DNA of 64,000 nt, taken from assembly GCA_022763425.1 (NCBI GenBank), contig JALEGD010000001.1, positions 372,001 through 436,000 on the forward strand, written 5' to 3'. The position numbers and the translations under genes are program-made. Shown in pieces: positions 1 through 64,000 of this stretch (positions are counted from its first letter, which is position 1; each line of letters opens with the position of its first letter). The notes beneath the pieces are model-generated. The model did not search any database. It was not told the DNA's origin and saw nothing but the letters and a program-made list of their open reading frames with translations. This stretch comes from Pelagibacteraceae bacterium (GTDB lineage: Bacteria > Pseudomonadota > Alphaproteobacteria > Pelagibacterales > Pelagibacteraceae).

Positions 1-585
1 AAATCTTGGGGTAGCAATTCGTTTTTGATCACCAGATTGATCGCCAGGAAGTCTTATTCCAGGAGTAATAGATGGTAGTTTAGAAAGTTTTTTTATTTTT
101 TTAGATTCATGGGGACTACAAATCATAGCATAAGCACCTGCTTTTTTTGCAAGTTTACTAAGATGAATAACAAGTTTATCTAATTGCCTTGTATGACCAA
201 TTTCAGTTAGATTTTTTTTATTCATACTAGTAAGTACTGACACTGCTAGAAGCTTTGTTTTACCAGAATATTTTTTTGCTAATTTTATCGCATCATAACC
301 TGCGCTTGCATGAATAGTGATGTAATCAGCTTTTAAATCTCTTAAAGATAATATTCCATTTTTAACAGTATTAGGAACATCATTAAGTTTTAAATCTATG
401 AATTTTTTGTATCCCTTTAATGATTTAATAAAATTTCTTCCCTTATCAGAATAAAGGATTTGATAACCTGCTTTAATACCAATCTCATATTTTTTTGATC
501 TAACTTTTGGAATGGATTTAATGATTACTTTAGCTTTTGATACTGAGCAATCAAGAGCAATAAAAATTATCTTTCTATTCTTCAA
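1..585 (-). CDS. pyrF: Orotidine 5'-phosphate decarboxylase, C-terminus cut by window edge
   Basis: PyrF decarboxylates OMP to UMP, the last step of de novo pyrimidine synthesis. The reverse strand reads open from the window edge. It shows the catalytic Lys/Asp region FIDLKLNDVPNTV and the phosphate-binding motif TPGIRLPGDQ near the visible end. About 195 codons are present, so I expect roughly 35-40 residues to be missing. No ATG precedes the conserved FIALD beta strand; a TTG at 583-585 is the best start and gives an N-terminus LKNRKIIFIALD. This start overlaps the end of ihfB by 11 bases, which suggests translational coupling. The function is secure; the exact start is less so. Confidence 0.9.
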   Translation of the reverse strand, partial: MKNRKIIFIALDCSVSKAKVIIKSIPKVRSKKYEIGIKAGYQILYSDKGRNFIKSLKGYKKFIDLKLNDVPNTVKNGILSLRDLKADYITIHASAGYDAIKLAKKYSGKTKLLAVSVLTSMNKKNLTEIGHTRQLDKLVIHLSKLAKKAGAYAMICSPHESKKIKKLSKLPSITPGIRLPGDQSGDQKRIATPRF

Positions 586-886
586 TTTTTTTATCCTTAT
601 TAATTCTATAATTTAATAATTTAGAACTTTTCCATTTTACTTTATTTTTTTCTTCAATTTTAATTTCTTCACCAGTTTTTGGGTTTCTCGCATTTCTTGC
701 GGGCATTTTTTTAACTTTAAAAGTACCCAGCCCTCTTATTTCTATGTTTCTCCCTTCCGAGAGGGCATTACTTAAGTATTTAAAAATAGACTCAACAATG
801 TGTTCAACATTGTTATTTGGGATTTTTTGAAAATGTCCTTGAAGATTTTTTACAATATCTGATTTTACAAAAGTTTTTTTAGACAT
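575..886 (-). CDS. ihfB: Integration host factor beta-type DNA-binding protein
   Basis: This HU/IHF-family nucleoid protein of 103 residues bends DNA as a dimer. It carries the family signatures IEIRGLGTF (about residues 48-56) and ARNPKTGEEI (about 66-75), the DNA-contacting beta arm. Its place directly downstream of rpsA matches the cmk-rpsA-ihfB order known in many proteobacteria, which favours IHF-beta over HU. A basic, Lys-rich tail of about ten residues follows the usual end. No alpha partner is in the window. An AT-rich hairpin runs up to its start codon (see the separate entry). Confidence 0.88.
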   Translation of the reverse strand: MSKKTFVKSDIVKNLQGHFQKIPNNNVEHIVESIFKYLSNALSEGRNIEIRGLGTFKVKKMPARNARNPKTGEEIKIEEKNKVKWKSSKLLNYRINKDKKIEE

Positions 887-904
887 TTCAATAAAGTATT
901 GAAA
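886..904 (-). other. Inverted repeat abutting the ihfB start codon
   Basis: The arms TTTCAATA and TATTGAAA (8 bp, three-base loop) form a perfect hairpin whose last base is the A of the ihfB ATG, within the rpsA-ihfB gap. It could hide the initiation region or act as a weak intercistronic RNA stop or processing point. It is all A-T pairs apart from one G-C pair, so it is not very stable. The repeat is seen directly; its function is inferred. Confidence 0.4.
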
Positions 905-938
905 TTATTATAGATTTAGATTGTAAGAAAAGGAAGAG

Positions 939-2651
939 TTAATCTTTTTTCTGATCTTTTTTCTCTAAAGCTTCGCCTAAAATTCCTGCTAATGATTGAC
1001 CAGAACTTGTAGAGCCGTACTTTTCAATTGCTTCATCAGCTTGTTGTTGCTCTAGTTTTTTAACAGATAGTTTAACTCTTCTTTTTTCAGCGTCCATTTC
1101 AAGGATAGCTGCATCAATTGAGTCACCTGATGAAAAACGATTTGGTCTTTGATCTGATTTTTCTAATGCAAGTTCAGATTTTCTAATAATGGTTTGATAT
1201 CTATCAGGTCCAACGTCAACTTTTAAACCATTGTCTTGCACTTCAACAACTCTTGTTGAAACAATATCACCAATTTTTTTATCATCGAAGAATGAGAAAG
1301 GATCTTTTTTAAGTGCTCGAATTGACCCATTTACTTTATCATCTTTGATATCAATTATTTTTAATTCTACTTCATCACCTTTATTAAAGTTATCTAAAGC
1401 TTTAGAGCTTTCAGCATAATCTAATTGTTTATAGTGAACGAAGATATCGATATCACTATCACCAGTATTACAGAAAATACCAAAGTCTTTTTTAGTCACT
1501 ACTTTTGTTTTAACAATAGTTCCAATAGGGTATTTTGTAATAAATTCATCTACTGGATTTGGTAAGCAATCTTTGTAACTTAAACCAATTTTTCTCTTTT
1601 CAGTATCAACTTCTTTTAATTTCACTTTAACAGTATCACCAATTTTGAATACAGATTTAGGATTAACATTTTTTTGCATATGTTTAATTTCACTAGAATG
1701 AATTAGTCCAACAATACCTTCTTGCATTTCTGCAAATGCACCAAAATCAGTTAATTTTACAATTTTAACTTCATATTCATTACCAATAGAAAACTTATCT
1801 TTAATCGTTTCGAACGGATCTGGAAGCATGGCTTTTACAGATAAGCTCATTCTCATATTTTCATTATCAATTTCTAATACTTTGACTTTAATTTTTTCTC
1901 CAACTGTAAACATATCGTTTAAGTTTGCGATTTTAAGATGAGAAACTTCTGAAGAGTGAAGTAAACAATCCAAGCTTTCAATGCTTACAAAACATCCATA
2001 AGACTGAACTGCTTTGATAGTACCTTCCACAACATCACCAACTTTGTAATTCTTAATGACCTTTTCTTTATTCTTATTTTTCTCTTGTTCGATCACTTGT
2101 CTTCTACTTGCGATAACATTCATTCTAACGTTATCAATTTTGATAATTTGAAATTCCATGGGTTTATTCATGTACTCATTCATGTTTTTGATTGGCCTAT
2201 CAGCAACCTGGGAATTTGGGCAAAAAGCGAATACACCAAAGATTTCTACAACTACTCCACCTTTAACCGTATTTTTTATAATACCGCTAACTTTTTCTTG
2301 TTTCTCAAAAGCTTCTTCAATTTTTTTCCACGATTTTGCTCTTCTTGCTTTTTCTATGCTTAAAACAATATTTCCATTTCTATCTTCAGTTCTTTCAAGA
2401 AAAACTTCAATCTCTTTTCCTTCTTCTAGGCTATCAAGTTCAGCGTGTGGAATCTCATTGATATCAACCAAACCACTAGATTTAGCCCCTTTAATAAAAA
2501 CATGAACATATTTATCATCAACTTTTTCTACTGATCCTGTAACAATAGAATTATCTTTTAAGATGATGTTTTCTAAATTTTCTGAAATTAATTTTGCGAA
2601 TTCTGAATTATTATCTTGATTATATACTTTTAAGCTACTGTCTGTTCCCAC
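939..2651 (-). CDS. rpsA: 30S ribosomal protein S1
   Basis: S1 binds mRNA on the small subunit and helps initiation on weakly structured, SD-poor messages. The 570-residue protein is a chain of S1/OB repeats. Repeat-like segments are visible at about residues 35-100 (SIVTGSVEKVDDKYVHV), 120-180, 205-275 (GDVVEGTIKAVQSYGCFV), 290-360 (NEYEVKIVKLTDFGAFAEM), 375-445 and 460-530. The length agrees with six-domain proteobacterial S1. It starts with GTG, whose G is shared with the TAG stop of the aroA-cmk gene upstream (TAGTG), so the two are probably coupled. The C-terminal tail is charged and rich in Lys, Glu and Gln. Confidence 0.97.
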   Translation of the reverse strand: MGTDSSLKVYNQDNNSEFAKLISENLENIILKDNSIVTGSVEKVDDKYVHVFIKGAKSSGLVDINEIPHAELDSLEEGKEIEVFLERTEDRNGNIVLSIEKARRAKSWKKIEEAFEKQEKVSGIIKNTVKGGVVVEIFGVFAFCPNSQVADRPIKNMNEYMNKPMEFQIIKIDNVRMNVIASRRQVIEQEKNKNKEKVIKNYKVGDVVEGTIKAVQSYGCFVSIESLDCLLHSSEVSHLKIANLNDMFTVGEKIKVKVLEIDNENMRMSLSVKAMLPDPFETIKDKFSIGNEYEVKIVKLTDFGAFAEMQEGIVGLIHSSEIKHMQKNVNPKSVFKIGDTVKVKLKEVDTEKRKIGLSYKDCLPNPVDEFITKYPIGTIVKTKVVTKKDFGIFCNTGDSDIDIFVHYKQLDYAESSKALDNFNKGDEVELKIIDIKDDKVNGSIRALKKDPFSFFDDKKIGDIVSTRVVEVQDNGLKVDVGPDRYQTIIRKSELALEKSDQRPNRFSSGDSIDAAILEMDAEKRRVKLSVKKLEQQQADEAIEKYGSTSSGQSLAGILGEALEKKDQKKD

Positions 2652-4648
2652 TAATGTTTTTTTATCTCTCTTTCTATTAATAAAGAAATCTTATTAATTG
2701 GGCGGCTGATATCATTAAAAGAATTGTCAATCAAGATGCTATCTTTTGTTTTTTTAAGGGGGCTAATAGCTCTGGTAGAATCTGCTAAATCTCTAGCTTT
2801 TAGAGCTTTTAAGATCTCATTATAATTAACATTTTTTTCATTTTTCTTATTTTTTAACTCTAAATACCTTCTTTTTGCTCTAACTTTAACATCACAATTT
2901 ATATAAAGTTTTATGTCAGAAAAGTTATTAGGTATTACAGTTGATGCTATATCTCTACCGCCAACTAATACAATTTGTTGAGGGCAATTAAAAATAAGAT
3001 CTCTTTGCACTGGTAACAATTGTTGACGGATAATTTTAATTTTAGCTATTTCAGACACCTTATTTGATACAGCAATAGAATGAAGTCTAGGATTTTGTAA
3101 TTTTGCAATACTGACTTTTTTAAGATGTTTGACTAAATAATTAGCATTAATTTTTTTCTTTTTACTTTGTAAATGTACCAAAGTTAGGTGGCGATATAAC
3201 AAACCACTATCTAAAAAAGCTGCTCTTTTTGATCCAAATTTTTTAACTAATTTTTTTAATATTGATGTTTTGCCGCAAGCAACCGGTCCATCTGCTGCAA
3301 CAAGAATTTTCTTATCCTTGTTATATTTAAGATCATTAATAGTTTTTAAAAAATTTGGAAAACTTACATTTACGGAGTCAAAGTCATTAATTTGTATTTT
3401 TTTTCTCGAGACTGCTGCTAAACAAAAAAACGCCATACATATACGGTGGTCTTTAGAGTAATCTTTGATAACTGGAACTTTACTAGAGTAGAATCTGTTA
3501 TTGATACCATTAATTATTAAGTTATCTTTTACTTTAGTAATATTAGCGCCGCACAGTATTAAATTTTCATGCATAACTCGAAGTCGATCCGACTCTTTAA
3601 ACTTTAACTCTGTGAGGTTGTTAAAGATACTTTTTGATTTACAGAATAAAGCAACAATTAATAAAATTGGTATTTCATCAATAATGCTTGCAACTTCATT
3701 TGGATTAATTGTAATACCTTTTAGGTTTTGAGAATATGATGCTGTAATATCTCCAACCGGTTCACCAAAATAATTTTTTTTGTTTGAAAATGATATTTTA
3801 GCTCCCATTCTTTTTAAGACTTTTATAAATCCTATTCGATATGGATTCAGACAAACATTTTTAATTTTAATTACAGAGTCTTTGGTTAAAATTGCAATAG
3901 CAATTAAAAAAGCACTTGATGATGGGTCCGATGGAATATTATAATTTTGAATAGGTCTCAAGAATTGTCTACCTTGAATTTTAATAATTTGTTTGTTTTT
4001 TTTATTTTGAATTTTAATCGGGTAGTTTAAGTATTTTAAAATTCTTGTTGTGTGATCTCTTACATTATTTGGTGCTTCAATCACTGTTTCGCCGTAGCTT
4101 ATTATTCCTGCAATTGTAGCTGCACTAACCATTTGAGCAGATGGTTTCGTAATTTTTATATTTGATTGTATACAATTTCCATGTCCTTTAATTTGAATTG
4201 GTAGATATTTTTTGCGGGTAGGTCTTAAGTTCATCAAAAACTGTTTTAAAAATTCTAACCGATACGGTCTTTTGCTTAAGCTTTTGTCACCTGTAATTAT
4301 TGCATTCATTTTTGATCCAGCAATTAAAGGGGTTAATAATCTTAATGTCGTTCCGCTGTTATTAAATGAAATTTTAAGTATTTTTTTATTATTGTAACCA
4401 ATTCCCAAACCATAAATTATGTATTGGTCCTTTTTTTTCACTACTCTGATCCCCAGGGTTTTAATTGCTTGGATTGCAGTTTGGGCATCTTCACCAGGGT
4501 TTTTTATAGAAACTGTACTGATGCCGTATCCTATACTACTAAAAATCACACTTCTTATGCTGAGCGATTTATCACTTGAAAGTTCAACTGATCCTTTAAT
4601 ATTAATATTATTTTCGGGTACTAATATGATTGATTTTTTAATTGCCAT
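2651..4648 (-). CDS. aroA-cmk: Fused EPSP synthase and cytidylate kinase
   Basis: One 665-codon frame encodes two enzymes. Residues 1-440 are 3-phosphoshikimate 1-carboxyvinyltransferase (shikimate pathway): SSDKSLSIR with the active-site Lys near 27, NNSGTTLRLL at 96-105, a catalytic Asp in SIIDEIPIL near 324, and the signature ELKFKESDRLR near 347-357. Residues 447-665 are cytidylate kinase, which phosphorylates CMP and dCMP: P-loop DGPVACGKTS at 453-462, LDSGLLYR near 479-485, and GGRDIASTVIP. The short linker holds no stop or internal start signal that would suggest two separate proteins. The order cmk-rpsA-ihfB is the usual one. AroA-Cmk fusions are annotated in some other proteobacteria, so this is unusual but not unique. 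Confidence 0.93.
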   Translation of the reverse strand: MAIKKSIILVPENNINIKGSVELSSDKSLSIRSVIFSSIGYGISTVSIKNPGEDAQTAIQAIKTLGIRVVKKKDQYIIYGLGIGYNNKKILKISFNNSGTTLRLLTPLIAGSKMNAIITGDKSLSKRPYRLEFLKQFLMNLRPTRKKYLPIQIKGHGNCIQSNIKITKPSAQMVSAATIAGIISYGETVIEAPNNVRDHTTRILKYLNYPIKIQNKKNKQIIKIQGRQFLRPIQNYNIPSDPSSSAFLIAIAILTKDSVIKIKNVCLNPYRIGFIKVLKRMGAKISFSNKKNYFGEPVGDITASYSQNLKGITINPNEVASIIDEIPILLIVALFCKSKSIFNNLTELKFKESDRLRVMHENLILCGANITKVKDNLIINGINNRFYSSKVPVIKDYSKDHRICMAFFCLAAVSRKKIQINDFDSVNVSFPNFLKTINDLKYNKDKKILVAADGPVACGKTSILKKLVKKFGSKRAAFLDSGLLYRHLTLVHLQSKKKKINANYLVKHLKKVSIAKLQNPRLHSIAVSNKVSEIAKIKIIRQQLLPVQRDLIFNCPQQIVLVGGRDIASTVIPNNFSDIKLYINCDVKVRAKRRYLELKNKKNEKNVNYNEILKALKARDLADSTRAISPLKKTKDSILIDNSFNDISRPINKISLLIEREIKKH

Positions 4649-4702
4649 TAGATTAGTAGATCAATATATACCCACTAAAATAATAATTAAAAACATATTT
4701 TA

Positions 4703-4990
4703 ATGGCTGATAAAAAATTTGGACAAAAAAGAGTTTGCTCAAACTGTGAGGTTAAATTTTATGATTTAAATAAAAAATCACCTTTAATTTGCCCGCATTG
4801 CAAACATGAAATTTTAATAGAAGAAGAGCTACTCTTTTCTGAAAGTATTAATCAGGCCAAACAACAAAATAAAAATGAAATTAAGGATGAGTTTTCAGAA
4901 TTAGAAAATACTGACAATACAGACAATGACGAAGTTATTTCATTGGATGATGCGGTAATGGAAGAAGAAGAACAAGAAACTAAAAACTAA
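4703..4990 (+). CDS. FYDLN-type zinc-ribbon protein (TIGR02300-like)
   Basis: This 95-residue protein has an N-terminal zinc ribbon, CSNCEVKFYDLNKKSPLICPHC, in two Cys-x2-Cys pairs around the FYDLN signature that names the family, followed by a very acidic tail (residues about 40-95). The family is common in alphaproteobacteria and its role is unknown. It is transcribed away from aroA-cmk across a 54-base gap and ends four bases inside the convergent lptB stop region. I would not assign a function. Confidence 0.85.
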   Translation: MADKKFGQKRVCSNCEVKFYDLNKKSPLICPHCKHEILIEEELLFSESINQAKQQNKNEIKDEFSELENTDNTDNDEVISLDDAVMEEEEQETKN

Positions 4991-5949
4991 ATTTTAAATC
5001 CACTTCCTAAATAATATTTTATAGCTCTTTCGTCCTTCATAATTATTTTAGGTGGCCCCTCCACCATGATTGACCCATCTCTTATAATTATACAATGATC
5101 TAGAATATCTTGAATCGCAAAAAAATTATGGTCTGTAATAATTACTGATAGCCCCATAGATCTTAGCTCTAAAATAAATTTTTTAATAGATGAGATGCTT
5201 AATGGATCAAGTGCCGCCATTGGTTCATCAAGCAATAAAACTTTAATGTTTTTATTACAGATTCTTTGTAGTGTTGATATTTTCTTATACTCTCCTCCTG
5301 ACATATTATTTGCCTTTACATCAGCCAAGTATTGTAAACCAAAATATGATAAGAGCTGAAATATTCTGGTTTCGATTTTATTTTTATCTTCAATATAAAG
5401 TTCTAATATAGCATATAAATTTTCGTAAGCAGTCATGTTGCCAAACAGACCTTTATGTTGTTCTAAAAGACTAATACCCTTAAGAGATCTTTTGTGAATC
5501 GGTAGCTGATTTATTATTTCATTATCTAGTTTAATTTTACCAAAGTCTGGAAAAATTTTTCCAACTATTAAATTAAATAATGTAGACTTTCCTGCTCCGT
5601 TAGGTCCCAGCAAACCCAATATTTGTCCCTGATTAAGCTCAAATGAAATATTTTTTAAAATCGGCCTTCCACCTAATGATTTAGAAATTTTAGAAACCGT
5701 TAAGATTTTCTTGTTTGCATTTACGCCTGGTTTATTTAACTTTATTAAATTTGGCGGTATTATTTTTAGTTTCGTAGATTTTTTATTATCATTTAGTTTT
5801 TTCTCATTAAATTTCTCAGCTTCTTTATCAAGGATTAAAACACTTTTTCTTTCTTCGATTAAAAATTTTTTTTCAAGAATGAATTTTTTATCAATTGATG
5901 TAATTGCCTTTATTTTAATTTTTTGCTTTTTATTTTTGTCTTTTTCCAT
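4987..5949 (-). CDS. lptB: LPS export ABC transporter ATPase with N-terminal extension
   Basis: LptB is the cytoplasmic ATPase that, with LptFG, drives lipopolysaccharide from the inner membrane to the Lpt bridge. Residues about 81-320 form the ABC domain: Walker A GPNGAGKS at 115-122, signature MSGGEYKK, Walker B VLLLDEPMAALDP and the switch His in ITDHNF. Family members usually begin near residue 80 here; the first 80 residues are an extra Lys/Glu-rich, low-complexity stretch with no signal peptide. The start overlaps the end of lptC by 20 bases. The gene closes the rnd-kdsD-lptC-lptB run. The usual alphaproteobacterial neighbours lptA and rpoN are absent. Confidence 0.93.
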   Translation of the reverse strand: MEKDKNKKQKIKIKAITSIDKKFILEKKFLIEERKSVLILDKEAEKFNEKKLNDNKKSTKLKIIPPNLIKLNKPGVNANKKILTVSKISKSLGGRPILKNISFELNQGQILGLLGPNGAGKSTLFNLIVGKIFPDFGKIKLDNEIINQLPIHKRSLKGISLLEQHKGLFGNMTAYENLYAILELYIEDKNKIETRIFQLLSYFGLQYLADVKANNMSGGEYKKISTLQRICNKNIKVLLLDEPMAALDPLSISSIKKFILELRSMGLSVIITDHNFFAIQDILDHCIIIRDGSIMVEGPPKIIMKDERAIKYYLGSGFKI

Positions 5950-6523
5950 AAACCCTATCTCTTTTTTTGCTCATAAAAATTTCTAGATTATTATTTAGAG
6001 TATTAAGTTCAGCGAAATCTGCAATTACGGTATTTTTTTTATCTTTGTATAAAACATTATCTTCTAAAGTGATTTTATTTTTTTTCGAGAGAAAATTTGC
6101 TTTTTGAGCTGTAATAGTTGCCTCTTTGTTAGTAATTATTACATTACCATGATAATTTATATTTTTTAAATTCTTGAAATATTTTGCTTTATTAGACTTT
6201 ACATCCAGAACACTACCATCCTTAAGCTTTGTAAAACTATATACATTTTTTAAATCAATAATATCAGGCTGATCTTTATATAAAAATGCCTCCTTACTTT
6301 GTGTTATGTAAACTTGGTTTTCATTATCTATTATTTTATATTCCACTTCAAAAAATTTAGTTACCCCTTCTTTTAAAACAGTAGTTGGTTCTAAATTTTG
6401 GGTTTGACTTTTATTTATATTAATCGACCCTTTATTTTCATTTATGTAATATCCATAAAAAAGAATTATAGTTAATAATACGATAAGCAAAAAAATATTA
6501 GCTTTAATTTTTTTTGTAGTCAT
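5930..6523 (-). CDS. lptC: LptC-like LPS export membrane-anchored protein
   Basis: This 197-residue protein has one N-terminal membrane anchor (residues about 9-27, IFLLIVLLTIILFYGYYI) and a periplasmic beta-rich domain of the LptC/OstA kind (for example VLDVKSNKAKYFKNLKNINYHGNVIITNKEATITAQKANF). LptC hands lipopolysaccharide from LptBFG to LptA. Position between kdsD and lptB supports the call. No separate lptA follows, and the OstA-like part here is about the size of an LptA domain, so the protein might serve both roles; that is inference. Sequence similarity in this family is low, so the call rests partly on context. Confidence 0.78.
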   Translation of the reverse strand: MTTKKIKANIFLLIVLLTIILFYGYYINENKGSININKSQTQNLEPTTVLKEGVTKFFEVEYKIIDNENQVYITQSKEAFLYKDQPDIIDLKNVYSFTKLKDGSVLDVKSNKAKYFKNLKNINYHGNVIITNKEATITAQKANFLSKKNKITLEDNVLYKDKKNTVIADFAELNTLNNNLEIFMSKKRDRVYGKRQK

Positions 6524-7506
6524 TTTCTTAAAAATTCAAGAATAGAGTGAAGACTTATAAGCCCTTTAAATTTACCTTTAGATTTTACTAATAAAACTGT
6601 AATTCTTTTTTTATTCATAATTGATAAAGCTTCTGGGGCAAGTGTAGTTTCATTTATAAAAGTTGGATTGCTTGTCATAATATTTTTTGCTTTTATATTT
6701 AGTATATTATTATGTTTTCCTACTGCTCGCACAGTATCACCATCAGTTATAATTGAAATTTTATTTAAATTTTTATTCTTTACTAGAACACAACCTAATC
6801 TTTTAGAGGCTATCATTGATAAAACCTGTGAAAATGTTGCATTAGTTGAGACAAAAGGAATATTTTTTCCAGTAATTAAAAAATCTTTTACTGGTGTTAA
6901 AGATTTTCCAATAGATCCACTTGGATGAGTTTCTCCAAACTCTCTTATTTTAAATCCTCTTATTTTAGCCACAGATACTGCCAAAGCATCGCCAATTGCT
7001 GTAAGCACTGTTGTTGAACTAGTAGGAACTAATTTAAAGTTATTATCACCAACCTCCTTAACTTTTTGATATGTAATATTAATATTAGAATTTTTAAATA
7101 ATTGAGATTTAGAGTTGGAGCTAATACCTATGATTTTAATTTTATATTTTTTTGCAAATTTTAATATTGTGACTAGTTCATGAGTATTGCCACTATTCGA
7201 TGCAATAATTAAAGTATCATTTTTTTGAAGGTTCCCTAGGCTACCATGACTTGCTTGATTAGCATCAAGTACATAACTAGGTATTCCAAGGCTACTAAAT
7301 GTTCCGCAAGTTTTTTCTAAAATTAATTTTGATTTTCCAACTCCAGAAAAAACAACATTTCCTTTTGTACTATTAATCAAATTTACAGCTTTTGAAAAAT
7401 TTATATTAAGATTTTTTCGAGCCTTTGATAGTGCATTTATTTCTTCTTTAATTAATTTTTTACCAAAATTTAATATTTGTTTTTCAGATTTCATTTTAAT
7501 GTTCAA
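6520..7506 (-). CDS. kdsD: Arabinose-5-phosphate isomerase (KdsD/KpsF family)
   Basis: KdsD converts ribulose 5-phosphate to arabinose 5-phosphate, the first step towards Kdo. The 328 residues hold a SIS sugar-isomerase domain (about 35-200, with FSGVGKSKLILEK and IIASNSGNTHELV) and two CBS domains (about 210-328). GETHPSGSIGKSL between them is typical of KpsF/KdsD. It overlaps rnd by 11 bases and lptC by 4 bases, so it is probably co-transcribed. It links to waaA (Kdo transferase) near the window end. Confidence 0.94.
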   Translation of the reverse strand: MNIKMKSEKQILNFGKKLIKEEINALSKARKNLNINFSKAVNLINSTKGNVVFSGVGKSKLILEKTCGTFSSLGIPSYVLDANQASHGSLGNLQKNDTLIIASNSGNTHELVTILKFAKKYKIKIIGISSNSKSQLFKNSNINITYQKVKEVGDNNFKLVPTSSTTVLTAIGDALAVSVAKIRGFKIREFGETHPSGSIGKSLTPVKDFLITGKNIPFVSTNATFSQVLSMIASKRLGCVLVKNKNLNKISIITDGDTVRAVGKHNNILNIKAKNIMTSNPTFINETTLAPEALSIMNKKRITVLLVKSKGKFKGLISLHSILEFLRK

Positions 7507-8116
7507 ATATATCTTTTTTTAAACCAACAAGATCCAAATCTGTTCGGGTTTCTAAAAAATTAAAGCATTGCTCAGCTAAATTTGATTTATTTTCTCTAAT
7601 TAAAATTTTTTCTAATTCAAGCTTAATTTTATGAAGATAAAGAACGTCATTACATGCATAAGAGATTTGGTCTTTACTATATTCTTCAATTCTTTTCCCC
7701 CAGTCAGATGTTTGATGCTGTTTTGATAAATTAATACCAAGAAGGTCGCGACATAAATCTTTTAAACCATGATCAGGAGAGAATTTCCTGCATATTTTTG
7801 ATGCAATTTTAGTATCAAAAATATTTTTAACGTTGATATTTAGATGTTGTTTTAGAAAACCTAAGTCTGCACGACCAAAGTGAAATATTTTTTTTATTTT
7901 ATTATTTTCTAATATTTCTTTTAAGTTTGGTGCATTGTAATCTTTTTCAAATTTGACCAAATGAACAAAACCTGAACCATCGCAAAGTTGTAGCAAATGA
8001 AGCTTATCGGTTTTTGGATCTAGACCACTAAACTCCCCATCCACAGCTATACTTGAGGCACTTTTTAAGCTTGTATTGGCATCGATATCAGATAGATAAA
8101 ATTTATAATTTTTCAT
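7496..8116 (-). CDS. rnd: Ribonuclease D-type 3'-5' exonuclease
   Basis: The 206 residues carry a single DEDD exonuclease domain: the Asp-x-Glu pair in SIAVDGEFSGLD (residues about 22-33), the middle Asp in FHFGRADLGFL, and the last motif YACNDVLYLHK. RNase D trims tRNA 3' ends and other RNAs. The protein lacks the HRDC domains of the longer E. coli enzyme, as is usual for short alphaproteobacterial versions. It is the first gene of the rnd-kdsD-lptC-lptB run, and a promoter must lie in the 22-base divergent gap or inside the neighbouring gene. Confidence 0.88.
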   Translation of the reverse strand: MKNYKFYLSDIDANTSLKSASSIAVDGEFSGLDPKTDKLHLLQLCDGSGFVHLVKFEKDYNAPNLKEILENNKIKKIFHFGRADLGFLKQHLNINVKNIFDTKIASKICRKFSPDHGLKDLCRDLLGINLSKQHQTSDWGKRIEEYSKDQISYACNDVLYLHKIKLELEKILIRENKSNLAEQCFNFLETRTDLDLVGLKKDIFEH

Positions 8117-8138
8117 AATTCAATTATTAATTGTATAC

Positions 8139-9092
8139 ATGAAACCTATAAAAAAAATTAGTTTTTTTGGTGGCGCTGGCTTCATCGGTAGATCTATAGT
8201 TAAAATTTTAGCAAATAAAGGCTTTGAAATTAAAATTGCAACTCGTAATCCCTATGATGAGGATGTTATTCAATTAAAATCTTCGTGTGGAGACCCAGGT
8301 CAAATATCATTACATAAAGTTAATATAAATTCAAAAGATCAGATAGAAACGTTCATAAAAGACACAAACATTTGTATAAACTTGATTGGTATTTTGTATG
8401 AAAAAGGTCAAAATACTTTTCAAAAAATACATACTGAATTTGTATATAATCTAGTTGAAGCAATTAAAAAACAAAACTCCATAAAACATTTTATTCATTT
8501 TTCAAGTCTTGGAGTAAAAAGTGGTACAGAATCAAAATATCTAGAAAGTAAATTTAAAGCAGATGAGTTAATTAAAGAAAATTTAGAAAATTATACCATA
8601 ATCAAACCTTCAGTAGTTTATGGAGGTGGAGAGAATGATTTTACAAATATGTTTGCTAAATTAGCAAAACTGTTTCCAATTATTCCTTTGGCAAATTCAA
8701 ATGTAAAATTTCAACCAGTTTATGTTGGAGATATTGCAAAGGGTATTGAAAAAATTATTGATGAAGAAATTAAAAAAGAAACTTTCGAATTTGTAGGAGA
8801 TGAAGTATTTACTTTGGAAGAGCTTGTTAAAATCATATCAAATGAAATAAGATCAAAAAATATTATTATTCCAATTCCATCCTGGGCTGGAAGAATACAA
8901 GGAAGAATTTTACAATTAGCACCCAAACCCATGTTAACACTGGATCAAATAAAAACATTAGAATCTGGAGACAACATAGCAACTAACAATAATAAAACTT
9001 TAAAAGATCTTGGAATTGATCTGATGGGAATTAGAAAAGTTATTCCAAATTATTTATATCGTTTTAGACCAGAGGGACAATTTTCTTCTTAA
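8139..9092 (+). CDS. NAD(P)-binding protein, complex I NDUFA9-like
   Basis: This is a 317-residue atypical short-chain dehydrogenase/epimerase-like protein. The N-terminal Rossmann motif is FFGGAGFIGRSIV (about 9-21), followed by CINLIGILYEKG, FIHFSSLGVKS and IIKPSVVYGGGENDF. It resembles the family of the 39-kDa NDUFA9 accessory subunit of complex I and related NAD-dependent epimerase proteins of alphaproteobacteria. The YxxxK motif appears only weakly (YLESKFKADE), so enzyme activity is uncertain. It is divergent from rnd and converges on uppP with a 4-base overlap. Confidence 0.8.
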   Translation: MKPIKKISFFGGAGFIGRSIVKILANKGFEIKIATRNPYDEDVIQLKSSCGDPGQISLHKVNINSKDQIETFIKDTNICINLIGILYEKGQNTFQKIHTEFVYNLVEAIKKQNSIKHFIHFSSLGVKSGTESKYLESKFKADELIKENLENYTIIKPSVVYGGGENDFTNMFAKLAKLFPIIPLANSNVKFQPVYVGDIAKGIEKIIDEEIKKETFEFVGDEVFTLEELVKIISNEIRSKNIIIPIPSWAGRIQGRILQLAPKPMLTLDQIKTLESGDNIATNNNKTLKDLGIDLMGIRKVIPNYLYRFRPEGQFSS

Positions 9093-9880
9093 GAGTAAGA
9101 ATAGAATAAAAGCCAAGCTCCTAAAATAAGCCTTAGAACCACGAATAGTGTTAAGTTATTTTTTTCAACAAAAGACAGGAAGATCTTTATACTTAAAAGC
9201 GAAGCAATCAGTGAAAAAGAAAAACCAATTAATAAAATATTTATAATTTTAGGGTCAAAGTTTATTATTGCTTCTCCTGCTCCTAAAGTTGTAGCCGCTA
9301 ATAGTACAGGTATAGATATTACAAATGAAAACTTTGCTGCATCAGTCCTAGAGTAACCTAAGTATCTTGCGCATGTTATAGTAATGCCCGATCTACTTGT
9401 GCCAGGTATTAATGCAAGCACTTGTGCTAAACCAATATAGAGCGCATTTTTATTTGTTATATTTTGTTCATAGTATTGCGAAACTTTAGTTTTATCTGAG
9501 AGGTATAAAATAATTGAAAAAAAAACTGTAGCAAACGCTACAACTTTTATATCTTGAAGGAAAATATTTAAATTTAAAACTTTTACAATTAAACCAAACA
9601 AAACAACTGGAACAGTTGCAATTATTATATTTTGTAAAAGCTTTAAATTTTTTAAAATATTGAAAATTTCTTTCTTAAAATAGAATATTATTGCAATTAA
9701 AGAACCTGCATGCACTGATATGTTAAATAAAAGATTAAGATTTTTATCTTCCAGATTTATAAGCTGCTCTAAAAAAACTAAAATTCCACTAGAAGAAATG
9801 GGTAGCCATTCGGTTATTCCCTGAATTATTGCTAAAGCTATTAAAGGAAAATAAATTGAAAAACTCACTATGATTTTCAA
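9089..9880 (-). CDS. uppP: Undecaprenyl-diphosphatase (BacA/UppP family)
   Basis: UppP recycles undecaprenyl pyrophosphate, the lipid carrier for peptidoglycan and polysaccharides, at the outer face of the inner membrane. The 263 residues are hydrophobic with about eight membrane spans. Family motifs are visible: QGITEWLPISSSG (about residues 19-31) and LIPGTSRSGITIT (about 157-169). The family normally reads SSxGH or SSxAH at the end of the first motif; here it reads SSSGI, so the expected His is Ile. The rest of the protein looks intact. It is divergent from gltD across a 213-base gap. Confidence 0.9.
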   Translation of the reverse strand: MKIIVSFSIYFPLIALAIIQGITEWLPISSSGILVFLEQLINLEDKNLNLLFNISVHAGSLIAIIFYFKKEIFNILKNLKLLQNIIIATVPVVLFGLIVKVLNLNIFLQDIKVVAFATVFFSIILYLSDKTKVSQYYEQNITNKNALYIGLAQVLALIPGTSRSGITITCARYLGYSRTDAAKFSFVISIPVLLAATTLGAGEAIINFDPKIINILLIGFSFSLIASLLSIKIFLSFVEKNNLTLFVVLRLILGAWLLFYSYS

Positions 9881-10009
9881 TTATTATCATTTAGCATTTA
9901 AAGCTATATATTTAGAGCTAACAAAATCATCTTAATTTTATGTAATTCTGAGAAAATATTTAATTTTTGTTAAATTTGATCATTATTTTTAAAATTTTCA
10001 TCATAACTG

Positions 10010-10015
10010 TATAAT
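10010..10015 (+). promoter_or_regulatory. Candidate upstream -10 element for gltDB
   Basis: A perfect TATAAT lies in the 213-base gap between uppP and gltD, with no good -35 at the usual distance. Transcription from here would place the 24-bp palindrome inside the leader. In such AT-rich DNA a chance match is quite possible. Confidence 0.3.
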
Positions 10016-10026
10016 ATTAAAGATTA

Positions 10027-10050
10027 TTTAGTAAATAAATATTTACTAAA
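10027..10050. promoter_or_regulatory. 24-bp palindrome upstream of gltD, candidate operator
   Basis: Two 11-base arms, TTTAGTAAATA and TATTTACTAAA, form a perfect dyad with a two-base spacer, which is the form expected for a dimeric helix-turn-helix regulator. The centre lies about 50 bases upstream of the start predicted from the extended -10 element at 10074-10082, a typical activator position. I cannot name the regulator. The symmetry is seen; the role is inferred. Confidence 0.5.
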
Positions 10051-10073
10051 ATCAAATGACATAGTTATTTTAA

Positions 10074-10082
10074 TGATATACT
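10074..10082 (+). promoter_or_regulatory. Candidate extended -10 promoter of gltD
   Basis: TGATATACT matches an extended -10 (TGN plus a TATAAT-like hexamer). A weak -35-like ATGACA lies 15 bases upstream of the hexamer. The start of transcription would fall about 10088-10089, only about five bases before the gltD ATG, so the message would be almost leaderless; no Shine-Dalgarno sequence precedes that ATG. Confidence 0.4.
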
Positions 10083-10093
10083 AACCACGTCTT

Positions 10094-11533
10094 ATGTCAA
10101 AAATGTTAAAATTTGTAGACTTAAAAAGAGAGACACCTGAAAAAATAGCATCAGGTGAAAGAAAAGAAAATTTTTTAGAAATCTATAAGGAGTTTATTGA
10201 TAATAAAGCTAAGGAGCAAGCTAGCAGATGTTCTCAATGTGGTACACCTTTCTGCCAAGTTCACTGTCCTTTGCAAAACAATATCCCAGATTGGTTAAAA
10301 TTGACTGCAGAGGGAAGGTTAAAAGATGCTTACGAAATTTCATCAGCTACCAATTCAATGCCAGAAGTTTGCGGTAGTATATGCCCTCAAGATCGTCTAT
10401 GTGAGGGTAACTGTGTTATAGAACAGTCAGGACATGGCACGGTAACAATTGGTGCCGTAGAAAAATTTATAACTAATACAGCGTGGGAAAATGGTTGGGT
10501 TGAACCAATAAAGCCATTAAATGAAATAAAGCAATCTGTTGGAATAATTGGAGCAGGACCTGCGGGTATTGCTGCTGCCATGGAGTTAAGAAAAGAAGGG
10601 TATCAAGTTACGATTTACGATCGATATGATCGAGCTGGCGGGTTACTTATTTATGGTATTCCAAATTTTAAATTAGATAAATCAGTAGTTCTAAGAAGAA
10701 CAAAACTTTTAGAAGATAGTAATATAAAAATTATTAATAATTTTGAAGTTGGTAAAGACTCTTCGTTGAAAGAATTAAAAGAAAAACATGATGCCATCTT
10801 GATTGCAACTGGAGTTTATAAAGCAAGAGAAATTGAAACTCCCGGATCAAATCTAAAAAACATTTTCCCTGCAATGAAGTTTTTAACTGCATCAAATAAA
10901 AAAGGGTTAGGTGATGAAGTAAAAGATTTTGATAATGGAACACTCAATGCTGAAGGAAAAAACGTTATCGTTGTGGGTGGAGGTGATACAGCAATGGACT
11001 GTGTTAGAACCGCAGTTAGACAAAAAGCAAAATCTGTTTCGTGCTTATATAGAAGAGATAAAGCTAATATGCCAGGGTCTGCTAGAGAGGTTGCTAATGC
11101 TGAAGAGGAGGGTGTTAACTTTATTTGGTTATCGAGTCCAAAATTATTTGAAGGAAAAGATAATGTAGAAAAAGTTACAATAAACAAGATGAGACTAGGC
11201 GAACCAGATTCATCTGGTAGACAGTCACCAAAAATTATAGATGGAGCGGAAGAGTCACTTAATGCAGATTTAGTCATTGAAGCTCTTGGTTTTGAACCCG
11301 AGGAGATACCAAAATTATTTGGTGAACCAGATTTAGAAGTTACAAAATGGGGTACAATTAAAACGGATTTAAAAACTTTAAAAACAAATATTAGAGGAGT
11401 TTTTGCTGCAGGAGATATTGTACGTGGTGCTTCTTTAGTGGTTTGGGCAATTAGAGACGGAAGAGATGCAGCAGTAGGAATAAGTAAATATTTAAAAGAA
11501 ACCTCACAAAAGAAAAAGAATAAGGCGGCATAG
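10094..11533 (+). CDS. gltD: Glutamate synthase (NADPH) small subunit
   Basis: GltD is the FAD-containing subunit that passes electrons from NADPH to GltB. The 479 residues include N-terminal cysteine clusters for iron-sulfur centres (RCSQCGTPFCQVHCPL near residues 42-57 and CGSICPQDRLCEGNC near 93-107), an FAD-binding motif GIIGAGPAGIAAA (about 150-162), and an NADPH motif VIVVGGGDTAMDC (about 291-303). AAGDIVRG near the end is the usual FAD contact. The stop overlaps the gltB GTG by one base (TAGTG). With glutamine synthetase this is the main ammonium-assimilation route. Confidence 0.97.
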   Translation: MSKMLKFVDLKRETPEKIASGERKENFLEIYKEFIDNKAKEQASRCSQCGTPFCQVHCPLQNNIPDWLKLTAEGRLKDAYEISSATNSMPEVCGSICPQDRLCEGNCVIEQSGHGTVTIGAVEKFITNTAWENGWVEPIKPLNEIKQSVGIIGAGPAGIAAAMELRKEGYQVTIYDRYDRAGGLLIYGIPNFKLDKSVVLRRTKLLEDSNIKIINNFEVGKDSSLKELKEKHDAILIATGVYKAREIETPGSNLKNIFPAMKFLTASNKKGLGDEVKDFDNGTLNAEGKNVIVVGGGDTAMDCVRTAVRQKAKSVSCLYRRDKANMPGSAREVANAEEEGVNFIWLSSPKLFEGKDNVEKVTINKMRLGEPDSSGRQSPKIIDGAEESLNADLVIEALGFEPEEIPKLFGEPDLEVTKWGTIKTDLKTLKTNIRGVFAAGDIVRGASLVVWAIRDGRDAAVGISKYLKETSQKKKNKAA

Positions 11534-14500
11534 TGACTATTGAAAGTTATTTATCAAATAAAAATAGATTAGAAGCATCAAACGTAAAAATAGAAGATCA
11601 CGACGCGTGTGGTGTTGGCTTTGTAGCTTCTATGACAGGAAAACCTAAGCGTGAAGTTGTTGACAACGGTATTGAGGCATTAAAAGCAGTTTGGCACAGA
11701 GGAGCGGTTGACGCTGACGGCAAAACTGGAGATGGTGCTGGAATTCATATTGAATTTAGTAGAGATTTTTTTAAAGAAAAAATCAATGTTACAGGTCACG
11801 ATGTTAGTGATGATCAAGAAATTTGCCTTGGCATGGTTTTTTTACCTAGAACCAACTACTCAGCTCAAGAAAGATGTAGAACGCTTATCGAGCAAGAACT
11901 TTTAAACAATGATTTTTATATTTTTGGATGGAGACAGGTTCCTGTAAATCCAAAAGTTTTAGGTCAAAAGGCTAATGATACAAGACCTGAGATTGAACAG
12001 ATTATTTTTGCATGTGAAAAAAAATATGATTTTCAAGATTTAGAAAGAAAGCTTTTTGTAATTAGAAAAAAAATTGAAAACAATGCTGCAAAAGAGCAGT
12101 TGAATGATTTTTATATTTGTTCATTAAGTTCAAAGTCAGTCATTTATAAAGGAATGTTTTTGGCTGAAAATATAGCAGATTTTTATCCAGATTTATTAGA
12201 CCAAAGATTTGTTTCTCGTTTTGCAATTTTTCATCAAAGATTTTCAACAAATACCTTTCCCTCATGGGAGCTTGCTCAACCATTTAGAGTCATTGCTCAT
12301 AACGGAGAGATTAATACCCTGAAGGGAAACGTTAATTGGATGAAAACACATGAAGCTGGAATGGATAGTAATCTTTTTGAAAATATTGATGACATTAAAC
12401 CAATTATTAAAGCAAATAATTCTGACACCGCTTCATTGGACGCAGCATTTGAATTATTAGTAAGAGGAGGAAGAGATCTTCCAATTGCTAAAATGATGTT
12501 GATACCTGAGGCCTGGTCTAAAAAAAGCAAAATAATATCTAAATTACATCGAGATATGTATAACTATTTGAATTCTGTTATTGAGCCATGGGATGGCCCA
12601 GCGGCAGTAGCTGCTTTTGATGGACGTTGGATTGTTGCCGCTTCTGATAGAAACGGTTTAAGGCCTCTTCGTTATACAATCACTAAAGATAAAATGTTGT
12701 TTGCTGGTTCAGAAACCGGAATGGTCCATGTTGCCGAAGACAATATTCAATATAGAGGAAGGGTTGGTCCAGGCCAAATGATTTCTTTAGATTTAGATAA
12801 AGGAAAATATTTCAATGATAAAAAGACTAAAGACCATTTAGCCTCAAATCCTGTTTATAAAGAGTTTGCCTCTAATCATATTGAATTAACAAAAAGTTTT
12901 AAAAATTTAAAAGAAAAAAATATCTACGAAGGTCAAGAGCTTAGACAAAGGCAATTTCTTTCAGGTTTAAGCATAGAGGATTTAGAAATTATTCTTCATC
13001 CAATGATTGAAGACTCAAAAGAAGCAGTTGGGTCCATGGGGGATGATACACCTATTGCAGTTTTATCAAGCAAGTACAGACCATTATCTCATTTTTTTAG
13101 ACAAAACTTTAGTCAAGTTACTAACCCTCCAATAGATTCTCTCAGAGAAAATAGAGTCATGTCACTTAATACAAGACTTGGTAATTTAGAGAATATTTTA
13201 GATGATAAATTAACAAAACAAAAAAGTTATTTACTTGAGAGTCCAGTTTTAACAAATGCTCAGTTTAAAAAGTTAAACGATACATTTGAAAAGGAAATAA
13301 AAACTATCGATTTAACATATGAAATTAATGAAAAAAATAATTTAAAAAATCAATTAGATAGAATTAGATCTGAGGCAGAAGAGTTTGTAAGAGGCGGGGC
13401 AAAACACCTGGTTATAAGCGATGAAAATGTATCTAAAAATAGAATTTCTATACCAGTAATTTTAGCACAAGGAGCAGTGCAATTTCATTTAACAAATTTA
13501 GGAATTAGAAAATTTGTTTCCATTCATGTCAAATCATCTGAATGTTTGGATACACATTATTTCGCAGTTTTAATTGGAGCGGGCGCTACAACTGTTAATC
13601 CTTATTTAACTATAGATTCAATTTATCAAAGATTTGAGAAAGGCTTATTTGGAAAATTAAGTTTTGATGAATGTGTACAAAGGTATGTAAAAGCAATCAA
13701 TGATGGTTTGCTTAAGATTATGTCCAAGATGGGAATTTCAGTAATAAGTTCATATCGTGGAGGACTTAATTTTCAATCATTAGGATTAAGCCGCTCGTTA
13801 GTTTCTGAATACTTTCCAGGTCTAGAGTCTAGAATTTCAGGTATTGGAATTTTAGGTATTGAAAACATGATTAAAAAACACCATGAAAAAGCATTTAGAG
13901 AAAATATAATTTCATTACCAATTGGAGGCATTTACAAGTATCGTCATGGCGGTGAAACACACGGCTATCAAGCTAAGACAATGCATTTGCTTCAAAGCGC
14001 GGTTACAAATGATTCTTTTGATACTTACAAGAAATATTCAAAGTTAATTCATGATATGCCACCAATTCATTTGAGAGATTTGCTAGGATTTAAATCTAAT
14101 AAAAAACCAATATCTTTAGAAGAAGTCGAGTCTGTTACTGAAATCAGAAAGAGATTTGGAACAGGAAGTATGTCAATGGGTGCCTTATCAAAAGAAGCAC
14201 ATGAGACTTTAGCTATTGCAATGAATAGAATAGGTGGTGCTTCTTGTAGTGGAGAAGGTGGTGAGGATGAAGAACGATTTGTGCCTAGAGCAAACGGAGA
14301 TAATGCAAACTCGCGAGTAAAGCAAGTTGCTTCAGGAAGATTTGGTGTTACAGCAAAATATTTAAATCATTGTAATGAAATTGAAATTAAAGTTGCGCAA
14401 GGTGCAAAGCCTGGTGAAGGTGGGCAATTACCAGGTTTTAAAGTTTCAAAATATATTTCAAAATTAAGACATTCAACTCCTGGAGTAACTTTGGTTTCAC

Positions 14501-16041
14501 CTCCTCCTCATCATGATATTTATTCTATCGAAGATCTGGCTCAATTAATTTATGACCTTAAACAAATTAATCCAAAAGCTAGAGTTGGAGTAAAGTTAGT
14601 TGCTTCAACTGGTGTAGGAACAGTGGCAGCTGGAGTTGCAAAAGCTAAAGCAGATATAATTTTAATTAGTGGCCACAACGGTGGATCAGGTGCAACACCT
14701 CAAACCAGTGTAAAGTACGTGGGCTTACCATGGGAAATGGGCTTAACGGAAACAAATCAAATTTTAACAATGAATAATTTGAGACATAAAGTTGTATTAA
14801 GAACAGATGGAAGCATTAAAACTGGAAGAGATGTTGTTATGGCGGCAATGATGGGTGCCGATGAGTTTGGCATAGCAACAACTAGCTTGATAGCCATGGG
14901 ATGTATTATGGTTAGACAATGCCACTCAGATACATGCCCAGTTGGAATATGTACTCAAAGAGAGGATTTAAGAGAAAAGTTTGTAGGTACACCGGAAAAA
15001 GTAGTTAATTTATTTACATTTGTTGCTGAAGAGGTGAGAGAAATTTTAGCTGAGCTAGGATTTAAATCTTTAAATGAAGTTATAGGTAGAACAGACTTAT
15101 TAACTCAAATTTCTAAAGGATCATCTAACTTAGATGATTTGGATTTTAATCCTCTTTTAGTACAAGCTGATCCAGGCGATAACCCAAGGTTCTGTAAAGA
15201 CAAAATTAGAAATGAAGTTCCAAATACACTTGATGAAAAAATTATTAGTGATGTATTGCCATTGATTCAAAGTGGTCAGAATGTTGAGTTAAGTTATAAT
15301 ATTAAAAATACAGACCGAACTGTAGGAGCTAGACTATCTTCAACTTTAGTTACAGACTTTAAAGACAAATCATTTAATGAGAATCAAATTAACATTAAAC
15401 TAAGAGGTTCAGCTGGACAATCATTAGGAGCTTTTATAGTTAAAGGTATAAATCTTGAAGTTATTGGTGACTGTAATGACTATGTTGGAAAAGGTCTTTC
15501 TGGTGGGACAATTATCGTTAGACCAGCTAGAGTTACAGAAATTGAAACAGAGAAAAATACGATTATAGGTAATACAGTTTTATATGGCGCAACAAGTGGA
15601 AAGTTATTTGCCTCAGGACAAGCCGGTGAAAGATTCGCTGTAAGAAATTCAGGTGCAACTGCAGTAGTTGAAGGCTGTGGCACCAACGGTTGTGAGTATA
15701 TGACGGGTGGTACAACAGTATTTTTAGGGGATGTTGGAGATAACTTTGCAGCAGGTATGACAGGTGGAATGGCTTTTGTTTTTGATCCAGATTCTAAACT
15801 AGAAAATTTAATAAATCCAAATAGTGTTACATATAATAAAGTAGAGACTGATTATTGGAAAAGTTATTTAAAAAATTTAGTTGAGCAACATGCTAAATTT
15901 ACTAAGTCAAAATATTCTCAAAAAATTTTATTTGAGTGGGATGTAAATGTTAATCATTTTATTCAAGTTTGTCCTTTAGAAATGTTAGATAAACTAGATA
16001 ATCCAATAACTAATAAATCTTTAAAACAAAAAGCTAGTTAA
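11533..16041 (+). CDS. gltB: Glutamate synthase large subunit
   Basis: GltB makes two glutamates from glutamine and 2-oxoglutarate. The 1502 residues hold a class-II glutamine amidotransferase domain whose nucleophile is the Cys of DHDACGVGF (Cys26, implying removal of a 25-residue propeptide), a central domain, the FMN/iron-sulfur synthase domain (GSMSMGALSKEAHETLA; ISGHNGGSGATP; cysteines in CIMVRQCHSDTCPVGIC) and a C-terminal beta-helix GXGXG domain (GLSGGTIIVRP, NTVLYGATSG). The length is normal. The start is GTG, coupled to the gltD stop. The 3' end overlaps the convergent hydrolase gene by 8 bases. Confidence 0.97.
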   Translation: MTIESYLSNKNRLEASNVKIEDHDACGVGFVASMTGKPKREVVDNGIEALKAVWHRGAVDADGKTGDGAGIHIEFSRDFFKEKINVTGHDVSDDQEICLGMVFLPRTNYSAQERCRTLIEQELLNNDFYIFGWRQVPVNPKVLGQKANDTRPEIEQIIFACEKKYDFQDLERKLFVIRKKIENNAAKEQLNDFYICSLSSKSVIYKGMFLAENIADFYPDLLDQRFVSRFAIFHQRFSTNTFPSWELAQPFRVIAHNGEINTLKGNVNWMKTHEAGMDSNLFENIDDIKPIIKANNSDTASLDAAFELLVRGGRDLPIAKMMLIPEAWSKKSKIISKLHRDMYNYLNSVIEPWDGPAAVAAFDGRWIVAASDRNGLRPLRYTITKDKMLFAGSETGMVHVAEDNIQYRGRVGPGQMISLDLDKGKYFNDKKTKDHLASNPVYKEFASNHIELTKSFKNLKEKNIYEGQELRQRQFLSGLSIEDLEIILHPMIEDSKEAVGSMGDDTPIAVLSSKYRPLSHFFRQNFSQVTNPPIDSLRENRVMSLNTRLGNLENILDDKLTKQKSYLLESPVLTNAQFKKLNDTFEKEIKTIDLTYEINEKNNLKNQLDRIRSEAEEFVRGGAKHLVISDENVSKNRISIPVILAQGAVQFHLTNLGIRKFVSIHVKSSECLDTHYFAVLIGAGATTVNPYLTIDSIYQRFEKGLFGKLSFDECVQRYVKAINDGLLKIMSKMGISVISSYRGGLNFQSLGLSRSLVSEYFPGLESRISGIGILGIENMIKKHHEKAFRENIISLPIGGIYKYRHGGETHGYQAKTMHLLQSAVTNDSFDTYKKYSKLIHDMPPIHLRDLLGFKSNKKPISLEEVESVTEIRKRFGTGSMSMGALSKEAHETLAIAMNRIGGASCSGEGGEDEERFVPRANGDNANSRVKQVASGRFGVTAKYLNHCNEIEIKVAQGAKPGEGGQLPGFKVSKYISKLRHSTPGVTLVSPPPHHDIYSIEDLAQLIYDLKQINPKARVGVKLVASTGVGTVAAGVAKAKADIILISGHNGGSGATPQTSVKYVGLPWEMGLTETNQILTMNNLRHKVVLRTDGSIKTGRDVVMAAMMGADEFGIATTSLIAMGCIMVRQCHSDTCPVGICTQREDLREKFVGTPEKVVNLFTFVAEEVREILAELGFKSLNEVIGRTDLLTQISKGSSNLDDLDFNPLLVQADPGDNPRFCKDKIRNEVPNTLDEKIISDVLPLIQSGQNVELSYNIKNTDRTVGARLSSTLVTDFKDKSFNENQINIKLRGSAGQSLGAFIVKGINLEVIGDCNDYVGKGLSGGTIIVRPARVTEIETEKNTIIGNTVLYGATSGKLFASGQAGERFAVRNSGATAVVEGCGTNGCEYMTGGTTVFLGDVGDNFAAGMTGGMAFVFDPDSKLENLINPNSVTYNKVETDYWKSYLKNLVEQHAKFTKSKYSQKILFEWDVNVNHFIQVCPLEMLDKLDNPITNKSLKQKAS

Positions 16042-16795
16042 TTTTAGATTTAGCGATTTCAATCAACTCTTTTCCTATTCTTTTAAGATCATATGATGAT
16101 GAAAGGCTATGGTCACCTTTTTCTTGCAACAAGATTAAACTATCTTTTGAATATAAAGTTTTTGATAATTTATAAGAGTATTGTATTGGAACTACACTAT
16201 CTTCTAATCCATGAAAAAACCTTAATGGGAAATTGCATTTTTTTTTTAAATGTAAAATTAAATTTTTTTTACCACCTTCGATCAAAGACTTACCTATTGG
16301 ATAATAACTATCATAATCACTTTTCAGCTTATAAATTTTTCCAGATCTGATGATCTGCTTTGCTTTTTTTGAAAAAGTATTCCACATTAAGTATTTTGTA
16401 AAATCAGGAGCAGCTGATATTCCTAAAAAACCAATTATATTTTTGATTTTCCATATTAGTTTAGCACCAACCCACCCTCCACATGACGAACCAATAATAA
16501 TTATTTTTTTATTTTTAAGTATTGAGTTTGTAATTTCCTTTGCTTCTAAGATCCAATCATGAATTCCTTGCCTTTCAAAAACACCAGAAGATTTGCCATG
16601 ACCTGAAAAATCAAATGCCAAAAAGTTTAATTTATTTTTTTTGCATAATGATTTTATGAATTTTACTTTTTTTCCAGAAATATCCGACATCAAGCCATGA
16701 AGAAATAATACCCCAACTTTACTTTTGGCTTTTAAAAAGGTGAAATGAATAGATTGTTTATTTGAGGTTAAAAAATAATTTTTTTTGTTTTTCAT
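16034..16795 (-). CDS. Alpha/beta hydrolase
   Basis: This is a serine hydrolase of the alpha/beta fold with an oxyanion segment FLHGLMSDISG, a nucleophile elbow IGSSCGGWVG (Ser in GxSxG), a late acid in FHGLEDSVVP and a final His in KGDHSLSS. The set resembles esterase- or peptidase-like hydrolases; the substrate is not visible. I start at the ATG at 16793-16795 (MKNKKNYFLTS). A longer frame to 16837 adds 14 residues but runs into the divergent glycosyltransferase start at 16828. It converges with gltB. Confidence 0.83.
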   Translation of the reverse strand: MKNKKNYFLTSNKQSIHFTFLKAKSKVGVLFLHGLMSDISGKKVKFIKSLCKKNKLNFLAFDFSGHGKSSGVFERQGIHDWILEAKEITNSILKNKKIIIIGSSCGGWVGAKLIWKIKNIIGFLGISAAPDFTKYLMWNTFSKKAKQIIRSGKIYKLKSDYDSYYPIGKSLIEGGKKNLILHLKKKCNFPLRFFHGLEDSVVPIQYSYKLSKTLYSKDSLILLQEKGDHSLSSSYDLKRIGKELIEIAKSKIN

Positions 16796-16827
16796 TTTAA
16801 TCAGGATATAGTTATAAAATCTTTTAA

Positions 16828-17967
16828 ATGAGCGCAAATATAAGGTTACTTCAAATCATACCAAATATGGATATCGGTGGAGCCGAAACTGGTTGTTTGC
16901 ATGTAGCAGATCATATTTCTAAACAAGGCGGTTTTTCAGCAATTTTAACAAGTGGTGGTAAATTATTAGATCTTATTGATCGTGACAAAATTAAAATATT
17001 TAAATGGCCAATAAATAAAAATATTTTTTTTATTTTTTTTAATATTTTTTATATTTTTTTCAAAATCAAAATTCACAAAATAAATATTGTTCATGCAAGA
17101 AGTCGAGCACCAGCATGGTCTGCATTTTTAGCCACAAAATTAGCTAATGTTAAATTTGTTACTACTTTTCATGGAACATATAACTTTAAATCAAAACTAA
17201 AAAAATTTTATAATTCAATTATGGTAAAATCAGATCATGTCATTGCAGGATCAGAATTTATTTTAAACCACATTCATACAAATTATCAAGTTAAGGCAAA
17301 ATCTTCTGTAGTTAAAAGAGGGATAGACGAAAAATATTTTTCAAAAAAAAATGTTACCGAAAAAGAAATTAAAAAATTAAAAGATCTAATGAAAATTAGT
17401 AGTGAAAAATTTATAATTTTACTGCCTGGTAGATTAACATATTGGAAAGGTCAAAAATTATTTATTGAGGCATTAAATATTTTAAATAATCAAAATTTGT
17501 TAAAAAACGTATATTCATTAATCATTGGAGGACATCAAGGAAGAATTCAATATAAAGAAGAATTAATGCAGTTAGTAAAAAAATATAATTTAGAAAATAA
17601 ATTAAAAATTGCTCATGGTTTAAATAAAATGCCAGTTGCATACTCTATTTCTAATTTAGTTTTATCAAGCTCAATAGAACCTGAGGCCTTTGGAAGAGTA
17701 AGTGTTGAGGCTCAATCTATGGAAAAACCTGTATTAGCTAGTGACATTGGTGGTTCGCTTGAAACAGTTATTAACAATAAAACTGGCTGGTTGTTTAAAA
17801 ACAATGATTCTGAAGATTTGGCAGAAAAAATTAAAATGATTATGAAAACTGAGCAGAATGTTCTCGATTTAATTGGGAGACAGGGTAGAAAAAATGTTAA
17901 AGAAAACTATACAAGAGACCTTATGGTATTAAGAACACTAGAAATATATAAATCATTAGTTTATTAG
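16828..17967 (+). CDS. Glycosyltransferase family 4
   Basis: The 379 residues follow the GT-B fold. The N-terminal motif IPNMDIGGAETGCLHVADH (about 11-29) is typical of GT4 acceptor domains, and the C-terminal donor domain has LLPGRLTYWKGQKLFIEAL and the E-x7-E segment SIEPEAFGRVSVEAQSMEKPVLASDIGG. It probably adds a sugar to a lipopolysaccharide or other surface glycan; the sugar is unknown. A very Phe/Ile-rich segment (FFIFFNIFYIFFK, about 65-77), coded by a T-rich run, may sit against the membrane. It precedes thrS by 11 bases. Confidence 0.86.
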   Translation: MSANIRLLQIIPNMDIGGAETGCLHVADHISKQGGFSAILTSGGKLLDLIDRDKIKIFKWPINKNIFFIFFNIFYIFFKIKIHKINIVHARSRAPAWSAFLATKLANVKFVTTFHGTYNFKSKLKKFYNSIMVKSDHVIAGSEFILNHIHTNYQVKAKSSVVKRGIDEKYFSKKNVTEKEIKKLKDLMKISSEKFIILLPGRLTYWKGQKLFIEALNILNNQNLLKNVYSLIIGGHQGRIQYKEELMQLVKKYNLENKLKIAHGLNKMPVAYSISNLVLSSSIEPEAFGRVSVEAQSMEKPVLASDIGGSLETVINNKTGWLFKNNDSEDLAEKIKMIMKTEQNVLDLIGRQGRKNVKENYTRDLMVLRTLEIYKSLVY

Positions 17968-17978
17968 TCATAAGAAAT

Positions 17979-19892
17979 ATGGTTTCAATTACTCTTCCAG
18001 ATGGAAATATCAAAGAATATAATTCAGCAGTAACGGGTGCTCAGATCGCAAAAGATATTGCTCCATCATTATTAAAAAAAGCATTAGTCGTTGAAGTTGA
18101 TGGTGAATTTAAAGATTTAGGAATTGAAATAAGCAAAGATTCAAAAGTTAAAATTATTACAATGGATGATGATTATGCCTTGGAGTTAATTCGTCATGAC
18201 TCCGCACATTGTATGGCAATGGCTGTTCAAGAACTTTTTCCAGGTACACAAGTAACAATCGGTCCAGTGATTGAAAACGGTTTTTATTATGATTTCGCAA
18301 GAGATGAACCATTTAGTGATAGCGACTTGGAAAAAATTGAAAAAAAAATGAATGAAATCATAGATAAAGATCCCAAAACAACAAGAGAGGTTTGGGGCAG
18401 AGATAAAGCAATACAACATTTTAAAAAAATTGGAGAAAACTATAAAGCTGAAATCATTGAGAGCATTCCTAAAGGAGAAGAATTGTCAATTTACTTCCAC
18501 GGTGATTGGCATGATTTATGTAGAGGTCCACACTTACCAAGTCTTGGAAGGATAGGGAAAGCTTTTAAATTAATGAAAGTTGCCGGAGCTTATTGGAGGG
18601 GAGATTCTAATAATAAGATGCTTCAAAGAATCTATGGAACATGCTGGAGGACAAAGAAAGACCTTGATGAATATTTGCATCGTATTGAAGAGGCTGAAAA
18701 AAGAGATCATAGAAAATTGGGAAAAGCATTAGATTTATTTCATTTTCAAGAAGAAAGTCCTGGTGCAGTTTTTTGGCATCAAAAAGGATGGAGCCTGTTT
18801 CAATCACTAGTGAAATTCATGAGAGATAAGCAAACCGAGGCTGGTTATTTAGAAGTTAATACACCAGAAATGTTGGATAAAACATTATGGGAAAAATCAG
18901 GCCACTGGGAAAAGTTTCAAGAACATATGTATACCACAGATGCAGATGAGAAAACTTTTGCAATAAAACCAATGAATTGCCCAGGTCATATTCAAGTTTT
19001 TAACCAAGGATTGAAAAGTTATAAAGATTTACCGCTTAAAATATCTGAGTTTGGAAAAGTTCATCGATATGAGCCATCAGGTGCATTACACGGATTAATG
19101 AGGGTTAGGGCATTTACTCAAGATGATGCTCATATATTTTGCACTGAAGAACAAATTACTGAGGAGTCTTTAAAAGTAACAAATTTAATTTTAGATATTT
19201 ATAAATCATTCGGTTTTGAAAATGTGAAACTTAAATTTTCAGATCGGCCTGAGAAAAGAGTTGGTGATGATAAAATTTGGGATAAAAGTGAAAAAGCTTT
19301 ACTAGATGCAATTAAGGCCAGCGGATTAAAATACGAAATCAACAAAGGTGAGGGCGCTTTTTATGGTCCGAAAATTGAATTTGTATTAATTGATGCAATC
19401 GGACGTGATTGGCAATGTGGGACTTTACAAGTTGATTTTAATCTTCCTGGAAGATTAGGTGCTTCGTATGTTGCGAATGATGGATCAAAAAAAATACCAG
19501 TTATGTTACATAGAGCAATGTTTGGATCTCTTGAGAGATTTATTGGAATTTTAATAGAGCATCATGCAGGAAAATTTCCTTTTTGGTTGTCACCAGAACA
19601 AGTTGCGGTATTACCGATAAGCAACGAACAAAACGATTATGCAAGCAAGGTAAAGTTGTTACTTGAAAAAAAAGGATTAAGGTCTATTATTGATCATAGA
19701 AATGAAAAAATTAATTATAAAATTCGAGAACATTCAGTATCGAAAATTCCAGTTTTAATGATCTGCGGCGCTAAAGAAGTTCAAAATAATACGATTACTA
19801 TAAGAAGACTAGGACAAACAAACCAACAAACAGTTAGCCTTGAAGAAGCTGTAAATAATTTGTCACTAGAGTCTAATACTCCATCTATTTAA
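17979..19892 (+). CDS. thrS: Threonyl-tRNA synthetase
   Basis: ThrRS charges tRNA-Thr. The 637 residues show the full bacterial layout: TGS domain (about 1-60, VSITLPDGNIKEY), editing domain with the zinc-binding RHDSAHCMAMAVQ near 69-81, class-II core with motif 2 EFGKVHRYEPSGALHGLMRVRAFTQDD and motif 3 MLHRAMFGSLERFIGILIEH, and the anticodon-binding domain after about 530. The length is normal. thrS-infC-rpmI-rplT-pheST is a classical gene order. Confidence 0.98.
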   Translation: MVSITLPDGNIKEYNSAVTGAQIAKDIAPSLLKKALVVEVDGEFKDLGIEISKDSKVKIITMDDDYALELIRHDSAHCMAMAVQELFPGTQVTIGPVIENGFYYDFARDEPFSDSDLEKIEKKMNEIIDKDPKTTREVWGRDKAIQHFKKIGENYKAEIIESIPKGEELSIYFHGDWHDLCRGPHLPSLGRIGKAFKLMKVAGAYWRGDSNNKMLQRIYGTCWRTKKDLDEYLHRIEEAEKRDHRKLGKALDLFHFQEESPGAVFWHQKGWSLFQSLVKFMRDKQTEAGYLEVNTPEMLDKTLWEKSGHWEKFQEHMYTTDADEKTFAIKPMNCPGHIQVFNQGLKSYKDLPLKISEFGKVHRYEPSGALHGLMRVRAFTQDDAHIFCTEEQITEESLKVTNLILDIYKSFGFENVKLKFSDRPEKRVGDDKIWDKSEKALLDAIKASGLKYEINKGEGAFYGPKIEFVLIDAIGRDWQCGTLQVDFNLPGRLGASYVANDGSKKIPVMLHRAMFGSLERFIGILIEHHAGKFPFWLSPEQVAVLPISNEQNDYASKVKLLLEKKGLRSIIDHRNEKINYKIREHSVSKIPVLMICGAKEVQNNTITIRRLGQTNQQTVSLEEAVNNLSLESNTPSI

Positions 19893-19917
19893 TGCATCAA
19901 ATTACTTATTTTAATTA

Positions 19918-20421
19918 ATGAAGGGTCCAAGAGTTAATAACAAGATCCGAGCAACTGAAGTGCAACTCATCACAGACGATGGTGATAACATAGGTGTTGT
20001 TCCGATTGGGGAAGCTTTAGATCGTGCTAAGGAAGTTGGTTTAGATTTAATTGAAGTTGCTCCAAATGCAAAGCCTCCAGTATGTAAGATTATTGATTAT
20101 GGAAAATACAAATATGAAATTCAAAAAAAAGCCAGTCAAGCAAAGAAAAAACAAAAAGTTATCACATTAAAGGAGTTAAAATTAAGACCTAGCACTGACA
20201 AACACGATTATGACTTCAAAATGAAAAACGCTAAGAAATTTATTTCCAAAGGAGATAAAGTTAAGTTTACAATTCGCTTTAAAGGTCGTGAAATGGATTA
20301 CATGAAGGCTGCATATGATTTAGTTGATAAAATTATTGAGGATACAAAGGATATCTCAAAAGTTGAGCAAAAGGCTAAGATGGAAGGCAGACAAATGACC
20401 ATGATTATCCAGCCAAATTAA
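19918..20421 (+). CDS. infC: Translation initiation factor IF-3
   Basis: IF-3 keeps ribosomal subunits apart and checks start-codon pairing. The 167 residues have the N-domain (VNNKIRATEVQLITDDGDNIGVV) and C-domain (LKELKLRPSTDKHDYDFKMKNAKKFI, KVKFTIRFKGREM) in order. Many bacteria use a rare AUU/AUC start for infC as an autoregulatory device; here the conserved N-terminus begins at a plain ATG, so that control may be absent. Confidence 0.97.
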   Translation: MKGPRVNNKIRATEVQLITDDGDNIGVVPIGEALDRAKEVGLDLIEVAPNAKPPVCKIIDYGKYKYEIQKKASQAKKKQKVITLKELKLRPSTDKHDYDFKMKNAKKFISKGDKVKFTIRFKGREMDYMKAAYDLVDKIIEDTKDISKVEQKAKMEGRQMTMIIQPN

Positions 20422-20434
20422 GCTATTATTGTTA

Positions 20435-20462
20435 TTGTCATTACACCTTTTTTTAGTATAAC
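20435..20462 (+). promoter_or_regulatory. Candidate promoter for rpmI-rplT
   Basis: TTGTCA (20435-20440) and TATAAC (20457-20462), each five of six to consensus, are separated by 16 bases in the infC-rpmI gap. The predicted start near 20469 is only about four bases before the rpmI ATG, giving a nearly leaderless message; no Shine-Dalgarno is visible. The 51-base gap is also too short for a classical L20 autoregulatory leader. Confidence 0.4.
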
Positions 20463-20472
20463 CACCCTCGAT

Positions 20473-20679
20473 ATGGCTAAATTAAAGACTAAGAGCTCTG
20501 CAAAAAAAAGATTTAAGATTACAGCTAAGGGCAAAGTAAAATCTGCTCAAGCTGGAAAAAGACATGGAATGATCAAAAGAACAAATTCACAAATCAGAAA
20601 ATTAAGAGGCACTACAGTTTTATCAAAACAGGACGCAAAGATTATTAAATCTTATATGCCTAACAGTTTAAGAGGATAA
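20473..20679 (+). CDS. rpmI: 50S ribosomal protein L35
   Basis: The 68-residue basic protein begins [21 protein letters not shown] and has the typical L35 segment [11 protein letters not shown]. It belongs to the large subunit. It ends two bases before rplT, the standard partner. Confidence 0.97.
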
Positions 20680-20680
20680 T

Positions 20681-21037
20681 ATGGCAAGAGTTAAAAGAGG
20701 AAAAACAAGTAAAGCAAAACATAAAAAAGTTTTAAAAGCTGCAAAAGGTTATTGGGGTAGAAGAAAAAATACAATTAGAGTAGCAAAGCAAGCAGTTGAG
20801 AAGGCTATGCAATACGCCTACAGAGATAGAAGAAGAAATAAAAGAAATTTTAGGTCACTATGGATACAAAGAATTAATGCCGGCGTAAGAGCTGAAGGTC
20901 TAACTTATTCTAAATTCATAAATGGTTTGACAAAATCAAAAATTAATATTGATAGAAAAGTTTTAGCAGATATCGCTTACAATAATCCAGAGACTTTTAA
21001 ATCTATTGTAAAAAAGGTACAATCGCATTTAAATTAA
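20681..21037 (+). CDS. rplT: 50S ribosomal protein L20
   Basis: The 118 residues match L20 from end to end: [47 protein letters not shown] and the C-terminal [15 protein letters not shown]20 is an early assembly protein binding 23S rRNA. It sits between rpmI and pheS, with 8 bases to the latter. Confidence 0.98.
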
Positions 21038-21045
21038 ATATTTAA

Positions 21046-22113
21046 ATGTTAGATCTTAAAAACTTATCCTCAGAGATAAATTTAAAAATTCAGCAAGTTA
21101 AGGACCGAGAAACATTAGAGTCTTTGAAAACTCTTTATCTAGGAAAAAAAGGTATCATTACAGAGGCATTTAAAAGTATGGGCAAGATTAATGCTGATGA
21201 AAGAAAGAATTTTGCATCAGAATTAAATATAATAAAATCAAATTTACTAGATCAAATCAATTCACATCAATCTAAAATTGAGCTTAATGAAATAGAAGAA
21301 AAACTAAACTCAGAAGAAATAGATATCACACTTCCGACAAAAGAAATTAAAAAGGGAAAAATACATCCTGTGTCACAAGTAATTGATGAGCTGACATGTA
21401 TATTTGCTGAAATAGGATTTTCTGTGGCAGAAGGCCCTGATATTGAAAATGAATTTAATAATTTTACTGCACTTAATACTCCTGAACATCATCCTGCTAG
21501 AGATATGCATGATACTTTTTATTTAGATGAGAATAAAAAAACTTTGTTACGAACTCATACATCGCCAGTTCAGATACGAACAATGCTAAATAATAAACCA
21601 CCTATAAAAATTATTGCGCCAGGAAGAACATATAGATGTGATAGCGATATGACACATACACCTATGTTCCATCAGTTGGAAGGCTTACATATCGATAAAG
21701 ATATAAGTATGGGGCACTTAAAAGGTTGTTTAGATTTTTTTCTAAAAAAATTTTTTGAAGATGAAAACCTTGAGATGAGATTTAGGCCTAGCCATTTTCC
21801 ATTCACTGAACCAAGCGTAGAGGTAGACATCAGTTATAAACTTGAAAATAATAAAATTGTTGTTGGAAAGGGAGATAAGTGGCTAGAAGTTTTAGGCTGT
21901 GGGATGGTTCATCCAAATGTTTTAAAAAATGTTAAGATCGATTCAAAAAAATTTCAAGGTTATGCATTTGGAGTAGGCATTGATCGTCTCGCAATGTTGA
22001 AATATGGAATTACGGATTTGAGATCATTTTTTGAAGGTGATTTAAGATGGTCTAACCATTATGGTTTTGATGCAAACGATGTTCCTACAAACTACAGAGG
22101 GTTGAGTAAATGA
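21046..22113 (+). CDS. pheS: Phenylalanyl-tRNA synthetase alpha subunit
   Basis: The 355 residues contain an N-terminal coiled coil (about 1-85) and the class-II catalytic core: [19 protein letters not shown], the motif-2 region [23 protein letters not shown] and motif 3 [18 protein letters not shown]. With PheT it forms the alpha2-beta2 enzyme. Its stop overlaps the pheT start (ATGA). Confidence 0.98.
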
Positions 22114-24485
22114 AATTAACTCTTTCTTGGTTAAAGAAACATTTAAATACTAAAGCTTCAACAGACCAGATTGTAGGTGCATTAACTAATATCGGCCTAG
22201 AAGTAGAAGAGGTTATCGAGGAAAATAAAAATTTAGAACTTTTTAAAATCGCAAAAATTTTAAAAGCCGATAAACATCCCAATGCGGACAAGCTAAAAAT
22301 TTGTGATGTAGATACGGGAAAAAAAATTGAAAAAGTAGTTTGTGGAGCAGCAAATGCCAGAGAGGGATTATTAACAGTATACGCACCTCCTGGTGCGGTC
22401 ATTCCTAAAAATGGAATGAAGCTAGTCATAGCAAAAATTAGAGGAATTGAGTCAAAAGGTATGCTTTGTTCTGAAAGCGAATTAGGAATATCAAATGAGA
22501 GTGATGGAATTACAGAGATTCAAAATAAAAAAGTTGGTGAAAAATTTTTCAAAAATACCGAAGAGGTTATAGATATTTCAATTACACCGAACCGTTCAGA
22601 TTGCCTAGGCGTCAGGGGAATTGCTAGAGATCTAAGCGCTTATGGTCTTGGAAAAATAATTGAAGAAAAAAAAATTAATTTAAAAGAAAAATCAAAAAAA
22701 AGAGTTAAAGTTGAAATTAAAAAAAACTCTGGATGCAATGCATTTGGCTCTCTATTTATCGAAAATGTTAACAATTGTGAGAGTCCTGAATGGTTAAAAA
22801 AAGATCTAGAGTCATTTGGGTTAAAACCAATTTCAGCAATTGTTGATGTAACAAATTATGTAATGTTTGATCTTAATCGTCCAATGCATGCATATGATGC
22901 AGATAAACTTGATGGAAATATAATTGTTAGAGAAGCAAAAAATGGTGAAAGCTTTGATGCTTTAGATGAAAAAAAATACAAAATTCCAAGTGGTGCCTGT
23001 TTAATAACTGATAAAAACAAAATTTTAGGTCTAGGTGGTGTTATTGGAGGTCAGTCAAGTGCTATTAATTTAAATACAAAAAATATAGTTCTAGAAGCTG
23101 CAGCATTTGACCCAATAAAAATTGCAAGAGCATCTAAACAATTAGGAATTATTACTGACGCAAAATTTAGATTCGAGAGAGGAGTAGATCCAAATTCAAT
23201 TGAAGCTGGCTTAAAATTAGCAGCAAAATTAATTCAGGATATTTGTGGAGGAAAAATTTCAAAAATAAATATTTCTGGTGACATAAAAAATAAAAATAAA
23301 AATAAAAAAATTAAATTTGATATTAATAATTTTGAAAAATTAATTGGTTTTTCTGTGAAAGTGAAAGACTGTCAAAAAATTTTAGAAAGATTGGGTTTTA
23401 AAATTAAGGCAAAAAAAAATATTTTAGATATTGAGGTCCCTAGTTGGAGACCTGATGTAAGCCAAGAGGCAGATATAATTGAGGAAATTTTAAGAATAAA
23501 AGGGTTAGATAAAATTCAATCCATACCCCCAAAATTAAATGAGAAAAAGTCAGTATTAAATTATCACCAAAAATTATTTCATCTAGTTCAAAGGTCATTT
23601 GCAAGTAGAGGATTTTTTGAGACCATAAGCTGGTCTTTTACTAGTAGTAAGTTTAATCAATATTATTCTGATCAAACAATAAAAATCACAAATCCAATTT
23701 CATCTGATTTAGATGCATTAAGGAGTTCAAATTTTGTAAATTTAATATTACAGGCAAAATTAAACTTAGATAGATCGAATTTAAATTTACAGATGTTTGA
23801 GGTTGGTCCAGTTTTTAAAGAAGATTTAACCCAAGAAACAATTGCATCTGGAATTTTAGTTGGAAAAAAAACAAGTTCTACTTGGATTAATAATGATGAG
23901 GAATTTAACGCAATTGATGCAAAAGAATATTTATATTTTATTTTAAGTGATTTAGGTTTGTCACTAGATAATCTAGTTGTAGAAAAAAGTGAAAAAAATT
24001 ATTATCACCCAGGCCAGTCTGCCGATGTTTTTATAGGTAATAAAAAAGGTCCAAAAGTAGCAAGCTTTGGAACAATTCATCCTTTAATTTTACAAAAAAT
24101 GGATATTCAAAAATCAAATATTATAGGTCTTGAGGTTTATCTTGATAATTTCATTGAGCCAAAGAGACCATCAAGGGTTTCAAAAAAACAACTTAAAAAA
24201 TACGACTTTCAAATTGTTGAAAGAGATTTTGCATTTATTTTAGATAAAAAAGTTAGAGCTGGAGATTTAGTATCCTTAATTAAAAAGACAGATAAGTTAA
24301 TTAAATCTGTTGACGTATTTGATCTCTATGAAGGAGAAAAAATTGATTTAGCTAAAAAATCTATAGCTATTAAAGTTCTATTTGAGCCAACCGATAAAAC
24401 GTTAAATGATAAAGAAATTGATGAATTATCAGATAAAATTATTATAGCTGCTAAAAGCTTAGGTGGTTCATTAAGATCTCAATGA
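22110..24485 (+). CDS. pheT: Phenylalanyl-tRNA synthetase beta subunit
   Basis: The 791 residues show the expected parts: N-terminal EMAP/OB tRNA-binding domain (about 40-150, [21 protein letters not shown]), B3/B4 editing domain ([22 protein letters not shown]), B5 domains, the inactive class-II fold and the C-terminal anticodon-binding domain ([20 protein letters not shown]). Starts and stops overlap pheS and lepA by four bases each (ATGA). Confidence 0.98.
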
Positions 24486-26290
24486 CAGATATCAGTCTAA
24501 TTAGAAATTTTTCAATCGTAGCTCATATTGATCATGGGAAATCCACACTTGCGGATCGCTTAATACAAACCTGCGGAGGACTAACTGATAGAGAAATGAA
24601 AGAGCAGGTTCTAGACTCAATGGAAATTGAAAGAGAGCGTGGTATTACAATTAAAGCTCAGACTGTAAGATTAAAATATAAACACAAAGATGGAAAAGAG
24701 TATATTTTAAATATCATAGATACACCTGGACATGTTGACTTTAGTTATGAGGTGAATAGATCTTTAGCAGCCTGTGAAGGTTCACTACTAGTTGTTGATA
24801 GCACCCAGGGTGTTGAGGCTCAAACTTTAGCAAATGTTTACCAAGCGTTAGATAATAATCATGAAATTATTACAGTATTAAATAAATCAGATTTACCAGC
24901 TTCAGAACCAGAAAGAGTTAAATCACAAATAGAAGATGTTATTGGTGTTGATACATCCAATGCAATATTGGCATCTGGCAAAACAGGTGAAGGAGTGAGT
25001 GATATTTTAAATTCTATTGTTGTGAATCTTCCACCACCCAAAGGAAATGAAAATCATAGTCTAAAAGCTTTATTAGTTGACAGTTGGTATGACAGTTATT
25101 TGGGGGTGGTAATTTTAGTAAGAGTAATAGATGGAAAAATTAGAAAGAAAGATCAAATTATTATGATGTCAAATAATTCAAGACATGATGTGGAAAGAGT
25201 GGGAATTTTTACTCCAAAGGCAATTGATATTGAGGAAATTGGTCCAGGTGAGATAGGTTTTATTGTTACTGGTATAAAAGATTTATCAGATACAAAAGTT
25301 GGTGATACTATCACAACATTAAAAAATCCTACTAGTGAGGCACTATCAGGATTTAAACCAAGTAAGCCAGTAGTATTTTGTGGTTTATTTCCAATAGATA
25401 GTAGTGATTATGGATTATTGAAAGATAGTCTGGCAAAATTAAAACTAAATGACTCAAGTATAGAATATGAACCTGAAAACTCTTCAGCTCTTGGTCTAGG
25501 TTTTAGATGTGGATTTTTAGGCTTGTTACACCTTGAGATAGTAGTTCAAAGGTTGGAAAGGGAGTATGATATTAATTTAATCACCACAACTCCTGGCGTT
25601 GTATATAAGCTACAAACAACCGATAACAAAATTACTGATTTACAAAACCCAACTAACATGCCTGAAGTTTCATCAATTAAAACTATTAAGGAGCCATGGA
25701 TAGTTGCAACAATTATAACACCTGATGAGTATCTGGGATCAATTATTAAAATTTGTGAGGAAAAAAGAGGTGTACAAAAAGATATGAGTTATTCAGGGAA
25801 CAGAGTAGTTTTGAAATATGATATGCCTTTAAATGAGGTTGTATTTGATTTTTATGATCGTCTAAAATCTATTACTAGTGGTTATGCCAGTTTTGATTAT
25901 GAAATAAATGAATATAAAGATGGTGATTTGATCAAGTTATCAATTTTAGTTAATGATGAGCCTGTAGATGCACTTTCAATGATAATACATAAAGATTTTG
26001 CACAAAAACAAGGTCGGTTAATCTGTGAAAAACTAAAAGATTTAATTCCAAGGCATCAATTCCAAATACCCATCCAAGCAGCAATAGGAGGCAAAATTAT
26101 TGCAAGAGAAACAATCAAAGGATTTAAAAAAGATGTTCTAACAAAAATTCATGGTGGCGGTGCATTAGATCGAAAAAGAAAATTATTAGATAAGCAAAAA
26201 AAAGGTAAATCAAGAATGAAACAATTTGGAAAAGTTGAGATACCACAAGAAGCTTTTATTGGTGTATTAAAAATTAATAAAGATTCCTAA
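24482..26290 (+). CDS. lepA: Elongation factor 4 (back-translocase LepA)
   Basis: The 602-residue translational GTPase carries G1 AHIDHGKST, the switch region [13 protein letters not shown]3 DTPGHVDF, G4 NKSD and the LepA-specific C-terminal domain ([24 protein letters not shown]). EF4 acts on stalled or mispositioned ribosomes. It follows pheT and abuts the next gene by one shared base. Confidence 0.97.
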
Positions 26291-27204
26291 TGGAAAAAAT
26301 ATTAATTATACAAACTAGACCTGGAATAGGTGATTTATGTGTTTTTCTTCCTCCGATTTATACTATTGCGGAGTATTCAAAAGAATTTGAATTACATCTT
26401 CTCACTAAAAAAAGAACTTGTGCCTCGGAGTTTTTGAATAATAATAAATATATTAAAAAAATTAATTATTTACCCGATGCTTCAGGCCTTAAGCTTAATA
26501 AAAAAATTTTAAATTTTTTGAAAAAAGAAAAATATGAGAAATGTTTTATTATGCACTATGGTATAAGATATTTCTTTCTTTCAAAATTAGCAGGAATAAA
26601 AAAAATATTTTTTTATGGGGTTTTTAAAAAAAATGAAAATATAGTTAAAAAATCACAAAATATTCTAAAAAAGTGGATTGGAAAAGAATGTATTGATTTT
26701 GATCAGATTTTAAATTTAAATAATAGAGTTGATCAAATTCAACAAATTACTTTTGGAATTGGTGGAAGTGGAAAAAATAAAAAATGGCAGATTCTAAATT
26801 TTATTAAATTAGCACAAAAGATTAATGAAAAAAAAAAATCAATTTTTTTACTAGCTGGAGGTCCTGAAGAAATAGAAGATGCAAATATCATAAAAGAAAA
26901 ACTAAAAAAAACTGATATTAAAACTATTTCTATGTGCGATAAGAAAATTAAAGATACTCTTGTTAACCTGTCCCAATCAAAACTTTATATTGGTAATGAT
27001 ACAGGTTTTATGCATTTATCGGGTTGTTTAGGTGTAAGATCCTATGGATTATTTGGAGATACACCTCCAAACTATGCTTCATATAATAAAAATATTTTTG
27101 CAATTACACCAAATGGATCATGCAATATAACTCATGGATCTGGTATGATGGATAAAATGAAAGTTGATTATGTTTTTAATCAAATCAGCAATTATATAGA
27201 TTAG
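26290..27204 (+). CDS. Glycosyltransferase family 9 (heptosyltransferase-like)
   Basis: The 304 residues have the GT9 N-terminal motif RPGIGDLCVFLPPIYTIAEY (about 9-28) and the C-terminal nucleotide-sugar site YIGNDTGFMHLSGCLGVRSYGLFGDTPP. GT9 enzymes usually add heptose to the lipopolysaccharide inner core; the actual sugar cannot be read here. The last base of its TAG stop is the first base of tRNA-Ser. Confidence 0.85.
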   Translation: MEKILIIQTRPGIGDLCVFLPPIYTIAEYSKEFELHLLTKKRTCASEFLNNNKYIKKINYLPDASGLKLNKKILNFLKKEKYEKCFIMHYGIRYFFLSKLAGIKKIFFYGVFKKNENIVKKSQNILKKWIGKECIDFDQILNLNNRVDQIQQITFGIGGSGKNKKWQILNFIKLAQKINEKKKSIFLLAGGPEEIEDANIIKEKLKKTDIKTISMCDKKIKDTLVNLSQSKLYIGNDTGFMHLSGCLGVRSYGLFGDTPPNYASYNKNIFAITPNGSCNITHGSGMMDKMKVDYVFNQISNYID

Positions 27205-27293
27205 GAGAGATGGCCGAGCGGTTTAAGGCGCACGCTTGGAAAGCGTGTAAAGGGGTAACTCTTTCGCGGGTTCGAATCCCGCTCTCTCCGCCA
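27204..27293 (+). tRNA. tRNA-Ser(GGA)
   Basis: The acceptor arms GGAGAGA and TCTCTCC pair, followed by discriminator G and encoded CCA. The anticodon stem CACGC/GCGTG encloses the loop TTGGAAA, giving anticodon GGA (reads UCC and UCU). A long variable arm follows, as expected for serine, and the T loop is TTCGAAT. The 5' base overlaps the stop codon of the glycosyltransferase. Confidence 0.97.
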
Positions 27294-27301
27294 ACTAAAA
27301 A

Positions 27302-28411
27302 TTAATTATAAAAAATATCGTAGGTTTTTTTTATTAGGTTTACAGCTCTACTATCTGCTCCCATACCAGAGTTTATTTTTCTTGTTACATAAGCAATACC
27401 AATGCCTTCTATCGGATCCCCAAATCCTAAAGATCCACCCCAGCCATTATGTCCAAAAGACTCTTTATTTTTTCCGAACATCCAACCGCCCCTCAAAATA
27501 TAGCCAGAGTAGGTCCATTTAATTGGAAGTTTGAGACTGTCATCTATTCTTGAAGGTGATTGTAGCAAAATCTTTTTAAATTTTTTTTGCGAAATTATTT
27601 TTTTAAGATCTAATTTTAAATCATTAGCCAGTAAATCGTATAACTTAGCAATTGATAATGCTGAACCATGTCCCCCCATAGAGGGCACACCTGACAATCT
27701 CCATTTTTTTGAGTTATAAAAGTTAATTTCGTGTTTTGGATTGTTAAAAGCATCGAATTCCTTATTCGTTCTTACAGTTTCTATATTATCTTCAATTAAA
27801 TCACTAACATTATTAAAGTCGTCTTCTTTAAACCCAAAATTAAAGTTTAAATTATATTTTTGTGAGAAGTTTTCATAAAAAAATTCTTTTAAACTTTTTT
27901 TTGTAATTTTTCTAATAAGGTTTTCAACAAGATATCCATGTGTTTTCGCATGATAATATGTTTTCTCACCAGGTTCATGATCAGGATTTTGTTTTTCTAA
28001 AATATAAATTATCTTTTCATAATTTAATAAATCTTCATTTGATATTTTTTCTTTAAATCTAAATAAACCGGATTGATGAGATAAAATATCTTTTACTAAA
28101 ATTTTTTCTTTATTGTTTTTAAATTCTGGCCAGTAAAATGAGACTTTTTTTTCAATATCGAGTTCATTTACTTCGATTAATCTTGCAATACAACTTGCGT
28201 AAATACCTTTGCTTAAAGAGAATGTATTTACAATTGTATTTTCATCCCAAGAGCTGTTTTTACTTTTTTGTCCGCCGAATATATTTACTAAAATTTCACT
28301 ATTTTTAACTATTGAAAAATTAGCACCTGATTCCTCATTATTATCAAAATATTTTTGAAATATATTTTTTAATTCTTCAAATTTGGGAGGACAAATACCC
28401 TGGACTAACAT
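27302..28411 (-). CDS. Serine hydrolase of the class C beta-lactamase/esterase family
   Basis: The 369 residues have the SxxK motif (SLSKG, near residue 67), a YxA element in TYYHAKTHG where class C enzymes have YxN, and a KTG-equivalent FGHNGWGGSLGFGDP. This set fits EstB-like esterases and beta-lactamase-related hydrolases rather than a true beta-lactamase. No signal peptide is evident, so it is probably cytoplasmic. It shares one base with the aceF stop and may be co-transcribed with it, though no functional link is obvious. Confidence 0.85.
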   Translation of the reverse strand: MLVQGICPPKFEELKNIFQKYFDNNEESGANFSIVKNSEILVNIFGGQKSKNSSWDENTIVNTFSLSKGIYASCIARLIEVNELDIEKKVSFYWPEFKNNKEKILVKDILSHQSGLFRFKEKISNEDLLNYEKIIYILEKQNPDHEPGEKTYYHAKTHGYLVENLIRKITKKSLKEFFYENFSQKYNLNFNFGFKEDDFNNVSDLIEDNIETVRTNKEFDAFNNPKHEINFYNSKKWRLSGVPSMGGHGSALSIAKLYDLLANDLKLDLKKIISQKKFKKILLQSPSRIDDSLKLPIKWTYSGYILRGGWMFGKNKESFGHNGWGGSLGFGDPIEGIGIAYVTRKINSGMGADSRAVNLIKKTYDIFYN

Positions 28412-29658
28412 TAACTTGCTAATTTAAATGCAAAATTTCTACCAAGGCTAATTTTTAAATCCTGACAAAATCTAGCAGCTTCTGCACCATCTATCATTCT
28501 GTGGTCATAGGATAAAGAAATTGGCATCATTTTACGAGGCAAGAATTTGCCATCAATATAAACTTGTTTAGTTTCTGTTTTGCCAATTCCTAAAATACAA
28601 ACTTCTGGCAAGTTTACGATTGGTGTGAAAAAACTTCCACCAATCCCACCCAAGCTTGATATTGTCATTGAACCACCAAAAAATTCTTTTTTATCAATTT
28701 TTAATTCCTTACATTGTTTACTAACTTTTCTTAGTTCTTTTCCAAGAGTTAGAATATCTTTTTGATCAACATTTCTAATTTTTGGAACCATTAATCCATG
28801 TGGAGTATCTACTGCAATTCCAATGTGAAAATATTTTTTATAAACTACCTCTTCATTTTCTGGATCTAAAGATGAGTTAAAATTAGGATATTTTTTCATT
28901 GCATTTACCAATGCTTTCATGATGAACGCCAATGGAGTTACAGGAATTTTTTCTCTAGTATTAAGATCAACCAATCCTTTTCTAAAGTTTTCCATTTCAG
29001 TAACATCAATTTCATCATGTTGTGTCACATGAGGAATACTATTCCATGCTTTAACTAAATGGGGTCCTGATAATCTTTTAATTCTTGGAATTTTTTGAAT
29101 ATCAATTGGTCCAAATTCGGAGTGTTCATAAGGTAGATCTATTTTGTCGGAAATTTTGGTATCATTAGATTGTGGAACAACATTCCTATTTTTTACAAAA
29201 TTTTTTATATCTTCTTTTTTAACTCTGCCACCTCTTCCAGAACCTTGCAATTCATTAATATTAATACCAAGTTCTCTAGCAAATTTAAGAGTATTTGGGC
29301 TTGCACCTGTTGAATCAGATAAATTTATTTGTTCGGTGGTATTTGTTTGCCTCACTTCTTCTTTTTTAAATATTTCTTTATTTGTTTTTTGTTCTTTTTG
29401 TATTTGCTCAGAAGATGATTTTTCATTTGTGGCAATTTCTAAAATTTGATCACCTTCTGATACTTTATCTCCAATTTTTATTTTTATATTTGATATTTTA
29501 CCTGAAAATGATGATGGTACTTCAACGCTAGATTTATCACTTTCAAGAGTAATGATTGGATCACCCTTATTGATTTCATCACCTTCTTTAACTAACACTT
29601 CAATTATCTCGACGTTTTTAAAATCACCAATATTTGGAACTTTAACTATTTCACTCAT
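28411..29658 (-). CDS. aceF: Pyruvate dehydrogenase E2, dihydrolipoyl acetyltransferase
   Basis: E2 transfers the acetyl group from lipoamide to CoA and forms the core of the complex. The 415 residues hold a single lipoyl domain (about 3-76; lipoyl Lys42 in ESDKSSVEVPS), a peripheral-subunit-binding domain (about 119-155, SPNTLKFARELGININELQG) and the catalytic domain (about 188-415) with the active-site HRMIDG near residue 386. E. coli AceF has three lipoyl domains; here two such domains sit on E1 instead. It lies directly after aceE. No E3 (lpd) gene is nearby. Confidence 0.96.
   Translation of the reverse strand: MSEIVKVPNIGDFKNVEIIEVLVKEGDEINKGDPIITLESDKSSVEVPSSFSGKISNIKIKIGDKVSEGDQILEIATNEKSSSEQIQKEQKTNKEIFKKEEVRQTNTTEQINLSDSTGASPNTLKFARELGININELQGSGRGGRVKKEDIKNFVKNRNVVPQSNDTKISDKIDLPYEHSEFGPIDIQKIPRIKRLSGPHLVKAWNSIPHVTQHDEIDVTEMENFRKGLVDLNTREKIPVTPLAFIMKALVNAMKKYPNFNSSLDPENEEVVYKKYFHIGIAVDTPHGLMVPKIRNVDQKDILTLGKELRKVSKQCKELKIDKKEFFGGSMTISSLGGIGGSFFTPIVNLPEVCILGIGKTETKQVYIDGKFLPRKMMPISLSYDHRMIDGAEAARFCQDLKISLGRNFAFKLAS
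29528..29640 (-). repeat. Lipoyl-domain DNA repeat, copy in aceF
   Basis: This 113-base block differs from the one at 32564-32676 in aceE at 10 positions (about 91% identity over the block), counted by eye. Both encode the first half of a lipoyl domain, including the lipoyl-lysine motif. It points to recent duplication or gene conversion between neighbouring genes. Confidence 0.8.
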
Positions 29659-32600
29659 TTATAATTTTACTGGATAAGGTTTATCAGGATCAATATTATA
29701 TTTTTTAATAGTATCCTTAACAACTTTAGATGCAATCTTTTGTTCTTTAGACAAGGTGCTTAAAGTATTCACCACAATTGACTCTTTATTAACTTCAAAA
29801 AACTTTCTTAGTTCTTTTCTCGTATCGCTACGTCCATAACCATCAGTTCCAAGTGTTAAAAAATTAGTTTTTATATATGGTCTAATTTGATCAACGTGTG
29901 ATCTGATGTAATCGCTTGCTGCAATTATTGGACCCGATCTACCTTCTAAACATTTTTCTATATAGGTTTTTCTTGGGTCTTTATCTGGATGAAGTTGATT
30001 CCATCTCAAAGTTTCAGCACCTTCTCTTTGTATTTCCGAATATGAAGTTATACTCCAAACATCACTATCAATTCCAAAATCCTCACTTAAAATTTGAGCT
30101 GCTTTAATTGTTTCATTTAATATTGAGCCTGAGCCAAAAAGCTGAACAGTAGTTTTTCCTTTATTTCTAAATTCTTTAAATAAATACATTCCTTTTAGAA
30201 TATCTTCTTTCTTTACATGACTTGGAATTTCTGGATGTTTATAGTTTTCGTTAAGTGCGGTGACATAATAAAAAATATTCTCTTTATTTTCGTGCATTCT
30301 TTTAATTCCATCTTCAACAATGGTTGCCATTTCGTATGCATAGGTTGGGTCGTACGAAATACAATTTGGTATCATTGAAGCCATAATTAATCCTTGACCA
30401 TCTTGGTGTTGTAGGCCTTCCCCAGCTAGAGTTGTTCTTCCAGAAGTGGCTCCAATTAAAAAGCCTCTAGCTTGTGAGTCACCAGCTGCCCATGCAAGAT
30501 CCATAACTCTTTGAAATCCAAACATAGAGTAAAAAATATAGAATGGAATCATTTCAACATCGTGGTTAGTGTATGATGTTCCTGCAGCGATAAAAGATGA
30601 CATTGCACCGGCTTCAGTAATACCTTCTTCTAGAACTTGACCGCTTTGATCTTCCCTATATGAACTTAATTGCTCAGAATCTACAGGTTCATATTTTTGT
30701 CCTTCATGAGCATATATTCCAACTTTTTGAAAAAATCCTTCCATACCAAAAGTTCTAGCTTCATCGGGAATTATAGGAACAAGTTTTGGTGCGACCTCTT
30801 TATCTCTAAATATTTTACCTAAAATAGCAACTAGTGCCATTGTAGTTGAAAGTTCTCTTTCTCCAGAACTTTTCATTGAAGATTCAAAAATACTAGGATC
30901 TGAAATTTTAATCTGTTTAGAATTTGAAGATCTTGAAGGGATAAAACCTCCAAGAGCTGCTCTTCTCTCTTTTAAATATTGTATTTCATCAGATTTTTCG
31001 TCAGGTCTGTAAAATTCAAGATTTTCTACCTGCTTATCTGTTAACGGAATATCAAAACGGTCTCTAAAATAATACATATCATCAAGACCGAGCTTTTTTT
31101 GCTGGTGAGTTGTATTAATACTTTCACCAGATTTACCCATTCCATAACCTTTAATTGTTTTTGTTAAAATTACTGTAGGTTGTCCTTTGTGCTTCATGGC
31201 AGCATCATAGGCCGCATAGACTTTGTGAGGATCATGACCACCTCGATTTAATCTCCAAATATCTTCATCAGTAAGATTCGAAACTAGTTGTTTTAGTTCT
31301 GGGTACTTGCCAAAGAATTTTTCTCTAACATATTTTCCACCTTTGGCTTTAAAAGCTTGGTATTCACCGTCAACACATTCATCCATTCTTTTCATTAACA
31401 AGCCTGTTTTATCAGCCTGTAAGAGAGGGTCCCAATATGAACCCCAAATAACTTTAAGAACATTCCATCCAGCACCTCTAAAAGTACCTTCAAGTTCTTG
31501 GATTATTTTTCCATTTCCTCTAACTGGTCCGTCCAATCTTTGTAAATTACAATTAATGACAAATATTAAATTATCTAGATTTTCTCTGGCAGCTAAACCT
31601 ATTGCACCAAGGGACTCTGGTTCGTCGCACTCTCCATCTCCCATGAAGGTCCAGATTTTTCTGCCTTGTTTAGGAATTAAATTTCTATTTTCCATATACT
31701 TCATAAATCTTGCATTATAAATTGAAGTGATAGGACCCAACCCCATTGATACAGTTGGAAACTGCCAGTAATCTGGCATTAACCATGGGTGAGGGTAAGA
31801 AGATAAACCTTCACCTCTTTTTATATTTGCTTCTTGTCTAAAGTTTATCAATTGCTGTTCTGATATTCGTCCCTCAAGATATGATCTTGCGTACATTCCA
31901 GGTGCTGCGTGACCTTGAAAGTAAATCATGTCTCCTAGAAAATCATTTGTCTTACCTCTCCAGAAGTGATTACAACCTACATCGTAAAGTGTTGCGGCAG
32001 ATGCAAATGTTGCAATATGCCCACCTAGTTCAGGTGATATCTTGTTTGCTCTCACAACCATTGTTGCAGCATTCCATCTTATTAACGATCTGATACTTTT
32101 TTCTATATTTTGGTCTCCAGGTGATTTTGTTTCCAGTTGAGGAGGAATAGTATTTATGTAAGGAGTATTTTGAGTAAATGGAAGATTAGATCCTGATACA
32201 TAAGCTTGATTGATTAATTTTGATAAAAGAAAGTGAGCTCTTCTGGAACCATCTCTTTTAACAACTGAATTTAAAGACTCAATCCATTCATCTGTTTCCT
32301 CTGGGTCAATATCTGCAATATCTGGATTGGATCCAAAAACACCCTCGTGTTTTATTTCAATTCTTTTGGTCTCCGATTGATGCTGATTAGCTTGTGCCTG
32401 ACCATTGCTCTGCATATTTTGGGTTATTTCTTTTTTTATTTCAACCTGTCCTATTTGGTTGGACCCTGATAGTTCCGCAAGGATATCTCCTTTAGAAACT
32501 TTATCTCCGATTTTAACTTTAAGACTAACAATTTTTCCTGAAACATCACTAGGGACTTCCATACTAGATTTGTCACTTTCAAGAGTAATGACAGGATCGC

Positions 32601-32988
32601 CTTTATTGATTTCATCACCCTCTTTAACTAATACTTCAATTATCTCGACATTTTTAAAATCACCAATATCTGGGACTGTGATAAAATTTTGCGAATTACT
32701 ATCTGATACATTTGCTTTTTTTTCTGAATTATTCTTTTCATTAACTTCATTTGATCCATTATCTATTAAACCAATGATACTTCCCTGTGAAACTTTATCA
32801 CCAATTTTTACATTCAATTTTTGAATTGTTCCATCTAATGATGATGGAACTTCAACACTTGATTTGTCACTTTCAAGAGTAATTAGAGGATCGTTTTTAG
32901 AAACTTTTTGTCCCTCTTTTACAAGGATTTCGATAATCTCTACATCTTTAAAATCTCCAATATCTGGTACTTTTAATTCTGACGACAA
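29659..32988 (-). CDS. aceE: Pyruvate dehydrogenase E1 (homodimeric type) with two N-terminal lipoyl domains
   Basis: E1 decarboxylates pyruvate with thiamine diphosphate and acetylates lipoamide. Residues about 4-77 and 103-175 are two lipoyl domains with lysines 42 and 140 in ESDKSS motifs; a polar linker rich in Gln, Glu and Lys follows; AceE-like sequence starts near residue 222 (ADIDPEETDEWIESLNSVV). The thiamine diphosphate motif runs from GDG (450-452) to NCN (479-481). Total length is 1109 against about 887 in E. coli. The start is TTG at 32986-32988, chosen because AAGGA lies seven bases upstream and the lipoyl domain begins at once; no better ATG exists. Most alphaproteobacteria use a two-chain E1 instead. 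Confidence 0.95.
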   Translation of the reverse strand: MSSELKVPDIGDFKDVEIIEILVKEGQKVSKNDPLITLESDKSSVEVPSSLDGTIQKLNVKIGDKVSQGSIIGLIDNGSNEVNEKNNSEKKANVSDSNSQNFITVPDIGDFKNVEIIEVLVKEGDEINKGDPVITLESDKSSMEVPSDVSGKIVSLKVKIGDKVSKGDILAELSGSNQIGQVEIKKEITQNMQSNGQAQANQHQSETKRIEIKHEGVFGSNPDIADIDPEETDEWIESLNSVVKRDGSRRAHFLLSKLINQAYVSGSNLPFTQNTPYINTIPPQLETKSPGDQNIEKSIRSLIRWNAATMVVRANKISPELGGHIATFASAATLYDVGCNHFWRGKTNDFLGDMIYFQGHAAPGMYARSYLEGRISEQQLINFRQEANIKRGEGLSSYPHPWLMPDYWQFPTVSMGLGPITSIYNARFMKYMENRNLIPKQGRKIWTFMGDGECDEPESLGAIGLAARENLDNLIFVINCNLQRLDGPVRGNGKIIQELEGTFRGAGWNVLKVIWGSYWDPLLQADKTGLLMKRMDECVDGEYQAFKAKGGKYVREKFFGKYPELKQLVSNLTDEDIWRLNRGGHDPHKVYAAYDAAMKHKGQPTVILTKTIKGYGMGKSGESINTTHQQKKLGLDDMYYFRDRFDIPLTDKQVENLEFYRPDEKSDEIQYLKERRAALGGFIPSRSSNSKQIKISDPSIFESSMKSSGERELSTTMALVAILGKIFRDKEVAPKLVPIIPDEARTFGMEGFFQKVGIYAHEGQKYEPVDSEQLSSYREDQSGQVLEEGITEAGAMSSFIAAGTSYTNHDVEMIPFYIFYSMFGFQRVMDLAWAAGDSQARGFLIGATSGRTTLAGEGLQHQDGQGLIMASMIPNCISYDPTYAYEMATIVEDGIKRMHENKENIFYYVTALNENYKHPEIPSHVKKEDILKGMYLFKEFRNKGKTTVQLFGSGSILNETIKAAQILSEDFGIDSDVWSITSYSEIQREGAETLRWNQLHPDKDPRKTYIEKCLEGRSGPIIAASDYIRSHVDQIRPYIKTNFLTLGTDGYGRSDTRKELRKFFEVNKESIVVNTLSTLSKEQKIASKVVKDTIKKYNIDPDKPYPVKL
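32564..32676 (-). repeat. Lipoyl-domain DNA repeat, copy in aceE
   Basis: Partner of the block at 29528-29640; it codes for part of the second lipoyl domain of E1. The first E1 lipoyl domain (about 32758-32979) is clearly related but more diverged at the DNA level. Confidence 0.8.
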
Positions 32989-33072
32989 CTGTTTTCCTTG
33001 TTAATTAATATTAATTTAAATTTTTATTTTCTTAATATATATCAAGCGCTACATATATAAATAATTAAAAAA

Positions 33073-34509
33073 ATGTACGAAAATTTTGGTCAATTCATAG
33101 ATAATAAATGGCATAAATCAAAAGATTCTTATCAAGTTATCAATCCATCAACCGAAGAGATACTTGGTTCAGCATCAAAAGCTTCAGAGGAACAAGTACA
33201 ACAGGCAATTCAATCTGCAGCTAAAGGTTTCGTTACTTGGAAAAATACGCAAGCATGGGAAAGGTCAAACAAAATTAGAAAGATTGCAGATTTAATTAGA
33301 AAAAGAAAAGATGAGATAGCTAAGTGGATTTCACTTGAAGTTGGGAAACCATTTTTGCAGGCCCAAGCAGAAGCAATAGCTTCAGCAGATATTTTTGAGT
33401 GGAATGCAGAAGAAACAAAAAGGATTTATGGTCAAACTGTAGAAAGTAGATTTAAAGATACAAGGGTTATAATTAATTATGAACCCGTGGGGGTCGTCGC
33501 AGGTTTAGTCCCATGGAATTTTCCATGTATTTTAGCTTCTAGAAAAATATCAACTGCTCTTGGAGCAGGGTGTTCTATAGTTTGTAAACCAGATGTTATA
33601 ACCCCGGGGTCAGTAATGGTTTTAATTGATATTATTAAAGAAGTTGAACTACCTGATGGTGCTGTTAATATGCTTTCTGGAGATCCAGCCGGCATAGCAC
33701 AACAACTTATAAACTCAGATATCATTAAAAAAATATCAATTACTGGATCAACTAGAGTAGGTAAATTAATTTTAAAGCAAGCTGCAGATAAAGTTCAAAG
33801 AGTAACAATGGAGTTAAGCGGACATTCACCTTTTATAGTTCATGCCGATGCAGATGTAGAAAAAGCTGTGAACATGGCAATTTTAGCAAAGTATAGAAAC
33901 ACAGGTCAAGTCTGTATTTCACCCTCAAGATTTTATATCCACGAAAGCAAGAAAGATGAATTTACGAGAGGCTATGTAGAAAAAACACAAAAATTGAAAA
34001 TTGGTCCTGGTATAAATAAAGATACTGATCTTGGTCCAATCACAACAGAAAAAAGAATAAACGAAATAGAAGAGCTTGTTAGGTTAACAGAAAAAGAGGG
34101 AGCAAAAATTTTATGTGGGGGAAAGAGATCTGCAAATTTTAATAAGGGATATTTTTATGAACCTACTGTATTTGACAATGTTGCAGATAATTTCACAATA
34201 ACTCAGACAGAGCCTTTTGGACCATTATCTCCAATAATGTCTTTTAAATCATTTGAAGATGTAATTAAAAGAGCCAATAATCACCCAAATGGATTAGCAG
34301 CTTATGTTTGCACTTCTTCTATGAACGTCGCTCATGAAACATCTGAAGCTTTAGAAACAGGAATGGTTGCGATTAATACACCTGTGATACCAACCGCAGA
34401 AACACCATTTGGAGGAATTAAACAAAGTGGATACGGAAGAGAAGGTGGTTCGATGGCAATAAAAGATTATTTAAATATAAAGTACACTCATCTCGGCTTA
34501 AAAGGTTAG
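33073..34509 (+). CDS. NAD(P)-dependent aldehyde dehydrogenase (succinate-semialdehyde type)
   Basis: The 478 residues carry VPWNFPCIL with Asn149, general-base Glu247 in MELSGHSP and nucleophile Cys281 in NTGQVCISPSRF. Overall similarity is to the GabD/succinate-semialdehyde dehydrogenase group; the true aldehyde is unknown. It is followed after 3 bases by a beta-hydroxyacid dehydrogenase, which suggests a joint pathway handling a semialdehyde. It is divergent from aceE across an 84-base, very AT-rich gap that must hold both promoters. Confidence 0.9.
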   Translation: MYENFGQFIDNKWHKSKDSYQVINPSTEEILGSASKASEEQVQQAIQSAAKGFVTWKNTQAWERSNKIRKIADLIRKRKDEIAKWISLEVGKPFLQAQAEAIASADIFEWNAEETKRIYGQTVESRFKDTRVIINYEPVGVVAGLVPWNFPCILASRKISTALGAGCSIVCKPDVITPGSVMVLIDIIKEVELPDGAVNMLSGDPAGIAQQLINSDIIKKISITGSTRVGKLILKQAADKVQRVTMELSGHSPFIVHADADVEKAVNMAILAKYRNTGQVCISPSRFYIHESKKDEFTRGYVEKTQKLKIGPGINKDTDLGPITTEKRINEIEELVRLTEKEGAKILCGGKRSANFNKGYFYEPTVFDNVADNFTITQTEPFGPLSPIMSFKSFEDVIKRANNHPNGLAAYVCTSSMNVAHETSEALETGMVAINTPVIPTAETPFGGIKQSGYGREGGSMAIKDYLNIKYTHLGLKG

Positions 34510-34512
34510 TTT

Positions 34513-35364
34513 ATGAAAGTTGGAATTATAGGTACAGGTCTGATGGGCTTTCCAATGGCTATCAATATAGCCAAAAAGTTTGAGCTAAAATCTTTCAATA
34601 GAACTTTTGAAAAAATGAAAGGTCTTGAAAAATATAAAATTACACTTTGCAATACTTTAGAAAGTTTATCAAAGGAGACTGATGTTATTATTTCTATGTT
34701 GCCTGGCGATAAAGAAGTAATAGAGACTATCAATCAAATAAAAAATTTTATTAAATCAGGAACTATATTTATAGATATGAGTTCTACAAAAGTTTCTACA
34801 GCTAATGAGTGTTATAATATACTGAAAGAAAAAGACTCAAATTTTATAGATGCCCCAGTTTCTGGAGGTCCAGAAGGGGCAAAATCTGGTTCTTTAGCTA
34901 TTATGGCTGGAGGTGATGAAGATGCATTTTTAAAAGTGAAAAATGTATTAGAAGTCATAGGCAATCCAACTTTAGTAGGTCCAAATGGCAGTGGTCAAGT
35001 TTCTAAATTATGTAACCAAATTATAGTTGGAGTTACAATTGGAGCGGTAGCTGAAGCTATTATTTTATGTGAGAAAAATGGAGCAGATCCGAATAAGTTT
35101 ATCAAAGCAGTATCCGGGGGATTTGCGGATGGAAAAATTTTACAAAACCATGGTCAAAGAATGATAGATAAAGATTTTGTCGCTCGAGGAAAAAATATTA
35201 CACACCTAAAAGATATGAATAATATTCTTGAATGCGCCTCGCAAAAAGGCATAAAACTTCCAATTTCACAGCTCATTCAAAATATGTTTAAAAATTTATG
35301 TGACTCAGGTTTTGAGAATGAAGATCATTGTTCTTTATACAAGGTAATTTCAAATACAAATTAG
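34513..35364 (+). CDS. Beta-hydroxyacid dehydrogenase family oxidoreductase
   Basis: The 283 residues have a Rossmann motif GIIGTGLMGFPMA (about 3-15), the family substrate motif DAPVSGGPEGAKSGSLAIMAGG (about 117-138) and the catalytic-Lys region KLCNQIIVG near 165-173. Family members include tartronate-semialdehyde reductase and 3-hydroxyisobutyrate dehydrogenase; the sequence alone does not decide between them. It is co-oriented with the aldehyde dehydrogenase. Its stop is one base from the tRNA-Thr gene on the other strand. Confidence 0.88.
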   Translation: MKVGIIGTGLMGFPMAINIAKKFELKSFNRTFEKMKGLEKYKITLCNTLESLSKETDVIISMLPGDKEVIETINQIKNFIKSGTIFIDMSSTKVSTANECYNILKEKDSNFIDAPVSGGPEGAKSGSLAIMAGGDEDAFLKVKNVLEVIGNPTLVGPNGSGQVSKLCNQIIVGVTIGAVAEAIILCEKNGADPNKFIKAVSGGFADGKILQNHGQRMIDKDFVARGKNITHLKDMNNILECASQKGIKLPISQLIQNMFKNLCDSGFENEDHCSLYKVISNTN

Positions 35365-35365
35365 A

Positions 35366-35441
35366 TGGTGCCCACAACCAGAATTGAACTGATGACCCCG
35401 TCCTTACCATGGACGTGCTCTACCAACTGAGCTATGTGGGC
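35366..35441 (-). tRNA. tRNA-Thr(GGT)
   Basis: On the reverse strand the acceptor arms GCCCACA/TGTGGGC pair, with discriminator A and encoded CCA. The anticodon stem CGTCC/GGACG encloses ATGGTAA, anticodon GGT (reads ACC and ACU). The T arm ATCAG-TTCAATT-CTGGT is normal. The 3' end lies one base from the stop of the convergent oxidoreductase. Confidence 0.96.
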
Positions 35442-35527
35442 ATTGATCTATTAGTATATTTTCCGTTGTCTAATAAAAGTCTTTTTTTAATCAAAAATTA
35501 AACTTTTTTAATTTGTATTTAGTTTTC

Positions 35528-35743
35528 ATGATAAAAAAAATGTCTAACTTATTGGTGCTTTTAGCTTTCGTTTTCGTAGCTAATTGCGCTCAACACTCGG
35601 TTAAATTTGGTAAAAAATGTACGCAAGTTGCGAAGGATGGAACTTACGAAAAATCTTATATTTGGATTGTAAATAATAATACAAATCCAGATTTTGGAAA
35701 AAAAATTACAAAACAAAACTGTATTTCTGCAGAAAGTTCATAA
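35528..35743 (+). CDS. Small exported protein, possible lipoprotein
   Basis: A 71-residue ORF starts at ATG 35528 (MIKKMSNLL); an upstream TTG frame start at 35513 only adds five residues. Residues about 5-19 are a hydrophobic signal sequence ending VFVANCAQ. The Cys could be a lipidation site, though Asn at -1 is unusual for a lipobox. Two more Cys follow (KKCTQ, KQNCIS) and could form a disulfide. I do not recognise the family. Confidence 0.6.
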   Translation: MIKKMSNLLVLLAFVFVANCAQHSVKFGKKCTQVAKDGTYEKSYIWIVNNNTNPDFGKKITKQNCISAESS

Positions 35744-35771
35744 AAGCCACTTAATGTAGCTATCCAATTTC

Positions 35772-35800
35772 TTGACAAAATCTTCGGATATCTATTTAAA
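35772..35800 (+). promoter_or_regulatory. Promoter of the cold-shock gene
   Basis: A perfect -35 TTGACA (35772-35777), a 17-base spacer and a -10-like TTTAAA (35795-35800). The predicted start near 35807 gives a leader of about 40 bases before the cold-shock ATG. This is the best sigma-70-type match I found in the window. Confidence 0.6.
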
Positions 35801-35846
35801 GTCCCCAGTATCAAAGATGATGCTGTAATTTAATAAGAAAGTAAGT

Positions 35847-36053
35847 ATGAGTATAAAAGGTAAAGTAAAATGGTTTAATGGAACCAAAGGTTATGGTTTT
35901 ATTGAACGAGAAGACAAAGAGAAAGACGTCTTTGTTCATATGTCTGCAGTAAAAGATTCAGGAGTAGGTTATCTAGATGAAGGTGATTCTTTGACTTTTG
36001 AAATCGAAGAAGGAAAAAAAGGCCCTTCAGCAGTTAACCTAAAAAAAGAATAG
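35847..36053 (+). CDS. Cold-shock domain protein (CspA family)
   Basis: The 68-residue single-domain protein carries RNP1 KGYGFIER and RNP2 VFVHMS, the RNA/DNA-binding motifs, after the usual start KGKVKWFNG. It probably acts as an RNA chaperone. It is the first of a close series with two small ORFs and dcd. Confidence 0.96.
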
Positions 36054-36083
36054 GTTAAAAATTTTAACGTAGGAGGCTCGGTC

Positions 36084-36281
36084 ATGGGTATACATTATGA
36101 TTATAAATCCAAAAGAGGAGAAAGAGCTATGCTTAAGGAAGCTAAAAGAAAAGAACGTTTAGCTTTAAAGAAAGCTAAAAGAGCCTCCACGTCAGATATT
36201 GAAGAAAAAAGTGAAGAGGTTAAAATGCACGATATTAATAAACCAATCACTTTAGATGATTTAACCAACCCAGATAAATAG
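36084..36281 (+). CDS. Small charged hypothetical protein (65 aa)
   Basis: An AGGAGG ribosome-binding site at 36071-36076 lies seven bases before the ATG, one of the strongest in the window, which supports real translation. The protein has a basic helix (RGERAMLKEAKRKERLALKKAKRA broken by a Met) and an acidic C-terminal half ending KPITLDDLTNPDK. No known domain is recognised. Its position between csp and dcd with tiny gaps suggests co-expression. Confidence 0.75.
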   Translation: MGIHYDYKSKRGERAMLKEAKRKERLALKKAKRASTSDIEEKSEEVKMHDINKPITLDDLTNPDK

Positions 36282-36283
36282 CT

Positions 36284-36391
36284 ATGCAATTATTATCCAA
36301 AAAGGATGATAAAAAACAAAAACTTGCTGATGCATTGAAGCAAAATTTAAAAAAGCGAAAAGAATTTAAAAAAAAATTAGAAAATAAGTAA
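36284..36391 (+). CDS. Tiny Lys-rich ORF (35 aa)
   Basis: ATG to TAA encodes 35 residues starting [14 protein letters not shown] and ending EFKKKLENK, likely one charged helix. It begins two bases after the previous stop and shares its last base with the dcd ATG (TAATG), which fits a coupled small gene too short for routine callers. It may be real or merely a spacer; conservation in relatives would decide. Confidence 0.5.
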
Positions 36392-36945
36392 TGAGTGTTC
36401 TTTCAGATAAATGGATTAAAAAAATGTCGTTGGAACATGGAATGATAAGTCCATTTATTGAAAAACAAGAAAGATCTAACAATATATCATATGGCCTTTC
36501 TTCATTTGGATATGATGCAAGAGTCTCAAGTGAATTTAAAATATTTACTAATGTTAATTCATCAATTGTAGATCCAAAAAATTTCTCAGATAATAATCTG
36601 ATTACAAAAACAGAAGATGTATGCATTATTCCTCCAAATTCCTTTGCTCTTGCCTCGACAGTTGAGTATTTTAAAATTCCAAGAGACATTTTAGTGATAT
36701 GTTTGGGAAAAAGTACTTATGCCAGGTGTGGAATTATAGTAAACGTAACACCATTAGAACCTGAGTGGGAAGGCCATGTGACTTTAGAGTTTTCAAATAC
36801 AACTCCATTGCCGGCAAAAATTTATGCTAATGAGGGAGCATGTCAGTTTATCTTCTTAAAAGGAAATGAGTCTCCAGAAACTTCGTATGCAGATAGAAAA
36901 GGAAAGTATATGAAACAAACTGGCGTAACACTTCCGAAAATCTAA
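36391..36945 (+). CDS. dcd: dCTP deaminase
   Basis: The 184 residues include the substrate motif [30 protein letters not shown] with the catalytic Glu, and the C-terminal [12 protein letters not shown]. The enzyme deaminates dCTP to dUTP for dTMP synthesis. The length is normal. It lies six bases before murA. Confidence 0.95.
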
Positions 36946-36951
36946 TTATCA

Positions 36952-38208
36952 ATGAAAAAAATTGTTATTCAAGGAGGAGCAAAGCTTCATGGATCAATTA
37001 ATATTTCAGGATCTAAAAATGCAAGTCTACCAATACTAGCAGCAACATTATTAATAGATGAAAAAATAATTTTAAATAATGTTCCAATTGTTAAAGATAT
37101 ATTGACTATGGTTAATCTTTTGGAAACATTAGGCAAAAAAGTTAAAGTAAAAAGAAATACATTAGAAATAACTTCAAAAAATAAAAAAAATTATGTAGCC
37201 AAATATGAGCTAGTTAAAACAATGCGAGCAGGCATTTTGGTTATCGGGCCACTATTAGCTAAATATGATAAAGCAAAAGTTTCTTTGCCAGGTGGTTGCG
37301 CAATTGGAGCAAGACCAGTTGATATACATTTAGATTTTTTGTCTAAGTGTGGATATCAAAATAAAATTTCAAAAGGTTATGTTATTTCTAATAGGCAATC
37401 TATTAAAAATAAAATTTCATATAAATTTAAGAAAATATCTGTAGGAGCAACTGAGACTGCTATTTTGAATTGCTGTTTATCGAATAAAGAAGTTGAATTA
37501 AAAAATATTGCAATAGAACCAGAGATAATTGATCTGATTAATTTTTTAAATAAATCAGGTGCCAATATCAAATTTATAGCAAAAAGATCTTTATTGATTA
37601 AAGGGGTTAAGAGTTTAAATGGTGCAAAATACAGTATTATGCCAGATAGAATCGAAGCTGGAACTTATATGATAGCCTCTGGAATAACACAAAGCGCCTT
37701 AATTTTAAATAACATTTTAATTGACCATTTAAAAAATATTATAATTGTTTTAAAAAAAATTGGATTTAAATTTATATTTATTTCAAATACGAGTTTAAAA
37801 GTTTTACCTTCAAAATTAAAACCTATTAAAATCAAAACTGTTCCATATCCTGGTTTTCCAACAGATATGCAAGCTCAGCTAATGAGTTTGCTCATTTTAA
37901 CGAAAGGAACTTCAGAAATTAAAGAGGATATTTTTGAAAATAGATTTTTGCATGTTTTGGAGCTGCAAAGGATGGGAGCCAATATTCAAATAAACAATAA
38001 TGTAGCAAAGATTACAGGTATAGATAAGCTTTCGGGAGCTGAAGTTATGGCAACAGATTTAAGAGCCTCTGTATGTTTAGTGCTAGCTGGTTTGGTAGCA
38101 AGAGGAAAAACTGTAATAAACAGGGTTTATCATCTTGAAAGAGGCTATGAAGATTTAGTAAAAAAATTAAAAAAATGTGGAGCTAAAATTAAATTTTTAA
38201 ATGCTTGA
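36952..38208 (+). CDS. murA: UDP-N-acetylglucosamine 1-carboxyvinyltransferase
   Basis: MurA commits UDP-GlcNAc to peptidoglycan. The 418 residues contain ISGSKNASLPILAA with Lys22, the loop SLPGGCAIGARPVD with reactive Cys116, and a C-terminal ATDLRASVCLVLAGLVARG. Cys at 116 rather than Asp predicts the ordinary fosfomycin-type reactive cysteine. murA-DUF2948-hisD is a conserved alphaproteobacterial order. Confidence 0.97.
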   Translation: MKKIVIQGGAKLHGSINISGSKNASLPILAATLLIDEKIILNNVPIVKDILTMVNLLETLGKKVKVKRNTLEITSKNKKNYVAKYELVKTMRAGILVIGPLLAKYDKAKVSLPGGCAIGARPVDIHLDFLSKCGYQNKISKGYVISNRQSIKNKISYKFKKISVGATETAILNCCLSNKEVELKNIAIEPEIIDLINFLNKSGANIKFIAKRSLLIKGVKSLNGAKYSIMPDRIEAGTYMIASGITQSALILNNILIDHLKNIIIVLKKIGFKFIFISNTSLKVLPSKLKPIKIKTVPYPGFPTDMQAQLMSLLILTKGTSEIKEDIFENRFLHVLELQRMGANIQINNNVAKITGIDKLSGAEVMATDLRASVCLVLAGLVARGKTVINRVYHLERGYEDLVKKLKKCGAKIKFLNA

Positions 38209-38644
38209 TAATCAAGGTTTTCTAAAACTAAAAGCTGACGACAAAAATGATCTAAAGGTATTTGCCGCCTATTTACAAGATAGTATTACAACCCCTAAAG
38301 AAATAAAATTTTTAGAAAAAAATAAAGCATTTATTTGTATATTTAATAGATTTATGTGGGAAGATGCTGAAAAGGGTATTTTTAGAGATAACAAAAGAAT
38401 TCGATCAGCATTAAAAATAAATGATGTAAGATCAGTAAAATCAAAAAATCTTAATCCTCAAGAAGAAAAAGCACTAGAATTTCTAACAATTAATGTTGAG
38501 CAGGGTGATCAAGAAAATATTAATATTAATCTTTTATTTTCAGGCAATATGACTATATCAGTAAATGTAGAGGCAATTAATGCAACGTTAGAAGATTTTT
38601 CTGATAGTTGGAAAACAAAGATTAAGCCTGTTCACAAAATTTAA
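38201..38644 (+). CDS. DUF2948 family protein
   Basis: The 147 residues match the alphaproteobacterial DUF2948 family by their position between murA and hisD and by the pattern LKADDKNDLKVFAAYLQDS and ICIFNRFMWEDAEKG. The function is unknown. It overlaps murA by eight bases and hisD by one, so it is probably translated from the same message. Confidence 0.85.
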   Translation: MLDNQGFLKLKADDKNDLKVFAAYLQDSITTPKEIKFLEKNKAFICIFNRFMWEDAEKGIFRDNKRIRSALKINDVRSVKSKNLNPQEEKALEFLTINVEQGDQENININLLFSGNMTISVNVEAINATLEDFSDSWKTKIKPVHKI

Positions 38645-39933
38645 TGAAAATATTAAATACAAAAAATAAACTATTTAAAAAAAATTTTGATTTAGTTCTT
38701 GGTTCTAAAAGAATTCAGTCAAATAATAGTCAAAAAATAGTAAAAAAAATTATTAGCGATATCAAAAAAAATGGCGATTTAGCTTTAATTAAATATACCA
38801 AAAGGTTTGATAAGGTAAATTTTAGTCCATCAAAAATTAAATTAGATGACAAGTTAATTAGCAAAAAGATCAAAAAATTAGATATGAAAGTTAAGAAGTC
38901 TATTGATCTGGCTTTTAACAGAATTACAAAATTTCATAAAAAACAAGTGTACAAAGGTTTTAAGTTCAAAGATAAATTAGGTAATCAATTAGGTTACAAA
39001 ATCTTACCTTTAGACAAAGTTGGAGTTTATGTACCTGGCGGAACGGCAAGCTATCCGAGCACATTATTAATGAATTCGATTCCAGCAATGGTTGCTGGTG
39101 TTAAAAATATATATTGTGTAATGCCAACTCCTAAAGGTGAAATAAATGCTGGCGTATTATACGCAGCAAAAAAATGTAAAATAAAATCAATTTTCAGGAT
39201 AGGTGGTGCGCAGGCAGTTGCCGCCTTAACATACGGTACAAAAAATGTTCCTAAGGTTGATAAGATTGTTGGGCCTGGAAATATATTTGTAGCTACAGCA
39301 AAAAAAGAAGTTTTTGGAACTGTTGGTATTGATATGGTTGCCGGACCATCAGAAATAACTGTAATTGCGGATGATCGTAATAGAGCAGACTGGACTGCTG
39401 TCGATTTATTATCGCAAGCAGAACATGATGTTTTATCTCAATCAATTTTATTAACCACAAGTGAAAAATTTGCAAAACAGGTTTCTTTAGAAGTTAAAAA
39501 AATATTAAAAACTTTACCTAGAAAAAAAATTGCATCTAAAAGTATTAAAAATTATGGCTGTATAGTTGTGTGTAAAAATAAAAAAGAATTAGTAGATTTT
39601 GCAAATATTATTGCACCTGAGCACCTTGAAATTAAAATTAAAGGTTCTGAAAAATTGGAAAAACAAATTAAAAATGCAGGCTCTATATTCTTAGGTGAAT
39701 TTAGCCCTGAAGCTATTGGAGATTATTTAGCTGGACCAAATCATGTATTACCAACATCTGGATCTGCAAGATTTGCCTCGGGTTTATCTGTTAATGATTT
39801 TTTAAAAAGAACATCTTTAATAAAGTGCACCAAAAGAGGTATTGAAAAGATTGGTCAAATGGCTATAAATCTCGCAAACTATGAAGGCTTGCATGCACAT
39901 GCGATGTCAGTAAGCAAAAGGATAAAAAATTAA
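38644..39933 (+). CDS. hisD: Histidinol dehydrogenase
   Basis: HisD carries out the last two oxidations of histidine synthesis. The 429 residues show [23 protein letters not shown], the zinc/substrate region [23 protein letters not shown] and APEHLEI, and a C-terminal FLKRTS...[12 protein letters not shown]. The length is normal. It is away from the hisS-hisZ-hisG cluster by about 1 kb. Confidence 0.97.
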
Positions 39934-40151
39934 TGGCAAAAGAAGAAATGATCGAATTTAAAGGCAAGGTAACTGAATTGTTACCGAACGCTACATTTCG
40001 GGTAAAACTGGAAAATGATCATGAGATTTTGGCCCATACTTCAGGAAAACTGAGAAAGAATAGAATTAGAGTATTAGCAGGCGATACAGTTTTGGTTGAA
40101 GTAACTCCTTATGATTTAACCAAAGGCAGAATAACTTTTAGACTTAAATAA
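39933..40151 (+). CDS. infA: Translation initiation factor IF-1
   Basis: The 72-residue OB-fold protein has the standard sequence [41 protein letters not shown] and a final GRITFRLK. It occupies the ribosomal A site during initiation. It shares one base with the hisD stop. Confidence 0.98.
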
Positions 40152-40159
40152 CAGTCTAG

Positions 40160-40726
40160 ATGTCTAAATTAATATTAGCAAGCGCATCTCCAAGGCGATT
40201 GGAATTACTCAAAAGTACTAATATTTTTCCTGATATTGTTGAACCTGCAAACATTGACGAGACTATAAAAAAAAAAGAAAAATCTAAGTTTTACTTAAAA
40301 AGAATTTGCTTTGAAAAAGCTTTGAGTGTTCAAAAAAAATATAAACAAGACATAATACTTTCGGCAGATACGGTAGTTACAATAAATCAAAAAATTTTTG
40401 GCAAGCCATCCGGTAAAGAAGACGCAATTAAAACCTTGAAATATTTATCAGGTAGAAATCATAATGTCAGTACTGGTGTTTGCGTTTTGTATAAAAATAA
40501 TAAGAAAATTAAAATTATAGACACTAAAATAAAATTCAAAAAACTTCATAATGATGAAATAGATCAATATATAAAAACGAATGAATGGACTGATAAAGCA
40601 GGTTCATATGCTATCCAAGGGTATGCAGAGAGATTTGTTATTAAAATAAACGGATCATATTCAAATGTTGTTGGTTTGCCACTCTACGCAACAGTTAATT
40701 TACTAAAAAGTATAAAGAATTTTTAA
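40160..40726 (+). CDS. maf: Maf-family nucleoside triphosphate pyrophosphatase
   Basis: The 188 residues start with the signature ILASASPRRLELL (about 4-16), followed by SADTVVTINQKIFGKP and the GSYAIQGYAERFV motif. Such proteins hydrolyse dTTP/UTP or modified nucleotides. infA-maf adjacency is normal in alphaproteobacteria. Confidence 0.93.
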   Translation: MSKLILASASPRRLELLKSTNIFPDIVEPANIDETIKKKEKSKFYLKRICFEKALSVQKKYKQDIILSADTVVTINQKIFGKPSGKEDAIKTLKYLSGRNHNVSTGVCVLYKNNKKIKIIDTKIKFKKLHNDEIDQYIKTNEWTDKAGSYAIQGYAERFVIKINGSYSNVVGLPLYATVNLLKSIKNF

Positions 40727-40765
40727 TTGATTATTTAATCATTATATGAAAAAAGCCTTTTTGTT

Positions 40766-40841
40766 GGTCTCGTAGCTCAGTTGGTAGAGCAGAGCCCTGA
40801 AAAGGCTTGTGTCGCTGGTTCAATTCCAGCCGAGACCACCA
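40766..40841 (+). tRNA. tRNA-Phe(GAA)
   Basis: The acceptor arms GGTCTCG/CGAGACC pair, with discriminator A and encoded CCA. The anticodon loop CTGAAAA gives GAA, with stem GAGCC/GGCTT. The T loop is TTCAATT. It lies just upstream of the histidine leader region. Confidence 0.96.
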
Positions 40842-40849
40842 TTTAGAAC

Positions 40850-40878
40850 TTGAAATTTTATTTTAAATAAGTACTAAA
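40850..40878 (+). promoter_or_regulatory. Candidate promoter of the histidine cluster
   Basis: TTGAAA (40850-40855) is five of six to the -35 consensus; a weak -10-like TACTAA lies about 16 bases further on. It would start transcription just before the histidine-rich leader ORF. In this AT-rich DNA the match is only suggestive, and readthrough from tRNA-Phe is an alternative. Confidence 0.3.
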
Positions 40879-40885
40879 CAGATCA

Positions 40886-40951
40886 ATGAAAAATATAGTT
40901 TTAAATCATACACACCATCACACACATGCTAAGCATGGGCTTGGCAATTAA
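40886..40951 (+). CDS. Histidine-rich leader peptide (21 aa) upstream of tRNA-His-hisS
   Basis: ATG to TAA encodes 21 residues whose C-terminal part reads NHTHHHTHAKHGLGN: six His among ten consecutive codons, using both CAT and CAC. It is 42 bases upstream of tRNA-His, hisS, hisZ and hisG. E. coli HisL likewise has a His run before the his operon, so a sensing role is the natural reading. Two mutually exclusive small hairpins overlap its 3' half: CATGC/GCATG (40925-40937) and GCTAAGC/GCTTGGC (40928-40945). Neither is followed by a T run, and there is no strong ribosome-binding site. The peptide is visible; its regulation is inferred. Confidence 0.65.
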   Translation: MKNIVLNHTHHHTHAKHGLGN

Positions 40952-40993
40952 TTATATATTTAACAAAAAAAAAATAATATAAACTTAACAAAT

Positions 40994-41070
40994 GCAGCTG
41001 TAGCTCAGTTAGTTAGAGCGCCTGTCTGTGGAACAGGAGGTCGTTGGTGCAACTCCAACCAGCTGTACCA
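40994..41070 (+). tRNA. tRNA-His(GTG), no encoded G-1
   Basis: The structure reads GCAGCTG-TA-GCTC...GAGC-G-CCTGT-CTGTGGA-ACAGG, anticodon GTG, then T arm GTTGG-TGCAACT-CCAAC, acceptor CAGCTGT, discriminator A73 and encoded CCA. Base G1 faces U72, the base before it is T (so G-1 is not encoded), and the discriminator is A rather than C. Loss of G-1 with A73 is known from a large alphaproteobacterial group. The T loop has G at position 55 where U is nearly universal. hisS starts five bases after the CCA. Confidence 0.95.
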
Positions 41071-41075
41071 AAAAA

Positions 41076-42500
41076 ATGAATAAAAAAATAAGTAAGCCAC
41101 CCATAGATTTACCTGGCGGCTTTATCGATAGAAAAGAAAAAGAACTGGTTATAAGAGATTTCTTAATTAAACAGATTAAGGAAGTTATGACCAAGTATGG
41201 TTTTGAGTTTCTTGAAACACCAAGTTTTGAATATACCGAAAGCTTAGGGAAATTTTTACCAGATAAAGACAGACCATCAGAAGGAGTATTTTCATTTGAG
41301 GATGGAAAAAAATGGTTATCTTTAAGATATGATTTGACAGCACCACTTGCGAGATTTACTGCAAAGAATTTTGATAATCTCTCACGTCCATTCAAGAGAT
41401 ATCAATTGGGTACAGTATGGAGAAATGAAAAACCAGGGCCAGGACGTTTTAGGGAATTTTTACAATTTGATGCTGATTATGTTGGAACAAATAATTTATT
41501 AGCTGATAGTGAATTATGCGTCTTGATCTCAGAAATATTAGAAAAATGTGGTCTAGCGAATAATGAATTTAGTATTAAAATTTCAAATCGAAAGTTATCA
41601 AAAGGTTTACTAGAAGAGCTTGATATTAAAGATCAAAATCAACAGTCTATATCACTAAGAGCAATTGATAAGTTAGATAGAGTCGGCGTTGATGGTGTTA
41701 AATTATTATTAGGAAAAGGTAGAAAAGATAAATCAGGTGATTTTACTGAAGGTGCAAAATTAGAAGTAAAACAAATAGATAAAATTGTAGAATTTTTAAA
41801 TTCAAAAGGGATAGATCAATTAGAGCAAATTGGATGTAAAAATAAATTATTCCAAGAAGGTATTAGCGAATTAAAACAAATAGTTAAAAACTTTGAGTTT
41901 TTTGAATTTAACAATTTTAAAATTGACCCAGCTGTGGTCCGAGGTCTTGAATACTATACTGGACCAATTTTTGAAGCAGAACTTACTTTCAAAGTTAAAA
42001 ATGAAAAAGGAATAGATATTGAATTTGGCTCTATTGGTGGTGGCGGAAGATATGACGACCTTGTAAAAAGATTTAAAAATCAAGATTGTCCAGCTACTGG
42101 AATTTCTATTGGTCTTGACCGTTTATTATATGCATTAAATCAAAAGAATATCTTTAATTTCAGTCAAAAAAATCCTGTTTTAATTTGTGTGCTAGATAAA
42201 AAATATATGGATTATTATTTTAAAATCTTAAATTTATTAAGATCTAATAATATTAATTCTGAAATTTATTCTGGGTCTTCGAATTTCAAAGCTCAATTAA
42301 AATATGCAGATAAGCGAAATTGCAAATATGTGGTTATTTGTGGTGATGATGAAGTTTCAAAAGAGTTAGTAACGTTAAAAAATCTGGTAATAGGTAGCAA
42401 AGTATCTGAAGATATTAAATCTAGGGAAGATTGGACACAATCCAAAGATGCACAAAAGACTTTTGCGCTGTCTGATTTATTAAAAGAGATAAAAAAATAG
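41076..42500 (+). CDS. hisS: Histidyl-tRNA synthetase
   Basis: I start at ATG 41076 (MNKKISKPPIDLPGGF, 474 residues); a longer frame would begin inside tRNA-His. The class-II core shows LSLRYDLTAPLARF, motif 2 FKRYQLGTVWRNEKPGPGRFREFLQFD (residues about 106-132), and the His-specific VVRGLEYYTG. The C-terminal anticodon-binding domain follows after about 375. Motif 2 differs from the usual bacterial form (RHERPQKGRYRQFHQ in E. coli), in keeping with the altered tRNA-His next to it. It is probably co-transcribed with the tRNA and with hisZ, two bases downstream. Confidence 0.95.
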   Translation: MNKKISKPPIDLPGGFIDRKEKELVIRDFLIKQIKEVMTKYGFEFLETPSFEYTESLGKFLPDKDRPSEGVFSFEDGKKWLSLRYDLTAPLARFTAKNFDNLSRPFKRYQLGTVWRNEKPGPGRFREFLQFDADYVGTNNLLADSELCVLISEILEKCGLANNEFSIKISNRKLSKGLLEELDIKDQNQQSISLRAIDKLDRVGVDGVKLLLGKGRKDKSGDFTEGAKLEVKQIDKIVEFLNSKGIDQLEQIGCKNKLFQEGISELKQIVKNFEFFEFNNFKIDPAVVRGLEYYTGPIFEAELTFKVKNEKGIDIEFGSIGGGGRYDDLVKRFKNQDCPATGISIGLDRLLYALNQKNIFNFSQKNPVLICVLDKKYMDYYFKILNLLRSNNINSEIYSGSSNFKAQLKYADKRNCKYVVICGDDEVSKELVTLKNLVIGSKVSEDIKSREDWTQSKDAQKTFALSDLLKEIKK

Positions 42501-42502
42501 GC

Positions 42503-43567
42503 ATGTCAAAAGCTTTAATAAATAAAAAAAATAAAGAAAACATTTCAAAAAAAATATTAAATATTTTTAAAAAGAAAGGTTTTAATTTTATAGATCTAGA
42601 TATTTTAATTGATACCGATCTTCTTACTCAACGTTCCGGAGAAGCTTTTAAAAAATACGCATTAAATTTCAAAGATAAGTCTGGAAAGGAAATTAGCTTG
42701 AGACCTGATTTAACAATTGCAACAGCCATTCAATATATTGAAAGTAAAAAAAAAGGGACTGAAAAACTATCTTATTTTGGATCAGCATTTAGATTGAACA
42801 AAAAGAGAGATTTAAATGTCTTTGATCAGATTGGTTGTGAAATTATTAACTCCAAATCGTCACCTGAATATTTAATTTTATCTACTATTTTATCTGTATT
42901 TCAAAAATTAAAAAAAACTGAAATCGTATTAAATGATCTTGGTTTATTTCAAGATTTAATTAATTCATTAAATTTACCTCAAAGATGGAAATTAAGATTA
43001 ATCAGACATTACTCTAGAAAAGAATATTTTGATGAACTTTTAAAACGATTAGACACTAATTATGATCTTGATAATGAAAAGATCAAAATTGATTATGATA
43101 GACTTGAAGAGCTTAAAAAAATGAACGCTGATAAAGTCATTGGTAGCAGAACTGTTAAAGAGATTATTGAGAGATTTGAAAAGAAAATAAAAGATCCACG
43201 AGATAATTTTAAAGGTAGTCGTAGTGTCAAAATTATTAAGGATTTTTTAAAATTAAAAGTTCCTTTAGGAAAATCAGGAAATGTAATTAAAAAGTTTGTA
43301 GAAAAAAATAATTTGAAAATAAAAAATATTAATCAAACTTTATCTAAATTTAATAATTTAAATAAAAGATTAGGATCAAAACAGGATATCATCTTTGATG
43401 CCAAATTTGGAAGAGAAACTCAATATTATACTGGTTTAGCTTTTTCAATTTGTAAACAGAATAAAGAGCTGGCCAGAGGGGGTGAATATAATAATTTAAT
43501 TAAAACTTTAGGAGGTAAGCAGACCCCGGCTTTTGGCGCTGCAATTAATTTAAATCAACTGATATGA
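42503..43567 (+). CDS. hisZ: ATP phosphoribosyltransferase regulatory subunit
   Basis: The 354 residues resemble a class-II synthetase catalytic core (ISLRPDLTIATAIQYIE, FGSAFRLNKKRDLNVFDQIGCEII, FGRETQYYTGLAFSIC) but lack the anticodon-binding domain and synthetase signature residues, as expected for HisZ. HisZ pairs with a short HisG to form the first, feedback-inhibited enzyme of histidine synthesis. It lies between hisS and a short hisG, with a four-base overlap onto hisG. Confidence 0.93.
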   Translation: MSKALINKKNKENISKKILNIFKKKGFNFIDLDILIDTDLLTQRSGEAFKKYALNFKDKSGKEISLRPDLTIATAIQYIESKKKGTEKLSYFGSAFRLNKKRDLNVFDQIGCEIINSKSSPEYLILSTILSVFQKLKKTEIVLNDLGLFQDLINSLNLPQRWKLRLIRHYSRKEYFDELLKRLDTNYDLDNEKIKIDYDRLEELKKMNADKVIGSRTVKEIIERFEKKIKDPRDNFKGSRSVKIIKDFLKLKVPLGKSGNVIKKFVEKNNLKIKNINQTLSKFNNLNKRLGSKQDIIFDAKFGRETQYYTGLAFSICKQNKELARGGEYNNLIKTLGGKQTPAFGAAINLNQLI

Positions 43568-44226
43568 GCAAAATAAGATTAGGATTACCCAGCAAAGGAA
43601 GATTAAAAGATGAAAGCATAAGAATATTCGCGTCAAAAAATTTAAATATTAAAAAAACAAGTTCTAGAAATTACTTCTTTAATTTTGAAGAAAGTGACAA
43701 TTTTGACGGTATTTTTTTACACGCTAGAGAAATCATTGAAAGATTAAATGATGGAACTTTAGATGCCGGGGTATCAGGTTTAGATCTTTTGATGGAACTC
43801 CCAGATGAATATCAAAATAATATTAAGATTTTGAAAAAATTAGATTTTGGTTTTGCCGATTTAGTCGTAGCTGTACCTAATGATTGGTTAGATGTTCAAA
43901 ATATTGCAGATTTAGAAGAGGTTAGTTTTGAGTTTAAAGAAAAATATAATCGAAGAATGAGAGTAGCTACAAAGTATCCAAAATTAACGGAGGATTTTCT
44001 TTTATCTAGAGGAGTAACTGAATTTAAAATAGTTGGAAGTTTGGGTGCGACAGAATCCTATCCTTTTACAGGTTCTGCAGAGTTAATAACTGATATCACT
44101 TCAACAGGCTCAACGTTAAAAGAAAATAACCTGAGAATAATTTCTGATGGAAAAATACTTAAAAGTTCAGCCTGTTTATTTGTTTCAAAAAAGTTTAAAG
44201 GAAAAGAATTAGATATTTTTAAGTAA
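43564..44226 (+). CDS. hisG: ATP phosphoribosyltransferase catalytic subunit, short form
   Basis: HisG joins ATP and PRPP, the first step of histidine synthesis. The 220 residues are the short form without the C-terminal regulatory domain, which explains the adjacent hisZ. Motifs include RLGLPSKGRLKDESI, DAGVSGLDLL, RVATKYPKLTEDF and the PRPP-binding region DITSTGSTLKENNLRII. A strong terminator follows the stop at once. Confidence 0.95.
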   Translation: MSKIRLGLPSKGRLKDESIRIFASKNLNIKKTSSRNYFFNFEESDNFDGIFLHAREIIERLNDGTLDAGVSGLDLLMELPDEYQNNIKILKKLDFGFADLVVAVPNDWLDVQNIADLEEVSFEFKEKYNRRMRVATKYPKLTEDFLLSRGVTEFKIVGSLGATESYPFTGSAELITDITSTGSTLKENNLRIISDGKILKSSACLFVSKKFKGKELDIFK

Positions 44227-44255
44227 AAAAAAGCCCGGTATAACCGGGCTTTTTT
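44227..44255. terminator. Bidirectional intrinsic terminator between hisG and groL
   Basis: A perfect 13-bp inverted repeat, AAAAAAGCCCGGT / ACCGGGCTTTTTT, with the loop ATA. The GC core and flanking A and T runs make it work on both strands, ending hisG from one side and groL from the other. Confidence 0.93.
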
Positions 44256-44270
44256 AAATTCGATTTGGAA

Positions 44271-45938
<1,668 letters not shown>

Positions 45939-45943
45939 CTAAA

Positions 45944-46237
45944 TTATTTCTTTGCAATTACTCCCATGATGTCACTTTCTTTCATGATAGAATATTCTTT
46001 TCCATCAATCTTAACTTCAGTTCCTGACCACTTTCCAAAAAGAATTTGATCACCTACTTTGACATCCATTGGCGTAATTTTTCCATCTTCTGATTTAGCT
46101 CCTGGTCCTACCGCAACTACTTTACCTTCTTGAGGTTTTTCTTTCGCAGTATCAGGAATAATAATTCCGCCAGCAGTTTTTTCTTCACTTTCTAATGATT
46201 CAACTAACACTCTATCGTGTAATGGTCTGAATTTCAT
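45944..46237 (-). CDS. groS: Co-chaperonin GroES
   Basis: The 97 residues carry the mobile loop [20 protein letters not shown] (about 16-35) and the roof and core motifs [10 protein letters not shown] and [13 protein letters not shown]. An AAGGAGA ribosome-binding site lies just upstream. It is first in the groES-groEL operon. Confidence 0.99.
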
Positions 46238-46264
46238 AGTTTTCTCCTTTAACGTTATGGCAGT

Positions 46265-46293
46265 GATATGATTATGAATCTTAAATTTTCAAG
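46265..46293 (-). promoter_or_regulatory. Candidate heat-shock (RpoH-type) promoter of groSL
   Basis: Reading on the reverse strand, CTTGAAA (46287-46293) matches the RpoH -35 exactly; about ten bases further a CATAAT/ATAATCATAT stretch could be the -10. No CIRCE element (TTAGCACTC inverted repeat) is visible, so sigma-32 control is more likely than HrcA control. Confidence 0.45.
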
Positions 46294-46353
46294 GGGTCTA
46301 TTAATCTCAGAATATGTAGTTTTTCTCAATATTCTGAAGTATATGCTTAAATA

Positions 46354-47718
46354 ATGTCAGTATTTAGTTCACTTAAAAAAGCATTCAAACCCAGTGAATC
46401 TGCAAATTTCCCCAACGACCTTGAGTCTTTGTGGATGCCTTTCTCAGCCAATAAAGATTTTAAAAAAAATCCCCGACTAATTTCAAAAGCAAAAGGGATG
46501 TATTATTATACACCATCTGGAGAAAAGATATTAGATGGAGTCGCTGGTTTATGGTGCTGCAATGCTGGTCATAATAGGCAGCCAATAGTTCAAGCAATAA
46601 AAAAACAAGCAGAAGAATTAGACTTCGCTCCTGCATTTAATATGGGACATCCCAAGTCATTCGAATTAAGCTCGAAGCTATCACAAATGGCTCCAAGCGG
46701 ATTTAATCATGTTTTTTTTGGAAATTCTGGATCGGAAGCAGTTGAAAGCGCTTTGAAAATTGCCTTGTCTTATTGGAGGGAGAAAGGAAAAGAAAATAAA
46801 AAAATACTCATTGGCAGAAATAGAGGATACCACGGAACAAATTTTGGAGGGGTATCAGTCGGAGGTATTGAAAAAAATAGAAATCAATTTAACAAATTTC
46901 TACCAGATGTTTATCATTTAAAAGACACTCATAATTTGAAAAAAAATGCTTTTTCAAAGGGACAACCTAGTTGGGGTGAAGAACTTGCAAATGAGTTAGA
47001 TGAAATGATCAAAAATCATGGTTCTGATAATATAGCAGCAGTTATTGTTGAACCGGTAGCAGGCTCAACAGGTGTATTAATTCCACCAAAGAATTATTTA
47101 AATAAAATAAAAAAAATATGTGACCAAAATAATATTCTTTTAATTTTTGATGAAGTTATTACTGGCTTTGGGAGGTTGGGAAAATCTTTTGCCAGTCAAT
47201 ACTTTGATGTAACCCCTGACCTTATATGTCTAGCCAAAGGTATAAATAGCGGAACAGTGCCAATGGGTGCAGTGTTAGTACAAGATAAAGTTTTTGAAGC
47301 TTTCATGAATAAAGACGACAAGACAATTGATTTATTTCATGGTTATACTTATTCAGCTCACCCATTAGCTTGTGCAGCATCACTAGCGGCTTTAAAGCTT
47401 TATGAGGATGAAAATCTTTTTGAAAGAGCAAATGAATTATCAAACTACTGGGAGGATGCTGTGCATTCTTTAAAGGGGGTAAAAAATATTATTGATATTA
47501 GAAATCTTGGGTTAATTGGAGCAATTGAGCTAGAACCAATGGACGGAAGGCCCACAAGACGAGCTTACAATGTCTTGTGTGAAGCATTTGTAAATCAAAA
47601 AACACTTCTAAGAGTAACAGGAGATATAATTGCTTTATCTCCACCTTTAATAATTGAGAAAAATCAAATCGACCAATTGATTGAAAATTTAAAAATCACT
47701 CTTCAAAAAACTGAGTAA
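46354..47718 (+). CDS. Class III omega-aminotransferase (beta-alanine:pyruvate-like)
   Basis: The 454-residue PLP enzyme shows GNSGSEAVESALKIA, GYHGTNFGGVSVGG, the Asp motif LLIFDEVITGFGR and the Schiff-base Lys in LAKGINSGTVPMG. DLESLWMPFSANKDFKKNP at the start is typical of omega-amino acid:pyruvate transaminases. Candidate substrates are beta-alanine, taurine or similar osmolyte-derived amines; the sequence does not decide. It stands alone between groS and the HAD gene, with its promoter in the 116-base divergent gap. Confidence 0.9.
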   Translation: MSVFSSLKKAFKPSESANFPNDLESLWMPFSANKDFKKNPRLISKAKGMYYYTPSGEKILDGVAGLWCCNAGHNRQPIVQAIKKQAEELDFAPAFNMGHPKSFELSSKLSQMAPSGFNHVFFGNSGSEAVESALKIALSYWREKGKENKKILIGRNRGYHGTNFGGVSVGGIEKNRNQFNKFLPDVYHLKDTHNLKKNAFSKGQPSWGEELANELDEMIKNHGSDNIAAVIVEPVAGSTGVLIPPKNYLNKIKKICDQNNILLIFDEVITGFGRLGKSFASQYFDVTPDLICLAKGINSGTVPMGAVLVQDKVFEAFMNKDDKTIDLFHGYTYSAHPLACAASLAALKLYEDENLFERANELSNYWEDAVHSLKGVKNIIDIRNLGLIGAIELEPMDGRPTRRAYNVLCEAFVNQKTLLRVTGDIIALSPPLIIEKNQIDQLIENLKITLQKTE

Positions 47719-47721
47719 AAA

Positions 47722-48588
47722 ATGCAAACCTATTCACCTGAAGAGATTATTAAGTTTCAAAACATTGCAAACATTTACGATGTATATTTTATTGATTTGT
47801 GGGGTGTCATTCACAATGGCGTCAAATTATTTGGTAATGCCATTGAAGTATTAAATAATTTAAAAGTTAAGAATAAGAAAGTTATACTAATATCTAACGC
47901 TCCGAGAACCAATAAATCTGTAAAGAAGTTTTTGATGAAATTAAATTTTGATTTAAGGTTAATTGATTTCTTAGTTACTTCAGGAGATGTTACTAAAAAA
48001 TATATTCAAGATAATCAAAATAAAAAATTTTTTCACCTAGGACCTCCTAAAGATAACGATCTTTTTGATGGAGTGAAAAATCTTGTAGATCAATCCAAGC
48101 ATACTGATGAAATTGTTTGTACAGGTTTAATTGACGAAATTGGTCAAAATATTTCTGATTATCAAAGGTTATTTGAAAACTGGATCGATAAGAAAAAAGT
48201 TTTTGTATGCGCAAATCCTGATGAGGTAGTATCACGAGGAGACAAAATTGAGTTCTGTGCTGGTGCCTTGGCCAAGTATTATAAAAAACTTGGTGGTGAG
48301 GTAAAATATTTTGGCAAGCCTCATGATGCAATTTATGATTTTGCTTACAATCAAATACAAGATCAGTTTGATAGAGTAATAGATAAAAATAGAATATTGG
48401 CTGTTGGAGATAACTTAAAAACAGATATATGTGGTGCACAAAATTTTGGAATTCACTCAATTTTAATTTTAAACGGTATTTATAAAGATTTTTTTAGAGA
48501 TAATAATTTAAACTTTGACAAATTATTAATATCTAACGAAGTAGAAAGTTTAAAAATTGGTAAATTTCAAAAAGAACTGAAGTGGTAA
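47722..48588 (+). CDS. HAD-superfamily class IIA hydrolase (TIGR01459-like)
   Basis: The 288 residues resemble NagD-type phosphatases: motif I FIDLWGVIHNG (about 20-30, with the second catalytic Asp replaced by Trp-Gly as in part of this family), motif II LISNAPRTNKSV, and the late motif AVGDNLKTDICGAQNFG with Asp residues. Such alphaproteobacterial proteins often lie beside ribF, as here (two-base gap), hinting at FMN/FAD-related phosphatase work; that link is inference. Confidence 0.88.
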   Translation: MQTYSPEEIIKFQNIANIYDVYFIDLWGVIHNGVKLFGNAIEVLNNLKVKNKKVILISNAPRTNKSVKKFLMKLNFDLRLIDFLVTSGDVTKKYIQDNQNKKFFHLGPPKDNDLFDGVKNLVDQSKHTDEIVCTGLIDEIGQNISDYQRLFENWIDKKKVFVCANPDEVVSRGDKIEFCAGALAKYYKKLGGEVKYFGKPHDAIYDFAYNQIQDQFDRVIDKNRILAVGDNLKTDICGAQNFGIHSILILNGIYKDFFRDNNLNFDKLLISNEVESLKIGKFQKELKW

Positions 48589-48589
48589 A

Positions 48590-49504
48590 ATGAAAATTTT
48601 TAGAAATAAATTCAACTCAAAATATACAAACCGCTCAATTTTGGTAATTGGAAATTTTGATGGATTGCACAAAGGCCATGTATCTATTTTAGAAGAGTCG
48701 ACAAAAATTGCAAAAAAAAATAATTTAAAATGTGGCTTATTAACCTTCGATCCTAATCCAAAAGAGTTTTTTTCAAAAGATAAAAATTTTAAAATTATAA
48801 GTAATTTTGAAAAAGAAAAAGTTTTGAAAAGGATGAATTTAGACTATTTAATTGTATTAAAATTTAATAAGAGATTAAGAGAGCAAAGTGCAGATTTTTT
48901 TATAAAAAAAACACTAAAAGAAAAGATAAAGCCTTCAAAAATAATTGTTGGAAAAGAGTTTAGGTTTGGAAAAAATAGATTTGGTACACCACAACTTTTA
49001 CAAAACTATTTTGAAACAAAAATTGCTTATCAAAAAAAAATATCTAACAGAAAAATATCATCCACCCAAATTAGAAAATTTATTCAAAGTGGGAAAATTA
49101 CTAGAGCAAATAGACTACTTGGTAGAAACTGGTTTGTTAATGGAAAAGTAGTTAGTGGAAATAAGATGGGTCGTAAATTAGGATTTAGAACTGCAAATAT
49201 TTTTATTAAAAAAAGCATCCAACCATTGAAAGGTGTCTATGCTACTAGACTCCATCTGAATGCCAAATCTTATCCAGGAATTAGCAATTTTGGCGTTGCT
49301 CCAACTGTTGGCAAAAAAAAGACTGCAGCTTTGGAAACCCATTTATTTAGACCAATAAAAAATCTGTACAATAAAAATATTAAAATAGAGTTTTTTGGTT
49401 TTTTAAGGAAAGAAAAGAAATTTAAGACAAAAAAAAATCTTACAGATCAGATAAAAAAAGATATTACACTTGCAAAAAGAATTTTAAAAAATGTCCGAAA
49501 CTAA
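48590..49504 (+). CDS. ribF: Bifunctional riboflavin kinase/FAD synthetase
   Basis: The 304 residues have the FAD synthetase (nucleotidyl transfer) half first, with VIGNFDGLHKGH (about 21-32) and a later ISSTQIRKFIQSG, then the flavokinase half with GRKLGFRTANI and the GVYATRLHL segment. It turns riboflavin into FMN and FAD. The 3' end overlaps ileS by 14 bases; the ribF-ileS-lspA order is widespread in bacteria. Confidence 0.95.
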   Translation: MKIFRNKFNSKYTNRSILVIGNFDGLHKGHVSILEESTKIAKKNNLKCGLLTFDPNPKEFFSKDKNFKIISNFEKEKVLKRMNLDYLIVLKFNKRLREQSADFFIKKTLKEKIKPSKIIVGKEFRFGKNRFGTPQLLQNYFETKIAYQKKISNRKISSTQIRKFIQSGKITRANRLLGRNWFVNGKVVSGNKMGRKLGFRTANIFIKKSIQPLKGVYATRLHLNAKSYPGISNFGVAPTVGKKKTAALETHLFRPIKNLYNKNIKIEFFGFLRKEKKFKTKKNLTDQIKKDITLAKRILKNVRN

Positions 49505-52247
49505 AGTTAATTTACCTAAAACAAATTTTCCTATGAGAGGAAATTTGCCACAGAAAGAACCAGAAACAATTAATTTTTGGAATAAGATTGAACTATACAA
49601 CAAGATTAGAGCTAAAAGATCTGGGAGAGAGAAGTTTATTTTGCATGATGGCCCACCTTATGCAAATGGAAATATCCACATTGGAACTGCACTTAATAAA
49701 ATTTTAAAAGATATTGTAGTAAAGTTCAAATCAATTGATGGAAAGGATTGCCCTTATGTACCAGGCTGGGATTGCCACGGTTTACCAATTGAATGGAAGA
49801 TTGAAGAGCAAAATAAAAAAAAAGGAATAGATAAAAAAAATATATCAATTTTAGAGTTTAGAAATCAATGTAGAGAATTTGCTAAGGAATGGATTTCAAT
49901 TCAAAGAGAACAATTTAAAAGACTTGGAGTTTTAGGTGATTGGCAAAATTATTATGCTACAATGTCAAATGATGCGGAAGCACAAATTGCTTTAGAAATA
50001 TTAGCATTTCTTAAAAATGGAAGTTTATACAAAGGATATAAACCAGTATTGTGGTCAGTTGTAGAGGCAACAGCATTAGCTGACGCCGAAGTAGAATATC
50101 AAGATCATGTATCAAATCAAATTTATGTTAAATTTGATTTGAAGAGTAATTTTAAAGGTCATAATAATTTAAATATAATTATTTGGACTACTACACCTTG
50201 GACAATCCCTTGTAATAGAGCATTAGCTTATAATTCAAATTTAAATTATGGAATTTATCAAAATGAAAGTGGAGAAAAGTTTATAATCGCAAACGATTTG
50301 TTTGAAAGTTTTCAAAAAGTCACAAATGAAAATTATAAACTTATTGAAAACTTTAGTGGAAATGAATTAAAAGATCAGATTGCAAATCATCCATTTAAAG
50401 AATTGGGTTATAATTTTGACGTACCTTTATTTGAAGCAGATTTTGTAACTACTGAGCAGGGTACAGGGATTGTTCATATTGCTCCTAGTCATGGTCCTGA
50501 TGATTTTGCTCTTGGTTTAAAAAACGGTATCAAGGCAGAAAATACTATTGATGATAACGGCCACTATACTAATATTATCAAATTCTTCGAAGGAACACAC
50601 ATTTTTAAAGCTGACAAGATTATAATTGAGGAGTTGCAAAAATTAAAAAAACTTATTTTTACTGCAGAATACAAACACAGCTATCCACACTCGTGGAGAT
50701 CAAAAGCACCGTTAGTTCATAGAGCAACACCGCAATGGTTTATCTCAATGGAAAAAAATGAGCTAAGAAAGAAATCTTTGGATAATATTAATAGTACAAG
50801 CTTCTTTCCCGCAATTGGAAAAAACAGAATACAAGGCATGATAGAAACAAGGCCAGACTGGTGTATTTCTAGGCAAAGATTTTGGGGTGTGCCATTACCA
50901 ATTTTTATAAATAAAAAAACTAATGAACCACTTCTTGATGACAGTGTTAATTCTCGTATTTTCCAAATTTTTAAAAAAGAAGGAAGTGATGCTTGGTATG
51001 AAAAAGAACCATCAGAATTTTTAGGAGAAAAATATAAAGCTGATGACTATCAAAAAGTAGAAGACATTGTTGAAGTTTGGTTCGACTCTGGATCAACGCA
51101 TGCTTACGTTTTAGAGAATCGAGATGATTTAAACTGGCCAGCAGATATGTATTTAGAAGGATCTGATCAACATAGAGGCTGGTTCCATTCATCATTATTA
51201 CAATCAGTAGGAACTAGAGGCAAAGCTCCGTACAAAAGTATTTTGACACATGGATTTGTAGTTGATGGAAAAGGACAAAAAATGTCTAAGTCACTAGGAA
51301 ATGTAATAGCACCAGAAGAAATTATAAAAAGAAATGGCGCAGATATTTTGAGGTTGTGGGTTGTTGCATCTGATTATTCTGAAGATTTAAGAATTGATCA
51401 ATCGATTATTACGCAGCACTCAGAATCTTATAGAAAAATAAGAAACACCCTAAGATTTTTGTTAGGAAATATTTTAGATAATTTTTCTTTTCAAGAAGTA
51501 GAAAATATAAATTTTAGTAAAATTGATATTATAGACTCATTTATATTAAATAAAATTTCAGAATTAGATGAAAATTTCGGAAAATATTTAGAGACTAACG
51601 ATTTTCACAAAATTTATGTAGAATTATTAAATTTTTGTACCACAGATTTGTCATCCTTTTACTTCGATATTAGAAAAGATGCTTTGTACTGCGATGATCT
51701 TGACAGCATAAGAAGGTTAAATTGTGTTAGTGTTTTAAAAGTATCTTTATATTTTTTGATAAAATGGCTAAACCCAATTTTAGTTTTCACAATTGAAGAA
51801 GTCTTTCAAACTATTAAGACAAGCGAGTGTAATAAAAATTCAGAGTTTGAAGAAAGCGTTTTTTTAATTGATTTTAAAAAAATTGATTACAGAGGTAAGA
51901 TAGATTTTAGTAGCGAAAGATGGGAAACTTTGAAGAAAATTAAAAATGAAATAAATTTAATTTTTGAAGATATGAGAAATAAAAAAATTATAAAATCTGG
52001 ATTAGAAACTGAAATAAATATCTTTTTATCTGAAAAAATAAACTCAATTTTTAAAAATTTAAATTTAAGTGATTTTTTTGTTTGTTCTAAAGTCAATATT
52101 AGTCAAAATTACAATAATGATAATTTTAAATCACTTTCAACAGTTGATGATACTAAAGTTTTGGTAAAAAAAGCATCAGGTAAAAAATGTGATCATTGTT
52201 GGAAAATTTCAGAGGTTTCTTGTGAGCGAAAAAATTGTCCATTTTAA
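49491..52247 (+). CDS. ileS: Isoleucyl-tRNA synthetase
   Basis: The 918-residue class-I enzyme shows the catalytic entry DGPPYANGNIHIGTALNK, the class signature WDCHGLPIEWKIE, the CP1 editing domain (WTTTPWTIPCNRALAY), KMSKSLGNV and a C-terminal zinc-binding KCDHCWKISEVSCERKNC. The HIGH box reads HIGT here. The length is normal for bacterial IleRS. The 3' end overlaps lspA. Confidence 0.97.
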   Translation: MSETKVNLPKTNFPMRGNLPQKEPETINFWNKIELYNKIRAKRSGREKFILHDGPPYANGNIHIGTALNKILKDIVVKFKSIDGKDCPYVPGWDCHGLPIEWKIEEQNKKKGIDKKNISILEFRNQCREFAKEWISIQREQFKRLGVLGDWQNYYATMSNDAEAQIALEILAFLKNGSLYKGYKPVLWSVVEATALADAEVEYQDHVSNQIYVKFDLKSNFKGHNNLNIIIWTTTPWTIPCNRALAYNSNLNYGIYQNESGEKFIIANDLFESFQKVTNENYKLIENFSGNELKDQIANHPFKELGYNFDVPLFEADFVTTEQGTGIVHIAPSHGPDDFALGLKNGIKAENTIDDNGHYTNIIKFFEGTHIFKADKIIIEELQKLKKLIFTAEYKHSYPHSWRSKAPLVHRATPQWFISMEKNELRKKSLDNINSTSFFPAIGKNRIQGMIETRPDWCISRQRFWGVPLPIFINKKTNEPLLDDSVNSRIFQIFKKEGSDAWYEKEPSEFLGEKYKADDYQKVEDIVEVWFDSGSTHAYVLENRDDLNWPADMYLEGSDQHRGWFHSSLLQSVGTRGKAPYKSILTHGFVVDGKGQKMSKSLGNVIAPEEIIKRNGADILRLWVVASDYSEDLRIDQSIITQHSESYRKIRNTLRFLLGNILDNFSFQEVENINFSKIDIIDSFILNKISELDENFGKYLETNDFHKIYVELLNFCTTDLSSFYFDIRKDALYCDDLDSIRRLNCVSVLKVSLYFLIKWLNPILVFTIEEVFQTIKTSECNKNSEFEESVFLIDFKKIDYRGKIDFSSERWETLKKIKNEINLIFEDMRNKKIIKSGLETEINIFLSEKINSIFKNLNLSDFFVCSKVNISQNYNNDNFKSLSTVDDTKVLVKKASGKKCDHCWKISEVSCERKNCPF

Positions 52248-52746
52248 TAAAAAATTTTTTATAAGCTTATTATTAATTTTAATTACTTTTTCCCTAGATA
52301 GATTATCCAAAGTTTATTTAATCCAATTCTTTATTGATAATAAAATTAATGATTATTATGTTAACTCATACTTAAATTTTACTTTAATTTGGAATAAAGG
52401 AATTGCTTTTGGATTGTTAGAAAGTGATACATTACTGTATCATTTTATCTCTACTTTAATTTTTTTAATTATTTTTTTTATTTTATATTTAATTTATAAA
52501 TCAAAAAATTGTCCAGAAATGATTTTTCTCTCTATTATTATTGGTGGTGCAGTTGGTAATTTTTTTGACCGACTTTTTTATAATGCAGTTCCTGATTTTA
52601 TAGACATTCATTATAATAATTTTCACTGGTTTACTTTTAATGTAGCTGATATTTTTATTACTATTGCAATATTCTTGCTTCTTATTTTTGACATTTTTAA
52701 GTTAAATAAGGAAAATAACATTAAAGATAATGAAAAAAGTTTATAA
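52222..52746 (+). CDS. lspA: Lipoprotein signal peptidase
   Basis: LspA cleaves the signal peptide of lipid-modified prolipoproteins in the inner membrane. It has four membrane spans, the first Asp region FSLDRLSKVYLI and catalytic Asps in GGAVGNFFDRLFYNAVPDFIDIHY and FNVADIFITIAI. I use the GTG at 52222 (MSEKIVHFNKKFF, 174 residues), giving a 26-base overlap with ileS; another GTG at 52189 would add eleven residues with no family support. It is followed by a lipoprotein gene. Confidence 0.93.
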   Translation: MSEKIVHFNKKFFISLLLILITFSLDRLSKVYLIQFFIDNKINDYYVNSYLNFTLIWNKGIAFGLLESDTLLYHFISTLIFLIIFFILYLIYKSKNCPEMIFLSIIIGGAVGNFFDRLFYNAVPDFIDIHYNNFHWFTFNVADIFITIAIFLLLIFDIFKLNKENNIKDNEKSL

Positions 52747-53062
52747 TATATTATTAATCTTGGTTCTATTTGGATTAACTAATTGTAGTAATTTAAAAAA
52801 AAGCCTTGGATTTGAAAAAGATGTACCTGATGAATTTTTAATTAAAAAATCTGATCCAATTGAGAGACCACCCAATTTTGAGTTAATGCCGCCAGGTAGC
52901 AATGATAAAGTCATTAATTCTAAAAATAAACAAAATAAAAAAAATAATACAAAGAGAATTATTGATGAAGTTTTAAAAAATAATGAAAGTAAAGAAATAG
53001 AAAGTCCTAACAAGTCTTCTTCTTTGGAAAAAGATATTTTAAATCAAATTGAAAATAGATGA
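52730..53062 (+). CDS. DUF3035-type lipoprotein
   Basis: The 110 residues have a lipoprotein signal sequence ending LFGLTNC (lipobox Cys at about residue 19), then the alphaproteobacterial DUF3035 motif KKSLGFEKDVPDEFLIKKSDPIERPPNFELMPPG, and a charged Asn/Lys/Ser-rich tail. Its place after lspA is normal in this group. Function unknown; possibly an outer-membrane-associated lipoprotein. Confidence 0.82.
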   Translation: MKKVYNILLILVLFGLTNCSNLKKSLGFEKDVPDEFLIKKSDPIERPPNFELMPPGSNDKVINSKNKQNKKNNTKRIIDEVLKNNESKEIESPNKSSSLEKDILNQIENR

Positions 53063-54264
53063 TTATTTTTGATAACTCGTTTTTTTTTGGCAACTCTGAA
53101 TTAAATTTTAATAGTGATAAGCAATATAAAGAAAATTTAAAAAAAACCAAAGATAGTGCTAATGCTTTAATAGAAGAGTTAAAAAATGAAGAAAATGAAA
53201 TTCTAAATAGTTTTACAAAACCTTACCAGGAAAAAATTAGAAAAATAAAGCAGTCAATAAATAATAAAAATAAAAAAAAAGTTGTTATAGGTTTAGGTGG
53301 ATCTTCCGCTGGAGCTAAAGCTTTATCTTTTTTTTTAAATGATAACGTCATATTTCTTGATAATTTAGATTATCAGTATTTGCAAAATTTTTTTTCTTCA
53401 AATGAGATGTCAGAATATATTTTTTTTATTATTTCTAAATCTGGAGACACATTTGAAACATTAGCTATACTAAATCTTCTAATCAAAGAAAGTGAAAAGC
53501 AAAAATGTAATATTTATAAATCAATGGTAGTTATTACGGAAAATAAAAACAGTGTACTAAAAAATTTTGCAGATGAATATCAAGTTAAATTTGTTGAGCA
53601 TAATTCAAATATAGGTGGTAGATTTTCCATATTATCAGAAACTGGAATGTTGCCGTTTTTAAATTTAAATATAAAGATTGAGGAAGCTTCAGAAAAATTC
53701 TTAAACTTTTTAAATGATAATAATGAACTGAGCCCTACTTTGAATGTAGCAGTGTTGATGACATGTATACAGAAATATAATTTGAAGATTTATTGTAATC
53801 TAATTTATAATTACAGATTAAAACATTTTTCTTACTGGTTCCATCAACTACATGCTGAAAGTCTTGGAAAAAATGGTAAAGGTATGACTCCCATAACATC
53901 TATATGTCCCAAAGACCACCACAGTATGATGCAGCTTTATTTAGATGGTCCTAAGGATAAAATATTTAATATCTTTTCACCACCAGACGAAAATTATTAT
54001 GAAAATTTTAAAAATATAGGTTTTAAAAAAATTGAAAATTATTCACCATCTGGTCTTTTAGATAAACAGTTTGATTCAGTAATTGAAGTTTTTAAAAAAA
54101 AACAGATCCCTCACAGGGTTATAAAATTAAAAAACCATAGGGACCCGTTAAATATAATAGAATTATTTTCGTTTTTTATATTAGAAACTATTTTGTTAGG
54201 AAAAGTCCTTGGAATTGACCCATTTGATCAGCCTTCAGTTCAGTTAATAAAAGAAAAAATTTAA
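53059..54264 (+). CDS. pgi: Glucose-6-phosphate isomerase, short form
   Basis: The 401 residues keep the isomerase active-site elements: VIGLGGSSAGAKAL, SKSGDTFETLAI, GGRFSILSETGMLP, HQLHAESLGKNGKG and the final DPFDQPSVQLIKEK. The enzyme interconverts glucose and fructose 6-phosphates. It is much shorter than E. coli Pgi (549), having lost surface insertions but not the core. It overlaps DUF3035 by four bases and converges on rsmD. Confidence 0.92.
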   Translation: MIIFDNSFFFGNSELNFNSDKQYKENLKKTKDSANALIEELKNEENEILNSFTKPYQEKIRKIKQSINNKNKKKVVIGLGGSSAGAKALSFFLNDNVIFLDNLDYQYLQNFFSSNEMSEYIFFIISKSGDTFETLAILNLLIKESEKQKCNIYKSMVVITENKNSVLKNFADEYQVKFVEHNSNIGGRFSILSETGMLPFLNLNIKIEEASEKFLNFLNDNNELSPTLNVAVLMTCIQKYNLKIYCNLIYNYRLKHFSYWFHQLHAESLGKNGKGMTPITSICPKDHHSMMQLYLDGPKDKIFNIFSPPDENYYENFKNIGFKKIENYSPSGLLDKQFDSVIEVFKKKQIPHRVIKLKNHRDPLNIIELFSFFILETILLGKVLGIDPFDQPSVQLIKEKI

Positions 54265-54267
54265 AAT

Positions 54268-54822
54268 TTAATTTTTTAAGAAAACAATTTTTGAGAGACC
54301 ATACTGCCTGATCATAAAATTTTTAAATCTTGAAAAATCTACTTTTATCGATTTTTCAATATGTATGATGATTACCAAATCTTTAAATTTAATATTTTCG
54401 ATTAGTTTAAAGATTTTTTTCAATTCGCTTATTGCATAGGGAGGGTCAAAAAATATAACGCATGGTTTTATTTTTTGAATTAAAGATATGACATCGATTT
54501 CAAAAAAATTATTCTTTTTAATTTCGAACTTTGATTTTTCAAAATTATTATCAAGATTCCTAAATAAGGTGTTACGCGTTTCGTTATTTTCTTCAATAAA
54601 ATTTACATATTTGGCACCTCTGGATAAGCATTCTATTCCAAAAGATCCAGAGCCAGCGAAAAAATCAATCACAGCTTGATTTTCAAAATTTACTTTAAAT
54701 TCTCTCGTGTGTAGCAAAATATTAAATATATTCTCCTTCACACTGTCTTTAAGAGGTCTTGTAATTTTAGGGTTTGGTAAGAGTAATTTTTTACCTTTTT
54801 TGCTACCTGATATAATTCTCAT
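54268..54822 (-). CDS. rsmD: 16S rRNA (guanine-966-N2)-methyltransferase
   Basis: The 184 residues have the RsmD start RIISGSKKGKKLLLP, the region RPLKDSVKENIFNIL, the SAM site VIDFFAGSGSFGIECLSRGA (about 49-68) and the catalytic FFDPPYA. It modifies 16S rRNA in the 30S head. It overlaps the pseudouridine synthase gene by 20 bases. Confidence 0.95.
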   Translation of the reverse strand: MRIISGSKKGKKLLLPNPKITRPLKDSVKENIFNILLHTREFKVNFENQAVIDFFAGSGSFGIECLSRGAKYVNFIEENNETRNTLFRNLDNNFEKSKFEIKKNNFFEIDVISLIQKIKPCVIFFDPPYAISELKKIFKLIENIKFKDLVIIIHIEKSIKVDFSRFKNFMIRQYGLSKIVFLKN

Positions 54823-55528
54823 ATTTTTTTATTTCTAAATCTGAAGCTTTTTTTACTTCTCCTGGGAGCATCTTGTCTAATGCAAATGGACCAAATTTAA
54901 TTCTTTTAAGCTTATTTACTTGAAGATCTAAACTTTTAAATATTTCTCTAATTTCATTTTTTTTTCCTTCTCTTAAATTCATTTCTATTAGTGTATTTTT
55001 TTTAATTTTTGATTTAATTATAAAATTAAATGGTTTGTATTTAATCCCATTAATTTTTGTTCCTTTTGATTTTAATTTTAATTTTTCAATATTGAAGTCA
55101 CCAAAAACTCTAACTTCATATTTTCTCTCAAATTTATTTTTAGGTAACTCTAAATTTCTTGTTAAAGAGCTGTCATTAGTAAGAATTATTAATCCTTCAC
55201 TTTTAAAATCTAATCTTCCAGCAAAAATGAAATTCTTATATTTAGCATTTAATATTTCATAAATTATCTTCCTTTGATCCTGCTTGTTCTTTGAGCAAAT
55301 AACATCTTTAGGTTTATAAAGTTTTAAAATAGAAATTTTTTTTTTAAACAATACCTTCTTTCCATTAATAGTAATTTTATCTTCTTCGTTAGCAAATGTT
55401 ACTGGTGTTAAAATAATTTTATTATTTAGCTTTATTTTTTTATTAGATATTAAATTCTCTATTTCTCTACGGGATCCATAATTGTAATTTGCTAAAAGTT
55501 TGGCTATTCTGATTTTTAAATGACTCAT
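54803..55528 (-). CDS. RsuA/RluB-family rRNA pseudouridine synthase
   Basis: The 241 residues have an N-terminal S4 RNA-binding domain (about 4-60, IRIAKLLANYNYGSRREIE) and the synthase domain with the catalytic Asp in FAGRLDFKSEGLIILTND (about 98-115). The closest match in layout is RluB (23S U2605), but RsuA or RluE-like specificity cannot be excluded. Its ATG overlaps the divergent tadA ATG. Confidence 0.9.
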   Translation of the reverse strand: MSHLKIRIAKLLANYNYGSRREIENLISNKKIKLNNKIILTPVTFANEEDKITINGKKVLFKKKISILKLYKPKDVICSKNKQDQRKIIYEILNAKYKNFIFAGRLDFKSEGLIILTNDSSLTRNLELPKNKFERKYEVRVFGDFNIEKLKLKSKGTKINGIKYKPFNFIIKSKIKKNTLIEMNLREGKKNEIREIFKSLDLQVNKLKRIKFGPFALDKMLPGEVKKASDLEIKKYENYIR

Positions 55529-56005
55529 AAAATAAATAAAAAAAATATAAAAAATAATTTTAGTTATATATTTGATATTTTATATCAACAGTCAATTAAA
55601 GCTCAGAAAAAAAAAGAAGTTCCTGTTTCAGCTCTAATTTTTGATCCAAAAAGTAATCAGATTGTATCAAAATCGCATAATCAAAATATTCAAGATAATA
55701 ATCCTTGTTCTCATGCTGAGATTATTTCAATAATAAAAGCTTGCAAAAAGCTTAATAAAAATAGGTTAGACGGTATGGATTTATACTGTTCTTTAGAGCC
55801 GTGTTTAATGTGCACTGCTGTTATATATCATAGCAAAATACGTAGAGTTTATTTTGCCACGGATGATAAAAAGAATGGGGCGTTAGTTAATAATTATAAA
55901 TTAGGTTTTAAAAAAAATTTAAATCACAAAATTGATATTTATTATGGTTTCCAAGAAGAAAAGTTTTCAAAATTGCTAAAAAATTTCTTTAAAAAAAGAA
56001 GATAG
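55520..56005 (+). CDS. tadA: tRNA-specific adenosine deaminase
   Basis: The 161-residue zinc deaminase carries the HAE motif (CSHAEIISI), the proton-shuttle Glu within it, and the zinc cysteines in SLEPCLMCTAVIYHSKIRRVYFA. TadA makes inosine at position 34 of tRNA-Arg(ACG). The start is shared with the opposite-strand pseudouridine synthase in the palindrome ATGACTCAT. It converges on purD. Confidence 0.92.
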   Translation: MTHKINKKNIKNNFSYIFDILYQQSIKAQKKKEVPVSALIFDPKSNQIVSKSHNQNIQDNNPCSHAEIISIIKACKKLNKNRLDGMDLYCSLEPCLMCTAVIYHSKIRRVYFATDDKKNGALVNNYKLGFKKNLNHKIDIYYGFQEEKFSKLLKNFFKKRR

Positions 56006-57265
56006 TTATTTTATGGCTCTCCAGCCAATGTCTCGTCTATAATATTTATTTTCCCATTCAATCTTATCAAGCAGATCTAATGCTCTGTCTCTTGCGGTTC
56101 TTAAATCTTTCATTGATACGGTTGAATTAAGAACTCTTCCACCATTAGAAAGAATTTTTTCACCTTTTTTGATAGTGCCCGCATGAAACATTTGTTCATA
56201 ATTTTTTTCATTACTAGGTAAATTTTTTATTTCTTTAAGTTTTTCAAATTTTTCAGGATATCCCTTGCTTGCAGCTACGATTGTAACACAAGGATTTTTA
56301 GACCATGTTAATTCATCATGATTAAATTTTTCATCTATGCAATTTTGAATTAAATCAATTAAATCATTCTCAAGCCTCATCATTAGTACTTGGCACTCTG
56401 GATCTCCAAATCTAATATTATATTCAATCAGTTTTGGTTCCCCGTTATCAATCATTAAACCAGCATATAAAATACCTTTGTATTTACAGCCAAGCTCTGA
56501 CATTCCTTGAATTGTAGGTTTTATGATTTTATTAATGATTTTATCTTCTACAGATTTATCTATAATCAAAGAGGGAGAATAGGCGCCCATACCACCAGTA
56601 TTTAGTCCAGTATCGTTTTCTCCTATTCTTTTATGATCTTGAGCTGTTCCAATTTGTTTAAAATTTTTCCCGTCAGTTATTACGAAATAGCTTGCTTCTT
56701 CACCTTTTAAAAATTCTTCAATAATAACTCTGCTTGAAGTTGAAAATTTACCACTCAAAATACTTTTGATATCATTTAAGGCTTCCTCTTTGGTTTCACA
56801 AATAGTAACGCCCTTACCCGCGGCTAAACCATCAGACTTTACAACAATTGGTTCCTTAAAGTCTTTTAATGCATGTTCCGCCTCTTGAATTGATTTTAAC
56901 TCACAAAATTTAGCGGAGGGTATATTGAATTTTTTACACATATCTTTCATAAAAACTTTTGAACCTTCTAGTTGAGCAGCTTTTTTACTTGGTCCGAAAA
57001 CTCGAATTTTTTTATCTTCAAGGAAATCGACAATCCCATCTACCAAAGGAATTTCAGGTCCAACTACAACTAAGTCAATTTGATGCTCTTTGATTGTTTC
57101 ATAAATTTTTTCAAAGTTTGAGATATCAACATTTAAGTTTGTGCTTATTTTTTCAGTACCTGCGTTTCCAGGCATACAGTATAGTTTTTTTAATTTTAAT
57201 GACTGTTTTAATTTAAAACATAAAGCGTGTTCTCTACCACCGCTTCCAATTACGCAGACGTTCAT
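56006..57265 (-). CDS. purD: Phosphoribosylamine-glycine ligase
   Basis: PurD makes GAR in purine synthesis. The 419-residue ATP-grasp enzyme begins VCVIGSGGREHALCFKL and has PIVVKSDGLAAGKGVTIC, the TGGMGAYSP loop and RFGDPECQVLMMRL metal-binding residues. The length is normal. It is divergent from xseA with a 22-base gap. Confidence 0.97.
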   Translation of the reverse strand: MNVCVIGSGGREHALCFKLKQSLKLKKLYCMPGNAGTEKISTNLNVDISNFEKIYETIKEHQIDLVVVGPEIPLVDGIVDFLEDKKIRVFGPSKKAAQLEGSKVFMKDMCKKFNIPSAKFCELKSIQEAEHALKDFKEPIVVKSDGLAAGKGVTICETKEEALNDIKSILSGKFSTSSRVIIEEFLKGEEASYFVITDGKNFKQIGTAQDHKRIGENDTGLNTGGMGAYSPSLIIDKSVEDKIINKIIKPTIQGMSELGCKYKGILYAGLMIDNGEPKLIEYNIRFGDPECQVLMMRLENDLIDLIQNCIDEKFNHDELTWSKNPCVTIVAASKGYPEKFEKLKEIKNLPSNEKNYEQMFHAGTIKKGEKILSNGGRVLNSTVSMKDLRTARDRALDLLDKIEWENKYYRRDIGWRAIK

Positions 57266-57287
57266 ATATAGCTTTTATAATAAGATA

Positions 57288-58484
57288 ATGAATAATATTC
57301 CAGAATTTTCTGTTACTGAGTTTTCAAACTTAGCAAAAAACATACTTGAAGAAAATTTTAGTCTCATCAGAGTTAGAGGTGAAATTTCAAGCGTGAAAAA
57401 TTTCAAAGGTCATTTATATTTTACGATTAAAGATGAAAATTTTGTACTAAATTCAGTTTGTTGGGCATCAAAAGTTCCATATCTGCAAATACAGCCTGAA
57501 GATGGAATTGAAGTCATTGCGGAGGGTAAAATTAGCACTTATGCAAAGAGTAGTATTTCAACTTATCAACTACAAGTAAATCAAATTGAAATTAAAGGTG
57601 AGGGAGCACTTCTAAAATTAATAGAGCAAAGAAAAAAAAAATTAGAAGAGGAGGGTTTATTTGATGATCAAAATAAAAAATCAATTCCAGCATTCCCAAA
57701 AAATATAGGTGTAATCACATCCCCAGCGGGAGCAGTTATTATGGATATTATTGATAGGATTGAAGCAAGATTTCCCACGAATATAAAGTTGTATCCAGTC
57801 AGTGTTCAAGGTGCAAATGCAGTGAATGAAGTGATTGCGGGATTAAAGTTTTTTGAAAATAATCAAGTTGATACTTTAATAATTGCAAGAGGCGGAGGGG
57901 GTATCGAGGATCTTATGCCTTTTAATGATGAAAATCTAATACGAGAAGTGCATAAATTTAAAACTCCAATAATTTCGGCCATTGGTCATGAAACTGATTT
58001 TACATTACTAGATTTTGTTGCAGATTTAAGAGCCGCAACCCCAACAGCAGCTGCTGAGCAAGCAGTGCCAGAACTAAAAAATCTTTTAGAAAAAAATAAT
58101 TTTTTTGAAAAGAGTTTAAAACAAATTATTTCAAACTTTATTAATAATAATCTAAGAATTTTAAAAAACATGAACTCGATTTTTAACCCCAAAGTGCTTA
58201 AAAAAATAATTGATGATAATAAAAAAAATCTATCACTTATTATGAAAAGTATAAATTTTAACTCTAAGTCACTTATTAAAATGAAATGTATTGAACTGAA
58301 ACGACTAGGTTCATTAGTTTCAACATTAAATATTGATGATATATTAAAGAGAGGATTTGTGCTTATTAGAGACAAAAATATGAAAATAATAAAAAATTCA
58401 AAAACATTAAAAAAAAATAAAAGTATCAATATTAAATTTTTTGATGATGATCTTTTTGCTGAAATTAAAATGAAAAATGAATGA
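57288..58484 (+). CDS. xseA: Exodeoxyribonuclease VII large subunit
   Basis: I start at ATG 57288 (MNNIPEFSVTEFSNLAKN), 398 residues; an in-frame extension to 57141 lies inside purD and is not supported. An N-terminal OB fold (VRGEISSVKNFKGHLYFTIKD) leads to the catalytic domain with IGVITSPAGAVIMDI, TLIIARGGGGIEDLMPFN and SAIGHETDFTLLDFVADLRAATPTAAAE. A coiled coil fills the C-terminal half. The small subunit XseB is not in the window. Confidence 0.95.
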   Translation: MNNIPEFSVTEFSNLAKNILEENFSLIRVRGEISSVKNFKGHLYFTIKDENFVLNSVCWASKVPYLQIQPEDGIEVIAEGKISTYAKSSISTYQLQVNQIEIKGEGALLKLIEQRKKKLEEEGLFDDQNKKSIPAFPKNIGVITSPAGAVIMDIIDRIEARFPTNIKLYPVSVQGANAVNEVIAGLKFFENNQVDTLIIARGGGGIEDLMPFNDENLIREVHKFKTPIISAIGHETDFTLLDFVADLRAATPTAAAEQAVPELKNLLEKNNFFEKSLKQIISNFINNNLRILKNMNSIFNPKVLKKIIDDNKKNLSLIMKSINFNSKSLIKMKCIELKRLGSLVSTLNIDDILKRGFVLIRDKNMKIIKNSKTLKKNKSINIKFFDDDLFAEIKMKNE

Positions 58485-58659
58485 AGCTAAAATAAAATAT
58501 TTTCAAGGATCTTATGAAATTCAGTCTGAAGGCGATTTTGTAATTTGCGCTGTATCTGGAAAAAAAATTTTACTTAAAGATTTAAAATATTGGAATGTTG
58601 AACTTCAAGAGCCTTATTTCTCCCCAATAGAGATTGCAAAAAAATTTAACAATGATTAG
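58477..58659 (+). CDS. DUF2093 family protein
   Basis: The 60 residues match the alphaproteobacterial DUF2093 family: IKYFQGSYEIQSEGDFVICAVSGKKILLKDLKYWNVELQEPY. Function unknown. It overlaps xseA by eight bases and the peptidase gene by eight, so translation is probably coupled. Confidence 0.85.
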   Translation: MNEAKIKYFQGSYEIQSEGDFVICAVSGKKILLKDLKYWNVELQEPYFSPIEIAKKFNND

Positions 58660-59443
58660 GTCAATTTTATTTTTTTTATTTTTTGCATTTAATGTACAGG
58701 CTATCGAGTTCAAAGGGTCATTTTCCCAGGGCGGATTGATAACTGGAAAAGTTGACCAAAATTTAAAAGTTACTGTTGATGGTAAAGAGATTAAGGTCAA
58801 TAATGATGGTTACTTTATTTTTGGAATTTCTAGAAATAGAGTGGATCCTATTAAAATAAACATACGGGGTAAGATCTATAGCAAAGACTTTGTCAAAAAA
58901 ATTTCAAAAAGAAAATTCAAGATTCAACGTATTGACGGATTACCAAAAAGAAAAGTTAGTCCTAATGATGAAGATATGAAAAGAATAAGGAAAGAGGGTA
59001 AACTTATTTCAATCGCAAAAAAAGAAAATTCAGATTTATCATTTTTTTTTCAAAACTTTGTTAGACCTGTAGATGGTATTACTACTGGTGTTTATGGTAG
59101 CCAAAGAATTTTAAATGGAAAACCAAGAAGACCTCACTATGGTATAGACATCGCAGCTCCAAAAGGAACTAAAGTAAAAAATTCAAACTCTGGGAAAGTT
59201 TTATTATCAAATAATGATCTTTTTTTTACAGGAGGAACTATAATTATTGACCATGGGCACGGCTTAATTTCTATCTATTCTCATTTGGAGGATTTATATG
59301 TGAAAGAAGGTGATTTTGTTAAGAGAGGAGAAATAATTGCTACTGTAGGTTCAACCGGCAGGTCAACTGGGCCACACTTAGATTTTAGATTGTATTGTAG
59401 AAATATACCTGTTGACCCAGATTTAATAATTCCTAAAAATTAG
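58652..59443 (+). CDS. M23-family peptidase (LytM domain)
   Basis: From ATG 58652 the 263 residues begin with a signal peptide (about 1-17, MIRSILFFLFFAFNVQA), so the protein is exported. The C-terminal LytM domain has the zinc ligands in RRPHYGIDIAAPKG (HxxxD), HGHGLISIYSHLE and GSTGRSTGPHLDFRL (HxH-like His). It probably cuts peptidoglycan cross-links or acts as a cell-wall remodelling factor. A TTG start at 58634 would spoil the signal peptide. Confidence 0.92.
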   Translation: MIRSILFFLFFAFNVQAIEFKGSFSQGGLITGKVDQNLKVTVDGKEIKVNNDGYFIFGISRNRVDPIKINIRGKIYSKDFVKKISKRKFKIQRIDGLPKRKVSPNDEDMKRIRKEGKLISIAKKENSDLSFFFQNFVRPVDGITTGVYGSQRILNGKPRRPHYGIDIAAPKGTKVKNSNSGKVLLSNNDLFFTGGTIIIDHGHGLISIYSHLEDLYVKEGDFVKRGEIIATVGSTGRSTGPHLDFRLYCRNIPVDPDLIIPKN

Positions 59444-60321
59444 ATTTTCCATCTTTTGTGTGTCCAAATCCACTGTTTAGGGTTTTCTTTAATCATTTCT
59501 TCTAATTTAGAGTTAATTTTTAATGTTATAGATTGAACATCATCATTCGTTGTTATCTGGATACGGTCATCAATATTTATTTTAAAATTTATATCATCAT
59601 ATCTTTGAATTTTGAGTGGTTGCAATACGTATCCGTATTTCATTGCCATCTGCGCAGGTAAATCCATTGTGAGCGCTTTTCTACCAAACAAATCAACCTG
59701 AATTCCTTGAGTAACTTTTTGGTCTATCATGAAAGCTATATTTTCTTTATTTTTGATTTTCTTGATTAGTTTTCGTGCACCAAATTTATATTTTTGTTGC
59801 CCAGGTATCGTTTTTGGAATTTGATTTTTGCAAATATGCTTTTTTCTTAAATTCTCCATTATTGGATTTAAAAAAATATTATTCAGCGGTCTGTATAATG
59901 CAGAAATATTAAAATCATTTTTATCCAGGTACATGGCTAAAAGTTCAAAGTTAGCAAAATGACCAGAAAAAAAGAGAATTGGTTTATTTAAATTTTTTAA
60001 TTCTTCAAATTTTTCTGGATTTGTAATGGAAATATTTTGATTATGATTTTTTCTAAAGTATTCTAAATGCATATATTCAGCAAAAGTACGTCCATAATTA
60101 CACCACATACTTTCAACTATTTCTTTTGATTTTTTGTTTTCAATATCTGGAAATGCAATTTTAATATGTTCTATAGTTTTTGTATTAGAACGAATAAGAG
60201 GACCAATTTTTTTAAATATTTTGCATGCAAAATTTGAACTATTCTTAACACCTAACAGTTTACAAATAATAAAAAATAAAATTATTATTATAAATTCAAA
60301 AAAATATTTAATAAATTTCAT
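59440..60321 (-). CDS. Lipid A biosynthesis acyltransferase (LpxL/HtrB family)
   Basis: The 293 residues have an N-terminal membrane anchor (about 5-22) and the acyltransferase HxxxxE motif in SGHFANFELLAMYL, then ALYRPLNNIFLNP and MIDQKVTQGIQVDLFG, characteristic of lauroyl/myristoyl transferases. It adds a secondary acyl chain to Kdo-lipid A. It is the last gene of msbA-waaA-lpxK-lpxL, overlapping lpxK by 14 bases. Confidence 0.93.
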   Translation of the reverse strand: MKFIKYFFEFIIIILFFIICKLLGVKNSSNFACKIFKKIGPLIRSNTKTIEHIKIAFPDIENKKSKEIVESMWCNYGRTFAEYMHLEYFRKNHNQNISITNPEKFEELKNLNKPILFFSGHFANFELLAMYLDKNDFNISALYRPLNNIFLNPIMENLRKKHICKNQIPKTIPGQQKYKFGARKLIKKIKNKENIAFMIDQKVTQGIQVDLFGRKALTMDLPAQMAMKYGYVLQPLKIQRYDDINFKINIDDRIQITTNDDVQSITLKINSKLEEMIKENPKQWIWTHKRWKI

Positions 60322-61228
60322 TGATTAAACTTTCATAGTTTGGAATAATTAATTTTAATTCTATATATTGTACTGTTTTTCTTAAGTCTGTAGATAAACT
60401 ATAAAAATTTTTTTCTGTAGTTAAAAGCTTTGCATTTTCTCTATTAGCTAGATTCATAAGGTTTTTAATTTCATTATGAGTAAACTTATGATGATCTGGA
60501 AACTGTCTGGTAAAGCAAACTGGAATATCATTATTTTTTAAAAGATCAAAAAAACTTGAATTATCAGCAATTCCACTAAAAGCTAAAAATTTCTTATTAA
60601 TATAGTTTTCTAAATTTTTAACCTCGTATCTGGATTGTAAAATATGAATATCAGGTTTAATTTTTTTTATTTCATTTTCTAAATTAGTATTTTTTTCTCC
60701 ATTGATTACTACAACATCACATTTTTTAATTTTTGCTAAAGGCTCTCTCAATGGACCAGATGGTAATAACCTTTTATTCCCAAATCCTATATTAGATTTA
60801 ACGCACAGTATATTTAGATCTTTCTCAAAAGAAAAATCTTGAAGACCGTCATCTAAAATTGCAAATTCACAATCCTCATTTTCAGCGTTCTTAATGGCAT
60901 TTGCTCTGTCCTGATTAAAAAATAATTTTGTATTATCTCTTAAGTAATTAATTTCATCAATATGTTCAGCCCTATCTTTCTTTATTGTGCAGCATTTATA
61001 TTTTTTAGATAAGATATCATATGTAAGTTTTGTTAAAGGTGTTTTTCCTGTACCTCCAACATTGATATTTCCAATACATATTATTTTTAATTTAAATTTA
61101 TTTTTAAATATTAACTGTTTAAATTTTTTAATTAAAAAGAGAAAAAAATATATTGCTGATATAGGAAGTAAAATATTTGATAAAAAATTTTTCTTATCCC
61201 AAAATTTTGGTGCACTTAAGTTTCTCAT
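60308..61228 (-). CDS. lpxK: Tetraacyldisaccharide 4'-kinase
   Basis: LpxK adds the 4' phosphate of lipid A. The 306 residues include a membrane anchor (about 16-33), a P-loop NINVGGTGKTPLT (about 54-66), the Asp motif AILDDGLQDFSFEKDL and GNKRLLPSGPLREPL. The start shares one base with the waaA stop. Normal length. Confidence 0.95.
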   Translation of the reverse strand: MRNLSAPKFWDKKNFLSNILLPISAIYFFLFLIKKFKQLIFKNKFKLKIICIGNINVGGTGKTPLTKLTYDILSKKYKCCTIKKDRAEHIDEINYLRDNTKLFFNQDRANAIKNAENEDCEFAILDDGLQDFSFEKDLNILCVKSNIGFGNKRLLPSGPLREPLAKIKKCDVVVINGEKNTNLENEIKKIKPDIHILQSRYEVKNLENYINKKFLAFSGIADNSSFFDLLKNNDIPVCFTRQFPDHHKFTHNEIKNLMNLANRENAKLLTTEKNFYSLSTDLRKTVQYIELKLIIPNYESLINEIY

Positions 61229-62448
61229 TATAAAATATAATCATTAAGATAATTTGTAGTTTTAATAAAAACATCATCACTAAAGCTTACTTTTTTTTGT
61301 GTATTTCTAGCATTATCATCTTTTAAGTAATTATCTATTTCAGTGACAAGTTCACTAGGATTTTTTGTAAGCTTAGAGATATTATTTTTTTCTAATAAGT
61401 CATAAATTTCTGTGAAATTAAAAATATTTTTACCATGAAAAATTTTACAACCAAATCTTGCAGGTTCAATAGGATTTTGACCACCATGATTAATAAAAGA
61501 TCCACCCATAAAAACAATTTTAACACTTTCAAAAACGTCATCCGCAATACCAAATTTATCAACAATCACGATCCCATTAAATTGATCTATTTTTGGATTT
61601 TCAGAAACAAGTTGTAAATTAATTTTTTTCTCTGTTATCAGTGTTTTCATACTTGAAATTTTATTCAAATGCCTTGGAATTAAAAAAGTTGTAATGTCAT
61701 CATAATTAATTGCTAATTTCTGATGTGTTTCAATAATATTTTCAACCTCATCGTAATGTATACTCATCGCTGCCCACATTCGATTTGTCTGGTTAATTTT
61801 TAGGATACCAGGTTTTTTGTTTTCATCTTTTATAAACTTTAGGTTCCCAAAATTCTTAATATTTTCTATTCCAAAGTATTTTAGGTGCCTAGCTGTCTCT
61901 TCATTTTGCACTGTTACAGAATGAAACTTTAAAAGTAAACTTGTAAAAACTTTTTTAAAAGTTTTCCACTTTGCAAAAGAGTTTTTAGAAATTCTACAAT
62001 TTAACAAAATTAATTTTGATTGTTTTGAGGCCTCTTCAATAAGATTGGGCCAAATTTCAGACTCTACAAAAATTGAAATTTTAGGTTGCCAATATTTTAT
62101 AAATTTTTTTACTATTCTTGGACCATCCAAAGGGGCGTACTGATGGACTGTATTTTTTGTTTCTAAATTTTCTTTAAAAAAATTGTATGAGCTTAATGTA
62201 ACCGTGGTGATTAAAATATTTATATTAGGTTTTTTTTGATAATATTTCACAATTGGAGAAATCGATTTAATTTCACCTAAACTTGCCACATGAAACCAAA
62301 CCACATTTGATAAATTGGTAATTTTAGTTTCACCTAATTTTTCTTTAAAGCGTTCTGGATCTTCTTTACCTTTTAGAACTCTCTTTTTAAGAATAAGGAC
62401 CAAAAATGGTTCTAATAAAAAAGTAAATAGTTTGTATATATACAACAT
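61228..62448 (-). CDS. waaA: 3-deoxy-D-manno-octulosonic acid transferase
   Basis: WaaA (KdtA) transfers Kdo to the lipid A precursor. The 406 residues start with a membrane anchor, then WFHVASLGEIKSISPIVK with the catalytic Glu, FVESEIWPNLI, and the GT-B donor half with FMGGSFINHGGQNPIEPARFG. It shares one base with msbA. Together with kdsD it shows a Kdo-containing lipid A is made. Confidence 0.96.
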   Translation of the reverse strand: MLYIYKLFTFLLEPFLVLILKKRVLKGKEDPERFKEKLGETKITNLSNVVWFHVASLGEIKSISPIVKYYQKKPNINILITTVTLSSYNFFKENLETKNTVHQYAPLDGPRIVKKFIKYWQPKISIFVESEIWPNLIEEASKQSKLILLNCRISKNSFAKWKTFKKVFTSLLLKFHSVTVQNEETARHLKYFGIENIKNFGNLKFIKDENKKPGILKINQTNRMWAAMSIHYDEVENIIETHQKLAINYDDITTFLIPRHLNKISSMKTLITEKKINLQLVSENPKIDQFNGIVIVDKFGIADDVFESVKIVFMGGSFINHGGQNPIEPARFGCKIFHGKNIFNFTEIYDLLEKNNISKLTKNPSELVTEIDNYLKDDNARNTQKKVSFSDDVFIKTTNYLNDYIL

Positions 62449-64000
62449 TAAGAATTAAGATTCTGTTGATCGTAAAGCTTTTTATATATAATTGAATTTG
62501 AAATTAGCTCTTCATGCGATCCTTGTTCAGCAACACGACCATTATCAATAACAAAAATTTTATTTACATTTTTTATAGTAGATAATCTGTGAGCTATGAT
62601 GATTGTTGTTTTATCACTAATCAGATTTTCAATAGCTTTTTGAACTAGAGATTCTGATTCAGTATCTAGTGCTGAGGTTGCTTCATCAAGAAGAATAATT
62701 GGACTGTTTTTTAAAATTGCTCTTGCAATTGATAATCTTTGTTTTTGACCACCTGATAATTTTATCCCAGCTTCGCCAATGACAGTATCATAACCATCTT
62801 TAAGACTTTCAATAAACTCATGAGCCGCCGCTTTTTTTGCAGCTTCGATAATTTCTTCTTCTGTCGCTGAAATATTTCCAAAACTAATATTTGCTTTAAT
62901 TGTATCGTCGAAGAGAACTATATCTTGGCTAACTAAAGAAATTTTTTCTCTTAGTGATTTAAGTTGAACATAATTAATATTTTGATTGTCTATATTTATT
63001 TCTCCCTCTTTAAGATTATAAAATCTTGGTATTAAATTTAAGATTGTAGACTTTCCTCCCCCACTGAGACCAACGAGTGCAGCTGAAGTTTTGCCTTTTA
63101 TTTCCAAAGTTAAATTTTCTAAAGCTTTAGTTCCATCTGGATAGTTAAAAGAAATATTTTTAAGTTGAATTTCACCATTTGTAATTTTTAACTTTTCTAA
63201 TTTATCATCTTGATAAACCTCATTTTTTTGATCAATTATTTCATAAATTCTTTTTGCAGCAGTTAAACCCTCTTGTATTCCAAGATTGATACCTGCCAAT
63301 GCTTTTACAGGTTGATATGCCATCATTAATGCAGTTAAGAATGATACGAATTGACCAATTTCCATAGCTCCTTGAATGCTACGATAACCAGCAAATAAAA
63401 TTACTAATGCAATTGCAAAAGCATTAATAGTTTCCATTATTGGACCCGCTCTATGCCTAGTTTGTTCGACTTTTTTTTCTTTTTTTAGTCGGGTATCAAT
63501 AACATCTGAAAATTTTTTTAATTCTTCTTGTTCTCTCTGATAGATTTGTATTACGGAGGTTCCTTTTAAAATTTCTGATAAAAATTTTGTAAAATTTCCA
63601 TATGCATCGAGGTTTTCTGAAGCTGCTTTTTGCATTTTTTTTCCAATTGATTTTGATGCAAATGCAGCAATCGGAATCATGATAATTGCAACTAAAGATA
63701 ATTGCCAATCTTGATAAAACATTACACCAAGCAGAGCAATTAAAGTAAAGCTTTCTTTAACTAAACTAAGTGAAAAAGCCATTATGGTACCAAGCAAAAC
63801 TCTAGTATCGTTTGCAAAATTTGAGATAAATTTTCCTGAGTGTTTTTCAATTAGGTGTGACAAATCTGATATTAAAATCTTACTCGTCATTAAAACTTGA
63901 ATATTTTTTAAAACTTTAAAAGCAACTTTGATTGTTGTCATTCGCACAATAAATATTGCTAAAGATTTGATTAAGAATGTAGCAATGATTGCTATTGGAA
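62448..64000 (-). CDS. msbA: Lipid A export ABC transporter MsbA-like, N-terminus cut by window edge
   Basis: The frame stays open to the window edge, so the apparent start at 63947 is internal; roughly 60 residues are missing. The transmembrane part is followed by the ATPase domain: Walker A GLSGGGKST, signature LSGGQKQRLSIARAI, Walker B IILLDEATSALDTESE and switch His in IIIAHRLSTI. MsbA flips lipid A-core across the inner membrane, in keeping with waaA, lpxK and lpxL downstream. A general exporter of the same family cannot be ruled out from sequence alone. Confidence 0.92.
   Translation of the reverse strand, partial: PIAIIATFLIKSLAIFIVRMTTIKVAFKVLKNIQVLMTSKILISDLSHLIEKHSGKFISNFANDTRVLLGTIMAFSLSLVKESFTLIALLGVMFYQDWQLSLVAIIMIPIAAFASKSIGKKMQKAASENLDAYGNFTKFLSEILKGTSVIQIYQREQEELKKFSDVIDTRLKKEKKVEQTRHRAGPIMETINAFAIALVILFAGYRSIQGAMEIGQFVSFLTALMMAYQPVKALAGINLGIQEGLTAAKRIYEIIDQKNEVYQDDKLEKLKITNGEIQLKNISFNYPDGTKALENLTLEIKGKTSAALVGLSGGGKSTILNLIPRFYNLKEGEINIDNQNINYVQLKSLREKISLVSQDIVLFDDTIKANISFGNISATEEEIIEAAKKAAAHEFIESLKDGYDTVIGEAGIKLSGGQKQRLSIARAILKNSPIILLDEATSALDTESESLVQKAIENLISDKTTIIIAHRLSTIKNVNKIFVIDNGRVAEQGSHEELISNSIIYKKLYDQQNLNS

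Follow-up and report, generated by a model that had tools for sequence, protein, structure and literature searches.

The question raised by this locus of a Pelagibacteraceae genome is whether a short open reading frame (ORF) crowded with histidine codons serves as a leader peptide for the histidine genes that follow it. SAR11 bacteria, which belong to the most abundant cells in the ocean, are described as poor in regulators. A precedent is hisL of E. coli and Salmonella (Rfam His_leader), in which a short ORF with clustered His codons, seven of them in a run, is followed by histidine genes and adjoined by RNA hairpins. The original prediction for the window (the whole stretch of 64,000 nucleotides that was analyzed) was that a His leader precedes a histidine transcription unit and is overlapped by two mutually exclusive hairpins. 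Comparison with relatives upheld the leader, both in its reading frame and in one hairpin (HP2), and did not uphold the exclusive pair. From these sequence comparisons, it is considered likely that the element is a His leader-peptide attenuator that senses charged tRNA-His and controls tRNA-His, hisS, hisZ, and hisG. The features are listed in Table 1.

Table 1. Leader region and downstream genes, with coordinates given as positions in the window
Feature	Position	Strand	Remarks
Promoter-like element P1	40850-40877	+	TTGAAA 40850-40855, 16 nt, TACTAA 40872-40877; TTG in 66/66 distinct relatives
Leader ORF	40886-40951	+	ATG...TAA, 21 codons, MKNIVLNHTHHHTHAKHGLGN
Possible outer helix P0, 5′ strand ATATAGTT	40893-40900	+	Complementarity; weak in window
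Conserved His codon of H-x-x-H, three codons before last	40916-40918	+	51/56 His, CAT and CAC both
Last His codon upstream of hairpin	40925-40927	+	56/56 His, 29 CAT, 27 CAC
Hairpin HP2, GCTAAGC(ATGG)GCTTGGC	40928-40945	+	Conserved; begins at last upstream His codon
Possible outer helix P0, 3′ strand AATTATAT	40950-40957	+	Complementarity; weak in window
A+T-rich spacer, leader stop to tRNA-His	40952-40993	+	Holds TATAAA 40978-40983
tRNA-His (GTG), first gene 3′ of leader	40994-41070	+	
hisS, histidine--tRNA ligase	41076-42500	+	TIGR00442, 369 bits, cut-off 287
hisZ, ATP phosphoribosyltransferase regulatory subunit	42503-43567	+	Top NCBIfam hits are to hisZ models, under the curated cut-off
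hisG, ATP phosphoribosyltransferase	43564-44226	+	TIGR00070, 178 bits, cut-off 76

The leader ORF and its conservation

The predicted ORF of 21 codons with six His in ten codons was present exactly as described, the His codons being those at 40907, 40913, 40916, 40919, 40925, and 40934, all within codons 8 to 17. The claim that such a density is improbable by chance also held. Among 514 ATG-initiated ORFs of 14 to 50 codons in the window, the leader ORF alone exceeded 3 His per 10 codons, and the maximum among 23,347 Markov-simulated ORFs was 4 His per 10 codons. When 543 intergenic short ORFs were ranked against a background of about 400 kb of genome stretches plus the window (∼464 kb of the genome), the leader ORF was the strongest cluster of any single amino acid (binomial probability of 3.4e-9, before multiple testing). 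The same intergenic short ORFs gave no convincing case of a leader for another amino acid in the sampled genome.

The hisS loci of the same family were drawn from whole genomes. A tRNA-His was found upstream at 71 loci; L025 was left out, as it had too little DNA, and the remaining 70 were tabulated, with the ORF at each locus chosen by a rule favoring His. All 70 have a His-containing ORF that stops 42 to 69 nt upstream of tRNA-His, and these encode 63 distinct peptides (14.5% His overall, 2 to 6 His each). At L084, L086, and L091, where the tRNA-His was missed by ARAGORN, a His-containing ORF was found on reading the DNA. A check for relatives that keep the tRNA-His-hisS order and have lost the His-rich frame found it retained, as an ORF of 15 to 33 codons with 2 to 6 His, in all 73 family loci for which the upstream DNA was readable; since the loci are related, these counts are not independent trials. 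The tRNA-His of L084, L086, and L091 was seen to have an unusual D-arm region, and the HisRS of these genomes is only about 45 to 50% identical to that of the window.

The manner in which the frame is conserved was deduced from a hairpin-anchored alignment of 56 distinct leaders. The last codon before the hairpin (alignment columns 31-33) encodes His in all 56, a figure that is partly built in because the pattern used for collection demanded CAY at this place; the C and A of this codon were also invariant in an alignment of 53 made without the requirement. Three codons earlier (columns 22-24), His was found in 51 of 56 (30 CAC and 21 CAT). For the majority of the other leader codons, the encoded amino acid varies. 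The two key His codons are thus nearly fixed at their first and second positions and free to be CAT or CAC at the third, which points to selection on the codon. Between the window and the close relative L003, all six His codons are kept with synonymous CAC/CAT changes, and neighboring codons are altered (N to K, T to S, and T to F). The leader of HIMB114, among the named near relatives of this SAR11-like genome, has two His codons only.

Hairpin HP2 and other pairings

In every locus, the start of HP2 is set at the last upstream His codon, which it overlaps by about two bases in some, and the position of the leader stop codon relative to the 3′ end of the hairpin ranges from 7 nt upstream to 10 nt downstream. 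In the window, HP2 is extendable to 40927-40946, at about −10 kcal/mol. Across the 56 distinct sequences, 392 of 392 pair cells were standard pairs, compared to 4 to 50% when the partners were slid by 1 to 3 columns; this perfect pairing is again partly built in, as the stem too was largely fixed by the pattern used for collection. Within this main group, changes in the stem are one-sided only and go to G-U. Other lineages carry different stems at the same place (GCTGGC/GCTAGC, ATAGCC/GGCTAT, and ACGGCT/AGCCGT). This rebuilding of the stem between lineages is taken as stronger evidence for HP2 than the pairing within the group. The stem at each locus was the best perfect one in the vicinity of the stop codon; when shuffled sequence was searched identically, 7% of trials attained the score of the weakest stem observed and 0.7% attained the mean score. 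MAFFT and RNAalifold applied to all lineages together gave no consensus pairs because stems of unequal length misalign, and the model built from that alignment (R1) was sequence-only and was left unused. No second exact copy of the HP2 motif was found elsewhere in the genome, where partial matches were about equal to control.

Of the two hairpins proposed as exclusive, the one at 40928-40945 was conserved. The alternative at 40925-40937 was rejected as not conserved, being absent in most lineages, and the exclusivity was not supported: no mutually exclusive antiterminator and terminator pairings were found, and HP1, HP2, and P0 are mutually compatible. HP1 occurs in some genera only, where its loop or stem contains His codons and compensatory changes are seen. 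P0 would connect the start of the leader with the part that follows HP2. It is improbable in the window (pair probability of 0.06) and stronger in relatives, with compensatory change, including a double compensatory change between L083 and L087. A P0 complementarity score of at least 18 was reached by 49% of 67 distinct loci versus 7% of cross-lineage swaps and 5% of shuffles, and the enclosed structure was recovered by folding in L007, L046, and L083. In one large genus-level group, and also in HIMB114, L005, L062, L066, L068, L084, L086, and L088, P0 is either weak or lacking.

Transcription signals and the downstream unit

The start codon of the leader follows element P1 after 8 nt, which would give an almost leaderless mRNA. 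At −48 to −22 of the leader ATG, a TTG(A/C)A-type element was present in 66 of 66 distinct loci, compared to 38% of shuffles, and was found in loci with and without tRNA-Phe upstream. P1 was not flagged by a consensus scan of the window alone. The TATAAA of the spacer is 10 nt upstream of tRNA-His, and a similar sequence was seen by eye 10 to 13 nt upstream in most relatives; it is possibly a second promoter belonging to tRNA-His itself.

The prediction that no terminator stands between the leader and the tRNA was borne out in part. The hairpins of most relatives have no convincing U-tract, but in the window 40927-40946 together with ATTAATTATA is weakly terminator-like by consensus scan (1 found, 0.2 expected). 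A loose T criterion after HP2 was satisfied by 27.5% of distinct HP2s versus 13% in shuffles, and the mean T-tail after HP2 was 1.6, compared to 1.1 at positions taken at random and 5.4 behind a real terminator in a relative. A convincing U-tract follows HP2 in a few lineages only, and over all relatives the T content is modestly above chance.

The downstream unit is devoted entirely to histidine (tRNA-His, hisS, hisZ, and hisG); NCBIfam confirmed the identities of the three protein genes, although the matches for hisZ are below the curated cut-off. hisZ follows hisS in all of L001-L030, as does hisG where the locus is long enough. Upstream of the leader in the window are hisD, infA, maf, and tRNA-Phe. 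The tRNA-His of the window has G1-U72, A73, and T at −1; such a tRNA-His is of the derived alphaproteobacterial type discussed for SAR11 (PMC3937112). With regard to a T-box, only tRNAs matched in the window at the Rfam gathering threshold, and no T-box matched in relatives at E<=1. The leader element matched no Rfam family; in particular, no hit to His_leader at E<=1 was obtained among seven loci of the family and five of the sister family.

Sister family and other alphaproteobacteria

In a sister family of the same order (12 loci), a frame of 11 codons with three or four His (e.g., MIVYTHHHIHI) is found ∼90 to 110 nt upstream of hisS with no tRNA gene between. Just past the stop codon lies a covarying stem of 9 to 12 bp, in which both sides show base changes, and the leader is preceded by a TTGAC promoter-like element. 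At L069-L081, this TTGAC occurs with a conserved GGCATTTCA-like stretch, and the leader is followed by a conserved ACCCC(C/T) motif. No His leader was found upstream of hisS in 28 loci from other alphaproteobacterial families, in some of which the hisS start is only roughly placed.

Discussion

The data for an attenuator include a conserved short ORF rich in the cognate codons and, in HP2, an RNA structure with covariation support that adjoins the regulatory codons. The His codons of the sister family, which directly precede a covarying hairpin in front of hisS, count in the same direction. In the proposed mechanism, transcription would start a few nucleotides upstream of the leader ATG, and a ribosome would translate the leader behind RNA polymerase. 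With ample His-tRNA, the ribosome would quickly reach the stop codon and leave, upon which HP2, together with HP1 and P0 where present, would fold and lower transcription into tRNA-His. The folded leader would act by weak intrinsic termination, pausing, Rho, or RNA processing. With charged tRNA-His scarce, the ribosome would wait at the His codons; waiting at the last of these, just before or within HP2, it is proposed to block HP2 and so to allow more tRNA-His, HisRS, and HisZ/HisG to be made. The direction of the response, from less charged tRNA-His to more expression, is presumed from biological logic.

This proposal was compared to a model of ribosome occupancy with a 30-nt footprint. With the A-site at the His codons from 8 to 11, HP2 was formed; it was weakened at codon 12 and abolished at codons 14 or 17, and six relatives gave the same trend. 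A stall at the fixed last His codon would accordingly be expected to hold HP2 open, since modeled occupancy there removes it. Counted against the attenuator, modeled stalls at the earlier His codons, which would be the first to be hit in severe starvation, leave HP2 unblocked. The weak U-tracts, the lack of exclusive pairing, the two His codons of HIMB114, and the possible tRNA-His promoter were counted against it as well. A narrower version, in which a minimal SAR11 attenuator consists of a nearly leaderless His ORF with a single hairpin abutting it and, having neither U-tract nor competing antiterminator, lets charged tRNA-His control transcription of its own gene along with that of the synthetase, is put forward tentatively, as a possibility open to considerable doubt.

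Several other readings of the same features were weighed. The stalled ribosome may cover a C-rich, G-poor CAY stretch on which Rho would otherwise load, with HP2 as a pause or protective element. This is consistent with the missing U-tract after HP2 in most relatives, with a His-codon stretch (CATACACACCATCACACACAT) that is C-rich and G-free, with the use of CAC for 48% of leader His codons versus 2 of 15 in six neighboring genes, and with the presence of an encoded Rho. It is nevertheless judged unlikely, as the leader is short for a Rho site and Rho alone leaves the conservation of HP2 unexplained. A nested fold of P0, HP1, and HP2 could instead hide the leader start codon, with only nascent RNA translated, the signal sensed once, and the whole fold acting as the off signal. 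The excess of P0 complementarity over swaps and shuffles, the L083/L087 double change, and the enclosed structure recovered in three relatives argue for such a fold, which we rate as rather improbable given that several lineages lack P0 or have it only in weak form, that it is improbable in the window, and that the sequences are AT-rich and related.

The remaining readings dispense with sensing by a ribosome. HP2 could be a DNA operator, GCTAAGC...GCTTAGC being a palindrome in many loci, or a terminator of the tRNA-Phe located upstream in the window, with the His codons incidental. However, the stem variants go to G-U, which preserves RNA pairing and breaks the DNA palindrome, many loci keep the element with no tRNA-Phe immediately upstream, and the His codons are conserved at the codon level; this origin is thus very improbable. 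Least probable of all, to the point of being scarcely credible, is that the ORF encodes a functional His-rich, metal-binding micropeptide. The six His of the window peptide would suit such a role, but only two His positions are kept, the other residues drift, and the His count falls to two. Furthermore, the C-terminal residues are dictated by the hairpin, no NCBIfam model matches the peptide, and its position is always before tRNA-His-hisS.

The attenuator that we favor differs from hisL in that it targets tRNA-His and hisS first, and in that it has two nearly fixed His codons, with no exclusive hairpins or strong U-tract found. A His-codon leader has also been predicted upstream of hisS* and hisZ in bacilli (PMC2965389). 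The likeness lies in a predicted His-codon leader before hisS-family genes; the bacillar cases differ in being from Firmicutes, in having been found via intrinsic terminators, and, as far as the available part of that paper goes, in having no tRNA gene between leader and target. Closer in taxonomy is the uORFC-8-2 motif upstream of cysS in Rhodobacterales, a candidate uORF with two stems and the codons in the first (PMC8632094). It is likewise an alphaproteobacterial uORF with cognate codons before an aminoacyl-tRNA synthetase, but it concerns cysteine and cysS, carries a U run at the 3′ end in every case, and has no tRNA gene in the described unit. No published description of the element was found in the open-access literature, where absence is not proof; the main text of a survey of structured RNAs in SAR11 (PMC2704228) mentions neither hisS nor histidine.

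The two architectures found in the sister families can be compared to see what changes such sensors undergo. A conserved sensor for an amino acid, ∼130 bases in size, would illustrate the tuning of aminoacylation in a streamlined cell, and, if the proposal is true, a tRNA gene, beyond the enzymes alone, would be under leader-peptide control.
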